A stretch of 64,000 nucleotides of DNA. It comes from Ilumatobacter fluminis (GTDB lineage Bacteria > Actinomycetota > Acidimicrobiia > Acidimicrobiales > Ilumatobacteraceae). The position numbers and the translations under genes are program-made. Below are positions 1-64,000 of this stretch, piece by piece. The stretch lies in NCBI RefSeq assembly GCF_004364865.1, contig NZ_SOAU01000001.1, forward strand, positions 1,364,001 through 1,428,000. The letters run 5' to 3'. The notes beneath the pieces are model-generated. The model saw only the letters and a program-made list of their open reading frames with translations. It was not told where the DNA came from and ran no database searches. How positions within the stretch are numbered: the stretch's first letter is position 1; each line of letters begins with the position of its first letter.

Positions 1-1
1 T

Positions 2-649
2 GCCCGTCAGTTCTTCACGGGCGGCCTCGCCGCGTTCACAGCGGTGTCGGCCACGTACACGAACCTGGCGAACATCGTCCCGATCCGTCGTGAGGAAGGC
101 ATCCTCAAGCGCTGGCGGAGCACCCCACTGCCGACGTCGGTGTACATCGGCGGGTTCGTCGGTTCGGCGCTCGTGCTGGCCTTCCTCGGTGCGCTGCTCA
201 TGATCGGTGTCGGGGTCGTGTTCTACGACCTGCAGGTCGAGGCCGCCAAGATGCCCGGCGCGATCCTGATGTTCTTCGTCGGGGTGTCGGCGTTCGCCGC
301 GCTCGGCATGGCGGTCGCCGGCATGGTGCCGACGGCGAGCTCCGCCGCCGCCGTCGCGAACGCCACGATCCTGCCGTTGGCCTTCATCTCGAACGTGTTC
401 ATCGTGACCGGCGACGACGCCCCCGGCTGGATGACCACGGTCGGCAACCTGTTCCCGCTCCGGCCGTTCGTCGTGTCGATCCAGGACTCGTTCAACCCGT
501 TCGTCGAGGCACCCGCCATCGACTGGGCGCGGATGGGCTTCGTGGCGCTCTGGGGCCTGGTCGGCCTGGCGCTCGCGATGAAGTTCTTCACCTGGGAACC
601 GAATCCGGGCGGCACCACCACGCGACGCCGTCGCCGCAGCGCCGACTGA
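2..649 (+). CDS. ABC-2 type transporter permease, 3' part
   Basis: The reading frame is open from the first bases of the window, so the gene starts upstream; 215 codons are visible. The protein is an integral membrane subunit of an ABC exporter. The visible part has a cytoplasmic loop with the basic stretch RREEGILKRWRSTPLP, typical of ABC-2 permeases, followed by about five hydrophobic segments and a basic tail (TTTRRRRRSAD). A GTG at 44 is internal, because the same frame continues upstream in permease-like sequence. The ATPase partner would lie outside the window. It converges with the methyltransferase gene on the other strand, one base apart. Substrate unknown. Confidence 0.8.
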   Translation, partial: ARQFFTGGLAAFTAVSATYTNLANIVPIRREEGILKRWRSTPLPTSVYIGGFVGSALVLAFLGALLMIGVGVVFYDLQVEAAKMPGAILMFFVGVSAFAALGMAVAGMVPTASSAAAVANATILPLAFISNVFIVTGDDAPGWMTTVGNLFPLRPFVVSIQDSFNPFVEAPAIDWARMGFVALWGLVGLALAMKFFTWEPNPGGTTTRRRRRSAD

Positions 650-650
650 C

Positions 651-1481
651 TCAGCCGAGCGCGAAGCAGGCCACCGCGGTCGCAGCAGCGGCGTTGAGCG
701 AATCGACCTCGGCCGCCATCTCGATGCGCACCGGGGTCGTCGCCTCCAACACGGCGTCGCTCAGACCGGCCCGCTCCGAACCGATCAGCACGGCCCGCTT
801 GCCCGACGGTCGCACGTCACGCAGATCGATGGCACCCGCTGCCGGGGTCAGTGCGTAGAGCTCGAAGCCGTCGAGCTGATCGAGGGCGCCGAGCAGGTCG
901 CTGGTGCGGGCGTGGGGGAGCGAGAACGCCGTGCCCATCGCGACCCGGAGCGCCCGACGGGCGAGCGGATCGGCGCTGGTGTGGTCGAGCAGGAGGCCGT
1001 CCCAGCCCAGCCCGGCCGCGTTCCGCACGATCGAGCCGACGTTGACCGGGTTGTCGACGCCCTCGACGACCACGAGCCGTTCACAGCGGGCCGCCAGCTC
1101 GGCAGGCGAGGGGCGAGCGGGGCGGTGGAACAGGGTGACGATCGGGTGCGGGATGCCGAGCCCCGTCACCATCGTCTGGACGGCGGCGCCACCGAGATAG
1201 ACCTCGGCGCCGGCGGCGGCGAGATCGTCGGTGATGTCCGGAACCCGAGCAGCGTCGGCGAGGACGGCGAAGGGCCGGCATCCGGCGGCGAACGCACGCT
1301 CGACCACGAGATCGCCCTCGGCCAGGAAGAGGCCGGCCCCGGCGTCGTCACGCTTGTCGGCCCGCGACGCCAGCCCCCGCTCGTTCAGCCGGAACGGCGC
1401 CAACCGAGGATCGTCCGCCTCCTCGACGACGACGAACGGGGTCGGATACGTTTCGTCGGGAGGAGCTCCGGTGTCGTCCAT
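651..1481 (-). CDS. TrmH/SpoU-family RNA 2'-O-methyltransferase
   Basis: A SPOUT-class enzyme of 276 aa that methylates ribose 2'-OH in tRNA or rRNA using SAM. The three SpoU motifs are present: NPVNVGSIVRN (residues about 144-154), LIGSERAGLS (232-241) and VDSLNAAAATAVACF (259-273), the last forming the knotted SAM site. The N-terminal part resembles the substrate-binding extension of TrmH/RlmB relatives, so target identity is not assignable. It lies downstream of menB on the same strand. The ATG sits in the loop of a long inverted repeat (1432-1513), and residues 8-17 are encoded by one repeat arm, so the extreme N-terminus looks acquired. No strong ribosome binding site is visible. Confidence 0.85.
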   Translation of the reverse strand: MDDTGAPPDETYPTPFVVVEEADDPRLAPFRLNERGLASRADKRDDAGAGLFLAEGDLVVERAFAAGCRPFAVLADAARVPDITDDLAAAGAEVYLGGAAVQTMVTGLGIPHPIVTLFHRPARPSPAELAARCERLVVVEGVDNPVNVGSIVRNAAGLGWDGLLLDHTSADPLARRALRVAMGTAFSLPHARTSDLLGALDQLDGFELYALTPAAGAIDLRDVRPSGKRAVLIGSERAGLSDAVLEATTPVRIEMAAEVDSLNAAAATAVACFALG

Positions 1482-1513
1482 GTCAGCGACGAAACGTATC
1501 CGACCCCATTCGT
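1432..1513. repeat. REPIN-like inverted repeat overlapping a start codon
   Basis: Arms 1432-1458 and 1487-1513 are 27-nt inverted repeats with one mismatch, separated by 28 nt. Each arm can also fold alone (ACGAA...TTCGT). The core GGGGTCGGATACG resembles the GGGGTCAGGCACC core of the elements at 18224 and 31511. On the minus strand the element begins 4 nt after the menB stop codon, and the trmH ATG (1481) falls in the loop. Confidence 0.8.
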
Positions 1514-1517
1514 GGGC

Positions 1518-2426
1518 TCAGTAGTAGTAGGGGAAGTCGGACCAGTCGGGGGCGCGCTTCTCGAGGAAGCTGTCGCGGCCCTCGGCGGCTTCGTCGGTGC
1601 CGTAGGCGAGGCGGGTGGTCTCGCCGGCGAAGATCTGCTGGCCGACCAGGCCGTCGTCGACCAGGTTGAAGGCGTACTTCAGCATGCGCTGCGCCGTCGG
1701 ACTCTTCGAGCAGATCTCCCGGGCCCACTCGAGCGCGACGCTCTCGAGTTCGGCGTGCGGCACGACTTCGTTGACACCGCCCATCTGGTGCATCTGTTGT
1801 GCGGTGTACTCGCGTCCGAGGAAGAAGATCTCCCGTGCGAACTTCTGGCCGACGAAGCGGGCGAGGTACGCCGAGCCGAAGCCGCCGTCGAAGCTGGCCA
1901 CGTCGGCGTCGGTCTGCTTGAAGCGGGCGTGCTCCTCGCTGGCGAGCGTGAGGTCGGAGACGACGTGCAGCGAGTGGCCGCCACCGGCCGCCCATCCCGG
2001 CACGACACAGATGACGACCTTGGGCATGAAACGGATGAGGCGTTGGCACTCGAGGATGTGCAGGCGACCGGCACGGGCAGGGTCGATCGTCTCCGACGTC
2101 TCGCCCTCCGCATACTTGTAGCCGTCCTTGCCCCGGATCCGCTGGTCGCCGCCGGAGCAGAAGGCCCATCCGCCGTCTCGCGGTGACGGTCCGTTGCCGG
2201 TGAACAGGACGCAGCCGATGTCGGGTGACATGCGGGCGTGGTCCAGCGCGGTGTAGAGCTCGTCGACGGTGTGGGGCCGGAAGGCGTTGCGGATCTCGGG
2301 TCGGTCGAACGCGATGCGCACCGCACCGACGTCGTTCGCCCGGTGGTAGGTGATGTCGGTGAAGTCGAACCCGGGGACCTCGGTCCACGCCGTCGGGTCG
2401 AAAATCTCGGAGACCTGTGCCGTCAT
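1518..2426 (-). CDS. menB: 1,4-dihydroxy-2-naphthoyl-CoA synthase
   Basis: A crotonase-fold enzyme that closes the second ring of o-succinylbenzoyl-CoA in menaquinone biosynthesis; cytoplasmic hexamer in known family members. At 302 aa it has the usual length for actinobacterial MenB. Seen directly: the oxyanion-hole segment FCSGGDQ (89-95), PGWAAGGGH (143-151), the DADVASFDGG segment (173-182) and the C-terminal DFPYYY, all characteristic of MenB rather than generic enoyl-CoA hydratases. No other men gene is in the window. It sits between a small membrane protein gene (upstream, 27-nt gap) and the TrmH-family gene. Confidence 0.93.
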   Translation of the reverse strand: MTAQVSEIFDPTAWTEVPGFDFTDITYHRANDVGAVRIAFDRPEIRNAFRPHTVDELYTALDHARMSPDIGCVLFTGNGPSPRDGGWAFCSGGDQRIRGKDGYKYAEGETSETIDPARAGRLHILECQRLIRFMPKVVICVVPGWAAGGGHSLHVVSDLTLASEEHARFKQTDADVASFDGGFGSAYLARFVGQKFAREIFFLGREYTAQQMHQMGGVNEVVPHAELESVALEWAREICSKSPTAQRMLKYAFNLVDDGLVGQQIFAGETTRLAYGTDEAAEGRDSFLEKRAPDWSDFPYYY

Positions 2427-2453
2427 GCCCCCATGTTGCCCCGATGGGCGTGG

Positions 2454-2921
2454 TCAGGCAGCAATCCGGCAGGCGACCTCGCCACGAAGTCGGGCACGAA
2501 GCGCCCAGACGAGCAGCACGATCGACACGGCGGCGAGGATCGGTTGGGCGGGAGCGAACCAGTCGAGGGCGCCGGTCGTGCCGAGGGCGAGGAGGACGAC
2601 CTTGTTACAGGTCGGGCAGCCGATTGCGAAGAACGAGATCAAGCCGCCGAGCCCACCCGTCTTGGCCGGGCGGTCGAGTTCGTCGTCGTTCGCCTCGGGC
2701 AACGACGCGTCGTTGCGGACGTAGGTGGCGAACAACAGCCCGGCGAGCACCGAGGTCACGACGAGCACCGGCATCGACCACCACTCGGCTTCGATCTGTC
2801 GACCGAACACCGGATTCGGGATCAGATCGGTCGGCAACCCGATCAGGAGTGCGCTGACCGCTGCGCCGCCCGCCGCGGCCAGCCAGCGGCGTGGCGACCA
2901 GGTGGCGAACACGTGCAGCAC
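2454..2921 (-). CDS. Small integral membrane protein with GCPTCNK motif
   Basis: A hypothetical protein of 155 aa from GTG 2921; GTG 2912 is an alternative. The longer upstream reading frame runs antisense through cofE and is rejected. About four hydrophobic segments are visible. The motif FFAIGCPTCNK carries a CxxC pair at the start of a membrane segment, suggesting a thiol-redox or metal-binding role, but no function can be assigned. It lies head-to-head with cofE (55-nt gap) and upstream of menB on the same strand, so it may share a transcript with menB. Confidence 0.65.
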   Translation of the reverse strand: MLHVFATWSPRRWLAAAGGAAVSALLIGLPTDLIPNPVFGRQIEAEWWSMPVLVVTSVLAGLLFATYVRNDASLPEANDDELDRPAKTGGLGGLISFFAIGCPTCNKVVLLALGTTGALDWFAPAQPILAAVSIVLLVWALRARLRGEVACRIAA

Positions 2922-2976
2922 GGCGTCAGGGTACCGAGACGGGCGCTCGGCGACGGCGGCGGCTACGGTGCCGCCC

Positions 2977-3714
2977 GTGTCCGGAGTGTCGATCCTTCCC
3001 GTCGTCGGTCTGCCCGAGATCGAAGCCGGCGCCGACCTGGCGGCGATGATCGCGGCCCTCGAGCCGCTGGCCGACGGCGACGTGGTCGTCATCACCTCCA
3101 AGATCGTGTCGAAGGCGGAGGGGTGTGCGACCGAGCTCGACGGGGTCATCCCGTCGACGTTCGCCGTCGAGTGGGGCGAGCGATGGGAGAAGGACCCCCG
3201 GGTGGTCGAAGTCGTGTTGAGGGAGTCGAACCGCATCGTCCGCCAGATCGGACCGGTCCTGATCACCGAGACCAAGCACGGGTTCGTGTGCGCCAACTCG
3301 GGTGTCGACCAGTCGTCGAGCGGTGCCCACGACCGGATCCTGACCCTGCCGGTCGATCCCGATGCGTCGGCGCGCCGGGCTCGCGACCGCTTCGCCGAAC
3401 TTGGTGTGCGCGTCGCCGTCGTCGTCACCGACACCTTCGGCCGACCGTGGCGCGAAGGCCAGACCGACATCGCGATCGGCGTCGCCGGCATCAACCCGCT
3501 CCGGTCGTACATCGGCGAGGTCGATCCCCACGGTCACGAGTTCCGCGTGCAGGAGATCTGCGTCGCCGACGAGCTGGCGGCCGCCGGCGAACTGGTCAAG
3601 GGCAACACCAGTCGCGTGCCCGTCGCCGTCATCCGCGGCTTCGAGTTCGAGTTCGACGACGAGGCCACGATGGCCCCCGTCATCCGTGACTCCAGTCGCG
3701 ACCTCTTCCGCTGA
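2977..3714 (+). CDS. cofE: Coenzyme F420-0:L-glutamate ligase, single domain
   Basis: Catalyses GTP-dependent addition of L-glutamate to F420-0, the last steps of coenzyme F420 synthesis. The 245-aa protein has family segments SKIVSKAEG (41-49), HGFVCANSGVDQSS (101-114) and TDTFGRPWREGQTDIAIG (151-168). GTG 2977 is chosen because a TACGGT -10-like element ends 7 nt upstream; GTG 2986 is an alternative. It matches the archaeal-type single-domain CofE and lacks the C-terminal nitroreductase-like domain of mycobacterial FbiB. No other F420 genes are nearby. A hairpin at 3753-3778 follows. Confidence 0.9.
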   Translation: MSGVSILPVVGLPEIEAGADLAAMIAALEPLADGDVVVITSKIVSKAEGCATELDGVIPSTFAVEWGERWEKDPRVVEVVLRESNRIVRQIGPVLITETKHGFVCANSGVDQSSSGAHDRILTLPVDPDASARRARDRFAELGVRVAVVVTDTFGRPWREGQTDIAIGVAGINPLRSYIGEVDPHGHEFRVQEICVADELAAAGELVKGNTSRVPVAVIRGFEFEFDDEATMAPVIRDSSRDLFR

Positions 3715-3752
3715 CGCCGCGGTCACCGGGGGCCGGGCCACCTTCACGTCGC

Positions 3753-3778
3753 GCTCAGTTCCCTCTGCGGAACTGAGC
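3753..3778 (+). terminator. Hairpin after cofE
   Basis: A perfect 10-bp stem (GCTCAGTTCC / GGAACTGAGC) with a 6-nt loop, 38 nt after the cofE stop codon. There is no T-run, so it may be a weak terminator, an mRNA-stability hairpin or an operator for the next gene. Confidence 0.45.
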
Positions 3779-3783
3779 ACGAC

Positions 3784-4605
3784 ATGAACGAGGAGGTAGC
3801 GTCGGCGCGCATGGGCGCCCATGGCATGCACGTTCACCCCTCCGACGACGTCACGATCGACTACTACGCGGCGGGGGAGGGGCCGGCGGTCGTGCTGGTG
3901 CACGGCATCACCGAGAGCCGCCGAACCTGGGATCCGCTGTTCCCGATGTTCCTCCAGGCCGGCTACCGGGTCATCCTGATCGACCTCCGGGGTCACGGCG
4001 ATTCGTCGAAGGTGGCGCCGTACGACCTCGCCACGATGGCCGGCGACGTCGGCGCCGTGCTCGCTGCCGAGGGGCTCGACGACGCCCTGCTCGTCGGGCA
4101 CTCGCTCGGCGGTGCCGTCGTGTCGGCCTACGCCGCCGGCGGGCCGTGTCGGGGTGTCGTCAACGTCGACCAGCCGCTGCTGCTGTCTGGCTTCAAGGCG
4201 ATGCTCGCCGATCTCGAACCGGCGTTGAAGGGATCACCGGAGGAGTTCGACGGTGCGATCTCCGCGATCTTCGACGGGATGGCCGGCCCGCTCGCCGGCC
4301 ATGAACGCCAGCGGGTCGACACGCTCCGCGGCGGCGACCAGGACGTCGTGCTCGGCGTGTGGGACCTCGTGTTCACCGCCAGCGCCGACGAGCTCGACGC
4401 GGTCGTCGACGGCGTGGTCGGCTCGATCTCGGCGCCGTACCTGTCGCTGCACGGCATCGACCCCGGCCCCGAGTACGCCGAGTGGCTGACGAGCAAGCTG
4501 CCGTCCGCGACTGTCGAGGTCTGGGCCGACCAGGGCCACTACCCGCACCTCATCGAGCCGCAGCGGTTCGTTGAGCGAGTGCGAGCGTTCGACCCGGCCG
4601 TCTGA
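3784..4605 (+). CDS. Alpha/beta-hydrolase fold protein
   Basis: A 273-aa cytoplasmic hydrolase of unknown substrate. Seen directly: an oxyanion-hole type HGITESR (40-46), the DLRGHGDSS turn (67-75), the nucleophile elbow GHSLGG (Ser about 107) and a C-terminal catalytic-His candidate in DQGHYPH. A lid-like helical region lies between about residues 120 and 200. ATG 3784 has no good ribosome binding site; ATG 3811 lies 14 nt after AGGAGG (3791-3796) and is a plausible alternative. It converges with the next gene on the other strand. Confidence 0.8.
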   Translation: MNEEVASARMGAHGMHVHPSDDVTIDYYAAGEGPAVVLVHGITESRRTWDPLFPMFLQAGYRVILIDLRGHGDSSKVAPYDLATMAGDVGAVLAAEGLDDALLVGHSLGGAVVSAYAAGGPCRGVVNVDQPLLLSGFKAMLADLEPALKGSPEEFDGAISAIFDGMAGPLAGHERQRVDTLRGGDQDVVLGVWDLVFTASADELDAVVDGVVGSISAPYLSLHGIDPGPEYAEWLTSKLPSATVEVWADQGHYPHLIEPQRFVERVRAFDPAV

Positions 4606-4621
4606 CGAGGAGACCCTCCGC

Positions 4622-5200
4622 TCAGAAGAGGGGGTCGGGGCGGCCGATCGAGGTGGTGACGGTCTGCCAGGCGAGATCGATCTGGGCCGAGGTCAGGCGA
4701 TCGGGTTGGCCGCCGGCCCATTCGGTGAGGCGGCGGCCGTCGACGGCGGTGACACCGGGCATCACCTCGACCCAGGCCGGGCTGCCGTCGACCGGCGGTG
4801 CCCAATGGATCTCGAGCAGACGGTCGCTCTCCATCGCACAACGACGGAGTGCGTCGTCGAGTGGCCCGCGCACGATCGCAGCACGGGCGATCTCGGTCGC
4901 CTCCGGCGGTACGTCGAGCGGTTCGGGAAGCGGCGACAGCGACGTGCGCACCGCGAAGATGCCCGCCGGCCCGATCAACACGTGCTCGGCGCTGCCGAGC
5001 TTGTCCTCGGCGATCTCGTAGACGACGCGCCACGGTGGCGCCGGGAGGTCGCGGAGGGCGGCGCCGGTCAGGCGCCCGGTCGGTGGCGCGACCTCGTCAC
5101 GAGCGTTCGGTGCGTCCTTGAATGACTTCTTCGCCCACATCAACCCGACCGGCACGACGACGGCCAGGATGACGACGGGGATGATGATGCCGAGTCCCAT
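4622..5200 (-). CDS. Membrane-anchored hypothetical protein, NERD-like segment
   Basis: A 192-aa protein. One N-terminal membrane segment (residues about 3-23, IIIPVVILAVVVPVGLMW) precedes a soluble domain. The phrase HVLIGPAGIFAVRTS is reminiscent of the nuclease-related (NERD) fold, where similar text precedes the catalytic acidic/Lys residues, but those residues are not evident. It is therefore at most a degenerate relative. No partner gene is obvious. Function unknown. Confidence 0.6.
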   Translation of the reverse strand: MGLGIIIPVVILAVVVPVGLMWAKKSFKDAPNARDEVAPPTGRLTGAALRDLPAPPWRVVYEIAEDKLGSAEHVLIGPAGIFAVRTSLSPLPEPLDVPPEATEIARAAIVRGPLDDALRRCAMESDRLLEIHWAPPVDGSPAWVEVMPGVTAVDGRRLTEWAGGQPDRLTSAQIDLAWQTVTTSIGRPDPLF

Positions 5201-5271
5201 GCACCGACGAGTTTCGCACGCTCGGCGGTCACCGTCGGTGACCTGGCGACGCCGTGGGATCTCGTCGCGAC

Positions 5272-5691
5272 CTACTCCTCGATGAGGGGATCGACCTCGA
5301 TCAGGGTTTGCATGTTGTGCTGTGTCAGGTGGTCGTCGACCAGGCAGTTGAGTCGGTAGATGCCCACCTGGCCCAGGAAGGCGGTGACCTCGAGGGTGTC
5401 GCCGGGGGCGACGGCAGGTGCGACGCCGGCGACGTCGCCGTCGGGGGCCTGGACCTGGAGGTCGTGGTTCAGGTTGCCGGTGTTCTCGACGATGAACGTG
5501 ACCTCGTCGCCGACCCGGAAGTCGGGGACCTCGTCGACTGCGACGAACTTGTACTCGTCGCCGGAGTCGTCGACTTTCAATTCCACGTCGTACGACCGCT
5601 CCACGTCGGGGCCTTCATCGCCCCCGCACGCCGACAGCAGGGCGATCGGAGCGATCGCCAACACGGACAGGCCTCGTCGCAGCACGTTCAC
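5272..5691 (-). CDS. Lipoprotein with cupredoxin-like domain
   Basis: A 139-aa exported lipoprotein: signal peptide with lipobox LLSAC (Cys about 22), then a beta-rich domain of about 110 aa. Candidate copper ligands follow the cupredoxin order: His in GNLNHDLQV, then Cys, His and Met in NCLVDDHLTQHNM. This suggests a type-1 copper or related electron-transfer protein on the outer face of the membrane. No oxidase genes are adjacent, and a metal-free role is possible. GTG start; the ribosome binding site is weak. Confidence 0.7.
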   Translation of the reverse strand: MNVLRRGLSVLAIAPIALLSACGGDEGPDVERSYDVELKVDDSGDEYKFVAVDEVPDFRVGDEVTFIVENTGNLNHDLQVQAPDGDVAGVAPAVAPGDTLEVTAFLGQVGIYRLNCLVDDHLTQHNMQTLIEVDPLIEE

Positions 5692-5739
5692 ATCTGGGAG
5701 GTCGTCCCGAGACCGGAGCGAGTTCCCGACCGCGGACGA

Positions 5740-5822
5740 GTCGGTTCATGTCAGACATCAACCGACCGGGCAGGTTTTGGACACCCCTTGCCGGTGTCGA
5801 TTGATGGCTGACATGAACCGAC
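5740..5822. repeat. REPIN-like inverted repeat
   Basis: Arms 5740-5766 and 5796-5822 are 27-nt inverted repeats with two mismatches and a 29-nt spacer. Each arm folds alone (GTCGGTT...AACCGAC in the left arm). The spacer contains a further GACACC/GGTGTC hairpin (5780-5798). It fills most of the gap between two divergent genes. The sequence differs from the GGGGTC-core elements, but the geometry is the same. Confidence 0.75.
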
Positions 5823-5843
5823 CACCCGTAGCCTGTCTCGCCT

Positions 5844-6398
5844 ATGCGTCTCGGGATCGATCTGGATGGTGTGGTGGCCGACTTCAACGCGGGGTGGATC
5901 AAGCTGCACCGCGACGAGTTCGGCAGCGATCTGCATCCGGAGATGGTCACCACCTGGGACGGGCTGCACCAGCTCGGCGGCTTCGCCGACATGAACGCCT
6001 TCTGGGCGTGGGCCCGCGGCAACGACGACCGGCCGTCGATCTTCCGCCATCTCGAGGTCTATCCCGATGCCCTCGACACCCTGCACCGCCTCGACCGAGC
6101 GGGCCACGACATCGTGATCGTCACCACGAAGCCGGTCTGGGCCCGACAGGACACCCTGCGCTGGCTCGCCGACAACGAGCTGCCGACGAGTGAGGTGCAC
6201 ATGACGTTCACCAAGCACGAGGTGGCGTGCGACGTCTACCTCGACGACAGCCCCGAGGTCGTCCCGAGCCTGGTGCGCCACCGACCGGAAGCCACGGTGT
6301 GCCGCTTCATCCGACCCTGGAACCACCCCGTCGAGGGGGCGACCGACGTCACCTCATGGGCTGATTTCCACCAGGTCGTTACCGAGCGTTCATCGTGA
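5844..6398 (+). CDS. HAD-family 5'-nucleotidase-like phosphatase
   Basis: A 184-aa haloacid dehalogenase-fold phosphatase resembling 5'(3')-deoxyribonucleotidases (NT5C). The catalytic motif DLDGVVADF (residues 6-14) has the nucleophile Asp and the acid/base Asp two residues on. Motif II is IVTTKP (about 92-97) and the Mg-binding acids are in YLDDSPEV (about 132-139). TAGCCT (5829-5834) ends 9 nt before the ATG, suggesting a leaderless start. It is paired functionally or by duplication with the HAD gene at 10298, on the far side of the phosphonate-type transporter. Confidence 0.8.
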   Translation: MRLGIDLDGVVADFNAGWIKLHRDEFGSDLHPEMVTTWDGLHQLGGFADMNAFWAWARGNDDRPSIFRHLEVYPDALDTLHRLDRAGHDIVIVTTKPVWARQDTLRWLADNELPTSEVHMTFTKHEVACDVYLDDSPEVVPSLVRHRPEATVCRFIRPWNHPVEGATDVTSWADFHQVVTERSS

Positions 6399-6435
6399 AT
6401 TCGGCGACGTGACAAGGCAAACCCCGTCGCGCGAC

Positions 6436-6522
6436 TAGATTGTGCCGCGTCCCCTGAGCCCCCGATATCGGGCGTGCGGACGCGGGACACACGCAGCTGA
6501 ACAAACCCAAAGGGAGAACACT
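6436..6522 (+). promoter_or_regulatory. phnD promoter and leader
   Basis: TAGATT at 6436-6441 is a -10 candidate. The leader of about 75 nt contains a perfect 12-bp palindrome CCCGATATCGGG (6461-6472), which could be an operator or hairpin. The ribosome binding site AGGGAGA (6511-6517) sits just before ATG 6523. No known riboswitch consensus is recognised. Confidence 0.45.
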
Positions 6523-7707
6523 ATGAAGCGACGCTCGCTTGTCGCCGTGCTCGCTGCCGGTTCGCTCGTCCTCGCCGCCTGCGGCGACGACGACGATGCC
6601 GCCGACGAGCCGTCCGAGGACACCACCGCGGACACCGAGGCCGAAGAAGAGCCGGCCGAAGAGACCACCGAGACGACCATGGCCGAAGAGGACATGGACG
6701 ACATGGAGGAAGAGCCGACCGAGACCACCATGGCCGAGGACGACATGGACGAGTCGACCGAGACCACGATGGCCGAAGGCGACGACATGGAGACGCCCGA
6801 GGGCTGGCCCGAGTCGATCGTCCTGACGCTCACGCCGTCGCAGGAGGCCGGTGGCCTCGTCGAGACCGCTGAGCCGCTCGCCGTCGCCCTCGAAGAGGCG
6901 CTCGGCATCGACGTCGAGGCGATCGTGCCGTCCGATTACGCGGGCGTCATCGTCGCCCTCCAGTCGGGTCAGGCTCAGATCGCCGGTGGCCTCGGCCCCG
7001 CACAAATGGTCCAGGCCGCCGACACCGCCGGTGCCGACCTGATCCTGCAGGCCGTCCGCTTCGGCGACTCGCAGTACGTCACCCAGTGGTTCACCAACGA
7101 CCCCGACACGTACTGCGCGACCGACGTCGTCCAGATCACCGACGAAGAAGACGGCACGATCATGTCGTTCTGCAACGGTGTCGACGAGGCCGAGGGCCCG
7201 TCCGACGGCCCGATCGGCAGCGACCAGCTCCCGAACGTCGCCGGTCAGACGATCTCGTTCGTCGATCAGGGCTCGACCTCGGGCTACCTGATCCCGTCGC
7301 TGGCGCTCATCGAGGCCGGTGTCGACCCGCTCGACGACATCACGTCGCTGTTCGCCGGCGGTCACGACTCGTCGGTCCAGGCCGTGTACGACGGTGACGC
7401 CGCTGTCGGCGTGTCGTTCAACGATGCCCGTGGCCAGCTCGTCGAGACCGTGCCCGACGTCGGCGAGAAGGTCGTCGTCTTCGGTTGGTCGGCTCCGATC
7501 CCGAACGACGGTTTCGCCGTCGCCGGCGATCTGCCCGACGACCTGAAGACCGCCATCACCGACGCCCTCGTCGCCTACTCCTCGAGCGAGGACGGCGCCG
7601 TGGTCATGGACGAGCTGTACGAGATCGACGGTCTCGTCCCGGTCCCCGAGGGCTCGTACGACATCATCCGCGACCTCGAGACCGAGCTGAGCGACCTGCT
7701 CGGCTGA
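6523..7707 (+). CDS. phnD: Phosphonate/phosphite-type ABC transporter substrate-binding lipoprotein
   Basis: A 394-aa exported lipoprotein. Signal peptide with lipobox LAAC (Cys about 20); a very acidic linker of about 70 residues with three repeats related to TETTMAEEDMDD; then a PhnD-like periplasmic-binding fold from about residue 95. It would deliver a phosphonate, phosphite or other phosphorus oxyanion to PhnCE. The start is supported by AGGGAGA. It is followed by a strong hairpin and a possible second promoter before phnC, an arrangement expected when the binding protein is made in excess. The exact ligand cannot be told. Confidence 0.85.
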   Translation: MKRRSLVAVLAAGSLVLAACGDDDDAADEPSEDTTADTEAEEEPAEETTETTMAEEDMDDMEEEPTETTMAEDDMDESTETTMAEGDDMETPEGWPESIVLTLTPSQEAGGLVETAEPLAVALEEALGIDVEAIVPSDYAGVIVALQSGQAQIAGGLGPAQMVQAADTAGADLILQAVRFGDSQYVTQWFTNDPDTYCATDVVQITDEEDGTIMSFCNGVDEAEGPSDGPIGSDQLPNVAGQTISFVDQGSTSGYLIPSLALIEAGVDPLDDITSLFAGGHDSSVQAVYDGDAAVGVSFNDARGQLVETVPDVGEKVVVFGWSAPIPNDGFAVAGDLPDDLKTAITDALVAYSSSEDGAVVMDELYEIDGLVPVPEGSYDIIRDLETELSDLLG

Positions 7708-7734
7708 TCGCCCTCGAGACGCATTGTCACGGTT

Positions 7735-7765
7735 CGGGCCCCGTCCACACAGTGGGCGGGGCCCG
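7735..7765 (+). terminator. Strong intercistronic hairpin between phnD and phnC
   Basis: A 14-bp GC-rich stem (arms 7735-7748 and 7752-7765, one G-T pair) with the 3-nt loop ACA. It starts 27 nt after the phnD stop codon. There is no T-run, so attenuation or 3'-end protection of phnD mRNA is as likely as full termination. Confidence 0.6.
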
Positions 7766-7807
7766 TCCGCGTTCGGCGCACCATTCGGTCCCCGCTGCGC
7801 CGACCGC

Positions 7808-7870
7808 TACTGTCCAGGGGACCATGACGGGCCGTCGACCCGACGTCGACCGACCACCTGAGGAAACCCG
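7808..7870 (+). promoter_or_regulatory. Possible internal promoter for phnC
   Basis: TACTGT (7808-7813) is a -10 candidate about 50 nt before phnC, downstream of the intercistronic hairpin. A GAGGAAA ribosome binding site precedes ATG 7871. Confidence 0.4.
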
Positions 7871-8647
7871 ATGATCCGATTCGACAAGGCGAGCGTCACC
7901 TACAAGGGTGGCGTCAGCGCCATGAAAGACCTCGACCTCGAGATCGGTGACGGCGAGTTCGTCGTCATCGTCGGGTTGTCCGGCGCCGGCAAGTCGACGC
8001 TGATCCGTGCGATCAACGGTCTCGTGCCGCTCACGAGTGGCGGGCTGAACGTCAACGGTCACGACGTCCCGAACCTCAGCGCGAAGGAGCGACGCGAGCT
8101 GCGTTCCGAGGTCGGGATGATCTTCCAGGGCTTCAACCTCGTCGACCGCACGAGCGTGCTCAACAATGTGCTGATGGGACGCCTCCACCAGGTGCCGCTG
8201 TGGCGGACCCTGATCGGCAAGTACCCCGAGAAGGACATCCAGATCGCCGCCAAGGCACTGAACCGGGTCGAGATCCTCGACCGTGCGTACGTTCGTGCCA
8301 CCAACCTGTCGGGTGGCCAGCGCCAGCGCGTGGGCATCGCTCGTGCGCTCGCCCAAGAACCCAAGATCGTCCTGGCCGACGAGCCGGTCGCCTCGCTCGA
8401 CCCGCCGACGAGCCACGTCGTGATGAAGTACCTCCAGCAGATCAGCCGCGACCTCGGCATCACGACCATCGTCAACCTGCACTTCCTCGATCTCGCCACG
8501 GCGTACGCCGACCGCATCATCGGCCTCCGCAACGGCGAACTCGTCTTCGACGGCCCGGGCTCCGAGGCCGACGAGCAGACGTTCCGCGACATCTACGGCC
8601 GCAGCCTCACCGCCGACGACACCATGGCGAAGCAGGCCGCCCTGTGA
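7871..8647 (+). CDS. phnC: Phosphonate-type ABC transporter ATP-binding protein
   Basis: A 258-aa ATPase. Walker A GLSGAGKST (about 36-44), Q-loop FQGFNL, signature LSGGQRQRVGIARAL (about 145-159), Walker B IVLADEP and the switch His in NLHFLD. Length and order match PhnC. It powers import by the two following permeases. The stop codon overlaps the next start by 4 bp (GTGA). Confidence 0.92.
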   Translation: MIRFDKASVTYKGGVSAMKDLDLEIGDGEFVVIVGLSGAGKSTLIRAINGLVPLTSGGLNVNGHDVPNLSAKERRELRSEVGMIFQGFNLVDRTSVLNNVLMGRLHQVPLWRTLIGKYPEKDIQIAAKALNRVEILDRAYVRATNLSGGQRQRVGIARALAQEPKIVLADEPVASLDPPTSHVVMKYLQQISRDLGITTIVNLHFLDLATAYADRIIGLRNGELVFDGPGSEADEQTFRDIYGRSLTADDTMAKQAAL

Positions 8648-9441
8648 GCGAGTCGCCACTTCGGCTCCCGCCGAAACCCAAACCGTCCCCGTGGGCCGTC
8701 GGCTTGTCGATCGGCATGGTCGTGTTCACGGTCGTGTGCGCCCGCACCGTCGGGTTCTCGTTCTCCGGTCTCATCGAGGACTTCGGCCGGAACAACCCGG
8801 TCGCCAAGGGCCTGCTCGAGATCTCCTGGGGTGAGATGTTCTCCGAACGCTCCCGCAAGGCGTTCCTCGAGACCCTCCAGATGGCGGTGCTCGGCACGAC
8901 GGCGGGTGCCATCGTGTCGCTGCCCATCGCACTCTGGTCGACCGAGGTCGGCAACCCGTACCTCATCCCACGGGTCCTGCTGCGCTCGTTCAACAACGTG
9001 GTGCGAGCCATTCCCGACCTGCTGTGGGCCGGCCTGTTCGTGCTCGGCGTCGGCATCGGCGCGCTGCCGGGCCTGCTCGCCCTGTTCTTCTTTTCGATGG
9101 CCGTGATCGTCAAGCTCACCGCCGACACCCTCGACGGCATCGACATGGGCCCGATCGAGGCGGCCAAGGCGTCGGGTGCCTCGCACACCCAGATGCTGCG
9201 CACCGCTGTCGTGCCGCAGATCCTCCCGGCGTACAGCTCGTACGTGCTGTACGACTTCGAGCTCAACCTTCGTGCGTCCGCCGTGCTCGGTCTCGTCGGT
9301 GCCGGTGGCATCGGTCAGCGACTCGACTTCTTCCGCAACCGTGGCGACTGGGGCAAGCTCTGGGGCCTCGTGCTGATGTTCTTCCTGGTGGTGGTCGTCG
9401 TCGAATGGCTGTCGGTCCGGATCCGGAGGCGGCTGGTATGA
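8644..9441 (+). CDS. phnE: Phosphonate-type ABC transporter permease, first copy
   Basis: A 265-aa permease with about six membrane segments. The EAA loop that docks on the ATPase is EAAKASGASHTQMLRTAVVPQ-like (residues about 170-190), followed by the PhnE-type VGAGGIGQRLD. GTG 8644 overlaps the phnC stop codon by 4 bp. It probably forms a heterodimer with the second permease. Confidence 0.88.
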   Translation: MSESPLRLPPKPKPSPWAVGLSIGMVVFTVVCARTVGFSFSGLIEDFGRNNPVAKGLLEISWGEMFSERSRKAFLETLQMAVLGTTAGAIVSLPIALWSTEVGNPYLIPRVLLRSFNNVVRAIPDLLWAGLFVLGVGIGALPGLLALFFFSMAVIVKLTADTLDGIDMGPIEAAKASGASHTQMLRTAVVPQILPAYSSYVLYDFELNLRASAVLGLVGAGGIGQRLDFFRNRGDWGKLWGLVLMFFLVVVVVEWLSVRIRRRLV

Positions 9442-10301
9442 GCTCGATGAGCGCTTCGCCGCCGGTCGAGCTGCCCTCCAAGCCGCGCGACACGTTCAAG
9501 ATCGTCGTCAGCACGATCTTCGTCGTCCTGTTCGGCTGGTCGGCGATCTCGGTCGACATCAAGTGGTCGCGTCTGCTCGAAGCCCCGGCCGACATGTATC
9601 GCCTGTTCAAGGCGATGTACTCCGACATCCCGTGGGACGAGCTCAGTCGTCTGATCGGCCTGATGTGGGACTCGATCGCGATGGCGTGGGTCGGCACGTT
9701 GATCGCTGCCGTGTTCGCGATCCCGCTGTCGTTCCTCGCTGCCGAGAACCTCGTCGGTCGGCCCGTCGCCTGGGTGACCCGCCAGGTGTTCAACGTGCTG
9801 CGCGCCGTGCCGGAAGTCATCCTCGCACTGCTGTTCGTGCCGATGTTCGGCCTGTCGCCGATGGCGGGTGTGCTCGCGATCGGCGTCGGTTCGATCGGTT
9901 CGCTCGGCAAGCTCTTCTACGAGATCATCGAGAACATCGAGCGTGGCCCGATCGAGGCGACCGACGCCGTCGGCGCCAGCCGTCTGCAGCGTCTCCGGTG
10001 GGGTGTCGTGCCCCAGGTGGCGCCCGAACTGACCTCGTTCCTGCTGTACCGCTTCGAGATCAACATCCGTGCGTCGTCGGTGCTCGGCGTCGTCGGCGCC
10101 GGCGGCATCGGCGGCGTGCTGGCCGACACCGTGCGGTTCAAGGAGTACGGCGTGGCCGGGCTGGCCTTGATCGTCGTCATCGTCGGCACGATCATCGTCG
10201 ACACCATCTCGGGTGCGATCCGGCGCCGCATCGTCGCCGGCCGCACGATCGACATCGGCGAGGCGCAGAAGTACGCCGTCGACACCGGCGGGCTGTCGTG
10301 A
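9438..10301 (+). CDS. phnE: Phosphonate-type ABC transporter permease, second copy
   Basis: A 287-aa permease paralogous to the preceding one. The N-terminal cytoplasmic tail is longer; the EAA loop contains EATDAVGASRLQRLRWGVVPQ-like sequence and is followed by VVGAGGIGGVL. ATG 9438 overlaps the preceding stop codon (ATGA), and its own stop codon overlaps the following HAD gene (GTGA), so all four genes from phnC are translationally coupled. Confidence 0.88.
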   Translation: MSSMSASPPVELPSKPRDTFKIVVSTIFVVLFGWSAISVDIKWSRLLEAPADMYRLFKAMYSDIPWDELSRLIGLMWDSIAMAWVGTLIAAVFAIPLSFLAAENLVGRPVAWVTRQVFNVLRAVPEVILALLFVPMFGLSPMAGVLAIGVGSIGSLGKLFYEIIENIERGPIEATDAVGASRLQRLRWGVVPQVAPELTSFLLYRFEINIRASSVLGVVGAGGIGGVLADTVRFKEYGVAGLALIVVIVGTIIVDTISGAIRRRIVAGRTIDIGEAQKYAVDTGGLS

Positions 10302-10951
10302 GCGCCCGCCCCGACTTCATCCTGGGCGTCGACCTGGATGGCGTCGTGGCGAACCACACCTGGCGCTTTCGCGAGATCTACGCCGGGCTCAAGGGCATCG
10401 ACCCGCAGACGCTGCCCCTCGAGCGGTCGTGGGACTTCCACGAGTGGGGGTTCGAGGCGGACGAGTACGCGGTGTACCACCGCATCGCGGTGATGGAACA
10501 CGACATGTTCCGCACGATGCCGGTCATGGACGGTGCCGCCGACGTGCTGTGGCGTCTGTCCGACGCCGGCGTCTGGATCCGCATCATCACGCACCGCCTG
10601 TACGTGCACTGGGGGCACGAGAAGGCGATTGCCGACACGGCGGCGTGGCTCGACATCAACAAGATCCCGTACCGCGATCTGTGCTTCCTCGGCGCCAAGC
10701 CGCAGGTCGAAGCCGATGCTTACATCGACGACGCCCCACACAACATCGAGCAGCTCAGGGCCGCCGGCAACACGGTGATCACCTTCGAGCAGCCGTACAA
10801 CCGCGGCCTCGAGGGCGAGCCGCGGGCCCAGACCTGGGCCGACGTCGAGGAGATCGTGATGGGGCTCGTCACCGAGCACACCGGCCGCTTCGAGACCCAA
10901 CTCCCCGGCTTCGACGCCGGCAGCGACCGCATCGACAAGCGCCGCGGCTGA
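10298..10951 (+). CDS. HAD-family 5'-nucleotidase-like phosphatase, transporter-coupled
   Basis: A 217-aa HAD-fold protein with DLDGVVANH (residues about 11-19), IITHRL as motif II and YIDDAPHNIEQ carrying the metal-binding acids. It resembles the HAD at 5844 in all motifs but is longer, with a C-terminal extension. GTG 10298 overlaps the phnE stop codon, tying it to the transporter operon. A role in removing phosphate from an imported or derived nucleotide-like compound is an inference. It converges with the formate dehydrogenase operon. Confidence 0.78.
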   Translation: MSARPDFILGVDLDGVVANHTWRFREIYAGLKGIDPQTLPLERSWDFHEWGFEADEYAVYHRIAVMEHDMFRTMPVMDGAADVLWRLSDAGVWIRIITHRLYVHWGHEKAIADTAAWLDINKIPYRDLCFLGAKPQVEADAYIDDAPHNIEQLRAAGNTVITFEQPYNRGLEGEPRAQTWADVEEIVMGLVTEHTGRFETQLPGFDAGSDRIDKRRG

Positions 10952-10960
10952 GCGGCAGCG

Positions 10961-11812
10961 CTATCGGTTCTGGGCGTGCTGGAAGCCGAAGCGGCCCTTG
11001 ATGCAGAGGTTGCCGTGGGTGATGGGGGAGTCGGGCGGTGAGGTGACCTTGACGATCGTGTCGTCCTGGACGTGCAGCTCGAGATTGCAGCCGACACCGC
11101 AGAACGCACAGATCGTCTCGGTGACGGTCTGATCGTCCTCGCTCCAGGTGCCGGCCGCGCGCATGTCGAACTCGGTCGAGAACATCAGGGCACCGGTCGG
11201 GCAGACCTGGATGCAGTTGCCGCAGTAGACGCACGCCGAGTCGGGGAGCGAGACGTCGTTCTCGGTCGAGATGTGGCTGGCGAAGCCGCGCCCGGCGACG
11301 TCGATCACGAAGCTGTGCTGCCACTGGTCGCCGCAGGCGTCGACGCACTGGTAGCAGAGGATGCACTTCGAGTAGTCGCGCACGTACAGGTCGTTGTCGA
11401 CCTTGACCGGTTGGGCGACGGTGGCAGCGTCGTCGCCGTACCTGGTCGGGTCGGCACCGTATTCGGCGTTCCATTCGTCGACGCCGTCGGTCAGCGACAG
11501 GTCGACCGACGAACCGAGGAACTCGAGCACCATCTTGCGCGAGTGGTCGACTCGTTCGGAGCGGGTGCGCACGACCATGTCGGGCTCGACCGGCCGGGAG
11601 CACGACGGCACGAGCGTACGTGATCCCTCGACCTCGACCATGCACACGCGACACGCGTTCTTCGGGGTGATGGTCTCGCCGTAGCAGAGCGTCGGGATGT
11701 CGCTCTCGTCACGGCCGCCTGCGGCCTGCAAGATCGTCGTGCCCGCCGGCACGGTGACGGCCCGGCCGTCGATCGTCAGCGTCACCGGAGTCGCGTCGGG
11801 GGTTGCCGTCAT
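10961..11812 (-). CDS. Formate dehydrogenase Fe-S subunit (N-terminal third of FdhA as a separate protein)
   Basis: A 283-aa protein. Domains in order: a plant-type [2Fe-2S] domain (CYGETITPKNACRVC and C in VPSCS, about residues 43-75), a His/Cys cluster region, a two-cluster ferredoxin domain (CILCYQCVDAC and CVYCGNCIQVCP), and the start of a molybdopterin-enzyme [4Fe-4S] domain (CAFCGVGC ... CIKGRFG). It stops right after that domain, where full-length FdsA/FdhA chains continue into the catalytic body. The body is encoded upstream (13544-15493). ATG 11812 overlaps the preceding stop codon by 4 bp. It would carry electrons from the molybdenum/tungsten site to the NAD module. Confidence 0.85.
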   Translation of the reverse strand: MTATPDATPVTLTIDGRAVTVPAGTTILQAAGGRDESDIPTLCYGETITPKNACRVCMVEVEGSRTLVPSCSRPVEPDMVVRTRSERVDHSRKMVLEFLGSSVDLSLTDGVDEWNAEYGADPTRYGDDAATVAQPVKVDNDLYVRDYSKCILCYQCVDACGDQWQHSFVIDVAGRGFASHISTENDVSLPDSACVYCGNCIQVCPTGALMFSTEFDMRAAGTWSEDDQTVTETICAFCGVGCNLELHVQDDTIVKVTSPPDSPITHGNLCIKGRFGFQHAQNR

Positions 11813-13533
11813 CGCAGCGCTCCCAGCCGGACGACGGCCGATTCGATCGCGTTGTAGGCGGTTTGGCCGAGGCCACAGATGCTGGCGTCTCGCATTGCCA
11901 CACCGATCTCGTGGAGCAGCTCTCGATCGAGCTCGCGATCGCCGCCGGCAAGGATCCGTTCGATGGCTTCCTCCTGTCGGACCGTGCCCACGCGGCACGG
12001 CACGCACTGACCGCACGACTCGTCCCGGAAGAACGCGGCGATGCGGCGGACGAGGTCGTCGATGTCGGCGTGCTGGTCGATCACCATCACGACACCGGAT
12101 CCGAGCGAGAGCCCGGCCGCGCGCACGTCGTCGGGCGAGAGCACCAGATCGAGATCGTCGGGGCCGACGAAGTTGCCTGCGGCGCCGCCGAGCAGCACGG
12201 CTCGAACCTCGGATCCCTCGCGCATCCCACCTGCGAGTTCGATCAGCTCGGCGAGGGTCTCGCCGTACGGGACCTCGTACACACCGGGCCGCTGCACGGC
12301 GCCCGACAGGCAGAACAGGCGGTGCTCGGTGGCGTGGCCGTCGAGCAGCACGTAGGGGATGTTCATGAGCGTCTCGACATTGTTCACGACGGTCGGCTTG
12401 CCGAACAGACCGACCTGGAACGGGAACGGCGGCTTGTTGCGCGGCTCACCGCGGTACCCCTCGATCGAGTTGAAGATCGCCGTCTCCTCGCCGCAGATGT
12501 AGGCGCCGGCGCCACGGACCAGGGTGAGATCGAACCCGGTATCGCCGCCGATCAGGCCACGCTCCCGACAGGCGTCGAGTGCGGCTTCGAGTGTGAGACG
12601 GGCCCTCGGGTACTCGCCGCGGATGTAGATGTAGCCGTGGTCGCAACCGGTGGCGTAGGCCGCGATGCACAGCGACTCGATCAGGGTGAACGGGTCGTTC
12701 TCGATCAGTGTCCGATCTTTGAAGGTGCCCGGCTCCGACTCGTCGGCGTTGCACACCAGGTAGTGCGGCGCCGCCTCCTGGGTGCGGACCGCTTCCCACT
12801 TGCGAGCCGTCGGGAACCCGGCACCGCCGCGGCCGACCAGCTCCGACTCGGCAACGGCGGCGATCACACCCTCGGGCCCGAGTCCTCGGGCGAGGCGGAG
12901 CGCCTCGAAACCACGATCGTCGAGGAACGCATCGAGATCGAGTGGATCGATCCGTCCGACGCGGTGCAGCAGCACGAGGTCGTCGCCGCCTGCCTGCGGT
13001 ACGGCGGCGGCGGGGTGCGCCTCCGGGCCCGGGAAGGCGCCGTCGGCGAGCCGCTGCACGTCGACCGGGGTGACGTAACCCGCGACAGCCTGTCGGAGCG
13101 GCGAACCGGCTTCGATCACGAACGCGCTGGGGGCGCGCTCGCACATGCCGAGACACGGCGATGCGTGCACGCCGTCGGGCAGGTCGTCGTCGGTGAGTCC
13201 GCCCGCCGAACGACAGGCCAGGTCGACACAGGCGTGCACCTGGTGTTTCGGCCGCTCGGCCGGCGAGAACAGCGAGTAGAACGTCGCGACGCCGTACACC
13301 TCGGCGGGCCCGAGATCGAGCCGCTCGGCGATGTGGTCGATCGCTTCCTGGCTCAACCAGCCGACACGATCGTTGACGGCGTGGAGGGTCGGCAGCAGCA
13401 GGTGCCGCTTCGACCGGAGCGCGTGTCCACCGACGGCGTCGTGCTCCCCGCGATCGACCGCCGGTCCGAGGACCGACTCGATCGCGAGCTGCTCCTCGAG
13501 GGTCGGCGGTATCCCGCGGGTCGTGACGTCCAT
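11809..13533 (-). CDS. NAD-linked formate dehydrogenase diaphorase subunit, NuoE-NuoF fusion
   Basis: A 574-aa fusion. The N-terminal thioredoxin-like [2Fe-2S] NuoE domain has Cys pairs in CVDLAC and CLGMC (about residues 102-130). The C-terminal NuoF domain has the NADH/FMN segments GRGGAGFPT and GAGAYICGEET, an SLBB-like part and the [4Fe-4S] motif SCGQCVPCR. It passes electrons from the Fe-S subunit to NAD+ as in FdsB/HoxF-type enzymes. It starts 11 nt after the fdhA stop codon and overlaps the following gene by 4 bp, so the three genes form one operon. Confidence 0.9.
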   Translation of the reverse strand: MDVTTRGIPPTLEEQLAIESVLGPAVDRGEHDAVGGHALRSKRHLLLPTLHAVNDRVGWLSQEAIDHIAERLDLGPAEVYGVATFYSLFSPAERPKHQVHACVDLACRSAGGLTDDDLPDGVHASPCLGMCERAPSAFVIEAGSPLRQAVAGYVTPVDVQRLADGAFPGPEAHPAAAVPQAGGDDLVLLHRVGRIDPLDLDAFLDDRGFEALRLARGLGPEGVIAAVAESELVGRGGAGFPTARKWEAVRTQEAAPHYLVCNADESEPGTFKDRTLIENDPFTLIESLCIAAYATGCDHGYIYIRGEYPRARLTLEAALDACRERGLIGGDTGFDLTLVRGAGAYICGEETAIFNSIEGYRGEPRNKPPFPFQVGLFGKPTVVNNVETLMNIPYVLLDGHATEHRLFCLSGAVQRPGVYEVPYGETLAELIELAGGMREGSEVRAVLLGGAAGNFVGPDDLDLVLSPDDVRAAGLSLGSGVVMVIDQHADIDDLVRRIAAFFRDESCGQCVPCRVGTVRQEEAIERILAGGDRELDRELLHEIGVAMRDASICGLGQTAYNAIESAVVRLGALR

Positions 13534-13543
13534 CCGTCGATTC

Positions 13544-15493
13544 CTACTCGCCCGCCACCGGTGACGTCACATCGACCCGGTCGATACGCACCGCCGCGGC
13601 CTTGAACTCGGCGGTGCCGGCCTTCGGATCGGTGGCGTCGATGGTCAACTGGTTGACGTCGACCTCGTCGGGGAAGTGGAACGTCATGAAGACGAGCCCG
13701 GCACGAAGGTTCGCGTCGATTCGGGCGGGCGCGTCGACCGAGCCCCGGCGAGACGTGACGCGCACGACCTCACCGTCGGCGATGCCGAGCCGCTCGGCGT
13801 CGGCGGGGGACACGTCGATGGTCTCGCCGAGCCGGTTGGGACTGCGGTAGCCGCCCGACTGCACGCCCGTGTTGTACGAGTCGAGGCGTCGTCCGGTGGT
13901 GAGCCGCAGCGGGTACTCGTCGTCGAGCGCCTCGACCGGCGGATCGTGCTCGACCACGCTGAACGGCGCCGGACGCCCGCGCTCGGCGGGGTCGTCGGCC
14001 CACAGTCGGCCGTGGAGGAACGGCGGTTCGAGCGTGTCGTCGGTGTAGCACGGCCACTGGATACCGCCGAGCGCCTCGAGTCGGCCCCACGACATGCCGG
14101 CGTGCATCGGCGACAGTCGGCGGAGCTCGTCCCAGATCTGTTCGTGGTCGTCGTACTGCCAGTCGTGCCCGAGTCGGCGGGCGAGCTCGACGAGGATGTC
14201 GATGTCGTCGCGTGCCTCGCCGGGCGGTGAGATCGCCTTGCGCACGCGCTGGACCCGCCGTTCCGAGTTCGTGACCGTGCCGTCCGACTCGCACCACGAG
14301 GCCGAACCGGGGAGCACGACGTCGGCGAGCTCGGCCGTCTTGGTGAGGTAGATGTCGAGCACCACCAGGTGGTCTCGGCTCGACAACAGCTCGATCGCCT
14401 TGCTGACGTCGGCCTCGGATTGTGCGGGGTTCTCGCCGATCACGAACAACGAACGCAGCTCGTCGCGTTCCATCGCCTCGAACATCTCGGTCAGGTGCAA
14501 CCCGTCGTGCGGCGGGACGCTCACGCCCCATGCCGCGTCGAACTTCGCGCGTGCAGCGTCGTCGGTGACGTCCTGGAACCCGGGCAGCTTGTTCGGCAGC
14601 GCGCCCATGTCGCCGCCGCCCTGGACGTTGTTCTGGCCGCGCAGCGGAGTGAGGCCTGCGCCGTAGCGACCGACCTGTCCGGTGAGCAGCGCCAGGTTGC
14701 ACAACGCCAGCACGTTGTCGACCCCGTTGTGGTGCTCGGTGATGCCGAGCGTCCAGCACAGCTGCGCCGCCTCGGCGGTCGCGTAGGCGTGAGCCAGCTC
14801 GCGAATCGCGTCGGCCGGGACCCCGGTGACCGCCTCGCCGCGTTCGAGCGTCCACGGCTCGACCGACGCCGCGTACTCGTCGAACCCGCTCGTCGCCCGT
14901 TCGATGAACTCGGTGTGGGCGAGTCCGGCGTGGATGATCTCGTGTGCGACCGTGTGGGCGAGCGCGATGTCGGTGCCCACGTGCAGCCCCAGCCACCGAT
15001 CGGCGAACTGTGCGGTCTCACTGCGGCGCGGGTCGACCGAGTAGAGCTTCGCCCCGCGCTCGATCGCCGTGAGGACGTGGTGGAAGAAGATCGGGTGCGC
15101 GTTGCGCGCGTTCGATCCCCACATGACGATCAGGTCGGCGTCTTCTGCCTCCTGGTACGACGACGTGCCGCCGCCTGCTCCGAACACAGTGGCCAGACCG
15201 ACCACGGAAGGAGCGTGTCAAGTGCGGTTACACGAGTCGATGTTGTTCGTGTCGAGCGCCGTGCGGGCGAGCTTCTGGGCGACGAAGTTCATCTCGTTGG
15301 TCGACTTGGAGCACGAGAACATGCCGATCGCCTCGCCGCCGTGCTCGTCGAGCGTCCGTCGGAACCCGTCGGCGGCGCGGTCGAGCGCCTCGTCCCACGT
15401 GGCCGGCCGCAGCACGCCGGCGTCGCGGACGAGCGGCGTCGTCAACCGGGTCTGGGGACGGAATCGATGGGGGCGATGCGGGTGGCGTGCCAT
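13544..15493 (-). CDS. fdhA: Formate dehydrogenase catalytic subunit, predicted selenoprotein (TGA at 15220-15218)
   Basis: Read through one TGA, this is 649 residues. The frame is continuous: 91 codons end NNIDSCNRT, then TGA, then HAPSVVGLATVFG and about 550 more codons. SCNRT-U-HAPS is the place where formate dehydrogenases carry Sec or Cys ligating Mo/W, so residue 92 is predicted selenocysteine. A SECIS-like hairpin follows at once. The chain then shows MopB features (MWGSNARNAHPIFFHH, SVDPRRSETAQFAD, the LTTGRRLDSYNT cofactor region). It lacks the N-terminal [4Fe-4S] domain, which is supplied by the gene at 10961. Start ATG 15493 has TACAGT (15506-15501) 7 nt upstream. First gene of the fdh operon, divergent from fhs (113-nt gap). 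Confidence 0.88.
15177..15220 (-). promoter_or_regulatory. Sec codon with SECIS-like hairpin
   Basis: On the minus strand, TGA (15220-15218) is followed after 12 nt by the stem GTGGTC/GGCCAC (15205-15200 and 15194-15189) closing the 5-nt loop GGTCT. An outer stem GCTCC/GGAGC (15214-15210, 15181-15177) encloses it. The GGUCU loop and its distance from the UGA match what is known of bacterial SECIS elements such as E. coli fdhF, whose loop contains AGGUCU. Confidence 0.75.
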
Positions 15494-15606
15494 ACGAACG
15501 ACTGTATCCGAGGGCCGTTCGACCCTTTCGGAGCCACGTGCGCCGAATGGATGCTCGATCGTGCGAGCATGATCGTCGTTTCATGAGACGCCTGGAGGGA
15601 ACCGAC

Positions 15607-17304
15607 ATGACGCTGCCGCCCGATCTCGACATCGCCCGGTCCGTGACGCCGAAGCCGGTGCGCGACATCGCCGCCGGCATGGGCCTCGACGCCGACCTGT
15701 TGCGCCCGTACGGCGACGACGTCGCCAAGATCGATCTGGCGGCGATCGATCGGTTGGCCGACCGCCCGAAGGCGAAGTACGTCGTCGTCACGGCGATCAC
15801 GCCCACACCGTTGGGCGAAGGCAAGACGACCACGGCGGTCGGTCTCGGTCAGGCGATGGCGCACATCGGGAAGCAGGCGACCCTGTCGCTCCGCCAGCCC
15901 TCGATGGGGCCGACGTTCGGGATCAAGGGTGGCGCAGCGGGCGGCGGGTACAGCCAGGTGATCCCGATGGAGCTCCTCAACCTCCACCTCACCGGTGACT
16001 TCCACGCAGTCACGGCTGCGCACAACCTGCTCGCCGCCATGGTCGACAACCATCTGCACCACGGCAACGAACTCGATCTCGCGATCGACGACATCACGTG
16101 GCGACGCGTGCTCGATGTGAACGACCGTGCTCTGCGCAACATCGTGGTCGGACTCGGCGGCAAGATCGACGGCGTGCCGCGCCAGACCGGCTTCGACATC
16201 ACCGCCGCGTCCGAGGTGATGGCGCTGCTGGCACTGACCACCTCCGCCGCCGACCTGCGAGAGCGACTCGGTCGGATCGTCGTCGGCTATACCCGGTCGG
16301 GTGAGCCGGTCACGGCCGACCAGTTGCAGGCAGCGGGTTCGATGGCGGTCATCTTGCGCGACGCCCTGTCACCGAACCTCCTTCAGACGCTCGAGCACAC
16401 GCCCGTGATCGTGCACACCGGCCCGTTCGGCAACATCGCCACCGGCAACTCGTCGGTGATCGGCGACCTGATCGGCATCCGCACCGGCGAGTACCTGATC
16501 ACCGAGGCCGGCTTCGGCGCCGACATGGGTGCCGAACGCTTCTTCAACATCAAGTGCCGCACCTCCGGTCTGGTGCCCGATGCCGCCGTCGTGGTCGCCA
16601 CCATCCGCGCCCTCAAGGCGCACTCCGGCAACTACCGCATCGTCGCCGGGAAGCCGCTCCCGGACGATCTGTTCGCCGAACGTCCCGACGACGTCGAGGC
16701 GGGGGCAGCGAACCTGCGCAAGCAGATCGAGAACGTGCAGGCGCACGGCATCACGCCCGTCGTGGCGATCAACGCCTTCCCGACCGATCATCCCTCCGAG
16801 CACGAAGTCGTCCGCCGGATCGCCGAATCGATGGGCGTTCGCGCCGAGGTGTGCACCAACGTCGTCGACGGTGGCGCCGGTGCCAAGGCCCTGGCAGGAG
16901 CGGTCGTCGAGGCGTGCGACGAGCCGAGCGAGTTCCGCTTCCTGTACGACACCGCCGACTCCCTGAAGACCAAGATCGAAAAGGTCGCCACCCGCATCTA
17001 CGGCGCAGAACGGGTCGAGTACACCGGTCCGGCGAGTCGTCAGATCGCCTCCTACGAGGCGAACGGCTTCGGTGATCTGCCGGTGTGCATCGCCAAGACC
17101 CACCTGTCGATCTCGGGCGACCCGTCACTCAAGGGGGCGCCCACCGGCCACACCTTGCAGGTACGCGAGGTGCGGGCGTCCGTCGGCGCCGGTTTCGTGT
17201 ACCCGATCTGCGGCACCATGAGTACGATGCCGGGCCTCTCGAAGCAGCCGGCCGCCACCCGGATCGGCTTCGACGACGACGGCCGGATCGTCGGCCTCTC
17301 CTGA
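15607..17304 (+). CDS. fhs: Formate-tetrahydrofolate ligase
   Basis: A 565-aa enzyme making 10-formyl-THF from formate, THF and ATP. P-loop TPTPLGEGKTTT (about 65-76), the RQPSMGPTFGIKGGAAGGGY-type substrate segment (about 96-115) and EAGFGADMGAE are all present, and length is normal for Fhs. A GGAGGGA ribosome binding site precedes ATG 15607 by 6 nt. It lies head-to-head with the formate dehydrogenase operon and is followed by folD, placing formate at the centre of this block. Confidence 0.95.
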   Translation: MTLPPDLDIARSVTPKPVRDIAAGMGLDADLLRPYGDDVAKIDLAAIDRLADRPKAKYVVVTAITPTPLGEGKTTTAVGLGQAMAHIGKQATLSLRQPSMGPTFGIKGGAAGGGYSQVIPMELLNLHLTGDFHAVTAAHNLLAAMVDNHLHHGNELDLAIDDITWRRVLDVNDRALRNIVVGLGGKIDGVPRQTGFDITAASEVMALLALTTSAADLRERLGRIVVGYTRSGEPVTADQLQAAGSMAVILRDALSPNLLQTLEHTPVIVHTGPFGNIATGNSSVIGDLIGIRTGEYLITEAGFGADMGAERFFNIKCRTSGLVPDAAVVVATIRALKAHSGNYRIVAGKPLPDDLFAERPDDVEAGAANLRKQIENVQAHGITPVVAINAFPTDHPSEHEVVRRIAESMGVRAEVCTNVVDGGAGAKALAGAVVEACDEPSEFRFLYDTADSLKTKIEKVATRIYGAERVEYTGPASRQIASYEANGFGDLPVCIAKTHLSISGDPSLKGAPTGHTLQVREVRASVGAGFVYPICGTMSTMPGLSKQPAATRIGFDDDGRIVGLS

Positions 17305-17330
17305 CCCCGGCTGACGCTAGGTTCGGGGGC

Positions 17331-18221
17331 GTGACCGACAGCTTCGAACGTACGGCCGGTGGGGCGATCCTGCTCGACGGCAACCGGCTCCGCGACGAGA
17401 TCGTCGCCCAGATCCGCGACGACCTGGAGGGCCTCGGAAGCCCGAACGTGTGCCTTGCCACGGTCCTCGTCGGCGGCGACAAGCCGAGCCGTATCTATGT
17501 GCGGATGAAGCAGCGCAAGGCCGAAGAGGCCGGCATGCGCTCGCGCCACGTCGAGATCCCCGAGACGGCATCCCAGGCCGACGTCGAAGCGGCGGTGCAG
17601 GAGCTCGTCGACGACCCCGACGTCCACGGCATCCTGGTGCAGCTCCCGCTCCCGGACGGCTTCGACCCCGAACCGGTGTTGGCACTGATCCCGCCGGAGA
17701 AGGACGTCGACGGTCTCACCGAGCGGTCGATGGGCCGCCTCATCCGTGGCCTGCCCGGTCACGTGCCGTGCACGCCGCTCGGGGTGATGCGGCTGATGGA
17801 GCGCTACGGCGTCGAGACGGCCGGCAAGCGTGCCGTGGTGGTCGGCCGGTCGACCCTCGTCGGGTTGCCGCAGCTGCTGCTGCTCGGGCGCAAGGGCGTC
17901 GACGCCACCGTCACCCTGGCGCACTCCCGCACGCCCGACATGATCGAGGTGTGCCGCGAGGCCGACATCCTCGTCGCGGCGGCGGGTCAGGCCCGCATGA
18001 TCACCGCCGACCACGTCAAGCCCGGCGCGGCCGTGCTCGACGTCGGCGTCTCGCGCAGCGAAGCCGGCATCGTCGGCGATGTCGACTTCGACGCCGTCCA
18101 AGCCGTCGCCGGAGCGATCACCCCGATGCCCGGCGGTACCGGCCCGATGACCATCGGCTGCCTGCTCGAGAACACCGTCGCCGCCGCCCGCATGCTCGGC
18201 GCCATCCCTGCCTCCGCCTAG
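17331..18221 (+). CDS. folD: Methylene-THF dehydrogenase/cyclohydrolase
   Basis: A bifunctional enzyme interconverting 5,10-methylene-THF, methenyl-THF and 10-formyl-THF; 296 aa, usual length. Seen: YVRMKQRKAEEAG with the catalytic Lys (about 58-70), VQLPLPDGFD, the PCTPLGVM segment, VVVGRSTLVGLP for NADP binding and PMPGGTGPMT. GTG 17331 is chosen over the longer open frame because TAGGTT (17318-17323) ends 7 nt upstream and the family N-terminus fits. It is 26 nt after fhs; the gap may hold its own leaderless promoter. A perfect inverted repeat begins 3 nt after the stop codon. Confidence 0.95.
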   Translation: MTDSFERTAGGAILLDGNRLRDEIVAQIRDDLEGLGSPNVCLATVLVGGDKPSRIYVRMKQRKAEEAGMRSRHVEIPETASQADVEAAVQELVDDPDVHGILVQLPLPDGFDPEPVLALIPPEKDVDGLTERSMGRLIRGLPGHVPCTPLGVMRLMERYGVETAGKRAVVVGRSTLVGLPQLLLLGRKGVDATVTLAHSRTPDMIEVCREADILVAAAGQARMITADHVKPGAAVLDVGVSRSEAGIVGDVDFDAVQAVAGAITPMPGGTGPMTIGCLLENTVAAARMLGAIPASA

Positions 18222-18223
18222 GA

Positions 18224-18306
18224 ACAGATGGGGTCAGGCACCTTCTGTCGTTGCTGCTGTTGCGTCGATCGACCTGTCGTGACAGAAGGTGCCTGACCCC
18301 ATCTGT
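18224..18306. repeat. REPIN-like perfect inverted repeat between convergent genes
   Basis: Arms 18224-18249 and 18281-18306 are 26 nt and fully complementary, with a 31-nt spacer. The core GGGGTCAGGCACCTTCTGT is shared exactly with the left arm at 31511. It lies between folD (stop codon 18221) and the MFS gene, whose TGA stop codon overlaps the last base of the right arm. It could also act as a bidirectional terminator. Confidence 0.9.
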
Positions 18307-19670
18307 CAGTGTTTGCGGGTGCCGACTCGGGGGCGGCGCCGAGGTTTGCGGCTGGGGCGGCGGAGACGGCGGCCCATGCTGGCCACCGTCGCCGGGACGT
18401 AGAGCGCCCGTTCGGTAAGCGCCACGTCGTTCCACGGCTTCGCACGAACGCCGGCCGGCGCCTGAGCGATGCGGATCGCCAGGTAGCACGCGATCGTCAG
18501 GTGCGCGATCAGCGCTGTCCACACATAGCCGTCGTCGCCGACGACGCCCATGATCACCGATGCGAGCAGCGGGCCCGTGAACGCGCCGGCGCCGTAGACC
18601 ACGACGAGTTGCGCGGCGACGGCGGTGAGCCGCTCGGCGGGCACCCAGTCGTTCGTGTACGCGCCGGCGATCGAGTAGAGGGGGTAGGTGGTGCCACCGA
18701 TCAGAACCATCGCGGCCAGCCCGGCGGGGTTGTCGGCGCCGAAGACCAACAACCCGAGCGCACCTGCGGCGGCGACCGACGCGCTGGCGGCGCCGACGGC
18801 CCGCCGGTCGATGCGGTCGGAGGCGCCGGCGATGGGGATCTGGAGCAGCAGGCTGCCGAGCGTCGGCATGGTGACGAAGATGCCGACCTCGGCGGCGCTC
18901 AGGCCGACGCGAGCGCCGTACACGGCACCGAGGCCGATGAACGCGCCGTGGGCGATACCGACGAGCAGTGAGGTGACGACGCCCGTCGGGACCAGCGCGA
19001 ACAGCTCGCGCAACGTCATCTTCTCGTTGCTGAGGTGGAGCGGCGGGGCGGCGGCGGCCGAGAGCGACACCGGCGTCACCGCCAGCGAGATGAGGATCGC
19101 GGCGACCGCGAAGATGGTGAGCGTGGCCGGGTCGATCACACCGACACCGAGCTGTCCGACGCCGTAGGGAACGACGGTCACCAACGTGTAGAACCCGAGC
19201 ACCCTCGCCCGCTGATCGTTGGTCACGATCTGGTTCAGCCACGATTCGGCCACGACGTACTGGCCGGCGAGACACGCTCCGGCCAACATCCGGAGCGCGA
19301 TCCAGGCCGCCGGGTGCACGACCATGCCGGTCACCAGGATCGTGACGGTGAGCAGGGCGGCGAGCGCCGTGTAGACGCGGATGTGACCTACCGTCGTGAG
19401 CACGTACAGCGCCGCCCGCGACCCGACGAGGAAACCGAGGTAGTACCCGGCACTCATGGCGCCGATCGCGACGGTGGGGAAGCTCTCGGCCTCGGCCCGG
19501 ATCCCGACCGTCGTCGCATACAGGCCGGCGCCGGCCACCATCACCCCGAGCCCGACGAACAGCGCCCAGGTGGCCCAGACGAGCGACGCCCGCACCGGCC
19601 CACCGGTGTCGACGGAGGCATGGTCGACCGCAGGCGGGACCAGTTGCTCGACGACGGGTGCCTCGCTCAC
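18306..19670 (-). CDS. MFS transporter, YcaD-like
   Basis: A 454-aa protein with twelve predicted membrane segments; two six-helix halves are separated by a loop around residues 215-225 (LSNEKMTLREL). The start of the second half and the pattern GYYLGFLVGSR resemble YcaD-type MFS proteins. The C-terminal tail is strongly basic (RRLRRPSRKPRRRPR). GTG 19670 has TAGTCT (19684-19679) 8 nt upstream. The stop codon lies at the edge of the repeat element. Substrate unknown. Confidence 0.82.
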   Translation of the reverse strand: MSEAPVVEQLVPPAVDHASVDTGGPVRASLVWATWALFVGLGVMVAGAGLYATTVGIRAEAESFPTVAIGAMSAGYYLGFLVGSRAALYVLTTVGHIRVYTALAALLTVTILVTGMVVHPAAWIALRMLAGACLAGQYVVAESWLNQIVTNDQRARVLGFYTLVTVVPYGVGQLGVGVIDPATLTIFAVAAILISLAVTPVSLSAAAAPPLHLSNEKMTLRELFALVPTGVVTSLLVGIAHGAFIGLGAVYGARVGLSAAEVGIFVTMPTLGSLLLQIPIAGASDRIDRRAVGAASASVAAAGALGLLVFGADNPAGLAAMVLIGGTTYPLYSIAGAYTNDWVPAERLTAVAAQLVVVYGAGAFTGPLLASVIMGVVGDDGYVWTALIAHLTIACYLAIRIAQAPAGVRAKPWNDVALTERALYVPATVASMGRRLRRPSRKPRRRPRVGTRKH

Positions 19671-19712
19671 GGCGCGTGAGACTAGCGGCGCAACCCGGCG
19701 CCCCGAGCAGAC

Positions 19713-21311
19713 TCAGGCCGGGATGTCACGGCGCTGGTACGTCGCCAGTCCGACACCCAGGAGCGCAGCAGCCACGAGGCACAATCCGGTGACGGATGCC
19801 ACGGACATCGTCTCGACCGGCACCAGCGCGATGTGGTCGAACGGCGAGACGGCCAAGACCCAGTCGGGGAGTTCGAGGAGCGTGCCGAAGAACGACACGA
19901 CGAATGTCAGCATCAGCATCGCCCAGGCCACGGCGGAGAACCTCGGGAACAGCCCCACCGTGAGCGCCGGAACGCCGGCCATCACGAGCACGGCCGGAAA
20001 GTAGGCGAGCACCGCCGCGACGCCGTCGCCGAACAGCGACCCGTCACCCATCACCGCCGCCGAACTGATGCCGAGCACGAGACCCGAGAGGAGCAGGACG
20101 ACGAGGGCTCCGCCGACGGCGACCCCGAGGTGCCCGACCCAGTAGCGCCACCGTGAGGTCGCGGTCGCCAGCACCGGCTCGGTGCGTTCACGGGTCTCCT
20201 CCGAGCGGAGCCGCAGCACCGACTGGATCACGTAGCCACTCCCGATCAACGCCGTCACCTGTGCCGACGTGGCGAGATACGACGACGTGATGTCGGCGAC
20301 GTCCCCACCGGTCTGGGCGAAGAAGTCCTCGAGTTGGGGGTTGTCGTCGATGAAGTCCTCGATCGCCGACGTCAGCCCGCCGTACACGAGCGCCAGCGCA
20401 GCGGTGCCGCCGGCCCAGGTGGCGACCGAGCCACGTTGAAGACGGAGGGCGAGCGCGAACGGTGACGACAAGCGCGGCGTCGCCCGGTCGGCCCCGGCCT
20501 TCGGAGCGACGAGACCCGCTCCGAGGTCTCGATGGTTCTCGAGCTTGGTGGCGACGACGAACAGGAGCGCCGTGGCGCCGAACGAGAGGAGGAACGGCCA
20601 CCACCGCTCGTCGGCGAAGGCACGGGTCTGTTGGCTCCATCCGATCGGCGACAGCCACGACAAGAAGTTCTCGCCGGCGTCGCCCACCGCTCGGAGGATG
20701 AACGACGCACCGAGCGCGAGTCCGGCCATCCCGTTCGCAACCCGAGGGTTCTCGCTCATCTGGGCCGTCACGAGCGTGATCGCCATGAACACGGCGCCGA
20801 CCGCTGCGTAACCGACCCCGAAACACACCGAGCCGGCGAGCGGGAGGCCCTGCAGGGCGAGTGCGAGCGCCGTCAGCACGCCGACGGCGAGGCACATCGC
20901 CCCGACGACGATGCCGGCGGCCAGGGTCGGCGCGTGCCGACCGACCGGCAGCGAACGGACCAGTTCCAGGCGCCCCGCTTCTTCTTCGCTCCGGGTCAGC
21001 CGACCGGTCTGCAGCAGCGCCATCAGACCGACGAGGACCAGACCCGGCGCACCGATCTGGAAGGCGACCTGGCCGCCGACCGTGTCGAGTCCGTACGGCG
21101 GCCCCTGGAACGCGACGATGGCCGGGTTGTCGGAACTCGCTGCGGCGGCGTCGAGGTCGGCCTGGGTGGGGAAGAGCGCCTTGACGCTCTGGGCCGACAC
21201 GGCGACCATCGCGGTGATGCCGGCGATCCACACACCGATCCGCACGCGGTCGCGCCGGAGGTTGGCGCGGACCAGGCCGAACGTGCCCTCGTCGTGTCGC
21301 GAACGACTCAC
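19713..21311 (-). CDS. ABC-2 type exporter permease
   Basis: A 532-aa membrane protein with about twelve hydrophobic segments, like the double-length permeases annotated as polyketide-antibiotic exporters in actinobacteria. The loop [22 protein letters not shown], in the first half, is typical of that family; a related loop ([21 protein letters not shown]) lies in the second half, indicating internal duplication. GTG 21311 overlaps the stop codon of the ATPase gene by 4 bp. The substrate is not inferable. Confidence 0.82.
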
Positions 21312-22219
21312 GACGTCGCAGCCGCGTCGTCGGTGCCGGGCTCGTCGTAGTGGCGGAGGAACAGCTCCTCGAGCGTGGGTGGGCTACAGGTGAGCGACAG
21401 CACGCCGCCGGCTGTGAGGACGTCGAGCGCGGTCGGGAGCTGAGCGTTGTCGACCTCGAACCGCAGATGGCCGTGTTCGGTCCGCACGTCGCGAACCCCG
21501 TTGATCGTGCCCAGGTCGACGTCGCGCTCGGTCCGGACCGACACCGAGGTGTGGCTCGCCCGGCGGAGGTCGTCGAGGGTGCCGGACTCGACGGTGCGTC
21601 CGGACCGGATGATGCTGACGCGCTCGCAGAGCGCCTCGACCTCGGCGAGGATGTGGCTCGACAGCAGCACGGTGCGTCCCTCGTCACGTGCTTCCTTGAT
21701 GCATTCCTGGAAGACGGACTCCATGAGCGGGTCGAGACCCGACGTCGGTTCGTCGAGTACCAGGAGCTCGGTCCGTGAGGCGAGCGCGGCGACGAGGCCG
21801 ACCTTCTGGCGGTTGCCCTTCGAGTAGGTGCGCGCCTTCTTCGTCGGGTCGAGCTCGAACCGGTCGACGAGCTCACGTCGACGGTCCTCGTCGAGGTCAC
21901 CGCGGAGTCGGCCGAGCAGGTCGATGATCTCGCCACCCGTCAGTTTGGGCCACAGGTTGACGTCGCCGGGCACGTAGGCGAGGCGTCGGTGCAGCTCGAC
22001 CGCGTCGTCCCACGGGTCGCCGCCGAGCAGTCGGACCGTGCCGCCGTCGTGGCGCAGCATGCCGAGCAGGACCCGGATCGTCGTCGACTTGCCGGACCCG
22101 TTCGGCCCGAGGAAGCCGTGCACCTCGCCTCGCCGCACGCTCAGGTCGAGCCCGTCGAGTGCTCGGAACGACCCGAACTCCTTGATCAGTCCGTCGACCT
22201 CGATCGCCATCTCGTCCAT
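21308..22219 (-). CDS. ABC exporter ATP-binding protein
   Basis: A 303-aa ATPase of the drug/antibiotic export type. Walker [10 protein letters not shown] (about 37-45), signature [15 protein letters not shown] (a variant of LSGGQ), Walker [13 protein letters not shown] and switch His in SSHIL. A C-terminal regulatory domain of about 80 residues follows. ATG 22219 is preferred because AGGA lies 9 nt upstream; GTG 22252 is an alternative. Coupled to the permease by a GTGA overlap. Confidence 0.9.
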
Positions 22220-22267
22220 GTGCGCGTGTCCTTCCGTCCGGTGCAGAGGCACCGTACCGCGCGTCGC

Positions 22268-23344
22268 TCAGGGCTTGCGGCACACGTAATAGTTGTTCGA
22301 CGGGTCGTACGGGAGGCTGTGCACGGCGATGTCGGTGAACCCCGACTCGGCGAACAGCGCCTTGGCACGGTGCACACCCCACATCGCTCCGAGCCCCTCG
22401 CCGTCGTAGGCGAGCGACACGGTCATGCAGTGTTGGCACGACACGCCGTACATGAACGACCCCATCGGGTGATCGAGGTTCTCACCGACGTGGCTGGAGG
22501 CGCGGATGTCGGCGCACAGCCAGTGTCCGCCGGGAGCGAGCGATCGGAAGATGCCGTCGACCATCGCCCTCGGGTGGGCCTGGTCGTGGACGGCGTCGAA
22601 CGTGGTGATGAAGTCGTAGCGGTGCTCGTCGCCGAGCTCGGCGGCGTCGGCCGCGATGAACGACGCGTTCGTGAGGCCGCGCTCGGCTGCTTCGGCGCGT
22701 CCGATCTCGAGTGCCGTCTCCGAGAAGTCGATGCCGACGAAGGTGGACCGTGGGAACGCCTCGGCCATCAGATTGACGGCGTGCCCTCGACCGCATCCGA
22801 CGTCGGCGACGCGGATGCCGTGTTCGAGCAGTTCGACGACGCCCGGGACCAGGGGCAGCACCACGTCGACCAGGAGGGCGTCGAACCGCATGCCGCTCGT
22901 CTCGGCCATCACCGCATGGAAGCGGTCGAACGACTCGTACGGGACGCCACCGCCGTGCCGGAAACACTCGACCAGTTCGTCCTCGACGGCGGCGCACAGC
23001 GAGATGTACTGCGCGTACGACGCCATGTTCGCCATGCCCGCCGAGCGGGTGGTGAACGCCGCGTGCTCCGGAGGCAGTCGGTAGGCGTCGGTGTTCGAGT
23101 CGTACTCGACGATCCGTGCGACCGTCATCGCGTCGAGCCATTCGCGCACGTACCGCTCGTGCAGACCGGCGAGATCGGCCACCTCGGTCGACGGGGCGCC
23201 GCGGCCACCGAGTCGGGCCATGGTGTCGAACAGGCCGACCCGATGGCCGATGCCGATCATGGAGGCGGCCATGCCGTGGTTGAGGATGGTGCGCATCTGG
23301 TCGAGAAACGCAGTGGCTCGGGCGTCGTCGAACTCGGTCCCCAT
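22268..23344 (-). CDS. SAM-dependent methyltransferase with winged-helix N-terminus
   Basis: A 358-aa protein. The first 100 residues form a winged-helix/dimerisation-like part; the class I methyltransferase fold follows with the SAM loop VADVGCGRGHAV (about 178-189) and FVGIDFSE. It ends with PYDPSNNYYVCRKP. It resembles small-molecule methyltransferases of the type often annotated as transcriptional regulator/methyltransferase. TACCGT (23356-23351) is 6 nt before ATG 23344. It is upstream of the exporter on the same strand, so co-expression is possible. Confidence 0.78.
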   Translation of the reverse strand: MGTEFDDARATAFLDQMRTILNHGMAASMIGIGHRVGLFDTMARLGGRGAPSTEVADLAGLHERYVREWLDAMTVARIVEYDSNTDAYRLPPEHAAFTTRSAGMANMASYAQYISLCAAVEDELVECFRHGGGVPYESFDRFHAVMAETSGMRFDALLVDVVLPLVPGVVELLEHGIRVADVGCGRGHAVNLMAEAFPRSTFVGIDFSETALEIGRAEAAERGLTNASFIAADAAELGDEHRYDFITTFDAVHDQAHPRAMVDGIFRSLAPGGHWLCADIRASSHVGENLDHPMGSFMYGVSCQHCMTVSLAYDGEGLGAMWGVHRAKALFAESGFTDIAVHSLPYDPSNNYYVCRKP

Positions 23345-23403
23345 GGGGCGACGGTACCCCGCCGGATCGGGCCCGCCCGAGGCGGCACTGACAGACTCGG
23401 GAG

Positions 23404-24168
23404 ATGGTCGATCCTCTCCAGCAGTTCCGACTCGACGGCAAGGTCGCCGTCGTCACGGGTGCCTCGTCGGGCCTCGGCGCCCGGTTCGCCCGAGTGCTGC
23501 ACGCCGTCGGCGCGACCGTGGTCGTCACCGCTCGGCGCGCCGAGCGCCTCGACGCACTCGTCGCCGAGCTGCCCGGTGCGATCGCGATCGCCGCCGACGT
23601 CGGTGAGGCCGCTGATCGGGAGCGACTCGTCGCCGAAGCGCTCGATCGTGCCGGTCGCATCGACGTCCTCGTCAACAACGCCGGGATCGGGGTGACGGTC
23701 GGCATCGACGACGAGACGCTCGACACCTTCGAGCAGGTGCTGGCGGTGAACACCACCGCCGTCTGGCATCTGGTCAAGCTGGTGGTTCCCCACATGGCCG
23801 AGCGGGGGAGCGGTTCGATCGTCAATGTCGCTTCGATGCTCGGCCACGTCGGCTCGGCCCCGATCAAGCAGGCGAACTACTGCGCGAGCAAGGGAGCAGT
23901 GGTGAACCTCACCCGCGAACTCGCCCTCCAGCTCGGTCGGAAGGGGATTCGGGTCAATGCGTTGTCGCCCGGCTATTTCCCGTCGGAGATGACGGCCGGC
24001 ATGGAGTCCGATGAGGGCAGCCAACGCTACATCGCCACCTACGGCGGGATGCCACGAATGGGGGAGGAACACGAACTCGACGGTGCACTGCTCCTGCTCG
24101 CGACCGACGCCGGTTCGTACGTCAACGGTCATTCCCTCCTGGTCGACGGCGGCTTCACCGCCCGGTGA
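23404..24168 (+). CDS. SDR-family oxidoreductase
   Basis: A classical short-chain dehydrogenase of 254 aa. NAD(P) motif TGASSGLG (about 19-26), NNAG, catalytic Ser in VNVASML, YCASK (Tyr about 161, Lys 165) and the C-terminal VDGGFTAR. Substrate unknown. CAGACT (23392-23397) is 6 nt before the ATG. It is divergent from the methyltransferase gene (59-nt gap). Confidence 0.88.
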   Translation: MVDPLQQFRLDGKVAVVTGASSGLGARFARVLHAVGATVVVTARRAERLDALVAELPGAIAIAADVGEAADRERLVAEALDRAGRIDVLVNNAGIGVTVGIDDETLDTFEQVLAVNTTAVWHLVKLVVPHMAERGSGSIVNVASMLGHVGSAPIKQANYCASKGAVVNLTRELALQLGRKGIRVNALSPGYFPSEMTAGMESDEGSQRYIATYGGMPRMGEEHELDGALLLLATDAGSYVNGHSLLVDGGFTAR

Positions 24169-24213
24169 GCGTCACATCAAGGCGCGCGCCGAACCTGCCG
24201 ATGATCTGACAGC

Positions 24214-25191
24214 ATGGAACCGATGTCGAACACGGCCACGATCGACGCGACCACCGCCGCACGTGTGGCCGACGTGGCGGGCAGCATCCGTTCGTCGGTC
24301 GAGCGCGTCATCGCCGGTCGCACCGACACGATCGACACGGTGCTGGCGTGCCTGTTCGCGCGCGGCCACCTGCTGATCGAAGACATCCCCGGCGTCGGCA
24401 AGACCTTGCTCGCCCAGGCGCTCGCGGCGTCGATCGGTGGCTCGTTCCATCGCATCCAGGGCACACCCGACCTGCTCCCCGGCGACGTGACCGGCACGAT
24501 GGTGCCCCACGGTGACGAGTTCGAGCTGCGGTTCCGACCCGGTCCGATCTTCTCGAACATCGTCGTGTTCGACGAGCTGAACCGCGCGAACCCGCGCACC
24601 CAGTCGGCCTTACTCGAGGCGACCGAGGAGGCAGCGGTCACCGTCGACGGCACGACTCGTGAACTGCCGCACCCGTTCGTGCTCGTCGCGACCCAGAACC
24701 CGGTCGAGATGGCGGGCACGTATCCCCTCGGCGAAGGGGCACTCGACCGGTTCACCGCAGTGGTCACGCCCGGCCGTGCCAGCGCCGACGACGAGGTCGA
24801 CGTGCTCACCGGGCGGCGAGGCCGCTCGCAGCTCTCGTCGGTCACGCCGGTGGTCGACATCGACGACGTCGTCGGAGCACAGCGTTCGGTCGACGGTGTG
24901 TTCGTCGCCGACCCGATCGCCCGGTGGATCGTCGACGTCCTTGCGGCGACTCGCACGCACCCGCAGGTGCGGCTCGGTGCCTCGACCCGTGGTGGCGTCG
25001 CCCTCGTGGCGCTCGCTCGCGCTCGGGCGGCGATGGCGGGTCGTCACTACGTCGTTCCCGACGACGTGGCGTCGCTCGCCGTACCGGCGCTCGCTCATCG
25101 TGTCATCGTCGCCAACGCCGCCGGGTCGGTCGACGCCGGCCGCGAGGTGATTGCCGAATGCCTGAACCGGGTCCCGGCGCCGACGGCGTGA
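24214..25191 (+). CDS. MoxR-family AAA+ ATPase
   Basis: A 325-aa chaperone-like ATPase. Walker A PGVGKTLLAQA (about 61-71), Walker B VVFDELNRA, sensor VATQNPVEMAGTYPLGEGALDRF-like segment and a C-terminal lid. MoxR proteins work with DUF58 proteins, and the following gene encodes a DUF58 domain, overlapping by 4 bp (GTGA). A start at a second in-frame ATG, four codons in, is possible. Confidence 0.9.
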   Translation: MEPMSNTATIDATTAARVADVAGSIRSSVERVIAGRTDTIDTVLACLFARGHLLIEDIPGVGKTLLAQALAASIGGSFHRIQGTPDLLPGDVTGTMVPHGDEFELRFRPGPIFSNIVVFDELNRANPRTQSALLEATEEAAVTVDGTTRELPHPFVLVATQNPVEMAGTYPLGEGALDRFTAVVTPGRASADDEVDVLTGRRGRSQLSSVTPVVDIDDVVGAQRSVDGVFVADPIARWIVDVLAATRTHPQVRLGASTRGGVALVALARARAAMAGRHYVVPDDVASLAVPALAHRVIVANAAGSVDAGREVIAECLNRVPAPTA

Positions 25192-28118
25192 GCCTCCGGC
25201 GTCCGCTGGGCGTCTCGGCCGGTGTCGCCGGTCTGGTCCTCGCCTGGCTGGGCGGGGTCGCGATCGTGCAACTCACCGGTGCGGTCGCCGTGCTCATCGT
25301 GCTCGCAGCGTCTGCAGTCGCCGGCATCGTCGCTGCGGTCGCAGGGTGGCTTGCGCTCGGCAGGGTTCGGGTGGGTGAACTGTCCGTGCCGTCGCTCGTC
25401 GAGCGAGGGCGGCCGTTCCCGCTCGAGCTCCCGGTCGCCAGCGGGCGTCCACTGTGGGTGGAGGTGCGTCGCGGTGACGAGGTGATGGCCTCCGGTTGGA
25501 CCGATGGCGAGCGCTTCGTCGGAACCGCCACGACCGGACGGCGCGGTGTCGTCGACGAGGTCGAGGTACGCGTTCGTGTCGCCGACCCGACCGGTCTCCT
25601 GTGGTGGCGTCGGTCGGCATGCGTTGCAATCGACGACGTGCTCGTCGCCGAGGCGCCGAACGACGGGCGGGTACTCGTGGCGCGCACGTCATCGAACGGT
25701 GACGGGGAGCGGGCGGGTCGTGCCGGCGCCGTGGCCGGCGAGATCGACGGCGTCCGGCCGTGGCGCGACGGCGACAGCGACAAGTGGGTCCACTGGGCGT
25801 CGACGCTGCGAGCCGGTGAACTCGTGGTCCACGACCGTCGGCAGGACGCCGACGAGTCCTGGCTCGTCCGCGCCCGCCTGAACATGCCCGATCCCGATGC
25901 CGAGGCCGGTGCCGTCCGGAACTCGCTCGAGACCGGGCTCCGGCGCGGCGCAGTCGTCGCCGTGGCGATCGAGGACGGTGAGTCACAACCGGTGCGAGAC
26001 GCCGACGATGCGGCTCGCTGGTCGGCGTCGGCCGAGTTGGGCGACGTGGTGATCGAACGACCGGCGCGCTCCTGGTTCGAACACGGCAATCCCGAACCCG
26101 ACACCCGGTCGACGCTCCGTGCCCGCTGGTGGGCGGCCGGGTCGACTGGCATCTCGTTGATCCTGCTCGCCGGCGTGCTCGGGGCCGGACCGGCCATGTA
26201 CGCCTTCATTGCCGTCGGGACGGCGCTCGGGGCCTGGGTTTCGGGCCGCGCACTCGCCGACGACGGGCCGTCACCGGTCTGGCTCCGTGCGGTCGTCGGG
26301 GTCGGTTCCGTGCTCGCACTCCTCGTGGTGGTCGCGTCGAGCGGTCGGGTCGACGGGTTGCTCGAGTTCCTGTCCGGACCGCTCCCGCAGGTGTTGGTCG
26401 TGCTCGTGGTCCTGCACGGCTTCGAGTGTCGCGATCGCCGCTCGGTTCGGGTCTCGCTCGGGGTGTCGGCGGTCGTCGTGATGTACGCCGCGGCGTTCCG
26501 GGTCGACGACCGACTCGTGTGGTGGCTCGCAGCCTGGGGCGTGGTGACCACGATCGCGCTGTCGTCGCTCGCCGCCCGGCCCGATCAGCCTGCTGCCGGC
26601 GGGCGACGGACTCGGAGCGCGACGATCGCGTTCGCTGCGGCGGTCGCCGGCACACTGGCGCTCCTGGCCGTGATCCCGGTGCCGTCGGGCCCGGCCGTCT
26701 TGGCGCTACCGAGCCTCTTGGAGGGTGAGGTCGACACGCCGCTGCCCGGTGCCGTCGTCGGTCCCGACGGCGAGGTCCGCAACGACGGCTCGGCCGACAG
26801 CGACGGCGACCGCGCCCCGGCCGGTCAACCGGGCGGGTACGTCGGGTTCTCCGAGACGATGGACACCTCGGTGCGCGGCGACCTGGGCGACCAGGTCGTG
26901 ATGCGGGTTCGTGCGCCGGAGGCGGCGTTCTGGCGCGGCCAGACCTTCGACACGTTCGACGGGCGCCGCTGGTACGCCGACGAGGAGTACGGTCGCCGCT
27001 ACGACGGTCCGGTGATCGACCTGCCGTCGACGATGGGCAACATCCGGGTCGCACCCGACGTCGAGGTCGACGAGTTCGTGCAGACCTACTACTTCGAACG
27101 CGACATGCCGAACGTCGTGTTCCATGCCGAGCGGCCGGTGCGGTTGTTCATCGAGACCGACGTGTTCGTGCGGCCGGACGGTGCGTTGCGGGCCGCCACG
27201 ACGCTGCCCGACGAGGCGGTGTACACGGTCGTGTCGTCGCGTCCGCGCATCGATGCCGACCGACTTCGCCAGCAGGGCCCGATCGGTGAGCGTCTCACCG
27301 CGTTCGGCCAAGAGGCGCTGGCCGATTACCTCGCCGTGCCGGAGAGCACGACCCCGGAGACGATCGCGCTCGCCGACGAACTGGCCGCCGGCGCCACGAA
27401 CTCGTACGACGTCGTGCAGGCATACGAGGCATGGCTCGACGCCAACGTCGAGTACGACCTGAACGCGCCACTGCCCGATCCGGGAGAGGACGCCATCCAC
27501 GACTTCCTGTTCGACACCCGGCTCGGGTTCTGCGAGCAGATCGCCTCGGCGCTCACGATCATGCTCCGCACCCAGGGCATCCCGACCCGGCTGGTGACCG
27601 GCTACATCCCGGGAGAACGAGACAGCGTCACCGGCGTGTTCGAGGTGCGGGCCAGTGACGCCCACGCGTGGGTCGAGGTCTGGTTCCCCGAAACCGGCTG
27701 GCAGGCATTCGACCCGACCGCCGGCGTGCCCCTGTCGGCCGACGCCGAAGCCGGCACGGTCGGTGAGGAACTGGTGTCGGGACTGTCGGCGACCGTCGAG
27801 GAACACGGTGCCCAACTCGTGGCCGTGATCGCCCTCGGCGCCGCCGCCTTCGGCGCCTGGTGGGTGGTGCGGGAGATGCGTCGTCGTCAGCGGCGAGGGC
27901 GCTGGGGTCTCCTCCAGGACCGCTTCACCTCGGCTGCCGTCGGTCGGGGAGCGTCGGCCGGTGCCACGAACCCCGATCTCGCACGCGCCTGGGCCGACGA
28001 CGATCGCGCCCGTAACGCGGCGACCGAACTCGACCGTGCCGCCTTCGACCCGGCGTTCGTCGACGACGACGAGACCTACCGCACCACCCGAGAACTCGTC
28101 GACTCGCTCGCCGGCTGA
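25188..28118 (+). CDS. DUF58-transglutaminase fusion membrane protein
   Basis: A 976-aa protein joining what are usually two neighbouring genes. Order: two membrane segments (1-55); a DUF58 region (about 60-300) with GEIDGVRPWRDGDSDKWVHW-type text; five to six membrane segments (about 310-520); an extracytoplasmic transglutaminase-like domain with Cys in RLGFCEQIASAL, His in DAHAWVEVW and Asp in FDPTAG; a last membrane segment and an acidic tail. It probably processes a cell-surface protein under MoxR control (inference). GTG 25188 is favoured for its 4-bp overlap; ATG 25158 is possible. Confidence 0.85.
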   Translation: MSLRRPLGVSAGVAGLVLAWLGGVAIVQLTGAVAVLIVLAASAVAGIVAAVAGWLALGRVRVGELSVPSLVERGRPFPLELPVASGRPLWVEVRRGDEVMASGWTDGERFVGTATTGRRGVVDEVEVRVRVADPTGLLWWRRSACVAIDDVLVAEAPNDGRVLVARTSSNGDGERAGRAGAVAGEIDGVRPWRDGDSDKWVHWASTLRAGELVVHDRRQDADESWLVRARLNMPDPDAEAGAVRNSLETGLRRGAVVAVAIEDGESQPVRDADDAARWSASAELGDVVIERPARSWFEHGNPEPDTRSTLRARWWAAGSTGISLILLAGVLGAGPAMYAFIAVGTALGAWVSGRALADDGPSPVWLRAVVGVGSVLALLVVVASSGRVDGLLEFLSGPLPQVLVVLVVLHGFECRDRRSVRVSLGVSAVVVMYAAAFRVDDRLVWWLAAWGVVTTIALSSLAARPDQPAAGGRRTRSATIAFAAAVAGTLALLAVIPVPSGPAVLALPSLLEGEVDTPLPGAVVGPDGEVRNDGSADSDGDRAPAGQPGGYVGFSETMDTSVRGDLGDQVVMRVRAPEAAFWRGQTFDTFDGRRWYADEEYGRRYDGPVIDLPSTMGNIRVAPDVEVDEFVQTYYFERDMPNVVFHAERPVRLFIETDVFVRPDGALRAATTLPDEAVYTVVSSRPRIDADRLRQQGPIGERLTAFGQEALADYLAVPESTTPETIALADELAAGATNSYDVVQAYEAWLDANVEYDLNAPLPDPGEDAIHDFLFDTRLGFCEQIASALTIMLRTQGIPTRLVTGYIPGERDSVTGVFEVRASDAHAWVEVWFPETGWQAFDPTAGVPLSADAEAGTVGEELVSGLSATVEEHGAQLVAVIALGAAAFGAWWVVREMRRRQRRGRWGLLQDRFTSAAVGRGASAGATNPDLARAWADDDRARNAATELDRAAFDPAFVDDDETYRTTRELVDSLAG

Positions 28119-28185
28119 CACTCCGGATCGGGTCGGCACGGTGGATGCCGGAATCGTCCACGCCGGCCGGATACGTTCGCGCACG

Positions 28186-28821
28186 ATGGCGGACCATGAC
28201 CAGGACGCGGCGCTCTGGGGGCCCGGGGGCCGTTCGTCGCAGCAGGAGTCGCGGGCGCCCCGGCCGGGTGTCGACTGGGACGATCACTCGTCGACGCTCG
28301 ATCGGGCGACATCCCTTGGCGAAGCCCATTCGGGCGATCGTGCGGAACCGGCGTCGGCCGAACGGCCAGCGGAGCGCCCGGCCGTGCCGCCGATCAGGTG
28401 GATGCGCCTCGTCGTCGGCGCGGTGGTGGCGATGGCCGTCGTAACGCTCGCCTGGCTCTGGTGGGTGGAGCGATCCCAGAATGCGTCACTGCGCGAGGAG
28501 ATCGAAGGCCTCTACGGGACACTCGCCGAGCTCGTCGACCCCGTCCCGTCGGCCGACATCGGCGCCGTTGCGACCCAACGGTTCGCCGGTTCGGACGCGA
28601 CGGTCGACGGCGAGTTCGATCGTGCCGTCGTCTTCATGCGGCACCAGGCGATCGACATGGCGGCGACGGCTGGGCTGCTCGATGCGTTCGGGTTCCCGCC
28701 CGAAACCGTCACCACGATCCACGGCGACGGAGCGACAGGCCGCGCTGTGACGCCGTCGCTGACGCTCGAGTGGGCCTTCGGTCCGCAGGGCGACCTCTCG
28801 CTCGTGTTCACACGGCGCTGA
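28186..28821 (+). CDS. Single-pass membrane protein, unknown function
   Basis: A 211-aa protein: a hydrophilic N-terminal region of about 75 residues rich in Asp, Arg and Pro, one membrane segment (LVVGAVVAMAVVTLAWLWW), then an outer domain of about 115 residues. ATG 28186 is supported by TACGTT (28172-28177) 8 nt upstream. No family recognised. It follows the DUF58-transglutaminase gene and may be a late member of that locus. Confidence 0.65.
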   Translation: MADHDQDAALWGPGGRSSQQESRAPRPGVDWDDHSSTLDRATSLGEAHSGDRAEPASAERPAERPAVPPIRWMRLVVGAVVAMAVVTLAWLWWVERSQNASLREEIEGLYGTLAELVDPVPSADIGAVATQRFAGSDATVDGEFDRAVVFMRHQAIDMAATAGLLDAFGFPPETVTTIHGDGATGRAVTPSLTLEWAFGPQGDLSLVFTRR

Positions 28822-28906
28822 CCGGCGGCGCTGGTGCATTGCGCTGACCCGACAGCGCTGCTCAACCGACCCGTCGGCGGGGTGGGCGCGCCGTTAGCCT
28901 CACCGC

Positions 28907-30106
28907 GTGTCGAGATTCGGGGTGCTCCAGTTCGGGCTGCTGACCGCCTTGCTGGCGTCGGGGTACGGCGTCATGTTCACCGTGCTCGACGACTTCCGCG
29001 ACGAGTACGGCATCGCGGCGTCCTGGCTCGGCACGATCGTCGGGATCGGCTTCCTCGCGTCGTTCGTCGCGCAGGTGTTCCTCGCCCCGTTCGCCGACCG
29101 TGGGCACGCCAGGCGCTTGGTGCTGCTCGGCATGGCGATGAACGTGGCGGGGCTGGTCATCATGGCGTTCGGCGAGGTGCTGATCGTCCTGCTCGCCGGT
29201 CGTCTGATCTCCGGGATCGGGATCGGGATGACCGTGCCGGCGGTGCGCCGGATCGTCGTGGTGGCCGACCCCGACAACGTCGGCAACAACATGGGTACTC
29301 TGCTCGCCGCCGACGTCGCCGGGTTCGCGACCGGCCCCGTGATCTCGGCCCTGCTCGTCCCCGAGTTCGGTATCCCCGCCCCGTTCCTGACGATCGCCGG
29401 GCTGACGATCCTGTGCTTCCCGATCGCGCTGCGTGTCCGCATCGACGAGTCGGCGATCGACACCGGGCGCCGGTCGCAGCTCGCGTTCGACCTGCTGCGC
29501 ATCAGGGGGATCGTCGCCGGCGTGATGATGGGCGCTGCGCTGTATCTGATGATCGGCACGTTCGACGCGCTGTGGGCGATCGTGCTCGACGACCTCGACG
29601 CGACCGAGTTCGTCGCCAACGTCGGTATCACGATCTTCGCCCTGCCGTTGGTGTTCCTCGGCCCGTTCGGCGGACGTCTGGCGCAGCGGGTCGGGCCGTT
29701 CCGGCTCGGTCCGCTCGGGCTCGCGCTCGGTGCGGTGTTCATGTTCCTGTACGGCGTCATGCCGACCGCCTACGCCATGCTCGCGGTCGGCGTCGTGCAC
29801 GCCCTGTTCGACGGTGTGACCGCGTCGAGCACCGGCGTGGCGGTGGCGATGACGGCGCCGCGTGAGCGACAGGCGGCGGCACAGGGGCTGGTCGGTGCGG
29901 CCGAGACCCTGTCCGGGGGAGCGACAGCCGTTCTGGCCGGCGTGCTGTACGACGTCGGCGGTCGCACGCTGGCGTACACCACGTGCTCGGTGATCATGAT
30001 CGCCCTCGCCGTCGGTGCGTACCTGCTCGCCGGCGAACATCGGGCCCGGCGCCCGAAGACCCCCGTGGCCGCACCCACCGAACCCGCCGTCACCGGCCAC
30101 GCGTAG
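28907..30106 (+). CDS. MFS transporter
   Basis: A 399-aa protein with twelve membrane segments. Motif A-like text FADRGHARRLVLLG lies between helices 2 and 3, and a second copy (FGGRLAQRVGPFRLG) in the second half. TAGCCT (28895-28900) lies 6 nt before GTG 28907, fixing the start. Substrate unknown. Confidence 0.85.
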   Translation: MSRFGVLQFGLLTALLASGYGVMFTVLDDFRDEYGIAASWLGTIVGIGFLASFVAQVFLAPFADRGHARRLVLLGMAMNVAGLVIMAFGEVLIVLLAGRLISGIGIGMTVPAVRRIVVVADPDNVGNNMGTLLAADVAGFATGPVISALLVPEFGIPAPFLTIAGLTILCFPIALRVRIDESAIDTGRRSQLAFDLLRIRGIVAGVMMGAALYLMIGTFDALWAIVLDDLDATEFVANVGITIFALPLVFLGPFGGRLAQRVGPFRLGPLGLALGAVFMFLYGVMPTAYAMLAVGVVHALFDGVTASSTGVAVAMTAPRERQAAAQGLVGAAETLSGGATAVLAGVLYDVGGRTLAYTTCSVIMIALAVGAYLLAGEHRARRPKTPVAAPTEPAVTGHA

Positions 30107-30177
30107 CGACACCTTTCGCCGGGTCTGGCGTGGAAGACTGCGGGGAAGCGGGCGGCTGGAACCAGCCACACATCACC

Positions 30178-31353
30178 ATGCAGAGACACCCCTCCACCTC
30201 ACGGCGCCGCCTCGTCGGTGCCGTCACGTTCGCGGCCCTCGTGCTCGCTGCCTGCGGCGGCGGCGACGATTCGGCCCCCAGCACGACGCGGCTGCCACTC
30301 GGGCCCGACTCGACCGAGACCGAGTCGACCGAGCCCCCCGCAACGACGACCGCCCCCACCACGGCGGCGCCCACCACCGCGGCACCGGCGAGCAGCAGTT
30401 CGACGTCGACCACGACCACACTGCCCCCGATCCCGCGCCAACCCCTGGTCGGGATCCCGCTCGCCGAGGGCGAGGAGCCGATCGACCGACCGGCGCTCGC
30501 GGTCAAGATCGACAACGCGTCGCCGGCTCGCCGCAACCACAGCGGGCTCGCCGTGGCCGACATCGTCTACGAAGAGATCGTCGAGGGCAGCATCACCCGA
30601 TTCGCGGCCGTGTTCCACAGCCGTGGCTCGGAGGTGGTGGGTCCGATCCGGTCGGGCCGCTCGCAGGACGTCGACATGCTCACCTCGCTCGACCAGCCAC
30701 TGCTGGCGTGGAGCGGTGGCAACCCGGGCGTCGAGGCGCTGATCGCCAACTCGACGCTCGTCGACCTGAACTGGCAGGCCGGCGGCCAGGGCTACTACCG
30801 CGGATCGGGCAGCATCCCCCACAACCTCTACAACTCGACCGAGCGGCTCTGGGCTCAGACGCCGCCCGACCATCCGGGTGCGCCGCCCGAGCAGTTCCCC
30901 TACCTGCGGCCGGGCAACGAGTTCGCCGGAACCCCGGTCGACGGGTTCGACCTGGCGATGCGCGGCATCGACGTCGACTGGGACTGGGATCCCGAGAGCG
31001 GCCGCTTCCTCCGGTCGCAGCAGGGCGCGCCGCACGTCGACGTGCAGCACGGTCGGATCGGGGCGCACAACGTCGTCGTCCTCGGTGTCCAGTACAAGCC
31101 GAGCACGATCGACGCACGCAGCCCCGAAGCCCAGACGATCGGCTTCGGACCGCTCTGGGTGTTCGCCGACGGCGAGGTGATCCACGGGGTCTGGATCCGC
31201 GAGTCGGCCGATCAGCCGTGGCAGTTCTTCGACGAGAACGACAATCCGATCGGGCTGCGTCCCGGCAACACGTGGGTCGAGCTCGCCGAGCGGCAGCCGA
31301 CCGCGACCGAGACCAACCCCGGCATCGAACTCTCGATCGCCTTCGCCGAGTAG
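30178..31353 (+). CDS. DUF3048-family lipoprotein
   Basis: A 391-aa exported protein. Lipobox LVLAAC (Cys about 24), then a Thr/Pro/Ala/Ser-rich linker of about 55 residues, then the DUF3048 (YerB-like) body: KIDNASPARRNHSGL, ADIVYEEIVEG, RFAAVFHS and VGPIRSGR. The function of this family is unknown; such proteins are found on the cell surface of Gram-positives. ATG 30178 is chosen because the signal peptide starts there. It converges with the small zinc-ribbon gene with no gap. Confidence 0.85.
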   Translation: MQRHPSTSRRRLVGAVTFAALVLAACGGGDDSAPSTTRLPLGPDSTETESTEPPATTTAPTTAAPTTAAPASSSSTSTTTTLPPIPRQPLVGIPLAEGEEPIDRPALAVKIDNASPARRNHSGLAVADIVYEEIVEGSITRFAAVFHSRGSEVVGPIRSGRSQDVDMLTSLDQPLLAWSGGNPGVEALIANSTLVDLNWQAGGQGYYRGSGSIPHNLYNSTERLWAQTPPDHPGAPPEQFPYLRPGNEFAGTPVDGFDLAMRGIDVDWDWDPESGRFLRSQQGAPHVDVQHGRIGAHNVVVLGVQYKPSTIDARSPEAQTIGFGPLWVFADGEVIHGVWIRESADQPWQFFDENDNPIGLRPGNTWVELAERQPTATETNPGIELSIAFAE

Positions 31354-31494
31354 TCAGGGGCAGCCGACACCGTGCATGGCGGCGCACGGTTGGCACAGAT
31401 GGACCCGCCCGTCGGGGGTGTCCCACGCCGGGGCCGGGTCGATCCCACAGGACCGACACGACCGGTCGGCGTCGGTGTCGTGCTGCTCGTTCAC
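31354..31494 (-). CDS. Small zinc-ribbon protein (46 aa)
   Basis: A short reading frame from GTG 31494 to TGA 31356-31354. It has two Cys pairs, CRSC (13-16) and CQPC (34-37), spaced like a zinc ribbon, plus His41 and Cys45. A CACACT element lies 7 nt upstream of the start, matching the leaderless pattern seen elsewhere. The stop codon abuts the stop codon of the DUF3048 gene. Function unknown; possibly a nucleic-acid or protein-binding ribbon. Confidence 0.6.
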   Translation of the reverse strand: MNEQHDTDADRSCRSCGIDPAPAWDTPDGRVHLCQPCAAMHGVGCP

Positions 31495-31510
31495 GACGTC
31501 GAGTGTGCCG

Positions 31511-31593
31511 GAACAGAAGGGGTCAGGCACCTTCTGTTCTGAGGCTGGTGCACCAGGGTGCGGATGGAACAGAGTGTGCCTGACCCCTTCTGT

Positions 31594-31595
<2 letters not shown>
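31511..31595. repeat. REPIN-like inverted repeat at the end of korB
   Basis: Arms 31511-31539 and 31567-31595 are 29-nt inverted repeats with two mismatches and a 27-nt spacer. The left arm contains the 19-nt core seen at 18230, and itself folds as ACAGAAGG/CCTTCTGT. The right arm overlaps the TGA stop codon of korB (31594-31596). Confidence 0.88.
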
Positions 31596-32612
<1,017 letters not shown>

Positions 32613-32616
<4 letters not shown>

Positions 32617-34481
32617 GAGCGTGCCTCCTCGATCGCGTCTTCGATTTCTTTGGTGCGGAACGGCAGCCCCGACATCTTGCTGACCGACCTCGCGTCGACC
32701 AGGTACTTGCCGCGCACGATGTTGCACAGCTGCCCCTTGTTGAGCTCGGGGACCAGGATCGTGGGATACCGGCGGAGCAGATCACCCAGGTCGTTCGGGA
32801 GCGGGTTGAGGTGCTCGAGGTGGATCCAGGCCAGCTTGTGGCCGTCTCGCCGCTGCCGCTGCCAGGCGGCGTGCACGGCGGCGTAGGTGGAGCCCCACGT
32901 GAGCAGGCAGATGTCGGCGTCGGCGTCGCCGCGGACCTCGGTCGGGTCGTAGTCGGCGGCGATGCGTTCCACCTTCGCCTGGCGGAGGTCGCCCATCAGC
33001 TGGTGATTCTGCGGCGTGTAGTTGACGTTGCCGGTCTTGTCGGCCTTCTCGAGGCCGCCGACCCGGTGCATCAGGCCGGGCGTGCCCGGGATCGCCCACG
33101 GTCGGGCGAGCGTGTCGTCGTCGCGCAGGTAGGGCAGGTAGATCGGGTTGCCGTCGTCGTCGGTGCCGTTGAACTCGGTCTGGAACGGCACCGAGATGTC
33201 GGGCAGTCCGTCGACGTCGGGGAGCAGCCACGGTTCGGAGCCGTTGGCGAGATAGCCGTCGGAGAGCAGGATCACGGGCGTGCGGTACTTCAACGCGATC
33301 CGTGCCGCCTCGATCGCGGCGTGGAAGCACTGGGCCGGGCTGTAGCTCGCCACCACGGGGATCGGTGCCTCGCCGTGGCGGCCGAACATCGCCAGGTTGA
33401 GATCGGCAGCCTCGGTCTTGGTGGGCAGGCCGGTGGACGGACCGCCACGCTGGATGTCGATGATCAGCAGCGGCAGCTCGATCGCGATCGCGAGCGAGAT
33501 CGTCTCGCTCTTGAGGGCGACGCCCGGACCCGACGTGGTGGTGACGCCGAGGTGGCCGGCGAAGGCGGCGCCGAGTGCCATACCGACGGCGGCGATCTCG
33601 TCTTCGGCCTGGAGCGTGCGGATACCGAAGTGCTTGTGCTTCGACAGTTCGTGGAGGATGTCGGACGCCGGGGTGATCGGGTACGAACCGAGCGTGACCG
33701 GCAGCTTCGACAGCTGACCGGCGGCGACGAGGCCCCAGGCAAGGGCGGTGTTGCCGGTGATGCTGGTGTACTCGCCGTCGGGCAAGTCGGCCGGCTTCAC
33801 CTCGTAGCGGTGGCCGACCTGCTCGGTGGTCTCACCGAAGTGGAAGCCGGCCTTGAACGCCGCCGTGTTGGCACCGACGACCTGCTCGTTCTTCCCGAAC
33901 TTCTTCGAGATCCACTCGATCGTCGGCTCGATCGGACGGGTGTACATGAACGACACCAGGCCGAGCGCGAAGAAGTTCTTGGAGCGCTCGGCGTCGCGAG
34001 GCTTCACGCCGAGCGGCTCGCACGCCTCCTTGGTGATGGAGGTCATCGGGACCTTGATCACCCGGTACCCCGAGAGCGACCCGTCGTCGAGCGGGTTCGA
34101 GTCGTACTCGGCCTTTTCGAGGTTGCGTTCGTCGAATGCGTCCTCGTTGATGATCAGGGTGCCGCCGGTCTCGAGCCGGTGCAGATCGGCCTTGAGAGCG
34201 GCCGGGTTCATCGCGACGAGTACGTTCGGCTCGTCACCCGGCGTCGTGATGTCGTGGTCGGAGATGTGGACCTGGAAGCTCGAGACGCCGTTGACGGTGC
34301 CGGCCGGTGCCCGGATCTCGGCCGGGAAGTCGGGCAGCGTCGACAGGTCGTTGCCGAACGAGGCGCTCACGGACGTGAAGCGGTCGCCGGTGAGCTGCAT
34401 CCCGTCGCCGGAGTCGCCGGCGAATCGAACCACGAGTCGGTCGAGGACAGTGCTGTCCGACCGGTCGATCGTGTCGCTCAT
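32613..34481 (-). CDS. korA: 2-oxoacid (2-oxoglutarate):ferredoxin oxidoreductase, gamma-alpha fusion
   Basis: A 622-aa protein. The N-terminal gamma domain (RFAGDSGDGMQLTGDRF, about 18-34) is followed by the alpha pyrimidine-binding domain (LGSYPITPASDILHEL, about residue 240) and the C-terminal domain II. This gamma-alpha fusion is usual in actinobacterial KorA. GGGGGA precedes ATG 34481. A promoter candidate TAGGGT lies at 34542-34537 with a leader of about 50 nt. Transcribed before korB. Confidence 0.92.
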
Positions 34482-34608
34482 GTGTTTTTCCCCCTTGCCC
34501 GGCCCCGTTGCCGGGTGGATCGGTGCGTTGTCTCCAACCCTAGCCACACGTGTTCGGCACGCCGAGTCCAACGCCCCGAACAGGCCGAAGGTCCCGAGAC
34601 GAAGCGGG
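34482..34608 (-). promoter_or_regulatory. korAB leader and promoter
   Basis: Holds TAGGGT (34542-34537, minus strand) as a -10 candidate and the ribosome binding site GGGGGA just before ATG 34481. A CCCGGCAACGGGG-type short hairpin lies in the leader. Nothing else is seen. Confidence 0.4.
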
Positions 34609-36342
34609 TTACTTGGCCTCGCTCCAGCGGCCGATGGTGCTGGTGTCGGCGACGAAGCGGACCTCGCGGGCGGGCGACCAACGGTAGGCGGCTTCCTGTA
34701 GTGCGTCGTCGACCAAGGCAGCGGCATCGGCGGCCCGGTCGGCCGGCACGTGGACGAGGAGTTCGTCGTGGAGGCACAGGACGACCTCGGCGCCGAGCGC
34801 AGCGCCCCGGGCACGCACGATGATCGCCCAGACCTTGAAGAACTCGGCGGCGGCGCCCTGGATCACGGCGTTGCGGGCGAAGCGGCCGCGGGCGGCCGCC
34901 ACCCTGCGGGCGCGGTCGATGTCGCCGCGACCTTCGTCGTCGACGGTGTCGTCGATCCACATGCGCACCCGCCGTCCACCGATCGTGAACACGTCGTCAC
35001 CTCGTTGGCCCGCCGCCGCTGCGTCGGCGAGGAACCCCATCGCGGTCGGATATTCCCGCTCCAAGCCGCGCAAGGCGTGCGCCGACTCGCCCGTCGTGGC
35101 GCCGTACATGGCGCCGAGTACCGCCACCTTCGCGACGTCGCGCGTCACGCGCAACCGCTCGGCGACCGGCGCGTACAGATCGGCGTCTCGCGTGGCCGAG
35201 ATCAGTGCCGGGTCGCCCGACACCGCGGCGAGCACCCGAGGCTCGATCTGGCCGAGGTCGGCGCGCACGAACACGCACCCGTCGTCGGCGGCGACGGCGG
35301 GCCGCATCTCGGAGGGCAGGTTGTGGAGCCCCGACGATGCGGTCATGCGGCCGGCGGCCCCGTCGCTCGACGTCCACTCGCCTCGGAGCCGTCCGTCGTG
35401 CACGTGCTCGTCGAGCCACCGGTATCCGTACGTCGTCGCGATCCGTTCGGCCTTGCGCCAGCGCAGCAGCGCCGGCACGACCGGGTGCGCGTCGTGGAGC
35501 TGTTCGAGGCGCCACGCCCGGGTGTCGGGCACGTCGATCGACGCCCGTCGCAGCATCGCTTTGACGTCGGCGGGGTTGCGCAGGTCGTACGTGGCGCCCG
35601 GGCCGAGGTGGCGGAGGACCTCGGCGTCGCGCACCGTGCGCGCCTCGAGTTCCGCTCGCTCGTCGACGGCTCTGGGTCCGACGGCGTCACCGATGATCCG
35701 GAGCGCCTCGCCGGTGTCGAACGGCAGGCCGTGTGCGGTGAGCTCCGCACACAAGAACTCGGCGACCGACTCGGCGTGGGCCGTCGAGCGGGTACGAGCC
35801 GGGTCGACGGTGTCGTCGATGCGAGCCTGCTGGAGTCCGACGACCGCGGCCACCAGACCGGCCCACCGCTCGGTGCGGTCGGGCAACGACATCCAACCAC
35901 CACCGGCCCAGTCGGGGCGGAGGAAGCCGTCGGGGCGAACCGGATCGTCGGCGTCACCGTCGTCGCCGTGGTCGCTCAGCAGGTCGAGTTGTCCCTCGAC
36001 CGGGAGCCGATCGACCGGCAGGCCGTGGAGCCGGGCCCACGCTTCGGCGATCGACGTCCGCCACCCGCCGTGCAGCAGCCGGTGCACCGTCAGCACGTCC
36101 CAGCAGCGGGCGACGCTCACCCCGTCGGCGACCAGGAGGTCGGCGGTCGCCCGGCTCCACCAGCACCATCGCGGTCCCACGTTGGCCTCGAGGTCGGCGA
36201 CGAGCGACGTCGGGTCGGCTGTCTGGAGACACGTCGCGCGGCCGTGGGCGGCCAGGCCGAGCCCGACCCCCGGAGCGATCGCCACCGCGACGAGATCGCC
36301 GGAGCCGACACCCCATTCGCTCGCCCATCGCGTCGCTTCCAT
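34609..36342 (-). CDS. Short family A DNA polymerase (3'-5' exonuclease-like/polymerase type)
   Basis: A 577-aa protein. The C-terminal half is a Pol I polymerase domain: motif A VRADLGQIEPRVLA (about 360-373), the O-helix motif B RDVAKVAVLGAMYG and motif C CLHDELLVHV. It has no 5'-nuclease domain, and the N-terminal 200 residues lack an obvious DxE exonuclease motif, so proofreading is doubtful. It resembles the extra Pol I-like proteins of actinobacteria rather than PolA. CAGACT lies 8 nt before ATG 36342, inside a palindrome shared with the divergent ligase gene. A DNA-repair role is inferred. Confidence 0.87.
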   Translation of the reverse strand: MEATRWASEWGVGSGDLVAVAIAPGVGLGLAAHGRATCLQTADPTSLVADLEANVGPRWCWWSRATADLLVADGVSVARCWDVLTVHRLLHGGWRTSIAEAWARLHGLPVDRLPVEGQLDLLSDHGDDGDADDPVRPDGFLRPDWAGGGWMSLPDRTERWAGLVAAVVGLQQARIDDTVDPARTRSTAHAESVAEFLCAELTAHGLPFDTGEALRIIGDAVGPRAVDERAELEARTVRDAEVLRHLGPGATYDLRNPADVKAMLRRASIDVPDTRAWRLEQLHDAHPVVPALLRWRKAERIATTYGYRWLDEHVHDGRLRGEWTSSDGAAGRMTASSGLHNLPSEMRPAVAADDGCVFVRADLGQIEPRVLAAVSGDPALISATRDADLYAPVAERLRVTRDVAKVAVLGAMYGATTGESAHALRGLEREYPTAMGFLADAAAAGQRGDDVFTIGGRRVRMWIDDTVDDEGRGDIDRARRVAAARGRFARNAVIQGAAAEFFKVWAIIVRARGAALGAEVVLCLHDELLVHVPADRAADAAALVDDALQEAAYRWSPAREVRFVADTSTIGRWSEAK

Positions 36343-36348
36343 GTGCCG

Positions 36349-36371
36349 ACAGTCTGGCGGGTGCAGACTGT
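36349..36371. promoter_or_regulatory. Palindromic divergent promoter of polymerase and ligase genes
   Basis: ACAGTCTG (36349-36356) and CAGACTGT (36364-36371) are perfect 8-bp inverted repeats with a 7-nt spacer. Each contains a CAGACT -10-like hexamer for one gene: 8 nt before the polymerase ATG and 6 nt before the ligase ATG. The whole gap is 33 nt. Confidence 0.6.
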
Positions 36372-36375
36372 GACC

Positions 36376-37881
36376 ATGTTGTTCGTCGAGCTCGCCCGCA
36401 CGTCGGCGGCCGTGGCGTCGACGTCGAAACGCTCCGACAAGGTCGCGGCGTTCGCCGACGTGTTCGGCCGCCTGGCTCCGGACGAGATCGCCCCGGCCGT
36501 CGCCTTCGCCACGGGTTCGACGCTGATCGGTCGGCTCGGTGTCGGCTGGGCGACCCTGCGCGACGTCCGTCCCGAACCGGCCACCACGCCGTCGCTGACC
36601 ATCGGCGACGTCGATCGCGCCGTGGTCACGCTGGCGTCGATCTCGGGCGCCGGGTCGCAGGCCCGTCGACGAGACGTGCTGCACGAGTTGCTCGCCGCAG
36701 CGACCGAACCGGAGCAGCGGTTGATCGTCGGCATCATCGGAGGCGAGTTGCGCCAGGGCGCCCTCGACGGCGTGGTGGCCGCCGGTGTCGCGAAAGCGGC
36801 GGGTGTGGCCGTGGGGCAGGTGCAGCGCGGCGCGATGTTCGCCGGATCGCTGCCGGCGGCCGCACGCGTCGCGCTCACCGCCGGTCAGCCGGGCCTGGCG
36901 GCGATCGAACTGACACCCGCCCAGCCGGTCCAACCGATGCTCGCCTCACCTGCCACCGACGTCGGCGACGCCCTGTCGAACACCGGTCTCGCCTCGGTCG
37001 AGTGGAAGCTCGACGGTGCCCGGATCCAGGCGCACCGATCGGGAGGCGAGGTGAAGCTGTTCACCCGGAACCTCAACGACGTGACCGATCGGCTCGAGGG
37101 CGTGGCCCGAACGGTGCTCGAACTGCCCGGCGGCGACCTCGTTCTCGACGGTGAGGTGCTCGGCCTCGACGCCGACGGAGCGCCACGCCGGTTCCAGGAC
37201 ACGATGGGCGACTTCGGTGCCGACGAGACGGGGCGGGGGAGTGGACTGCGGGCGTTCTTCTTCGATGTGTTGCACGCGGGCGGGTCACTGGTCGACGAAC
37301 CGTTGGCGACGCGCCGCGACGTGTTGTCGGAGACCGTGCCGGAGACGAGCCGACTGCCGTCGATCATCACCGCCGACGCCGACGACGCAGCGGCCTTCCT
37401 CGACCGGGCGATCGCCGCCGGCCACGAGGGCGTCATGGTGAAAGACCTGGAGTCGGCGTACGACGCCGGCCGCCGAGGCGGCGCCTGGCGGAAGGTCAAG
37501 CCGGTCTACACGTTCGATCTCGTCGTGCTCGCCGTCGAGTGGGGTCACGGCCGACGGCAGGGGTGGCTGTCGAACCTCCATCTCGGGGCTCGTGGCAGCG
37601 ACAACGAGTTCGTGATGGTCGGCAAGACCTTCAAGGGTCTGACCGACGAGCTGCTGCGATGGCAGACCGAGCGGTTCCTCGGGCTCGAGCTCGGCCGGGA
37701 GGGGCACATCGTCCACGTCCGACCGGAACAGGTGGTCGAGATCGCGGTCGACGGTGTCCAGGTCAGCACCCGCTACCCGGGTGGGGTCGCGCTGCGGTTC
37801 GCCCGGGTCCGCCAGTACCGCCACGACAAGTCGGCGGCCGACGCCGACACCATCGACCAGGTCCGCTCCCTCCTCCGCTGA
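36376..37881 (+). CDS. ligB: ATP-dependent DNA ligase, LigB-type
   Basis: A 501-aa ligase. An N-terminal DNA-binding domain (about 1-190) precedes the nucleotidyltransferase domain with motif I EWKLDGARIQ (adenylated Lys about 214), motif III-like FFFDVLHAGG and motif IV EGVMVKD, then an OB-fold with RKVKPVYTFDLVV. This matches mycobacterial LigB. ATG 36376 is taken because the promoter palindrome ends 4 nt before it. It is divergent from the short DNA polymerase, with which it may cooperate in repair. Confidence 0.93.
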   Translation: MLFVELARTSAAVASTSKRSDKVAAFADVFGRLAPDEIAPAVAFATGSTLIGRLGVGWATLRDVRPEPATTPSLTIGDVDRAVVTLASISGAGSQARRRDVLHELLAAATEPEQRLIVGIIGGELRQGALDGVVAAGVAKAAGVAVGQVQRGAMFAGSLPAAARVALTAGQPGLAAIELTPAQPVQPMLASPATDVGDALSNTGLASVEWKLDGARIQAHRSGGEVKLFTRNLNDVTDRLEGVARTVLELPGGDLVLDGEVLGLDADGAPRRFQDTMGDFGADETGRGSGLRAFFFDVLHAGGSLVDEPLATRRDVLSETVPETSRLPSIITADADDAAAFLDRAIAAGHEGVMVKDLESAYDAGRRGGAWRKVKPVYTFDLVVLAVEWGHGRRQGWLSNLHLGARGSDNEFVMVGKTFKGLTDELLRWQTERFLGLELGREGHIVHVRPEQVVEIAVDGVQVSTRYPGGVALRFARVRQYRHDKSAADADTIDQVRSLLR

Positions 37882-37945
37882 TCGCCCCGGGTCGCCAGGC
37901 GTCCGCGAACGTTGTGACACCCCGACGGTAGGGTCGCAGGTCGAC

Positions 37946-38548
37946 ATGGCGACCTTGCGGTTCAGTTTCGGCACGATGGGTTCGGGGAAGAGCACCCTGG
38001 CTCTGCAGATCCACCACAACCTCGCGGCCCGACACATGTACGGCCTCCTGCTCACCAAGCTCGACCGAGAGGGCGAGCAGGTGACGAGCCGGCTGGGTGT
38101 CGCGGCGCCGGCGATCCAGGTCACCGACGACCTCGACATCCATCAGCTCGCCATCCAGCACTGGCCGCTGCACTACATGGTGTGCGACGAGGTGCAGTTC
38201 TACTCGCCCGAGCAGTGCGACCAACTGGCGACCATCGTCGACGACATGGAGGTCGACGTGTACGCGTTCGGTCTCATCACCGACTTCCGCGGCCATCTGT
38301 TCGAGGGCACGAAGCGGATGCTCGAGATCGCCGACGAACGCGAACCGCTCCACGTCGAGGCTCGCTGCTGGTGTGGCGCGCGGGCCACGCACAACGCCCG
38401 CGTCGTCAACGACTTCGTCGTGTACGAGGGCGAGACGGTGGTCGTCGGCGACACCGCTGGGCCCGGCGCCCAGAAGATGTTCGGCGACACCGTCCGGTAC
38501 GAGTTGCTCTGCCGCCGCCATTACAACCTGGGCGAACTCGGCGTCTGA
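37946..38548 (+). CDS. tdk: Thymidine kinase
   Basis: A 200-aa type II thymidine kinase for pyrimidine salvage. P-loop GTMGSGKST (about 9-17), VCDEVQFY, the lasso segment (FRGHLFEGTKRML), zinc-site cysteines in CWCGARA and LLCRRH, and VGDTAGP. TAGGGT (37929-37934) is 11 nt upstream of ATG 37946. Stands alone, convergent with a membrane protein gene. Confidence 0.93.
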   Translation: MATLRFSFGTMGSGKSTLALQIHHNLAARHMYGLLLTKLDREGEQVTSRLGVAAPAIQVTDDLDIHQLAIQHWPLHYMVCDEVQFYSPEQCDQLATIVDDMEVDVYAFGLITDFRGHLFEGTKRMLEIADEREPLHVEARCWCGARATHNARVVNDFVVYEGETVVVGDTAGPGAQKMFGDTVRYELLCRRHYNLGELGV

Positions 38549-38564
38549 CGGGCCGCCGGCGCCG

Positions 38565-39035
38565 TCAGGTGTCGTGCTCGGCCTCGGTGCAGAGCCGCAC
38601 GATCGCCAACCCGACGGCGACACCGCCGAGTCGGCCGAGGATCGAGCCGACGTCGCCGACCGAGTCGAAGTTGCCCTGGAAGAACACGGCCAGGATGCCG
38701 AGCACGGCCAACGCCAGGATCACGTAGGCCAGACCGGCGATGATCCGCAGCAGCCACTGCGTGTGGACCACGATCGGGTCGACCAATGGCCGCACCAGCC
38801 AGGCAGCGACCAGCCCGGCGATGAGTGCCGGAACGACGACCACGGCGTTCTGGGGCAGCGTCGCGAACGAGACCAGTTCGGCCCGCTGACCCCACACGCC
38901 GTCCTCGAACCGGCTGTCGCTCACGGCGGCGGCGCGGCGGACCTGGATGACCAGAATGCCGATGAACGCGAGGACGAACATCCATCCGCCGAAGACCAGG
39001 GCCTTCGCCCACCGGATCCGCTCGTGTTCGGTCAC
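38565..39035 (-). CDS. Small integral membrane protein
   Basis: A 156-aa protein with about four membrane segments (residues 14-30, 60-85, 92-117, 130-148) and short polar ends. No motif identifies a function. GTG 39035 has TAGAAC 6 nt upstream. It lies downstream of the large membrane protein gene on the same strand (34-nt gap). Confidence 0.6.
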   Translation of the reverse strand: MTEHERIRWAKALVFGGWMFVLAFIGILVIQVRRAAAVSDSRFEDGVWGQRAELVSFATLPQNAVVVVPALIAGLVAAWLVRPLVDPIVVHTQWLLRIIAGLAYVILALAVLGILAVFFQGNFDSVGDVGSILGRLGGVAVGLAIVRLCTEAEHDT

Positions 39036-39069
39036 CAGGGCGTTCTACCACGGCCCCGACCCCGAACCC

Positions 39070-41520
39070 TCAGATCTCGCCCCGGCGCTCCATCCACATG
39101 AAGGTGATCCAGCCGGGCAGGATCGGGAGCCAGAACGTGGCGAGTCGGAACGTCAGCACCGCGGAGATCGCGACGCCGCCGTCGAGACCGAACCCGGTGA
39201 ACGCCGCGATCATCGCCGCCTCGAGCGGGCCGATGCCGCCCGGTGTGGGGGCGATGTTCGCGATCGCCGCCGCGCCGAGGTACGCGGCACCGATCTGGGC
39301 GAACGAGAGGCCGCCGCCGAACGCTTCGACGGCGAACACGGCACCGATCAGATAGCTCAACGTGATGCACGTCGAACCGCCGAGCAGGCCCGACACACGC
39401 GCCGGGCTCTTCAGCACCTGGCCGCTGTAGCCGGCTGCCGTTCGCAGCCCCGACACGACCGGCATGATCAGGCGCTGGCGCGTGTACGGGATGGTGACCG
39501 CGATGCCGAGCAGGACGAGCGCACCGACGGCGACGCCGACCACCGTGCCGATGCTCGGGAGCGACAGCCCGCCGATGTCGGCGCCGCCGGCCCACGCGAA
39601 GAACCCGACCATCAGGATCAGGTGGGTGGCGACGCCGGCCATCGTGTTGAGTGCGACGGAGGCGCTGGCCTCGGGTCCGGTGAGCCCGTTGCGTTGCAGG
39701 AACCGGCCGGCGAGCGCCATCTTGCCCGAACCGGCCGGGCCGACCAGCTGGGCGAACGACGACGCCACCTGGCTCCTCGCGGACGGCGCGAGCGGCATCC
39801 GTTGTGCGACCGATCCGATGAACGAGATGGTCGCGAACACGTAGTAGATGGCGGCGGCGCCGAGCAGGGCAGGGATCCACTGCCACCGGGCATCGCCGAA
39901 CGCGTCGACGGTGTCGTCGAGGTTGCCGAACTGGGGGAGGAGCGAATAGAAGGCGAGCGCACCGGCCATGATCATGATCAGCGTCTTCGGCTGGATCCGG
40001 GCGAGCTTCTCGAGCGGGACGTCGTCGACGCCCGTGCGATCGTGGATTTCGGCCCGCAACGCGTCGAGCAGACCGCGTTGGCGTCGGATCTCCCGGCCGA
40101 GCGAGCTGCTGAGGGCGAGCGGCTGGAGGAGCGGCAACGAACGATTGACCGGCTCCTCGCCGAACGCGTCGATCGCTGCGGCGACGGTGCGCTGCGGGCC
40201 GGCGACGGCGCCGACGGCGACGAGGAGTTCGGCGACGTCGCGCGACAGTGCACGGTCGTCGGCGGCCAACTCGGCGTCGTCGAAGTCGAGCGGGCGGACG
40301 CGGCCGGCCGGATCGACGATGAAATTGTCGAGGGTCAGGTGATGATGCGCGGTCCGGGTCGCGTGGATGAGCCCGACCTGCTCGAACACCTGGGCGATCA
40401 GGTCGTCGGTGAGCTCGGCGGACGACAGCGCCGACATCGATCGGCCGTGGATCAACTCTTCGGCGAGCAGGACACCCCCGTCCGGGGTGACGCCGAGCCC
40501 GATCAGCTGGGGTGCGGCGACGCCACCGTCGTTGACCGTGTGCAGCGCGAGCGCCTCGTGTTCGACCCGTCGTTTGAGCGTGCTGTACGGGCGGCGGACC
40601 TCGGACGATCGGAGACGGATGCTGCGATAGGCGCGGTTCAGGAGGTCGGAGTCCTGGTCGTCGGGGGTTCGCATCTTGATGAACGTCCTGACTGCGTCGT
40701 CATCAGTCGCGACGTAGTGGACCGACCCGCCGGTCGAGGTGTCGAGTCGACCGATCCTGACCGGATTCAGCCCGATGCTGCGCACACCGGCGAGCACGTT
40801 GACCGGGCTCGGTTCGGCACTCGGTGAACCGAGGACGAGCAGCACGAGCGAGCCGACGATCGTGCCGACGGACACGGCGATGAGGACGTCGAGCGGCGGC
40901 TGACCGCGTCCCAGGAACCGCAGCGCCACGAGCACGATCACCCAGAACCAGGCGGCCCGACGCCAGCGGCGGGGGAGGTACGGGGCGCCGACGGTGACGG
41001 CCCCGACCGCCGACGCGAGGTACGACGTGGTGGGGAAGTCGGCGTCGATCAGCGACGAGCTCGGTTCCTCGGTGTTGACCTGGGTCGTGACACCTCGCTC
41101 GCCGAGCAGCGCGATCACGGGATTGGTGACCATTGCCGCGATGAACGAGCCGAGCCACACGTGGAGGAGCACGCGCCATCGGCGGTGCCAGAGGATCACG
41201 ACCAGGGCGAACAGCGGCACGAGCGTGGCGAAGAGCTGTGCGGTGGCGACGCCGACCTGCTCGATCGACTCGGGCAGACGGGCGATCCCGTTGATGACGT
41301 CTTCTTCGACACCGTCGATCGTGCTGTCGGCTGCGGCGCTCGCGATCAGCGCAGCGAGCAGGGTGAGGACGCCGAAGATGATGCGCATGACGTCGCCGGG
41401 AGAGAAGCGACGCAATGCCGGTGGCGGGTCGAACAGGCGAACGCCGTCGACCAGCGAGGTATCGGCGTCGACCTGCGGTTGCACGGTGTCGATGCTTGCA
41501 GAAAACCGGCCGCTCGACAC
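39070..41520 (-). CDS. PAP2-like/kinase-like/LPG-synthase-type transmembrane protein
   Basis: An 816-aa three-part protein. Residues about 40-240 are membrane helices resembling a PAP2 phosphatase whose catalytic text is altered (FPTTSYLA where PSGH is usual; GRGQPPLDVL where a His is usual). Residues about 250-480 form a kinase-like domain with FIKM, a catalytic loop HHHLTLDNFIVD and PLDFDDAEL. Residues about 510-816 are the flippase-like domain of MprF/YbhN proteins (NIAPTPGGIGPLEAA). It probably acts on membrane lipids or polyprenol-linked compounds (inference). GTG start; a palindrome lies just upstream. Confidence 0.8.
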   Translation of the reverse strand: MSSGRFSASIDTVQPQVDADTSLVDGVRLFDPPPALRRFSPGDVMRIIFGVLTLLAALIASAAADSTIDGVEEDVINGIARLPESIEQVGVATAQLFATLVPLFALVVILWHRRWRVLLHVWLGSFIAAMVTNPVIALLGERGVTTQVNTEEPSSSLIDADFPTTSYLASAVGAVTVGAPYLPRRWRRAAWFWVIVLVALRFLGRGQPPLDVLIAVSVGTIVGSLVLLVLGSPSAEPSPVNVLAGVRSIGLNPVRIGRLDTSTGGSVHYVATDDDAVRTFIKMRTPDDQDSDLLNRAYRSIRLRSSEVRRPYSTLKRRVEHEALALHTVNDGGVAAPQLIGLGVTPDGGVLLAEELIHGRSMSALSSAELTDDLIAQVFEQVGLIHATRTAHHHLTLDNFIVDPAGRVRPLDFDDAELAADDRALSRDVAELLVAVGAVAGPQRTVAAAIDAFGEEPVNRSLPLLQPLALSSSLGREIRRQRGLLDALRAEIHDRTGVDDVPLEKLARIQPKTLIMIMAGALAFYSLLPQFGNLDDTVDAFGDARWQWIPALLGAAAIYYVFATISFIGSVAQRMPLAPSARSQVASSFAQLVGPAGSGKMALAGRFLQRNGLTGPEASASVALNTMAGVATHLILMVGFFAWAGGADIGGLSLPSIGTVVGVAVGALVLLGIAVTIPYTRQRLIMPVVSGLRTAAGYSGQVLKSPARVSGLLGGSTCITLSYLIGAVFAVEAFGGGLSFAQIGAAYLGAAAIANIAPTPGGIGPLEAAMIAAFTGFGLDGGVAISAVLTFRLATFWLPILPGWITFMWMERRGEI

Positions 41521-41521
41521 T

Positions 41522-41536
41522 GACCCGGACCGGGTC
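41522..41536. promoter_or_regulatory. Palindrome upstream of the kinase/flippase gene
   Basis: GACCCGG-A-CCGGGTC is a perfect 7-bp inverted repeat beginning 1 nt upstream of the GTG start. It could be an operator or a hairpin covering the start. Confidence 0.35.
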
Positions 41537-41580
41537 GTCAGCCTGGCCGAACCGGCTTCAGAGGCTCCGATCGAGCCGGA

Positions 41581-42861
41581 TCACCAGGCGCAGGGCAGGC
41601 GCTTGATGCCGTTGATGAAGTTGCTCTGCAGGTAGTCGGGCTCTGCGGTGACGTGGAGGTCGGGGAGGCGCCGCCGGATCTCGTCGAACGCGACGGCGAT
41701 CTGGCGTCGAGCGAGATTCGCCCCGAGACAGAAGTGCGGTCCGCCGGCGCCGAAGCCGACCTGGCCGGGGTTGAGCGGACGGGTGATGTCGAACTCGTAC
41801 GGACGCTCGTACACCCGCTCGTCGCGGTTCGCCGACTCGTAGAACATGACGACCTTGTCACCCTCGACGAGTGCCTGCCCACCGACCTCGGTGTCCTCGG
41901 TGACGGTGCGTCGGAAGTGGATCACCGGCGTCGCCCACCTGACGACTTCGTCGACCGCGGTCTTGAGATGTGCGTCGTAGTCGTCGAACCACAGCGCTCG
42001 CTGGTCGGGGTGATCGGTGAGTGCCTTCAGGCCGTGACTGATGCTGTTCCTGGTCGTCTCGTTGCCGGCGACGACGAGCAGGATGAAGAACGAGCCGAAC
42101 TCCTGGGCGGTGAGCTGATCGCCGTCGAGGTCGGCCGCCATCAGCGCGGAGGTGATGTCGTCGGTCGGGTTCGCTCGCCGCTCCTCGCCGATCGCCTGGG
42201 CGTACGCGTTGATCTCGAGGGCGGCGGTGAGCAGCGATTCGTAGGTGTCGCCGAACTCGGGGTCGCCGATGCCGAGGATCTTGTTCGTCCAGTCGAAGAC
42301 CTTCTTGTGGTCGTCGGGTGGGATGCCCATCATCTCGCAGATGATCGCCAGCGGGAACGGGCCGGCGAACGACTCGACGAAGTCGGCCCTGCGGTCCGGG
42401 TGCTGCTCGATCATCTCGTCGACGAGCCGAGCGGCGACGGTGGTGACGTGGTCTTCGATCTCGCCGATGTGTTTCGGGGTGAACCCCTTCGACACGATCG
42501 AGCGGAGCCGGAAGTGCTTCGGGTCGTCCAATGCGATCATCGAGCCGAAGAACTCGCTGAGTTCGGGCGGGAGGTCGCCGATGTTGACGCCGCCACGACC
42601 CGAGCAGAACAGTTGCGGGTTGCGACTGACGTGCCAGACGTCTTCGTGGCGCGTGACGGCGTAGTAGCCGGCGCCGGGCTCCATCGGCGACTCGGCGAGC
42701 AGGACCTCGGGATACTTCACCAGGCCGGGTGTGTCACGGAGGACTCGGAAGCCCTCGGCACGGGCCGCACGGTCGCCCGTCCAGAACGTCCAGTCGGAGA
42801 TGTCGGGGAGCCCCTCGGGCACCGTGATCCCTGGCGTGCTCTTGAAACCGTGCTGCTCCAT
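41581..42861 (-). CDS. Cytochrome P450
   Basis: A 426-aa soluble P450. I-helix VVAGNETTRN (about 240-249), ExxR in DEVVRW, and the heme loop FGAGGPHFCLGANLARR with the Cys thiolate. It resembles the CYP124/125/142 group that hydroxylates lipid or sterol side chains, but family assignment needs comparison. TACTGT (42873-42868) lies 6 nt before ATG 42861 and touches a palindrome. Needs ferredoxin and reductase partners, none nearby. Confidence 0.9.
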   Translation of the reverse strand: MEQHGFKSTPGITVPEGLPDISDWTFWTGDRAARAEGFRVLRDTPGLVKYPEVLLAESPMEPGAGYYAVTRHEDVWHVSRNPQLFCSGRGGVNIGDLPPELSEFFGSMIALDDPKHFRLRSIVSKGFTPKHIGEIEDHVTTVAARLVDEMIEQHPDRRADFVESFAGPFPLAIICEMMGIPPDDHKKVFDWTNKILGIGDPEFGDTYESLLTAALEINAYAQAIGEERRANPTDDITSALMAADLDGDQLTAQEFGSFFILLVVAGNETTRNSISHGLKALTDHPDQRALWFDDYDAHLKTAVDEVVRWATPVIHFRRTVTEDTEVGGQALVEGDKVVMFYESANRDERVYERPYEFDITRPLNPGQVGFGAGGPHFCLGANLARRQIAVAFDEIRRRLPDLHVTAEPDYLQSNFINGIKRLPCAW

Positions 42862-42872
42862 GACCCGACAGT

Positions 42873-42890
42873 ACGTGACGCAGGTCACGT
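42873..42890. promoter_or_regulatory. Operator candidate between P450 and PIG-L genes
   Basis: ACGTGAC-GCAG-GTCACGT, a perfect 7-bp inverted repeat. It touches the P450 -10 (42868-42873) and lies 11 nt upstream of the -10 of the divergent gene (42902-42907), so one repressor could control both genes. Confidence 0.55.
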
Positions 42891-42913
42891 CCGTCGGCTC
42901 GTAGCCTGATGGT

Positions 42914-43642
42914 GTGCTGCAGCCCGATCAGATCGAACGTGCCCTCGTCATCACCGCCCACCCCGACGACGTCGACTTCGGCGCCGCCGGCACGGTCGCC
43001 AATCTGACCGATGCCGGTGCGCAGGTCACCTACTGCCTGGTCACCGACGGCCAGGCCGGCGGCTTCGACGACTCGATCTCGCGCGAGGAGATGGCGCGCA
43101 TCCGCCGCGAGGAGCAGACCAAGGCTGCGGCCGAGGTCGGTGTCACCGACCTGGTCTTCTTGGGTCACATGGACGGCTCGGTGCAGTTCGACCTCAACCT
43201 GCGACGCGATCTGTCGAGAGTGATCCGCGAGGTGCGTCCTCAGGTGGTCATCACCCAGTCGCCGACCATCAACGTGACCTCGGTGTACGGCAGCCATGCC
43301 GACCACGTCGCCACCGGCCAGGCCGCGTGGGCCGCCGTCTACCCCGACGCCCGCAACCCGTACCAGTTCCCCGACCTGCTGATCGAGGGCTGCGAGCCGT
43401 GGTCGGTCGACGAGATCTGGATCATGTTCGGGTCGGGCCAGCCGAACGAGCCGGTGGAGACCGTCGACATCACCCGCCAGATCGACCGCAAGATCCAGGC
43501 ACTGCGAGCCCACGTCAGCCAGCACCGCGACCCGGACGGTCTCGAGCAGCGGGTACGCACGTGGTGGGGGTCGATGGCGGTCGAAGCCGGCCTGCCCGAC
43601 GGCAGCTTCGCCGAACGCTTCTTCGTCGCCGACAGCCGCTGA
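42914..43642 (+). CDS. PIG-L family deacetylase
   Basis: A 242-aa zinc-dependent N-acetyl hydrolase of the LmbE/MshB type. Metal site AHPDDVDF (about 15-22) and the third ligand in YGSHADHVATG (about 122-132); TDGQAGG and REEQTKAAAEVG are also family text. The substrate may be a GlcNAc-containing thiol or lipid, as in mycothiol synthesis and recycling, but this is not decided. GTG 42914 has TAGCCT 6 nt upstream. Confidence 0.87.
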   Translation: MLQPDQIERALVITAHPDDVDFGAAGTVANLTDAGAQVTYCLVTDGQAGGFDDSISREEMARIRREEQTKAAAEVGVTDLVFLGHMDGSVQFDLNLRRDLSRVIREVRPQVVITQSPTINVTSVYGSHADHVATGQAAWAAVYPDARNPYQFPDLLIEGCEPWSVDEIWIMFGSGQPNEPVETVDITRQIDRKIQALRAHVSQHRDPDGLEQRVRTWWGSMAVEAGLPDGSFAERFFVADSR

Positions 43643-43647
43643 CCCGG

Positions 43648-43664
43648 GCTGTCCGACGGACAGC
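43648..43664 (+). terminator. Short hairpin after PIG-L gene
   Basis: GCTGTCC-GAC-GGACAGC starts 6 nt after the stop codon, between convergent genes. No T-run; weak evidence. Confidence 0.35.
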
Positions 43665-43705
43665 TGCCGAGCGGAACGGTCCCTGACAGCCGGGTGGTGC
43701 GAGTC

Positions 43706-44401
43706 CTACTCGAACGCCTCGTTCGTCGGCATCTCGCGGTAGCGGTACTCGCGGATTCGCGTTGTTCGTTCGACCCTCCATGCCCCCACCCACCAAGCGA
43801 TGGTGGCAACGATCAGCGCTCCACCGACAAGCAGCAACGGACGCGACCAGCGACTCGCTGGTCTCGAGATCCGCTGGGACTCGACCGAGTGCTGCTCACA
43901 GGACTCGAACGTCGAGCCAGCGAGATCCCCGAGCTCGGGACCGGCCGTGCGCGTGTCGCAGACACGCTCGCCGGGCACGAACGACGACGACGAGATCTCA
44001 CCGGTCCCCAGCCCTGCGTACAACGGCAACGCCGCGAGAAACACGAGCGGCAAACGTCGCCGCAGCCGCGCCGTCCGAACTGGCAACGTGTCCACGACCG
44101 TGTTCCGTTCAGCTTCGTGCACGATCGATCGCCAGCGTCGCCACGCCAATCCACCGGCCACGACACCAATGGTCAGCGTTGCGATCATCGCGACCGTCCA
44201 ACCCGGACCGGTCGAGAACTGCTGTGCTTCGACGCACAGCTCGATGTCAGCGTGTTCCGGTGACGGCCCACACGAGCGAGCCGTTGTGATCGGAGCTGTC
44301 AGTGCGAGAACGAAGACGGAAACCAGCGCCGCGACGTAGACCCCGACCAGGATCCATTGGGACGAGGTCCTGCCCGACCGATCTGTCGGTTCAGTCTCCA
44401 C
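43706..44401 (-). CDS. Multi-pass membrane protein, unknown function
   Basis: A 231-aa protein from GTG 44401. Three to four membrane segments (about 15-38, 68-88, 115-130, 185-205) with an outer loop holding four Cys residues around CVEAQQF and CDTR/CEQH, which may form disulfides. The reading frame is open further upstream, but that part (44402-44650) is Arg/Pro-rich and non-hydrophobic, so it is left out. Confidence 0.55.
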   Translation of the reverse strand: METEPTDRSGRTSSQWILVGVYVAALVSVFVLALTAPITTARSCGPSPEHADIELCVEAQQFSTGPGWTVAMIATLTIGVVAGGLAWRRWRSIVHEAERNTVVDTLPVRTARLRRRLPLVFLAALPLYAGLGTGEISSSSFVPGERVCDTRTAGPELGDLAGSTFESCEQHSVESQRISRPASRWSRPLLLVGGALIVATIAWWVGAWRVERTTRIREYRYREMPTNEAFE

Positions 44402-44710
44402 AGCGCCGAGTATCTCAGAAGTCGAACCACCGTCGGAGCGACCAGCACCCGCCCGCCGGCAGGATCCGACAGGTCGTTCGACGACCGGATCACGGTCGGG
44501 CCGGACGTCTCGGCGAAGCGCCCGGTACCGGTCCCGCTGCGGAGCGCCGACCGGGCTCCTGCCTTGGCGTCGGGACGTTCCGGGCACCTCGTCAGAGCGG
44601 ACCCTCGATTGCTGCCAGGCGCTCGGCGCGAAGCGTCCGGGCACAAACATTACTGTGATATATGCTGCTCAGCGGTTGCTCACAAAACGCATGTTCGGTA
44701 CCATTGGGTC
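44402..44710 (+). promoter_or_regulatory. Intergenic region with promoter of DUF222 gene
   Basis: 309 bp without a convincing gene. The last 70 bp are AT-richer than the rest of the window. TTGCTC (44676-44681), a 17-nt spacer and TACCAT (44699-44704) form the best -35/-10 pair seen here; the -10 ends 6 nt before ATG 44711. Nothing else is recognised. Confidence 0.6.
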
Positions 44711-46126
44711 ATGTTCGCCGAGCTCATCGAGAGCAACCTCGCGTTGTCCGATGCCGAGCTCGACGCCGCCATCCGAGCCAACGAACTCGAACAGCGGCGA
44801 CTCGCCGCCGAACACGCCGCACTGCTGTCGGTGTCCTCGGCGCGCGGCGCCTACCGGCTCGACGGGCAACGCACAGTGATCTCGTATCTGCGGGCCACGG
44901 AGAACCTGTCGAAAGGCGCAGCGTCGCAACGCCGCCGGGTGGCCGAGGTCTGCGATCTGGTACCGGCGCTCGGTGATGCGTTGCTCGCCGGTCGGGTCGG
45001 TGTCGACCAGATCGTCGAGATCGCCCGGATCCATGCCAACCCGCGGACCCGTGACCACTTCGTCAAGGTCGCACCGATCTATCTCGGATTCGCGGAGCAC
45101 GACTCGCATCTCGAACTGAAAGGCCGGATCGACGACTTTCTGCAGCTCGCCGACCAAGACGGTGCGTTCGCCGACCTGATCTGTGACATCAACGAACGCG
45201 TCGCCCATGTCCATGTGGTCGGCGGCACTCTCGACGTCAAAGTGCGTGGTGGCGACCCGTTGGTGGCCGATGAGTTCGTGGCGATCTTCGAACTGTTCGT
45301 CGACGAAGAGTTCCGTGCCGACGTCGCCGCTCGCCGTGCCGAACACGGTGATCGTGCCGACGAATACCCGCTGGCTCGCACCGACCGGCAGCGTCGCTAC
45401 GACGCGATGATCGCAATGGCCCGCCACGCTCGTGCTCATCTCGCCGAGGGCAAACCAGCCGGCGCCGCGGAGGTCGTGACGAACATCGTCGCTGATCTCT
45501 CGACGTGGGGTGAAACGCTCGAACAGGCCGGGATGATCGCGACCGGTGACGGACAGGTCGTCGAACTCGACGACGACACCATCGACGACATCATCGACAC
45601 GGTTGCTGCCGATCCCGAAGCGTGGATCGATCGGCAATGCCACACCGCCGACGGCACCCCACTGCACCCGATCACCGTGCTGCAAGCATCGTTGACGGGG
45701 CTGGTGCGTCGGGTCGTGGTCGACTCGGCCGGTGTCGTGATCGACCGGGGTCGGGCGGCCCGCCTGTTCGAAGGCGAAGCCCGAGCCGCCGCCAGGTTGT
45801 TGTATCGGGAGTGTTCACACCCCGGATGTTCGGTCAAGGTGCAGGCATGCGACGTCGACCACGTCATCGAATGGTGGGCCGGAGGTCGCACCAACCAGAA
45901 CAACGCCGACATCCGATGTCGTGCCCACAACCGGGACAAACACCGGGAACGATGGTCGAGCCGACGCGACGAACACGGCCGACAATTCACCATCCGACCC
46001 GACGGCAGCATCATGCTCCCCGTCGGCGCACGCCCACCCGACCTCACCCAAGACGAACTCGCCCACATCATCCGCCTCCGCCTCCACAACCAACTCGACC
46101 GCGGTGATCTGGAATGGGCCAGCTGA
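44711..46126 (+). CDS. DUF222 and HNH endonuclease domain protein
   Basis: A 471-aa protein of the actinobacterial 13E12/DUF222 family. Residues about 1-370 are DUF222 (mostly helical). The C-terminal HNH domain has zinc Cys residues in CSHPGC and the catalytic text CDVDHVIEWW ... NNADIRCRAHNRDKH. Members are multi-copy and of unknown role, with proposed links to mobile or selfish DNA. The start is set by the promoter at 44676-44704; the upstream extension of the frame is rejected. Confidence 0.88.
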   Translation: MFAELIESNLALSDAELDAAIRANELEQRRLAAEHAALLSVSSARGAYRLDGQRTVISYLRATENLSKGAASQRRRVAEVCDLVPALGDALLAGRVGVDQIVEIARIHANPRTRDHFVKVAPIYLGFAEHDSHLELKGRIDDFLQLADQDGAFADLICDINERVAHVHVVGGTLDVKVRGGDPLVADEFVAIFELFVDEEFRADVAARRAEHGDRADEYPLARTDRQRRYDAMIAMARHARAHLAEGKPAGAAEVVTNIVADLSTWGETLEQAGMIATGDGQVVELDDDTIDDIIDTVAADPEAWIDRQCHTADGTPLHPITVLQASLTGLVRRVVVDSAGVVIDRGRAARLFEGEARAAARLLYRECSHPGCSVKVQACDVDHVIEWWAGGRTNQNNADIRCRAHNRDKHRERWSSRRDEHGRQFTIRPDGSIMLPVGARPPDLTQDELAHIIRLRLHNQLDRGDLEWAS

Positions 46127-46202
46127 CCCGCGGCCGAGCCGACGGGGGTCACAGGGCTTCGCTTGGGCTCGTCTACTGCTCGGTAACTACGCTGGAACTC
46201 CT

Positions 46203-47405
46203 ATGACTGAAGCAGTGATCGTCGCCACCGCCCGGAGCCCGATCGGGCGCGCCGCAAAGGGGTCGCTGGTCGACCTCCGTCCCGACGACATGGCGGCTCA
46301 GATCGTCAAGGCCCTCATGGAGAAGGTGCCCCAGGTCGAGTCGTCCATGGTCGAAGACCTCATCATGGGCTGTGGCCAGCCCGCCGGCGAAGCCGGCTTC
46401 AACATCGGCCGCGTCGTCGCCGACCTCGCCGGTCTCGGCGAGGTGCCCGGCGTGACCGTCAACCGCTACTGCTCGTCGTCGCTCCAGACGATCCGCATGG
46501 CCGCCCACGCCATCAAGGCCGGCGAAGGCGACTGCTTCATCGCCGCCGGCGTCGAAGCCGTCAGCCGCTACGGCAACGGTGCCTCCGACACCGCCCCGAA
46601 CCCCATCTACAAGGAAGCCGGCGCCCGCACCGCCGAGCGTGCCCAGGGCGGCGCCGACACGTGGACCCCGCCCGAAGGCCTGCCCGACATGTACATCGCC
46701 ATGGGTCAGACCGCCGAGAACGTGGTCCAGGTCGAGAACGTCAGCCGTGAAGAGATGGACGAGTGGGGCGCCCGCTCGCAGCAGCGCGCCGTCGCCAACG
46801 TCGAGAACGGATTCTGGGCCGACGAGATCACGCCGCTCACCCTGCCCGACGGCACCGTCGTGTCGAAGGACGACGGCCCCCGTGCCGGCACCACCGCCGA
46901 GAAGCTCGCCGAGTTGAAGCCGGTCTTCCGTCCCGACGGCAAGGTCACCGCCGGCAACGCCTGCCCGCTCAACGACGGCGCCGCCGCCGTGATGGTGATG
47001 AGCGACACCAAGGCCAAGGAACTCGGCCTCACCCCGCTCGCTCGCATCGTCTCCTCGGGCGTCTCGGCGCTCAACCCGGAGATCATGGGCCTCGGCCCGA
47101 TCGAGGCCAGCCGTCAGGCCATGGCTCGCGCCGGCATGACGATGGACGACATCGACATCGTCGAGATCAACGAGGCGTTCGCCGCCCAGGTGCTGCCCTC
47201 GGCCAAGCACCTGAACATCGACCTCGAGAAACTCAACCCGAACGGCGGCTCGATCGCCCTCGGTCACCCCTTCGGCATGACCGGCGCCCGCATCATGACG
47301 ACGCTGATCCACGGTCTCCAGGCCGCTGACAAGGAGTACGGCCTCGAGACCATGTGCGTCGGCGGCGGGCAAGGCATGGCCATGATCATCCAACGTCTGA
47401 GCTGA
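46203..47405 (+). CDS. Acetyl-CoA C-acyltransferase (thiolase)
   Basis: A 400-aa thiolase. Active-site Cys in NRYCSSSLQT (about residue 88), EINEAFAAQ, the His in GGSIALGHPFGMTGAR and the second Cys in MCVGGGQGMA. Acts in beta-oxidation or acetoacetyl-CoA formation. TACGCT (46188-46193) lies 9 nt before ATG 46203. It is followed by a structured 3' region and a strong terminator, and appears monocistronic. Confidence 0.92.
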   Translation: MTEAVIVATARSPIGRAAKGSLVDLRPDDMAAQIVKALMEKVPQVESSMVEDLIMGCGQPAGEAGFNIGRVVADLAGLGEVPGVTVNRYCSSSLQTIRMAAHAIKAGEGDCFIAAGVEAVSRYGNGASDTAPNPIYKEAGARTAERAQGGADTWTPPEGLPDMYIAMGQTAENVVQVENVSREEMDEWGARSQQRAVANVENGFWADEITPLTLPDGTVVSKDDGPRAGTTAEKLAELKPVFRPDGKVTAGNACPLNDGAAAVMVMSDTKAKELGLTPLARIVSSGVSALNPEIMGLGPIEASRQAMARAGMTMDDIDIVEINEAFAAQVLPSAKHLNIDLEKLNPNGGSIALGHPFGMTGARIMTTLIHGLQAADKEYGLETMCVGGGQGMAMIIQRLS

Positions 47406-47442
47406 GCCGGTTTCCGCCCTCGCGGCGTTCCGCCTCACCGCT

Positions 47443-47554
47443 CGCAGCCGAAAGGCTGCTCGGGTTCGTCGCGCCTTGCGAGCCCCACATCTGATCTCAC
47501 GAGAGAATCAGAATCGATTCGTGGAGAGTCGGGTCCTTCGGGGCCCGGCTCTTT
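47443..47554 (+). terminator. Structured 3' region and UUCG terminator after thiolase
   Basis: Three hairpins in a row: GCAGCC-GAAA-GGCTGC (47444-47459), TCTGAT...ATCAGA (47490-47512), and an 11-bp stem (47526-47536 with 47541-47551) closed by a TTCG tetraloop and followed by TTT. The last is the clearest intrinsic terminator in the window. Confidence 0.75.
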
Positions 47555-47558
47555 GGGT

Positions 47559-48005
47559 TCAGCGGAGGGGGGCGGCTTTGACGCAGATGACGTCGGGGGC
47601 GGTGTGATCGGGCATTGCGACCAGCACCCACGCTCGGCCGACCGCCATCACCTCGGCGAGCGCGAAACTGCTCTCGTGCTCGCGCACGCCGGTGCCGAGA
47701 CAGCGGACGTGGGCGATCTCGAGGCCGGCCTGATCGGCCTCGGCCTCCCACAGACTCACGAGCCCCTGCCGGAGCGACGGGTCGTCGAGCAGATCGGCAC
47801 CGTAGAGCCGCAGCTCGACCGTGCCGACCTCGACCGGAGCCAGCTCGCTGTGCGGGATCACGGTGTCACCCTTGAGGTGCCCGTCGAGCATGACGGCGAC
47901 CCGAGAATGATCACCGTTGAGTCCGCCCACGAAGCCGTAGCGGGTGAGGGGGAGCCCGTCGTCGCCGGTGGTGAGCCATCGCACACGATCGCCGGGCTGG
48001 AACAT
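47559..48005 (-). CDS. Hypothetical protein with SH3-like N-terminus
   Basis: A 148-aa soluble protein. The first 60 residues (FQPGDRVRW, YGFVGG, RVAVMLDGH) look like a small beta-barrel of KOW/SH3 type. No family identified for the rest. ATG 48005 overlaps the stop codon of the upstream gene by one base (TGATG), so translation is coupled. It is the last gene of the aroG string. Confidence 0.6.
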   Translation of the reverse strand: MFQPGDRVRWLTTGDDGLPLTRYGFVGGLNGDHSRVAVMLDGHLKGDTVIPHSELAPVEVGTVELRLYGADLLDDPSLRQGLVSLWEAEADQAGLEIAHVRCLGTGVREHESSFALAEVMAVGRAWVLVAMPDHTAPDVICVKAAPLR

Positions 48006-48844
48006 CAGGCCCCGCCCCGGTGCTCTGCCAGTGCGGCGTCGGAGAATGCCGGCCACAGACGGAGTGCCTCGACCGACCACTGATCGAACGCGGTGTCGGT
48101 GAGCCCGACCACGCCGAGACCGGCGTGCGGGTCGGCCCACATCATGGTGCCGGCACCGCCGAAGTGGCCGAACGTGGCCGGCGAGTTGGCGCGGCCCATC
48201 CAGTGCGGCGACTTGTCACCCTTGATCTCCACGCCGAGCCCCCACGGGCACGGATCGAACGACCCCACGCCCGGAACGATACCGGCGAGCGAGGGGAACT
48301 GAATGCGGACCACCTCGTCCCACGTCTCTGCAGCGATCAGGCGGGGCGACAGCATCTCGGCGACGAACGACGCCATGTCGGCAACGGTGCTGTGCACGGC
48401 GTGCGCCGCCGAACCGCGCAGTTCGCTGCTCGACATCGACAGGGGAGCGAACACGGCCTCGGCGAGATAGTCGGCGAATGCCATGTCGGTGGCCGACTCG
48501 AGCACTGCCGCAGCGCGTTCGATCCCAGTGTTGGAGTAGATACGGCGTTGGCCGACTCGTGCGATCGGATCGTCGCCGTCGAACGGCAGACCCGACGCAT
48601 GCGCGAGCAGGTGCCGGAGCGTCGCGCCGTCGGGCACATCGGCTCGGTCGATCGGCGCGTCGAGTTCGACGCTGCCCTCCTCGACGGCGATCGCCATCGC
48701 CCAGCCGGCGAGGCACTTCGACAGCGAGGCCAGTCGGAACGACCGGTCGGTCTCGCCGATCGTATCGACGACACCATCACCGCTGACGATGGCGGCAGCG
48801 GCACGGCCCACCGGCCACGAGGTGACCTGGTGGAGCGCCGACAC
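48005..48844 (-). CDS. Serine beta-lactamase-like protein (class C/esterase type)
   Basis: A 279-aa protein with the SxxK nucleophile motif SLSK (about residues 38-41), the YSN motif in RRIYSNTG (about 104-111) and a GHFGGAG segment in place of the KTG box. There is no signal peptide, so it is cytoplasmic and more likely an esterase/amidase than a beta-lactamase. GTG 48844 lies 2 nt after the aroG stop codon. The longer open frame upstream lies in aroG and is rejected. Confidence 0.78.
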   Translation of the reverse strand: MSALHQVTSWPVGRAAAAIVSGDGVVDTIGETDRSFRLASLSKCLAGWAMAIAVEEGSVELDAPIDRADVPDGATLRHLLAHASGLPFDGDDPIARVGQRRIYSNTGIERAAAVLESATDMAFADYLAEAVFAPLSMSSSELRGSAAHAVHSTVADMASFVAEMLSPRLIAAETWDEVVRIQFPSLAGIVPGVGSFDPCPWGLGVEIKGDKSPHWMGRANSPATFGHFGGAGTMMWADPHAGLGVVGLTDTAFDQWSVEALRLWPAFSDAALAEHRGGA

Positions 48845-48846
48845 GA

Positions 48847-50199
48847 TCAGGCGTCGCCGTTGCGGATGAGGTCGGCGGTGCGGAACGCCAGCTCGATCGA
48901 CTGCCGCCCGTTCAGGCGCGGGTCGCACACCGTCTCGTAGCGGGTGTCGAGGTCGGCGTCACGCAGCTCGTCGCCTCCGCCGACGCACTCGGTGACGTCG
49001 TCACCGGTGAGCTCGACGTGGATGCCGCCCGGCCAGGTGTTCTCGGCGCGATGGGCACGGACGAAGCCCTCGATCTCGGAGATGATCGACTCGAAGTCGC
49101 GGGTCTTGCGCCCGCCGGCGCTCGTGAAGGTGTTGCCGTGCATCGGGTCGCACGCCCACACCACGGGATGGCCGGCGTCGCGAACGGCCCGGAGGAGGGG
49201 ACGCAGACCGTCTTCGACCTTGCCGGCGCCCATGCGGCTGATGAGCGTGAGGCGACCCGGGATGCGGGCCGGGTTGATCGCCTCGCAGAGCTCGAGCACC
49301 TCGTCGGCCGACGCTGTCGGGCCGACCTTGCAACCGATCGGGTTGCCGACGCCACGCAGGAACTCGACGTGTGCGCCGTCGAGTTCGCGGGTGCGCTCAC
49401 CGATCCAGAGCATGTGGGCCGAGCAGTCGTACCAGCCGCCCGTCGTCGAGTCCTTCCGGGTGAGGGCCTCTTCGTAGGAGAGCAGGAGCGCCTCGTGGCT
49501 CGTGAAGATGTCGACCGTGCTGAGGTTCGAGTTGGACTCGGTGTCCATGCCCGTGGCCCGCATGAACCGGAGCGCTCGGTCGATCTCGTTGGCGAGCTGC
49601 TCGTAGCGCTCACCGGCCGGGCTCGAGGCGACGAACTCCTGGTTCCAGGCGTGCACCCGATCGAGGGCGGCGAAACCGCCCTTGGTGAACGCCCGCACGA
49701 GGTTGAGCGTCGCCGACGACTGGTGGTAGGCCTGCACGAGCCGTTCGGGGCTCGGGACGCGGGCCGCAGCGGTGGCGCCGGCGGCGTTCACGATGTGGCC
49801 GCGGAACGACGGGATCTCCTCGTCGCCGATCTTTTCGAAGTCGGCCGAGCGGGGCTTCGCGAACTGGCCGGCGAGGCGGCCGACCTTCATGACCGGGACG
49901 CCCATGGAGTAGGTGAGCACGATCGCCATCTGCAGGATGACGCGCAGCTTCTCACGGATGTTGTCGGCGGAGAACTCCTCGAAGCTCTCAGCGCAGTCGC
50001 CCGCTTGGAGCAGGAAGGCGTTGCCGGCGGCGACCTGTCCGAGTCCTGCCTGCAGCGACCGAGCTTCGCCGGCGAAGACCAGCGGCGGATACGAGTGGAT
50101 CTGCTTCAGAGCACGGTCGAGCTCTGCCTCGTCGGGCCACTGGGGCTGTTGCTTGATCGGGAAACCCCGCCACGAGTCGGGGGACCAGCTCTTCGCCAT
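48847..50199 (-). CDS. aroG: 3-deoxy-7-phosphoheptulonate synthase, class II
   Basis: A 450-aa class II (plant/mycobacterial type) DAHP synthase, first step of the shikimate pathway. Family text: QAGDCAESFEEF (metal-binding Cys, about 66-77), GRLAGQFAKPRS, SHEALLLSYEEALTR, GNPIGCKVGPT and WACDPMHGNT. TAGGCT (50212-50207) lies 7 nt before ATG 50199. Two further genes follow with almost no gap. Confidence 0.95.
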   Translation of the reverse strand: MAKSWSPDSWRGFPIKQQPQWPDEAELDRALKQIHSYPPLVFAGEARSLQAGLGQVAAGNAFLLQAGDCAESFEEFSADNIREKLRVILQMAIVLTYSMGVPVMKVGRLAGQFAKPRSADFEKIGDEEIPSFRGHIVNAAGATAAARVPSPERLVQAYHQSSATLNLVRAFTKGGFAALDRVHAWNQEFVASSPAGERYEQLANEIDRALRFMRATGMDTESNSNLSTVDIFTSHEALLLSYEEALTRKDSTTGGWYDCSAHMLWIGERTRELDGAHVEFLRGVGNPIGCKVGPTASADEVLELCEAINPARIPGRLTLISRMGAGKVEDGLRPLLRAVRDAGHPVVWACDPMHGNTFTSAGGRKTRDFESIISEIEGFVRAHRAENTWPGGIHVELTGDDVTECVGGGDELRDADLDTRYETVCDPRLNGRQSIELAFRTADLIRNGDA

Positions 50200-50253
50200 G
50201 GGAGCAAGCCTACCGGCGAAGGAAAACCCCGATGAATTCGGTTCCGGACGCGA

Positions 50254-50283
50254 AGAACCGGCCTGGTCGCCCAGGCCGGTTCT
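50254..50283 (-). terminator. Terminator hairpin after the sigma factor gene
   Basis: A perfect 13-bp stem (50254-50266 with 50271-50283) and a TCGC loop lie between the sigma gene and aroG, both on the minus strand. It lacks a T-run. Confidence 0.6.
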
Positions 50284-50308
50284 CGTCAGTGTTCGGTTGC
50301 GGTGTGGC

Positions 50309-51136
50309 TCAGACGGCCAGGATGCGCTCGGCGTCGTCGCGCAGGCCGGCCACGGCCCGGCTCACGAGACGGCGGGCGGCTTCGGCGGTGACGCCGAGGC
50401 TCTCGCCGACCTCACGGAAGCTCTTGCGCTCACCGTCGAGGAGACCGAAGCGGGCTTCGACGGCGTAGCGGGCACGGGCGTCGAGGGTGCCGAGCAGTTC
50501 GTCGAGCAGGTCGCTGTCGACCAGCGCCATGACGTTCTCTTCGGGGGTGGCGTCGCCGTTGGCCATCAGGTCGCCGAGGGTGGCGTCGCCGTCGTCGCCG
50601 ACGGTCTTGTCGAGGCTGACCGGGGTGGTGAGGCGGTGCAGCTCGGCGTTGGTCTGGTCGAGGGTCTCACCGTCGCCCGACGCCTGACGCAGGGCGGCAC
50701 GCAGGCTCGCCGAGCGGTCGCCGGGGATGCGGATGAGGCTGGCCTTCTGGTCGAGCGCACGACCGATGGCCTGGCGGATCCAGAACGTGGCGTACGTCGA
50801 GAACTTGAAGCCGCGGCGCCAGTCGAACTTGTCGACGGCGTGCTCGAGGCCGAGGTTGCCCTCCTGGATGAGGTCGAGCAGGTCCATGCCCTGGGGGAGG
50901 GGGTAACGGCGGGCGATCGAGACGACGAGGCGCAGGTTCGCTCGGATGAAGCGGTCCTTGGCGTCGGCGGCGGCAGCGACCTTGGCCTTGAGGTCGGCGC
51001 TGCGCTTGCCGTTGTCGAGGAGCTCCTGGGCCTCACGGCCGGCTTCGATGATGCGCGACAGCTCGCGCTCGTCTTCGGCGGTGAGGAGGGGGACCTTGCC
51101 GATATCGTTGAGGTAGAGACCGATGGAGTCGTTCAT
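50309..51136 (-). CDS. RNA polymerase sigma factor, sigma-70 family (primary-like)
   Basis: A 275-aa sigma factor with regions 1.2 (SIGLYLNDIGKVPLL), 2 (FIRANLRLVVSIARRY, DLIQEGNLGLEHAVDKFD, FSTYATFWIRQAI), 3 and 4 (LDGERKSFREVGESLGVT). It lacks the long N-terminal region 1.1, so it is a group 2-like factor or short primary sigma. ATG 51136 is preferred since region 1.2 begins directly; ATG 51151 is possible. A palindrome lies about 105 nt upstream. Confidence 0.9.
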   Translation of the reverse strand: MNDSIGLYLNDIGKVPLLTAEDERELSRIIEAGREAQELLDNGKRSADLKAKVAAAADAKDRFIRANLRLVVSIARRYPLPQGMDLLDLIQEGNLGLEHAVDKFDWRRGFKFSTYATFWIRQAIGRALDQKASLIRIPGDRSASLRAALRQASGDGETLDQTNAELHRLTTPVSLDKTVGDDGDATLGDLMANGDATPEENVMALVDSDLLDELLGTLDARARYAVEARFGLLDGERKSFREVGESLGVTAEAARRLVSRAVAGLRDDAERILAV

Positions 51137-51416
51137 TCGTGGTGCAACCATTCCTGGTGTTCGAACCGGCAACCGACGCGGGTGAGGCGGGCTCCGGAAG
51201 GGTGGATGGGGGGTTTGAGATTGGGCGGTGCGGACAGTTGGTGAAACGTTCACCTGCCGTCGATTTGTTCCCGATCTCCCCGGATTTCATGCCGGATTTC
51301 TGCACGTCATGCTGGGAGTTCAGGCTTTGACCGGATATCCACGGTAACAGACCTGTCAAGCCCCCTCCGGCTCGAACTGAGTCGTTTCTCAGAATCGGGG
51401 CGTAGACTGACCGGTT
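51137..51416. promoter_or_regulatory. Divergent regulatory region of sigma factor and nadD
   Basis: 280 bp. GGTGAA-ACG-TTCACC (51240-51254) is a perfect 6-bp inverted repeat and an operator candidate. On the plus strand, TAGACT (51403-51408) is 8 nt before the nadD GTG, and TTGACC with nearby AT-richer sequence (about 51328) is a second promoter candidate. No convincing -10 is seen for the sigma gene. Confidence 0.45.
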
Positions 51417-52028
51417 GTGCCGCCCGGAGACGCGAAACCCCTGCGTATCGGGGTCTTCGGCGGAACGTTCGATCCGCCCCACGTCGGGCATCTGGTGACG
51501 GCGGTCAACGTTCGTCACGCACTCGACCTGGACCTCATGCTGCTGATGGTGAACAACGTGCCGTGGCAAAAGGTCGGTTCGCGGCCGATCACGCCCGCAC
51601 GCGACCGCCTGGCGATGGTCGCCGCGGCGGTGGCCGACGTCGACGGTCTGGAGGCCGGCGATCACGAGATCGAGGCCGGTGGGCACTCCTTCACCGCCGA
51701 CACGCTCGCGACGCTCGGCGCCGAGTACCCCGGTGCCGAGTTGTTCACCGTCGTCGGCGACGACGCAGCGGCCGGCATCCGCACCTGGGAACGGGCCGAC
51801 GAGGTGATCTCGCGTTCGCGGATGGTCGTCGTCGATCGTCCCGGTGAGCACGCCGAGCTCGACGCCGACGTCGACTGGGTTCGCGTCGAGGTGCCGCGTC
51901 TCGAGGTGTCGAGCACCGATCTGCGTGCACGGTGGAACGACGGGCGCCCGCTCGACTACCTCGTCACCGACGAGGTGCTCGCCGTGGTCGCCGAACGGGG
52001 GCTGTACGCCAGCGAGGGTGTGGCATGA
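51417..52028 (+). CDS. nadD: Nicotinate-nucleotide adenylyltransferase
   Basis: A 203-aa enzyme of NAD synthesis joining nicotinate mononucleotide with ATP. The nucleotidyltransferase signature FGGTFDPPHVGHL (about 14-26) and the C-terminal SSTDLR (about 167-172) are clear. GTG 51417 is supported by TAGACT 8 nt upstream. The stop codon overlaps the next start (ATGA). nadD-rsfS proximity is common in bacteria. Confidence 0.95.
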   Translation: MPPGDAKPLRIGVFGGTFDPPHVGHLVTAVNVRHALDLDLMLLMVNNVPWQKVGSRPITPARDRLAMVAAAVADVDGLEAGDHEIEAGGHSFTADTLATLGAEYPGAELFTVVGDDAAAGIRTWERADEVISRSRMVVVDRPGEHAELDADVDWVRVEVPRLEVSSTDLRARWNDGRPLDYLVTDEVLAVVAERGLYASEGVA

Positions 52029-53362
52029 CCGCCGACCGACGCACGCGACGCCGCAACACGTGGCTCGCACTCGTCGCCGGACTGGTCGCCCTGCTCGCGA
52101 CCGGTGCCCTCGGGGCGTTCGCCGTGGTCGAGATGGCCGACTCCCGGGCCGGGCGAGATGCCAGCGACGACACCGGCCGGGTCGTCGAAGCGCAGCGCCT
52201 CCCGTGGACGGCGACGGCGCTGATCGGCGTGATGGACGACAACGGGCGCTTGGCGTCGTCCGCGGTCGCCGTGCTCGACCCGGAGGGTCGCGGCGGAACG
52301 TTGACCCCGATCAGTTCGAGTGCCGACACGGCGTCGGGTACCAACGTCGTGCTCCGGCCGCTCGGCGCGGTCTTCGAGGTCGACGGGCCGGAAGCGTGGC
52401 GGGCTGCGGCCGAGCAGGCGACCGGTCTGTCGTTCGACGTCGCCGAAGTGATCGACGAGGAGCGGTTCATCCAGCTGATCGGCCCGCTCGGCGATCTGCC
52501 GACGCTGTTCCCGTTCGCCTTCACCGACGCCGCGACCGAGGAGACGTTCGAGGCGGGCGCCTCCGTGCTGTCGACCTCGGCGGCCTACCGGGTGATCACG
52601 TCGGTCAACGGTGACGGGCCCGACTGGCAGCTCGACCCCATCCGCAACGCGGTGTGGGACGCGATCGCCGATCGGGTCGGCGCCGGCATCGGTGCGCTGC
52701 CCGAGGGCGTCGTGTTCACCCGCGCGGCGCCGCCCAGTGGGCTCGACCAGTTCAGCGACGGGCTGTTCTCGGCCCCGGTGGCGTTCCGGGGGCTCGAGAC
52801 GGTGCAGATCGACCCCGATCGGGTCGCCGACCAGTTGCCGGTCGAGTACTCCAACGTGATCGGTCTCGGTTGGGAGGAGTCGGTCGTCACGCTCCGCCGC
52901 GGCGAGGTGGTGCTCGTGTTCGCGTCGGTCGCCCCGTCCCGCATGGCGGCGCCGCTCGAAGGGCCGACGGTCCGGATGGCCAGCGGCTACACCGACGACG
53001 ACGCCGCACCGCTCGGGTTCAACCGCTCCGACCTGCTGATCGGAGCGATCGACGTGCTGCTCTTCACGAAGACGAACGTCCTGTCGGTCGTCGACCAGCC
53101 CGGCGCCACCGTTCCCGAGCGCACGACGGTGCTGGTATCCGACGCAGCTCTGATCGACGGCGTGTGGGAGCTCTACGGCGACGTGTTCGGCGAGCTCGAT
53201 GTCCGCGTTGCGCCGGTGGCGATCTCCGGGATCGACGCCGAGATCACGCTCGGACGGGAGTACCTGCGCCTGCTCGCCGAGCCGGACACACCGGCCGACG
53301 ACGACGATTCGTCGAACGGAACGACGCCCGAGACCACCGACGTGGCAGGCTCGGACTCGTGA
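52025..53362 (+). CDS. Exported/anchored protein between nadD and rsfS
   Basis: A 445-aa protein: a basic N-terminus, one membrane anchor (WLALVAGLVALLATGALGAF), an extracytoplasmic region of about 390 residues and an acidic Ser/Thr/Asp-rich tail. No family is recognised with certainty; its place before rsfS recalls the LytR-CpsA-Psr-type genes found there in other actinobacteria, but the LCP motifs are not seen. It overlaps both neighbours by 4 bp, so it is coupled to them. Confidence 0.65.
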   Translation: MTADRRTRRRNTWLALVAGLVALLATGALGAFAVVEMADSRAGRDASDDTGRVVEAQRLPWTATALIGVMDDNGRLASSAVAVLDPEGRGGTLTPISSSADTASGTNVVLRPLGAVFEVDGPEAWRAAAEQATGLSFDVAEVIDEERFIQLIGPLGDLPTLFPFAFTDAATEETFEAGASVLSTSAAYRVITSVNGDGPDWQLDPIRNAVWDAIADRVGAGIGALPEGVVFTRAAPPSGLDQFSDGLFSAPVAFRGLETVQIDPDRVADQLPVEYSNVIGLGWEESVVTLRRGEVVLVFASVAPSRMAAPLEGPTVRMASGYTDDDAAPLGFNRSDLLIGAIDVLLFTKTNVLSVVDQPGATVPERTTVLVSDAALIDGVWELYGDVFGELDVRVAPVAISGIDAEITLGREYLRLLAEPDTPADDDDSSNGTTPETTDVAGSDS

Positions 53363-53733
53363 TCGACGAAGACGCCCGCTCGCTCGCCCTGGCCGCCGCT
53401 CGTGCCGCCGACGACGCCCACGGCTCCGACATCGTGGTGCTCCACGTCGGTGACGTGCTCGGCGTCACCGAGTACTTCGTGATCGCCGGTGCCTCGAACC
53501 GGCGCCTGGTCAACGCCATCGTCGACGACGTGGAGGCGGCCATGAAGGCCGAGCTCGGCCGGGCCCCGGTCCGGGTGGAGGGCGTACGCGAGCAGCAGTG
53601 GGTGCTGGTCGACTACGGCGACGTCGTGGTGCACGTCTTCTTGGCCGAGATCCGCGACTTCTACGAGATCGAGCGCCTCTACACCGACGTCCCGACGATC
53701 CCCTGGCAACCCGACGCCCCTGAATCGGCGTAG
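53359..53733 (+). CDS. rsfS: Ribosome silencing factor
   Basis: A 124-aa RsfS/Iojap protein that binds uL14 on the large subunit and blocks subunit joining under starvation. Family text: ITxYFVIAGASNRR-like (VTEYFVIAGASNRR), EGVREQQWVLVDYGDVVVHVF and the final FYEIERLY. GTG 53359 overlaps the preceding stop codon (GTGA). Confidence 0.93.
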   Translation: MIDEDARSLALAAARAADDAHGSDIVVLHVGDVLGVTEYFVIAGASNRRLVNAIVDDVEAAMKAELGRAPVRVEGVREQQWVLVDYGDVVVHVFLAEIRDFYEIERLYTDVPTIPWQPDAPESA

Positions 53734-53736
53734 GGG

Positions 53737-54144
53737 CTAAGGCGGGCCCAGCTCGTAGTCCACGGCCCAGCGGACGCGCGCCCGCTGCCTGTTCGTCGTC
53801 TCCTCGACCCGCAAGAAGCACGCGCGGGTCGGTACGTCCGACGCGGGAACGACGTACACAAGATCCGTCGATGGCGCATAGACCCCGAAGACGTCGACCT
53901 CACCCACGTACGGAACCGGCTGATTGCCGGTGTTGCTGGTCGTCCAGAAGCGGAGCGAGCCGCCGACTTGGCAAGCCGTCTTGCATTGCACCCGGACGAG
54001 CTCGCCAGACCGTTCGGCGATGAGATCGACTCTCCCGTTGCTTCCGAATGCGGGGAGGTACACCATCGCTCCAGCTCGGACGAATGCGGAAGCGACCGCC
54101 GCCTCTGAGCGGACACCTTGGTCACCTGGTCGGGTGCTGCGCAT
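53737..54144 (-). CDS. PD-(D/E)XK nuclease, group I intron endonuclease-like
   Basis: A 135-aa protein. The core GRVDLIAERSGELVRVQCKTA (about 37-57) holds the catalytic Asp and Q-x-K, with a likely acidic residue in helix 1 (RSEAAVASAF). A later GEVDVFGVYAP segment also fits the family of intron-associated PD-(D/E)XK endonucleases. No intron is seen. TACGGT (54156-54151) lies 6 nt before ATG 54144. It sits beside the tRNA-Ala gene. Confidence 0.75.
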   Translation of the reverse strand: MRSTRPGDQGVRSEAAVASAFVRAGAMVYLPAFGSNGRVDLIAERSGELVRVQCKTACQVGGSLRFWTTSNTGNQPVPYVGEVDVFGVYAPSTDLVYVVPASDVPTRACFLRVEETTNRQRARVRWAVDYELGPP

Positions 54145-54166
54145 GACGAAACCGTACGGCGGGGGT

Positions 54167-54194
54167 GTGACAACGCTGTCGAGGGCGCTATCGT
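54167..54194 (+). promoter_or_regulatory. tRNA-Ala promoter candidate
   Basis: GTGACA (54167-54172), a 16-nt spacer and TATCGT (54189-54194), about 16 nt before the mature tRNA 5' end. Confidence 0.5.
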
Positions 54195-54210
54195 GCTCTT
54201 CGCTTCAAAC

Positions 54211-54283
54211 GGGGCTATAGCTCAGTTGGCAGAGCGCCTCCATGGCATGGAGGAGGTCAAGGGTTCAATTCCCTTTAGCTCCA
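54211..54283 (+). tRNA. tRNA-Ala (GGC)
   Basis: A 73-nt cloverleaf. The acceptor stem GGGGCTA/TAGCTCC contains the G3-U70 pair that marks tRNA-Ala; D-arm, anticodon stem CCTCC/GGAGG with loop ATGGCAT giving anticodon GGC, and T-arm GGGTTCAATTCCC are all present. The 3' CCA is not encoded. Confidence 0.96.
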
Positions 54284-54289
54284 CCCCGG

Positions 54290-54318
54290 AAACCCTCAGG
54301 TCGTCGACCTGGGGGTTT
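54290..54318 (+). terminator. Terminator after tRNA-Ala
   Basis: A 13-bp stem (54290-54302 with 54306-54318, one T-G pair) and the loop GTC, followed shortly by a TTTT tract. Confidence 0.75.
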
Positions 54319-54405
54319 CGTCGTTTTCGGTCGAGGCACTGGCACGGGCCGATGTGCTCGAATCGATTTCCAGGAATGAGAATCGTTCCAATATGGTCGA
54401 CCGCC

Positions 54406-55887
54406 ATGACGTCGACCGACATGACATCGACCCCCCGTAACCCGATCGCGCGCTCCTGGGCGGGAGCGGCCGCACTGTTGCTGATCGCCGTAGCCGGCGC
54501 CTGTAGCAGCGACGACGGCGACATCGGCTCGGCCACGACGACCGCCGACTCGCCCGCTCCGACCAGCGCCGCCCCGGCCACGACGACCGCGGACTCGGCT
54601 CCACCGACCAGCGCCGCCTCGGCGCCGACGATCGACTGGTCGGCCGGCGCCTTCGTCGGCGCCGACTCGCTCACCGACCACGGATCAGCGGCGTTCGTGC
54701 TCGTCGACGGCGAGTTCCGCTTCGTGTCGCACCCCGACGCCGAGGACACATCGATCTCCCACATCGACCCGGTCTCCGGAACGGCCTGGGGCTGGTCTCG
54801 CGACCTGCCGGTCGACGACCCGGCGGCGACCGAGTGGTCGTGGGAACTCGATCTGGCCACGGGCGAGTTCACCGACATCGACATGGACGGCGCATCGTGG
54901 GCGGTGCTCCGGGGCGGGACGGGGGCGACGTCGTTCGTCGGCAAGCTCGCCGACGACGGCGGCACACCGGTGGACGACAGCGACGACTCGACCGCCGGCT
55001 TCGTCCTCGGCGAGTCCGGTGAGGACCAGCGGGTCGTGCGCGACGGCTACTCCGACATCGGGTTCACCGATGTCAACGCCTCGGGCCTGATCACCGGCTT
55101 CAACGACTTCGGAACCCTCGGGTTCGTGTACGACGGCGGCGCCTTCACCGATCTCACCCATCCGGACGCCTACCGGCTGTTCCCGTTCTCGATCAACGAC
55201 ACCGGTGTGATCGTCGGCTTCTGGGGCATCGACGAGGACACGTGGTACCTGAGCGAGGAGAACCCGGCCTTCGTCGCGACACCGGGGGACGACGGCTACG
55301 ACGTCGAACGCTACGAACTGCCCGGCTTCACCGGGACGGGGCTCACTGCCGTCGCCGCCGACGGGAGCATCGCCGGCATGGCCTGGGAATCGGTCGGCGC
55401 GGCGCCATCGGTGTTCGTCGCCGCCGACGCAGCCAGCCTCCCGACGCTCTACGACGGCCCCGCTGGCACGTCGATGTTCGTCACGGGCATGACCGATGAC
55501 GGTGTGGTCTTCGGCCAGGCGTTCTTGTCGCCCGCCGAGTCGGCCGACGACGAATCGAGCGACGAGTCGGCTGGTGCGGCGGAGACGCCGATCAGCGACG
55601 CGATCGCCGCGATGAGCGGTGCCGCCCACTCGGGCCCGTTCGCCTCGGCGCTGCACGGCAGCTTCCACGACCTCGAAACGGCGGCAGCGGCAGCCGAGGA
55701 CGCAGCGGCAACCGGCGACACCGAGGTGCTCGACGCCGAGATCGCCTCGCTGGCGGCGCTGATGGCCGAAACCCGCGCCGCCGTCGCCGCCGTGGACGGT
55801 GCCACTGCGGAGGAGGCCGACGAGGTCGCCGCCCTCCTCGACGGCATCGACGCCGCCGCGCAGGGCCTCCTCGCCGACGGGACCTGA
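54406..55887 (+). CDS. Lipoprotein with HAF-like repeats
   Basis: A 493-aa exported protein. Lipobox VAGAC (Cys about 37), a Thr/Ala/Pro/Ser linker with two TTTADS repeats, then a beta-rich region with repeated phrases such as VNASGLITGF and INDTGVIVGF that resemble HAF-type extracellular repeats, and a C-terminal Ala/Glu-rich helical segment (about 390-490). ATG 54406 has TATGGT (54392-54397) 8 nt upstream; ATG 54421 is possible. Function unknown. Confidence 0.7.
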   Translation: MTSTDMTSTPRNPIARSWAGAAALLLIAVAGACSSDDGDIGSATTTADSPAPTSAAPATTTADSAPPTSAASAPTIDWSAGAFVGADSLTDHGSAAFVLVDGEFRFVSHPDAEDTSISHIDPVSGTAWGWSRDLPVDDPAATEWSWELDLATGEFTDIDMDGASWAVLRGGTGATSFVGKLADDGGTPVDDSDDSTAGFVLGESGEDQRVVRDGYSDIGFTDVNASGLITGFNDFGTLGFVYDGGAFTDLTHPDAYRLFPFSINDTGVIVGFWGIDEDTWYLSEENPAFVATPGDDGYDVERYELPGFTGTGLTAVAADGSIAGMAWESVGAAPSVFVAADAASLPTLYDGPAGTSMFVTGMTDDGVVFGQAFLSPAESADDESSDESAGAAETPISDAIAAMSGAAHSGPFASALHGSFHDLETAAAAAEDAAATGDTEVLDAEIASLAALMAETRAAVAAVDGATAEEADEVAALLDGIDAAAQGLLADGT

Positions 55888-56011
55888 GCAGCCTGCCGCC
55901 GATCCGGGCGCTGACGTCGGTAGGGTCGAAGACAGCCCCGGGTGAGCCCCGCGTACGACGCCTCGACTGCGACCACTTCGTGCCGGACCACCGGGCACGA
56001 GAGGAGCACGA

Positions 56012-56266
56012 ATGAGCCAGGCGAGTTTTCAGAAGCGGATGCGGGAGAAGAAGCGGCAGGAGAAGAAGGAGGCGAAGCGCGAGCGCAAGGAAGAACGCGC
56101 CGCCGAAGCCGAGGCCGCAGCCGCCGAGCCCGACGAACCGGTGGCGCCCCAGGACGAGGTGCTGGCCCAGCTGGCCGCCCTCCACAAGCGTTTCGACGAC
56201 GAGCAGATCGATTTCGACGAGTTCGAGGAGCGCAAGCAGGAGCTGATGGCGAAGCTCGCCGTCTGA
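56012..56266 (+). CDS. Small charged protein with SHOCT-like C-terminus
   Basis: An 84-aa protein. Residues 1-40 are Lys/Arg/Glu-rich and likely helical; the C-terminal 35 residues (LAALHKRFDDEQIDFDEFEERKQ region) resemble the short C-terminal oligomerisation domain SHOCT. AGGAG lies 6 nt before the ATG, so this gene has a true leader. A TAGGGT element about 90 nt upstream may be its promoter. Convergent with the phosphatase gene. Confidence 0.75.
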   Translation: MSQASFQKRMREKKRQEKKEAKRERKEERAAEAEAAAAEPDEPVAPQDEVLAQLAALHKRFDDEQIDFDEFEERKQELMAKLAV

Positions 56267-56267
56267 C

Positions 56268-57542
56268 TCAGCCCTCGGCGCGCACTTCGACGACCACGAT
56301 CGCTGCGTCGTCGCCGAGTGTCTCAGCGTGAGCGTCGAGCATGCCAACGAGCACATCGAGCACCTGGTGGGCGCCGGCGCCCACTGGCACATCTTCGACC
56401 GCCATCCGAATGGCGTCCACTCCGATCTGCGGCCCTCCGGGGCGTCGGCACTCGGGCAGGCCGTCGGTGAACATCACCACGATGTCGCCCTCGCCGAGGT
56501 CGACCGCGTCGGAGCGGAACGTCGGATCGGTCACGATGCCGACGAGCGGTCCGTCGCCGCCCTGCATCGGGAACGTCGTGCCGTCGGCGCGCCGGACGAG
56601 CGGGACGGGATGGCCACCTCGGGCATACCGCAACCGTTTTGGCGTCTCGGCGTCGAGCGTCGCGAAGAACACCGTGGCGAACCGGTTCGACTCGGTCTGA
56701 TCGGCTTTGATGGCGGTGTCGACGATCTGGAGAGCCGTCGCAGGGTCGGACTCGTGTACTGCTGCCGCTCGCAGCGAATAGCGCACGAGCGAGGTGAGTC
56801 GTGCCGCTGCGGCACCATGGCCGCAGACGTCGCCGATCGCGAAGCCCCAACGCCGGTCGGGCAGCGGAAAGAGATCGAAGAAGTCGCCGAGCAGAGCGTG
56901 ACCGTCGGCGGCAGCACGGTGCCACGTCGCGACGGTGACACCGGGAACGCTCGGCGTCGACGGTGGGAGCATGCTCGCACGGAGCGTCGACAGCAGCTCT
57001 CGGTGCTCGGCGAGGAGCCGGGCGTTCCGTTCCGATTCCGTTCTCGCACGGTCCAGTTGGGCTCGGAGCTCGATCTCGCGTTCCGCGATGCTGGTCAGCC
57101 GTTGCAGGATCCGGCGGTCTTCGTCCGACCAGGCCCGCGGCTCGACGTCGACGACGCAGAACGACCCGAGTACCTGGCCGCGAAAGCGAACCGGGCAACC
57201 GGCCCACGCCCGCACGCCCATCGACTCGATCGACGGGTTGGCGCGGGTGAGCGGATCTGCCGCAGCGTCGTCGACGAGCAGATCGTCCTCTCGCATGATG
57301 ACGTACTGGCAGAACGAGTCGCCGACGGCGTTCTCCCGGGTGCCGTCGTCCACGCCGACGGTCGATTTCCAGTAGGAGCGGCGATCGTCGACGGTGGTCA
57401 TGAACGCGAACGGTGCTCCGAGGAGCGCTGCGGCCGCCTGGGTCAGCTCGTCGAACTGGACTTCCGGTTCGCTGTCGAGCAATCCGGACTCGTCAACGGC
57501 GGCGAGCCGATCGGGGTCGGTGATGGCGCTGGCCGGGGTCAC
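56268..57542 (-). CDS. GAF-domain PP2C (SpoIIE/RsbU-type) phosphatase
   Basis: A 424-aa protein. An N-terminal GAF domain (about 20-165; GDSFCQYVI, WAGCPVRF, LGSFCVVD), a coiled-coil linker, then a PP2C-like phosphatase with metal-binding acids in LLGDFFDLF, IGDVCGHGAAAA, FTDGLPE and DDAAIVV. Such proteins dephosphorylate anti-sigma antagonists in response to a sensed signal; no partner is adjacent. GTG 57542 is set by TAGGGT (57555-57550) 7 nt upstream. Confidence 0.88.
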   Translation of the reverse strand: MTPASAITDPDRLAAVDESGLLDSEPEVQFDELTQAAAALLGAPFAFMTTVDDRRSYWKSTVGVDDGTRENAVGDSFCQYVIMREDDLLVDDAAADPLTRANPSIESMGVRAWAGCPVRFRGQVLGSFCVVDVEPRAWSDEDRRILQRLTSIAEREIELRAQLDRARTESERNARLLAEHRELLSTLRASMLPPSTPSVPGVTVATWHRAAADGHALLGDFFDLFPLPDRRWGFAIGDVCGHGAAAARLTSLVRYSLRAAAVHESDPATALQIVDTAIKADQTESNRFATVFFATLDAETPKRLRYARGGHPVPLVRRADGTTFPMQGGDGPLVGIVTDPTFRSDAVDLGEGDIVVMFTDGLPECRRPGGPQIGVDAIRMAVEDVPVGAGAHQVLDVLVGMLDAHAETLGDDAAIVVVEVRAEG

Positions 57543-57653
57543 CGCCCGAACCCTAGCGGTCGGGATCGGAGGCGGGGAGGTGACCGGCGGAGCCCAGGGT
57601 TCTTCGTGCAGAGGCTGCAACCGACCGGCTCGGCTCGCTAGCGTTGCGGCGAT

Positions 57654-58940
57654 ATGTCGGCAGTTCTGCCACTCGTGGTCATCTTGGTGATGGTCGCGTT
57701 CAATGCTCTCTACGTCGCCGCCGAGTTCGCCACGGTGGGTGCTCGCCGTTCCCGTGTGCAGGAACAGGCCGAGCGCGGTGACAAGTCGGCACGTGCCCTG
57801 TTCGAGATCTTGCGCGAGCCACACCGGCTCGACAACTACGTGGCGTCGTGCCAGATCGGCATCACCCTGTCGAGCCTCGTGGCCGGTGCGTACGGCCAGG
57901 CGCAGCTGACGCCGGTGTTCGAGAACTGGTTCGGCGGAGCCGCCCCGGTGGTCTCCATCATCGTCGTCCTCATCCTCGTCACGTCGCTCCAGGTGGTGCT
58001 CGGCGAGCTGTTGCCCAAGACGGCGGCGCTGCGCTACCCGGAGCGCCTTGCCATGGCGACGCTCCGTCCGATGAAGGTCAGCCAGCTGTTGTTCCGCCCG
58101 CTCGTGGCGATCTTCAACGGGTCGGCCTTCACCCTCATGAAGTGGTGGGGCCTCAAGTCCGACCACGGGCATGCACACGTCCACTCGCCGGAAGAGCTCG
58201 TCGATCTCTACGGCGAGAGCGCCGCCGGCGGCCTGATCGACATGAGCGAGCGCGACATGCTCGCCGGGGTCCTGAACGTCGAACACCGCATGGTCCGCGA
58301 GATCATGACGCCACGCCGACGCCTCGTGACGGTTCGCGACGACCTGACGGTGGCAGCGGCGCTCGAGGCCGTCGTCGAGTCGCCGCACTCACGGTTCCCG
58401 GTCGAGTCGGGTGACGACGTGGTCGGTGTGGTCCACCTGCGCGATCTCTACCTCACCGCCGCCGACCGGCCCGACGCCGGCGTCGACGAGATCATGCGGC
58501 CGGTCGTCGCCGTCGCCGAGACGCTGTCGGTCCCCAAGCTGTGGACCCGGCTCGGTGAGGAGAACCGCCACGTCGCCTTCATCGTCAACGAGTTCGGGTC
58601 GATCATCGGCATGGTCACCCTCGAGGATGCGATCGAGGAGATCGTCGGCGAGGTGCGCGACGAGTTCGACGAAGAGCGCGAACCGATCGTCGTCCACGAG
58701 GGACGGGTCGTCGTTCGTGGCGACGTGCTCGACGACACGATCGCCGACCGGTTCGACGTCGACGTCACGATCCCCGACATCGACACCGTCGGCGGACTGG
58801 TCTGGCACGCGCTCGGCCGCCTGCCCGAGGTCGGCGACGTCGCAGTCCTCGAGCCGGCCGGCCTCCACGTGCGGGTCGACGAGATGGAGGGCCGCGAGGT
58901 CCGCTGGGTGAGCTTCGACCTGCCGGAGGAGCCGTCGTGA
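57654..58940 (+). CDS. CNNM/CorC-family transporter-like protein, first copy
   Basis: A 428-aa membrane protein. DUF21 (CNNM) helices (residues about 5-190), two CBS domains (about 215-330; IMTPRRRLVTV, SRFPVESGDDVVG) and a CorC_HlyC C-terminal domain (about 345-425). The family is linked to Mg2+ or Co2+ efflux and tolerance. TAGCGT (57639-57644) lies 9 nt before the ATG. The stop codon overlaps the second copy (GTGA). Confidence 0.9.
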   Translation: MSAVLPLVVILVMVAFNALYVAAEFATVGARRSRVQEQAERGDKSARALFEILREPHRLDNYVASCQIGITLSSLVAGAYGQAQLTPVFENWFGGAAPVVSIIVVLILVTSLQVVLGELLPKTAALRYPERLAMATLRPMKVSQLLFRPLVAIFNGSAFTLMKWWGLKSDHGHAHVHSPEELVDLYGESAAGGLIDMSERDMLAGVLNVEHRMVREIMTPRRRLVTVRDDLTVAAALEAVVESPHSRFPVESGDDVVGVVHLRDLYLTAADRPDAGVDEIMRPVVAVAETLSVPKLWTRLGEENRHVAFIVNEFGSIIGMVTLEDAIEEIVGEVRDEFDEEREPIVVHEGRVVVRGDVLDDTIADRFDVDVTIPDIDTVGGLVWHALGRLPEVGDVAVLEPAGLHVRVDEMEGREVRWVSFDLPEEPS

Positions 58941-60247
58941 TCGCCGTCGACTGGTTCACCGGGGTCGCCCTCCCGATCCTGATCATCCTCCTGCTCGTCG
59001 CCGTCAACGGCGTGTTCGTGGCCGCCGAGTTCGCCCTCGTCGGCTCCCGCAGCGGTCGCCTGAAGTCGCTGGCAGACGACGGCAGCCGTGCGGCGAAGTG
59101 GCTGGTATCGGTGATCGAGAAGCCGACCGGCAAGGACGGCTACGTGGCGATCGCCCAGCTCGGCATCACCCTCGCCAGTATCGGGCTCGGCATGTACGGC
59201 GAGCCCGCGGTCGCCCACTGGCTGTACGGCCCCTTCGAGGATCTCGGCCTGTCGTACGACGCGTCGCACACGGTCGGCTTCATCGTGGCCCTGAGCGGCA
59301 TCACCTACATGCACGTGGTCTTCGGCGAGATGATCCCGAAGGCGCTCGCGCTCCAGTCGCCGGAAGGTACGGCGCTCCGCGTCAACCCGGTCATGCGGGT
59401 GTTCGGCTGGATCTTCCGGCCGATGGTGTGGGTGCTCAACACGCTTGCGCTCGGCCTGATGCGGCTCCTGCGGATCCCCGAGCCCGACGCCCGACTGTCG
59501 CTCCACACGAGCGAGGAACTCGAGATCGTCACCGACGAGGCCGCCGCCGACGGTCAGCTCGGAGCGCTCCAGCGCGACCTCGCCCACAATGTGTTCGAAC
59601 TCGAGCGTCGCGACGCCGAGGAACTGATGACGCCACGCGCCAAGCTCGAGACGCTCCAGGTGTCGGCGACCGCCGACGAGATCGAGCACCAGCTCCAGAA
59701 TTCGGACTGGAGCCGCTTCCCGATCGTCGAGGGCGATCTCGATCAGGTCGTCGGACTCCTCCACGCCAAGGACTTCATCCGTGCCCGGCAGCGCGGTCTC
59801 GACACCGACCTCAAGGGGTTGCGGCGCCCGCTGCCGACGGTCGTGGCGTCCACGACGGCCGATCGGCTCCTCCTGCGCTTCCGGCGCGAGCGGGTCCACG
59901 CCTGCCTCGTGGTCGACGATTTCGGCAACACCCTCGGACTCGTCACGTTCGACGACGTGATCGCGCTCCTCATGGGCACCCACGACGGCCGCACCGAATC
60001 GGTCGTCCACGACGACGGCTCCGTGTCGGTCGACGGGATGACGACGCTGTACGAGCTCGAGGACGAGCACGGCATCGTGCTGTCGATGGACGAGGTCACC
60101 ACCGTCGCCGGTGTCGTCCTCACCCTGGTCGGCACGATTCCGGTCGTGGGCGAGACCGTCGAGCACGAAGGCGTGCAGATGACGGTCGAATCGATCGACC
60201 GTCGGGCGATCGCCCGGGTGCGGGTCGTCGCGCTGCCTCAGCCCTGA
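58937..60247 (+). CDS. CNNM/CorC-family transporter-like protein, second copy
   Basis: A 436-aa paralogue of the preceding protein with the same order: DUF21, CBS pair (LMTPRAKLETL, WSRFPIVEG, HACLVVDDFGNTLG) and CorC_HlyC. Tandem copies overlapping by 4 bp suggest a heteromeric complex. The last 10 bp overlap the end of folP on the opposite strand. Confidence 0.9.
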   Translation: MIAVDWFTGVALPILIILLLVAVNGVFVAAEFALVGSRSGRLKSLADDGSRAAKWLVSVIEKPTGKDGYVAIAQLGITLASIGLGMYGEPAVAHWLYGPFEDLGLSYDASHTVGFIVALSGITYMHVVFGEMIPKALALQSPEGTALRVNPVMRVFGWIFRPMVWVLNTLALGLMRLLRIPEPDARLSLHTSEELEIVTDEAAADGQLGALQRDLAHNVFELERRDAEELMTPRAKLETLQVSATADEIEHQLQNSDWSRFPIVEGDLDQVVGLLHAKDFIRARQRGLDTDLKGLRRPLPTVVASTTADRLLLRFRRERVHACLVVDDFGNTLGLVTFDDVIALLMGTHDGRTESVVHDDGSVSVDGMTTLYELEDEHGIVLSMDEVTTVAGVVLTLVGTIPVVGETVEHEGVQMTVESIDRRAIARVRVVALPQP

Positions 60248-61089
60248 CGCCAGGCGGTACCGACGGCGACCGCGTCGCGAGACATGGCAGCGTCGTGTAC
60301 CCGCACGGCCCAGGCACCGTCGCGAGCGGCGATCGCCGACACCGCTGCGGTGGCGACGTCCCGCTCGTCGGTCGGACGCGGTTCGCCGGTCGACGGGTCG
60401 GCGAGCACGCTCCCCAGGAACCGTTTCCGTGAGGAGCCGATCAGGATCGGTTGCCCGAGGGCGGTGAGGCGATCGAGGTGGTGTAAGAGCGCCCAGTTGT
60501 GATGGGCGTCCTTGGCGAACCCGATGCCCGGGTCGAGCACGAGACGTTCGAGCGCGACGCCGGCCCGGTCGCACGCTTCGATCCGGGCCGCCAGCTCGGC
60601 GTACACCTCCTCGACCACGTCGTCGTACACCGCGAGGTCGTTCATCCGGTCGGCGTGCCCCCGCCAGTGCATGCAGACGAACGGCACGTCGAGTTCGGCG
60701 ACGGTGTGGAGCATCGCCGGGTCGGCGAGGCCGCCGCTCACGTCGTTCACGATCAGGGCACCCGCGTCGACGGTCGCTGCCGCCGTTGCGGCGTTCATCG
60801 TGTCGATGCTGACCGGCACGCCGGCATCGGCGAGGGCACGGACGACGGGGACGACACGGCTCATCTCGTCGGCCGGGTCGAGTCGTGTCGCTCCCGGCCG
60901 GGTCGACTCACCGCCCACGTCGACGAGGTCGGCCCCGTCGTCGATCAGGTGGTGGGCGTGGGCGATGGCGGCGTCGACCTCGAGGTAGCGGCCGCCGTCG
61001 GAGAAGCTGTCGGGGGTCACGTTGACGATGCCCATCACGAGCGTGCGCCCACGGAGTACCTCGGGCAGACCGGCTGGTTCGACGAACAT
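60238..61089 (-). CDS. folP: Dihydropteroate synthase
   Basis: A 283-aa TIM-barrel enzyme of folate synthesis. Signatures GIVNVTPDSFSDGG (about 20-33), DVGGESTRPGA, SIDTMNAATA, VNDVSGG, LDPGIGFAK and GSSRKRFLG. TAGCCT (61103-61098) lies 8 nt before ATG 61089. It stands apart from other folate synthesis genes; fhs and folD are 43 kb away. The end overlaps the CorC gene by 10 bp. Confidence 0.95.
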   Translation of the reverse strand: MFVEPAGLPEVLRGRTLVMGIVNVTPDSFSDGGRYLEVDAAIAHAHHLIDDGADLVDVGGESTRPGATRLDPADEMSRVVPVVRALADAGVPVSIDTMNAATAAATVDAGALIVNDVSGGLADPAMLHTVAELDVPFVCMHWRGHADRMNDLAVYDDVVEEVYAELAARIEACDRAGVALERLVLDPGIGFAKDAHHNWALLHHLDRLTALGQPILIGSSRKRFLGSVLADPSTGEPRPTDERDVATAAVSAIAARDGAWAVRVHDAAMSRDAVAVGTAWRQG

Positions 61090-61100
61090 CGCCGTCGAGG

Positions 61101-62609
61101 CTACGGAGCGTCGACCGTGGTTGCCTCGGCGCGACCGGTGCGACCGGCGCGGACCAGGCGCCAGAGGATGCTGGCCGCCCAGATCGCCGCGATTGCGGCG
61201 AGGCCGCTGAACACGTGCACCCAGGCCAACCCGTCGCGGATCGCAAGGAGCGTCGCCGGGGACGGGTCGACGTCCTCGCCGCCGAGCACGTCGCGCACCA
61301 CCTCCACGTCGCCCACCTCACGATCGACGACGAGGAGCAGGATCGCTCCGCCGACCGCGACGCCGTAGGTGATGCTGAGCGTCCGGATGAACTGGTGGGC
61401 AGCGTTGACGCGACCCATCTCGTCGTCGCTCGCTGCCGACTGGAGCAGGGTGAGGCCCGACGTCGAGACGAACCCGATCGCGCACCCCATCAGGAAGAAG
61501 GCGGCGAACACGACCGGGATCGGCCATCCGAGAGCGATCGCCGTGCCGGCGAGCGCGGTCGCCGGCAGCATGACACACGTCCCGGTGAGGATGGCGTCCG
61601 ACTCGTGCCAGTGGTCGAGCAGTCGGCTGACGACGAACGCGGCGCCCGACCAGCCGATCGTGAGGAACAGCACGGAGAACGCGGCGAACACCTCGGAGCG
61701 GCCGCGAGTGGTCTGCATGTAGAGCGGGAGGTAGTTGTCGGCAGCCAATCCGGCCACGAGCACGAGACCCGAGGTGATGTGCACCCGTTTCAGCGGGAAG
61801 CGGGTGAGGTGTTCTCGAGCCAGCAGCGGTTCGGCGATCCGACCCGAGTGCGACCAGTACGCGAGGGCAGAGACGAGCGCAACGGCGGCACCAGCACCGA
61901 ACGCCCACCATCGAACGCCGACCTGGGACACTGCCACCAACGACACGGCGACGAGCACCGTGAGCAAGGCGATGCCCGGATAGTCCATCACGATCCGCTG
62001 GGGTCGGTCACGGGTCGACGGCAGCGTCGACCAGCCGGCCGCCAGCGCAACCGCGGTGATCGGGAGTTGGACGACGAAGATCATGCGCCAGTCGGCGATT
62101 GCCAACAGCGCGGCCGTGAGGACCGGGCCGCCGAACCCCATCACGCCCCAGACGAGCGAGTTGGCGGCGAACGCTCGGGCCCGCAGCCGGGCCGGATAGG
62201 CGAGACCCACCGCCGCCAGCGCCACCGAGATCACGAGTCCGCCGCCGATGCCCTGGAGTGCACGGGCCGTGACGAGCAGCGGCATGGTCGGCGCGATCGC
62301 TGCGAGGGCACTCGACCCGAGGAACCACAGCCCGGTGGCCCGGAAAGTCCGGCGCACGCCGATCGCGTCGATGACCGGTCCGGCGGTGATCCCGGCCACC
62401 GCCGAGGTGGCGAGGAAGGCGGTGATCACCCACGGCAGCAAGGCGACGTCGCCGAGGTCGTCGGCGATCGCCGGCAGTGCAGCCACGAGGGCGAGACCGT
62501 CGAACGCGGCGATGGCCACGATCGTGAGGTTCGCGACCGTCACCCGGACGTACCGAGGCGACCAGATGCCACCCGTCGGCATCTCGTCGTCGCGCCCCGC
62601 CTCGTCCAC
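61101..62609 (-). CDS. MFS drug-efflux-type transporter
   Basis: A 502-aa protein with about 14 membrane segments, like DHA2 (EmrB/QacA) transporters. DVALLPWVITAFLATSAVAG in helix 2, GPVIDAIGVRRTF as motif A and ARALQGIGGGLV as motif B-like text. GTG 62609 is chosen over the longer frame because TAGGTT (62622-62617) ends 7 nt upstream. Substrate unknown. Confidence 0.85.
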   Translation of the reverse strand: MDEAGRDDEMPTGGIWSPRYVRVTVANLTIVAIAAFDGLALVAALPAIADDLGDVALLPWVITAFLATSAVAGITAGPVIDAIGVRRTFRATGLWFLGSSALAAIAPTMPLLVTARALQGIGGGLVISVALAAVGLAYPARLRARAFAANSLVWGVMGFGGPVLTAALLAIADWRMIFVVQLPITAVALAAGWSTLPSTRDRPQRIVMDYPGIALLTVLVAVSLVAVSQVGVRWWAFGAGAAVALVSALAYWSHSGRIAEPLLAREHLTRFPLKRVHITSGLVLVAGLAADNYLPLYMQTTRGRSEVFAAFSVLFLTIGWSGAAFVVSRLLDHWHESDAILTGTCVMLPATALAGTAIALGWPIPVVFAAFFLMGCAIGFVSTSGLTLLQSAASDDEMGRVNAAHQFIRTLSITYGVAVGGAILLLVVDREVGDVEVVRDVLGGEDVDPSPATLLAIRDGLAWVHVFSGLAAIAAIWAASILWRLVRAGRTGRAEATTVDAP

Positions 62610-62649
62610 GGGCGGCAACCTACCGCCGCGCCCCCTACCCTCGGCAGTG
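62610..62649. promoter_or_regulatory. Back-to-back leaderless promoters
   Basis: A 40-bp gap holding TAGGTT on the minus strand (62622-62617) and TACCCT on the plus strand (62636-62641), each 7-8 nt from its start codon. Confidence 0.55.
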
Positions 62650-64000
62650 ATGCCCGTTGCCCCCGTCATCGAACACCTCCCACGAACCGGCGAACCCGAC
62701 GACGTCGTCGCCGGGTTCGCCGACTACACGGCGCAGCTCGGCATCGAGCTGTACCCGGCGCAGGAGGAGGCCGTCATCGAGGTCGCGCTGGGCAACCACG
62801 TGATCATGAACACGCCGACGGGGTCCGGCAAGTCGATGGTCGGAGCGGCGGCGCACTTCGCAGCGCTGGCGGCGGGGAAGCGAAGCGTGTACACGGCGCC
62901 GATCAAGGCGCTCGTGAGCGAGAAGTTCTTCGCGCTGTCGCGCGAGTTCGGCCCCGACCTGGTCGGCATGGTGACGGGCGACGCCTCGGTCAACGCCGAC
63001 GCGCCGATCATCTGCTGCACCCAGGAGATCCTCGCCAACTGGGCGTTGCGTGACGGGCGACGGGCACCGGTCGACGTCGCCGTGGTCGACGAGTTCCACT
63101 ACTACGGCGACCCGCAGCGGGGGTGGGCCTGGCAGGTACCGCTGCTCGAACTCCCGCAGACGCAGTTCGTCCTCATGTCGGCGACGCTCGGCGACGTCGG
63201 GTTCTTCCGTCGCGACCTCACCGAACGAACCGGTCGTGAGACCGCGCTCGTGACATCGGTGCAGCGACCGGTCCCGCTCCACTTCGAGTACCGGACCAGC
63301 AGCCTCCACGCCAGCGTCAGCGACCTGCTCGAGTCGGGCAAGGCCCCGATCTATCTCGTCCACTTCACGCAGAAGGACGCCACCGATGCCGCCCAGAGCT
63401 ATGTGTCGCTCGACCCGCTCACGAAGGCGGAGAAAGACGCCGTCCGTGACGCGCTCGCCGGGTTCCGGTTCGACTCGCCGATCGGGCGCGATCTCCGACG
63501 GTTCATCACCGCCGGCGTCGGCGTGCACCACGCCGGGCTCCTCCCGAAGTATCGGCTCCTGGTCGAGAAGCTGGCGCAGCAGGGCCTCCTGAAGATCATC
63601 TGCGGCACGGACACCCTCGGCGTCGGCGTCAACGTGCCGATCCGATCGGTGCTGTTCACCCAGCTCTGCAAGTACGACGGCAACGGGGTGCGCATCCTGT
63701 CGAACCGCGAGTTCGCCCAGATCGCCGGGCGGGCGGGCCGGAAGGGGTTCGACGACGCCGGTGACGTGTGGGTGCAGGCACCGGCTCACGTCGTCGACAA
63801 CATCGAGGCGGAGCGCAAGGCAGCGGAGAAGGGACGCAAGAAGGTCGTCAAGAAGTCGCAGCCCGACCGCGGCTACGCGCACTGGACCGAGGACACCTTC
63901 GACAAGCTCGTCAACGGCAAGCCCGAGTCGTTGCAATCGCACTTCCAGGTCAGCCACCAGATGGTGATGCAGATGCTCGATCGTCCGGCCGAGTACGTCG
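62650..64000 (+). CDS. Ski2-like DEAD/DEAH-box helicase (DUF3516 type), 5' part
   Basis: The frame is open from ATG 62650 to the window end (450 codons). Walker A TPTGSGKSMVG (about 58-68), TAPIKALVSEKF (motif Ia), DEFHYYGD (motif II), LMSATLGD (motif III), a helicase C domain with GTDTLGVGVNVP and QIAGRAGRKG (motif VI). This matches actinobacterial helicases with a C-terminal DUF3516, which would lie beyond the window. Likely RNA helicase. TACCCT is 8 nt upstream. Confidence 0.9.
   Translation, partial: MPVAPVIEHLPRTGEPDDVVAGFADYTAQLGIELYPAQEEAVIEVALGNHVIMNTPTGSGKSMVGAAAHFAALAAGKRSVYTAPIKALVSEKFFALSREFGPDLVGMVTGDASVNADAPIICCTQEILANWALRDGRRAPVDVAVVDEFHYYGDPQRGWAWQVPLLELPQTQFVLMSATLGDVGFFRRDLTERTGRETALVTSVQRPVPLHFEYRTSSLHASVSDLLESGKAPIYLVHFTQKDATDAAQSYVSLDPLTKAEKDAVRDALAGFRFDSPIGRDLRRFITAGVGVHHAGLLPKYRLLVEKLAQQGLLKIICGTDTLGVGVNVPIRSVLFTQLCKYDGNGVRILSNREFAQIAGRAGRKGFDDAGDVWVQAPAHVVDNIEAERKAAEKGRKKVVKKSQPDRGYAHWTEDTFDKLVNGKPESLQSHFQVSHQMVMQMLDRPAEYV

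Follow-up and report, generated by a model that had tools for sequence, protein, structure and literature searches.

A predicted selenocysteine codon in the split alpha subunit of a formate dehydrogenase from Ilumatobacter fluminis

Does the in-frame TGA of a formate dehydrogenase gene in Ilumatobacter fluminis end translation, or does it encode selenocysteine (Sec)? The question arises in the window, by which we mean the whole 64,000-nt stretch of DNA that was analysed (contig NZ_SOAU01000001.1, positions 1,364,001 to 1,428,000). Its minus strand carries fdhA (13544–15493), a frame of 649 residues that ends in TAG and has a TGA (15218–15220) as its sole internal stop; this TGA stands at residue 92 and is the final codon of the open frame 15493–15218. 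An earlier note on this DNA had described two in-phase minus-strand frames split only by that TGA and had placed it within SCNRT-x-HAPS. Both descriptions are accurate, the surroundings reading DSCNRT-U-HAPSVVG. Judged from sequence, UGA at residue 92 is very probably read as Sec to make a formate-oxidising enzyme, and the TGA appears to be a case of recoding, not of decay.

The frame encodes the molybdopterin-binding catalytic half of a formate dehydrogenase; Pfam domains Molybdopterin and Molydop_binding are present and the N-terminal Fe4S4 domain is absent from the frame. The motifs U92-H93 and R285-G-Q agree with the motif CH / RGQ-or-H, which passages of PMC8808070 assign to formate dehydrogenases. 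Among solved formate dehydrogenases, residue 92 aligns with Cys in 7qv7_S and 7bkb_D and, in 9t1s_L, with an X that we take as Sec. Against TIGR01591 (formate dehydrogenase alpha, an NCBIfam equivalog) FdhA scores 659.3 bits over profile positions 51–672, below the curated cut-off of 666.25 because the first part of the profile is matched by the product of another gene, fdhC: profile positions 1–55 match window positions 10952–11116, at the end of fdhC. The earlier call of a formate dehydrogenase catalytic gene stands as to the molybdopterin domains, but the frame supplies just the molybdopterin part of an alpha subunit that is split, its Fe4S4 part being encoded separately.

The separate half is fdhC (10961–11812, minus strand, 283 aa), which corresponds to the N-terminal half of a formate dehydrogenase alpha subunit and has 2Fe-2S, 4Fe-4S and Molybdop_Fe4S4 domains. 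Between the two halves lies fdhB (11809–13533, minus strand), a 574-aa fused NuoE-like and NuoF-like NADH/FMN subunit with Nuo51 FMN-binding, SLBB, NADH_4Fe-4S and NuoE-like domains; its stop is TGA, and the fdhC start overlaps its end as ATGA. In an alignment with 9wxb_B, a solved formate dehydrogenase alpha chain of 957 residues, FdhC 6–283 falls on 21–306 and FdhA 15–637 on 307–931. Together FdhC and FdhA correspond to a single alpha chain that has been divided, the break at 306/307 leaving no gap.

Relatives were collected in a contig scan with six peptide patterns, none of which spans the TGA. The scan gave 532 stretches encoding an FdhA relative, and the best 80 of the 532 together with the window make the set of 81 sequences used below; the closest named relative among these 80 is from an Ilumatobacter sp. 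MAG (94% identical). Codon 92 is TGA in 46 of the 81 sequences and TGC or TGT in the remaining 35, a pattern that bears out the proposal of a metal-ligand position held by Sec or Cys. The 45 TGA relatives among the best 80 extend down to ∼69% identity, and at least 549 further codons are open in 44 of them. The exception, L059, is cut short by a second stop that follows a frameshift near the gene end, either a draft-assembly fault or decay.

It is extremely improbable that the TGA is a real stop, which would make fdhA a decaying pseudogene or a pair of genes for separate proteins. A true stop would have to be shared by those 45 relatives, with long open frames behind it in 44, and to coincide with Cys in the other 35 of the best 80. 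Genes of this family do use TGA as a normal stop, as the end of fdhB in the window illustrates: the first stop after codon 92 is TGA in each of the 35 Cys genes of the 81-sequence set and in 18 of its 46 TGA-bearing genes (one via the L059 frameshift), the others having TAG (18) or TAA (10). This difference in stop codons may reflect lineage and base composition only. The part of the gene before the TGA gives dN/dS values of 0.115–0.343 in 8 of 10 relatives, 0.496 in L034 and 0.653 in L028; the comparison was ungapped throughout, and L028 has some residues fewer in this part. A complete hairpin accompanying only the TGA forms and a full Sec machinery in the genome, both described below, likewise argue against a real stop.

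In a survey of 121 genomes of the window's family (its own included), the matches with an identity of 59% or higher number 45, and 41 of these have exactly one internal TGA. The other four are two fragments starting past the codon, one copy with two TGAs, and one with three TGAs and a TAA. Twelve loci fetched from this survey (one being the window's own) have TGA at codon 92 and all six pairs of the hairpin without exception, as do the stretches from genomes G160 and G062. The survey and the best-80 set are not independent since some genomes probably occur in both. The earlier note had named ordinary stops at other positions in relatives as a mark of decay. What is found is TGA or Cys at the exact codon, and the extra stops, a point in favour of a real stop, occur only in two copies among the 45 survey matches, both from draft genomes. 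The copy with three TGAs and a TAA (L122, genome G160) has motif, TGA and hairpin intact and a garbled stretch mid-gene, which could be an assembly fault or recent decay.

A SECIS-like hairpin of six pairs (15189–15205, minus strand) begins 12 bases 3′ of the TGA and consists of GTGGTC (15205–15200), the loop GGTCT (15199–15195) and GGCCAC (15194–15189), so that the downstream hairpin with a GGUCU loop in the earlier note is indeed there. All six pairs and the loop are kept in 46 of 46 TGA forms (window plus best 80 of 532). Among the 35 Cys forms of the same best 80, none has six full pairs and one has GGTCT; a hairpin complete in 46/46 TGA forms versus 0/35 Cys forms goes beyond what chance would give. 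At the third position of the loop Gly codon, a synonymous site, every one of the 46 TGA forms has T, while the Cys forms of the set have G (23), C (9), A (2) or T (1).

One stem pair is swapped among the 46 TGA forms (G-C in 41, C-G in 5), with both partners at third codon positions and the changes synonymous. This compensatory swap, the only alteration of a pair on both sides, is seen in 5 of the 38 distinct rows. A covariation test on these 38 distinct 45-base rows (TGA forms of the 81-sequence set, 500 shuffles) found 228 of 228 cells paired and a covariation score that no shuffle reached. The count of pairs changed on both sides (one) was no higher than in the shuffles, being equalled in 273 of 500, and with the partners slid by 3 columns 76.3% of cells were still paired. 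The folding energy of the putative SECIS is average (−11.4 kcal/mol, z 0.11, with 101 of 200 shuffles folding at least as well) and was rejected as evidence for the hairpin.

In the Rfam scan no family reaches its gathering score at the hairpin, and within the window only a tRNA at 54211–54283 does. The bulged U of the E. coli-type SECIS is absent, as the six pairs are contiguous in all 46 TGA forms of the window and best 80; the bulge-free hairpin may function like the E. coli type while being variant in form. When the genome was searched with a model derived from the hairpin (E-value up to 10), six matches were obtained, with a TGA only at the window's own (73.1 bits). The other five (at most 27 bits) lack a TGA both where the model puts it and immediately upstream. 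The model covers SECIS elements of this type only, and other kinds would escape it.

Sec insertion further calls for its own machinery, and the earlier note had given a lack of selB/selC as grounds for abandoning the proposal. All four sel genes were found in the genome, a single contig of 4,775,416 bases (99.97% complete): selC, a tRNA-Sec of 66.6 bits (cut-off 47) with anticodon TCA; selB (271.9 bits, over its cut-off, with a SelB-wing_3 domain); selA (405.6 bits), which adjoins selB; and selD (324.5 bits), whose motif SCGGCAAK is the Cys form, not the Sec form. The genome also has fdhD (158.5 bits); FdhD is a maturation factor of formate dehydrogenases. Two further SelB-profile matches with identical score and profile range (G000:C1:968998-969867 and 1002216-1003085; L010, L011) are perhaps duplicate EF-Tu genes.

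The same genes bear on a selenium-free account, in which a near-cognate or altered tRNA reads the UGA as Cys or Trp. Cys at this position in 35 of the best 80 relatives would suit such a reading. It is very unlikely nonetheless: tRNA-Sec, SelA, SelB and SelD are all encoded, readthrough as Cys or Trp needs no hairpin and yet the hairpin is kept in all 46 TGA forms, and fdhB terminates at an ordinary TGA. Co-occurrence of tRNA-Sec with the TGA forms was also considered as support for Sec and rejected as not discriminating. For 50 of the best 80 loci, under stricter filters, tRNA-Sec was found in 17 of 23 genomes with a TGA locus versus 16 of 27 with a Cys locus; the six TGA-form genomes with no tRNA-Sec match are MAGs of 1.0–3.5 Mb.

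If codon 92 is read as Sec, what would the enzyme do? We hold with high confidence, on the strength of gene content and homology, that fdhA-fdhB-fdhC (15493–10961, minus strand) encodes a cytoplasmic NAD+-linked Mo or W formate dehydrogenase whose catalytic chain has Sec92 inserted via SelB and the hairpin. That it is a selenoprotein with a role other than NAD-linked formate oxidation, such as a CO2 reductase or an enzyme with another electron acceptor, is improbable. Among solved structures FdhA is matched best by the FdhF chain (7qv7_S) of a hydrogen-dependent CO2 reductase, and FdhB by a subunit (9bov_B) that bears the name NADH dehydrogenase (quinone); both would fit another role. However, the scan of neighbouring frames (part of the window's frames) showed no hydrogenase domain, FdhB has the Nuo51, SLBB, NADH_4Fe-4S and NuoE-like domains listed above, and the authors of PMC7176365 term the counterpart in Actinomycetospora chiangmaiensis NAD+-dependent.

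A TIGR01591 search of the genome gave 13 matches, with an internal TGA only in the window's; a short match at the fdhC end shows one TAG, which by its place is fdhC's own stop, and the other 11 show none. The next best match, at 4159813, was considered as a backup formate dehydrogenase and rejected: its site reads RFCMVSA, with no His after Cys, and it is presumably an assimilatory nitrate reductase.

Divergent from fdhA, and not part of the enzyme, is fhs (15607–17304, plus strand) for formate–tetrahydrofolate ligase. Beside it lies folD (17331–18221, plus strand; GTG start at 17331 inferred) for methylene-tetrahydrofolate dehydrogenase/cyclohydrolase, with Pfam domains THF_DHG_CYH and THF_DHG_CYH_C. 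Among the 45 TGA loci of the best 80, fhs is divergent upstream in 28, upstream on the same strand in 5 and not seen in 12, some flanks being too short; none of the 35 Cys loci showed it, though again some flanks are too short to tell. Past the end of the fdh genes, on the opposite strand (7871–10301, plus), are an ABC transporter ATPase and then two frames that by eye resemble phosphonate-type permeases.

The proposed route can be put together as follows. SelA and SelD would make the Sec-tRNA(Sec) used by SelB, which would bind the hairpin 12 bases past the UGA, so that Sec is inserted and termination avoided. By analogy with homologues, Sec92 would ligate the metal beside His93 and Arg285. 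FdhC and FdhA would assemble to stand in for one FdsA-type alpha chain, and electrons would pass, as the domains suggest, through FdhC's Fe-S clusters and on to FdhB, at its FMN/NAD site. FdhABC would thus convert formate to CO2 and NADH, with NAD+ as the likely acceptor, while the divergent fhs-folD pair would route formate into the folate pool, making a metabolic fork.

The gene order fdhA-fdhB-fdhC is seen in 70 of the best 80 relatives (37 TGA and 33 Cys forms), and the split is for that reason common to Sec and Cys forms. In the remaining 10 loci the contig ends <300 bases from the fdhB match (six) or shows no fdhB, with 36–1130 bases left (four). The gap between fdhA and fdhB exceeds 1000 bases in 12 of the 42 TGA loci of this set with an fdhB match: L036 (8930–10873), L035, L037, L038, L039, L042, L043, L046, L047, L050, L056 and L094, the last counted only because its match starts at fdhB residue 170. 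In L036 two opposite-strand frames lie between the genes, and one resembles by eye a zinc-type alcohol dehydrogenase.

In a quick tree of 80 of the 81 sequences (L059 omitted) the distribution of Sec and Cys needs two changes; with these two changes and a midpoint root, gain and loss look alike. Several FdhA genes from MAGs whose records bear the names Acidobacteria, Bifidobacterium breve or Ferrithrix (L034, L046, L047, L049, L039, L043 and L081) sit among Acidimicrobiia-like rows of the tree, and misnamed MAGs are a likelier account of these than transfer.

The mechanism of recoding is itself textbook, and we regard the result as solid, if rather unexceptional. It restores the full length of a gene which standard reading would shorten, and the 41 single-TGA matches (at least 59% identity, 121 genomes, own included) suggest that formate oxidation by Sec enzymes is widespread in the family to which the window belongs. 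Nature supplies matched Sec and Cys forms, of which just the former have the full hairpin, and these would suit experiments on what an enzyme gains from Sec. More tentatively, and with the odds against it, the lineage might have a distinct class of NAD-linked Sec formate dehydrogenase: an FdsA-type alpha chain would be divided at the junction of the Fe4S4 and molybdopterin domains and encoded with the parts in reversed order, and all of the sel machinery here, working on a bulge-free SECIS, might be kept for one gene. Under such a reading the split would make the Sec-bearing half a separate product, and its making could therefore be gated by selenium.

The literature searched (titles, abstract beginnings and passages, with subscription journals mostly outside its scope) held no description of a bulge-free hairpin of this kind, nor, in the same scope and in passages of PMC13332983, PMC6288185 and PMC8808070, of a split alpha chain. 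Ilumatobacter with selenocysteine and Ilumatobacter with formate dehydrogenase gave nothing on topic, PMC5579227 and PMC8526967 respectively being by title on other subjects. Acidimicrobiia with both terms gave no match, again with subscription journals mostly outside the search. The reversed-order split alpha chain and the bulge-free hairpin may be worth a specialist note.

How, then, does the enzyme compare with known systems? In the FdsABG type (6tg9/6tga and 9wxb, which we take to be NAD-dependent formate dehydrogenases of this type) ferredoxin-like, Fe4S4 and molybdopterin domains are together in one alpha chain; here that single chain is not found, its domains being divided between FdhC (21–306 of 9wxb_B) and FdhA (307–931), in two genes of reversed order. 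The NuoF-like FMN/NADH subunit and the NuoE-like domain of that type are present in FdhB, and its beta subunit is NuoF-like, as is FdhB. The NuoE-like part is separate there and fused to NuoF here, and the metal site has Cys there and a predicted Sec here. FDH1 of the Methylorubrum extorquens type (presumably 7vw6 and 7e5z, with tungsten) has a beta subunit that is a NuoE/NuoF fusion, of 572 aa versus 574 in FdhB, and is not known to carry Sec; its alpha chain matches FdhC at 69–339 and FdhA at 372–987 and, unlike here, is unsplit. E. coli FdhF (1aa6/1fdo) has a catalytic domain homologous to FdhA (1aa6_A, E-value 7.8e-134), Sec next to His, and a UGA followed by a GGUCU-loop hairpin; its Fe4S4 domain is in the same chain and its hairpin has a bulged U, whereas here there are six pairs with no bulge.

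Sec formate dehydrogenases are already known from related bacteria. According to passages of PMC5029168, no bacterial selenoproteins are more widespread among the sequenced genomes surveyed than the formate dehydrogenase alpha subunit and SelD, and PMC5330540 describes Geodermatophilaceae (Actinobacteria) in whose formate dehydrogenases Sec is even encoded by UAG. In A. chiangmaiensis DSM 45062, a member of another Actinomycetota lineage, FDH3 (FdhA3/FdhB3/FdhC3) is described as cytoplasmic and NAD+-dependent and is one of three Sec formate dehydrogenases of the strain (PMC7176365). All three FDH3 subunits were detected there by proteomics, and formate removal was selenite-dependent, which the authors credit to FDH1 and FDH3 jointly. 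The earlier note had expected automated callers to miss the first 91 codons or to call a pseudogene; FdhA3 is given as the 640-aa database protein WP_084681743.1, so some annotation does recover such a protein in full. The passages of PMC7176365 mention no division of the alpha chain such as is present here. The FDH3 subunits are of 640, 614 and 316 aa versus 649, 574 and 283 aa in I. fluminis, and the alpha subunit has Sec, as described there and predicted here; by size and description, as PMC7176365 gives them, FDH3 is the same kind of enzyme.
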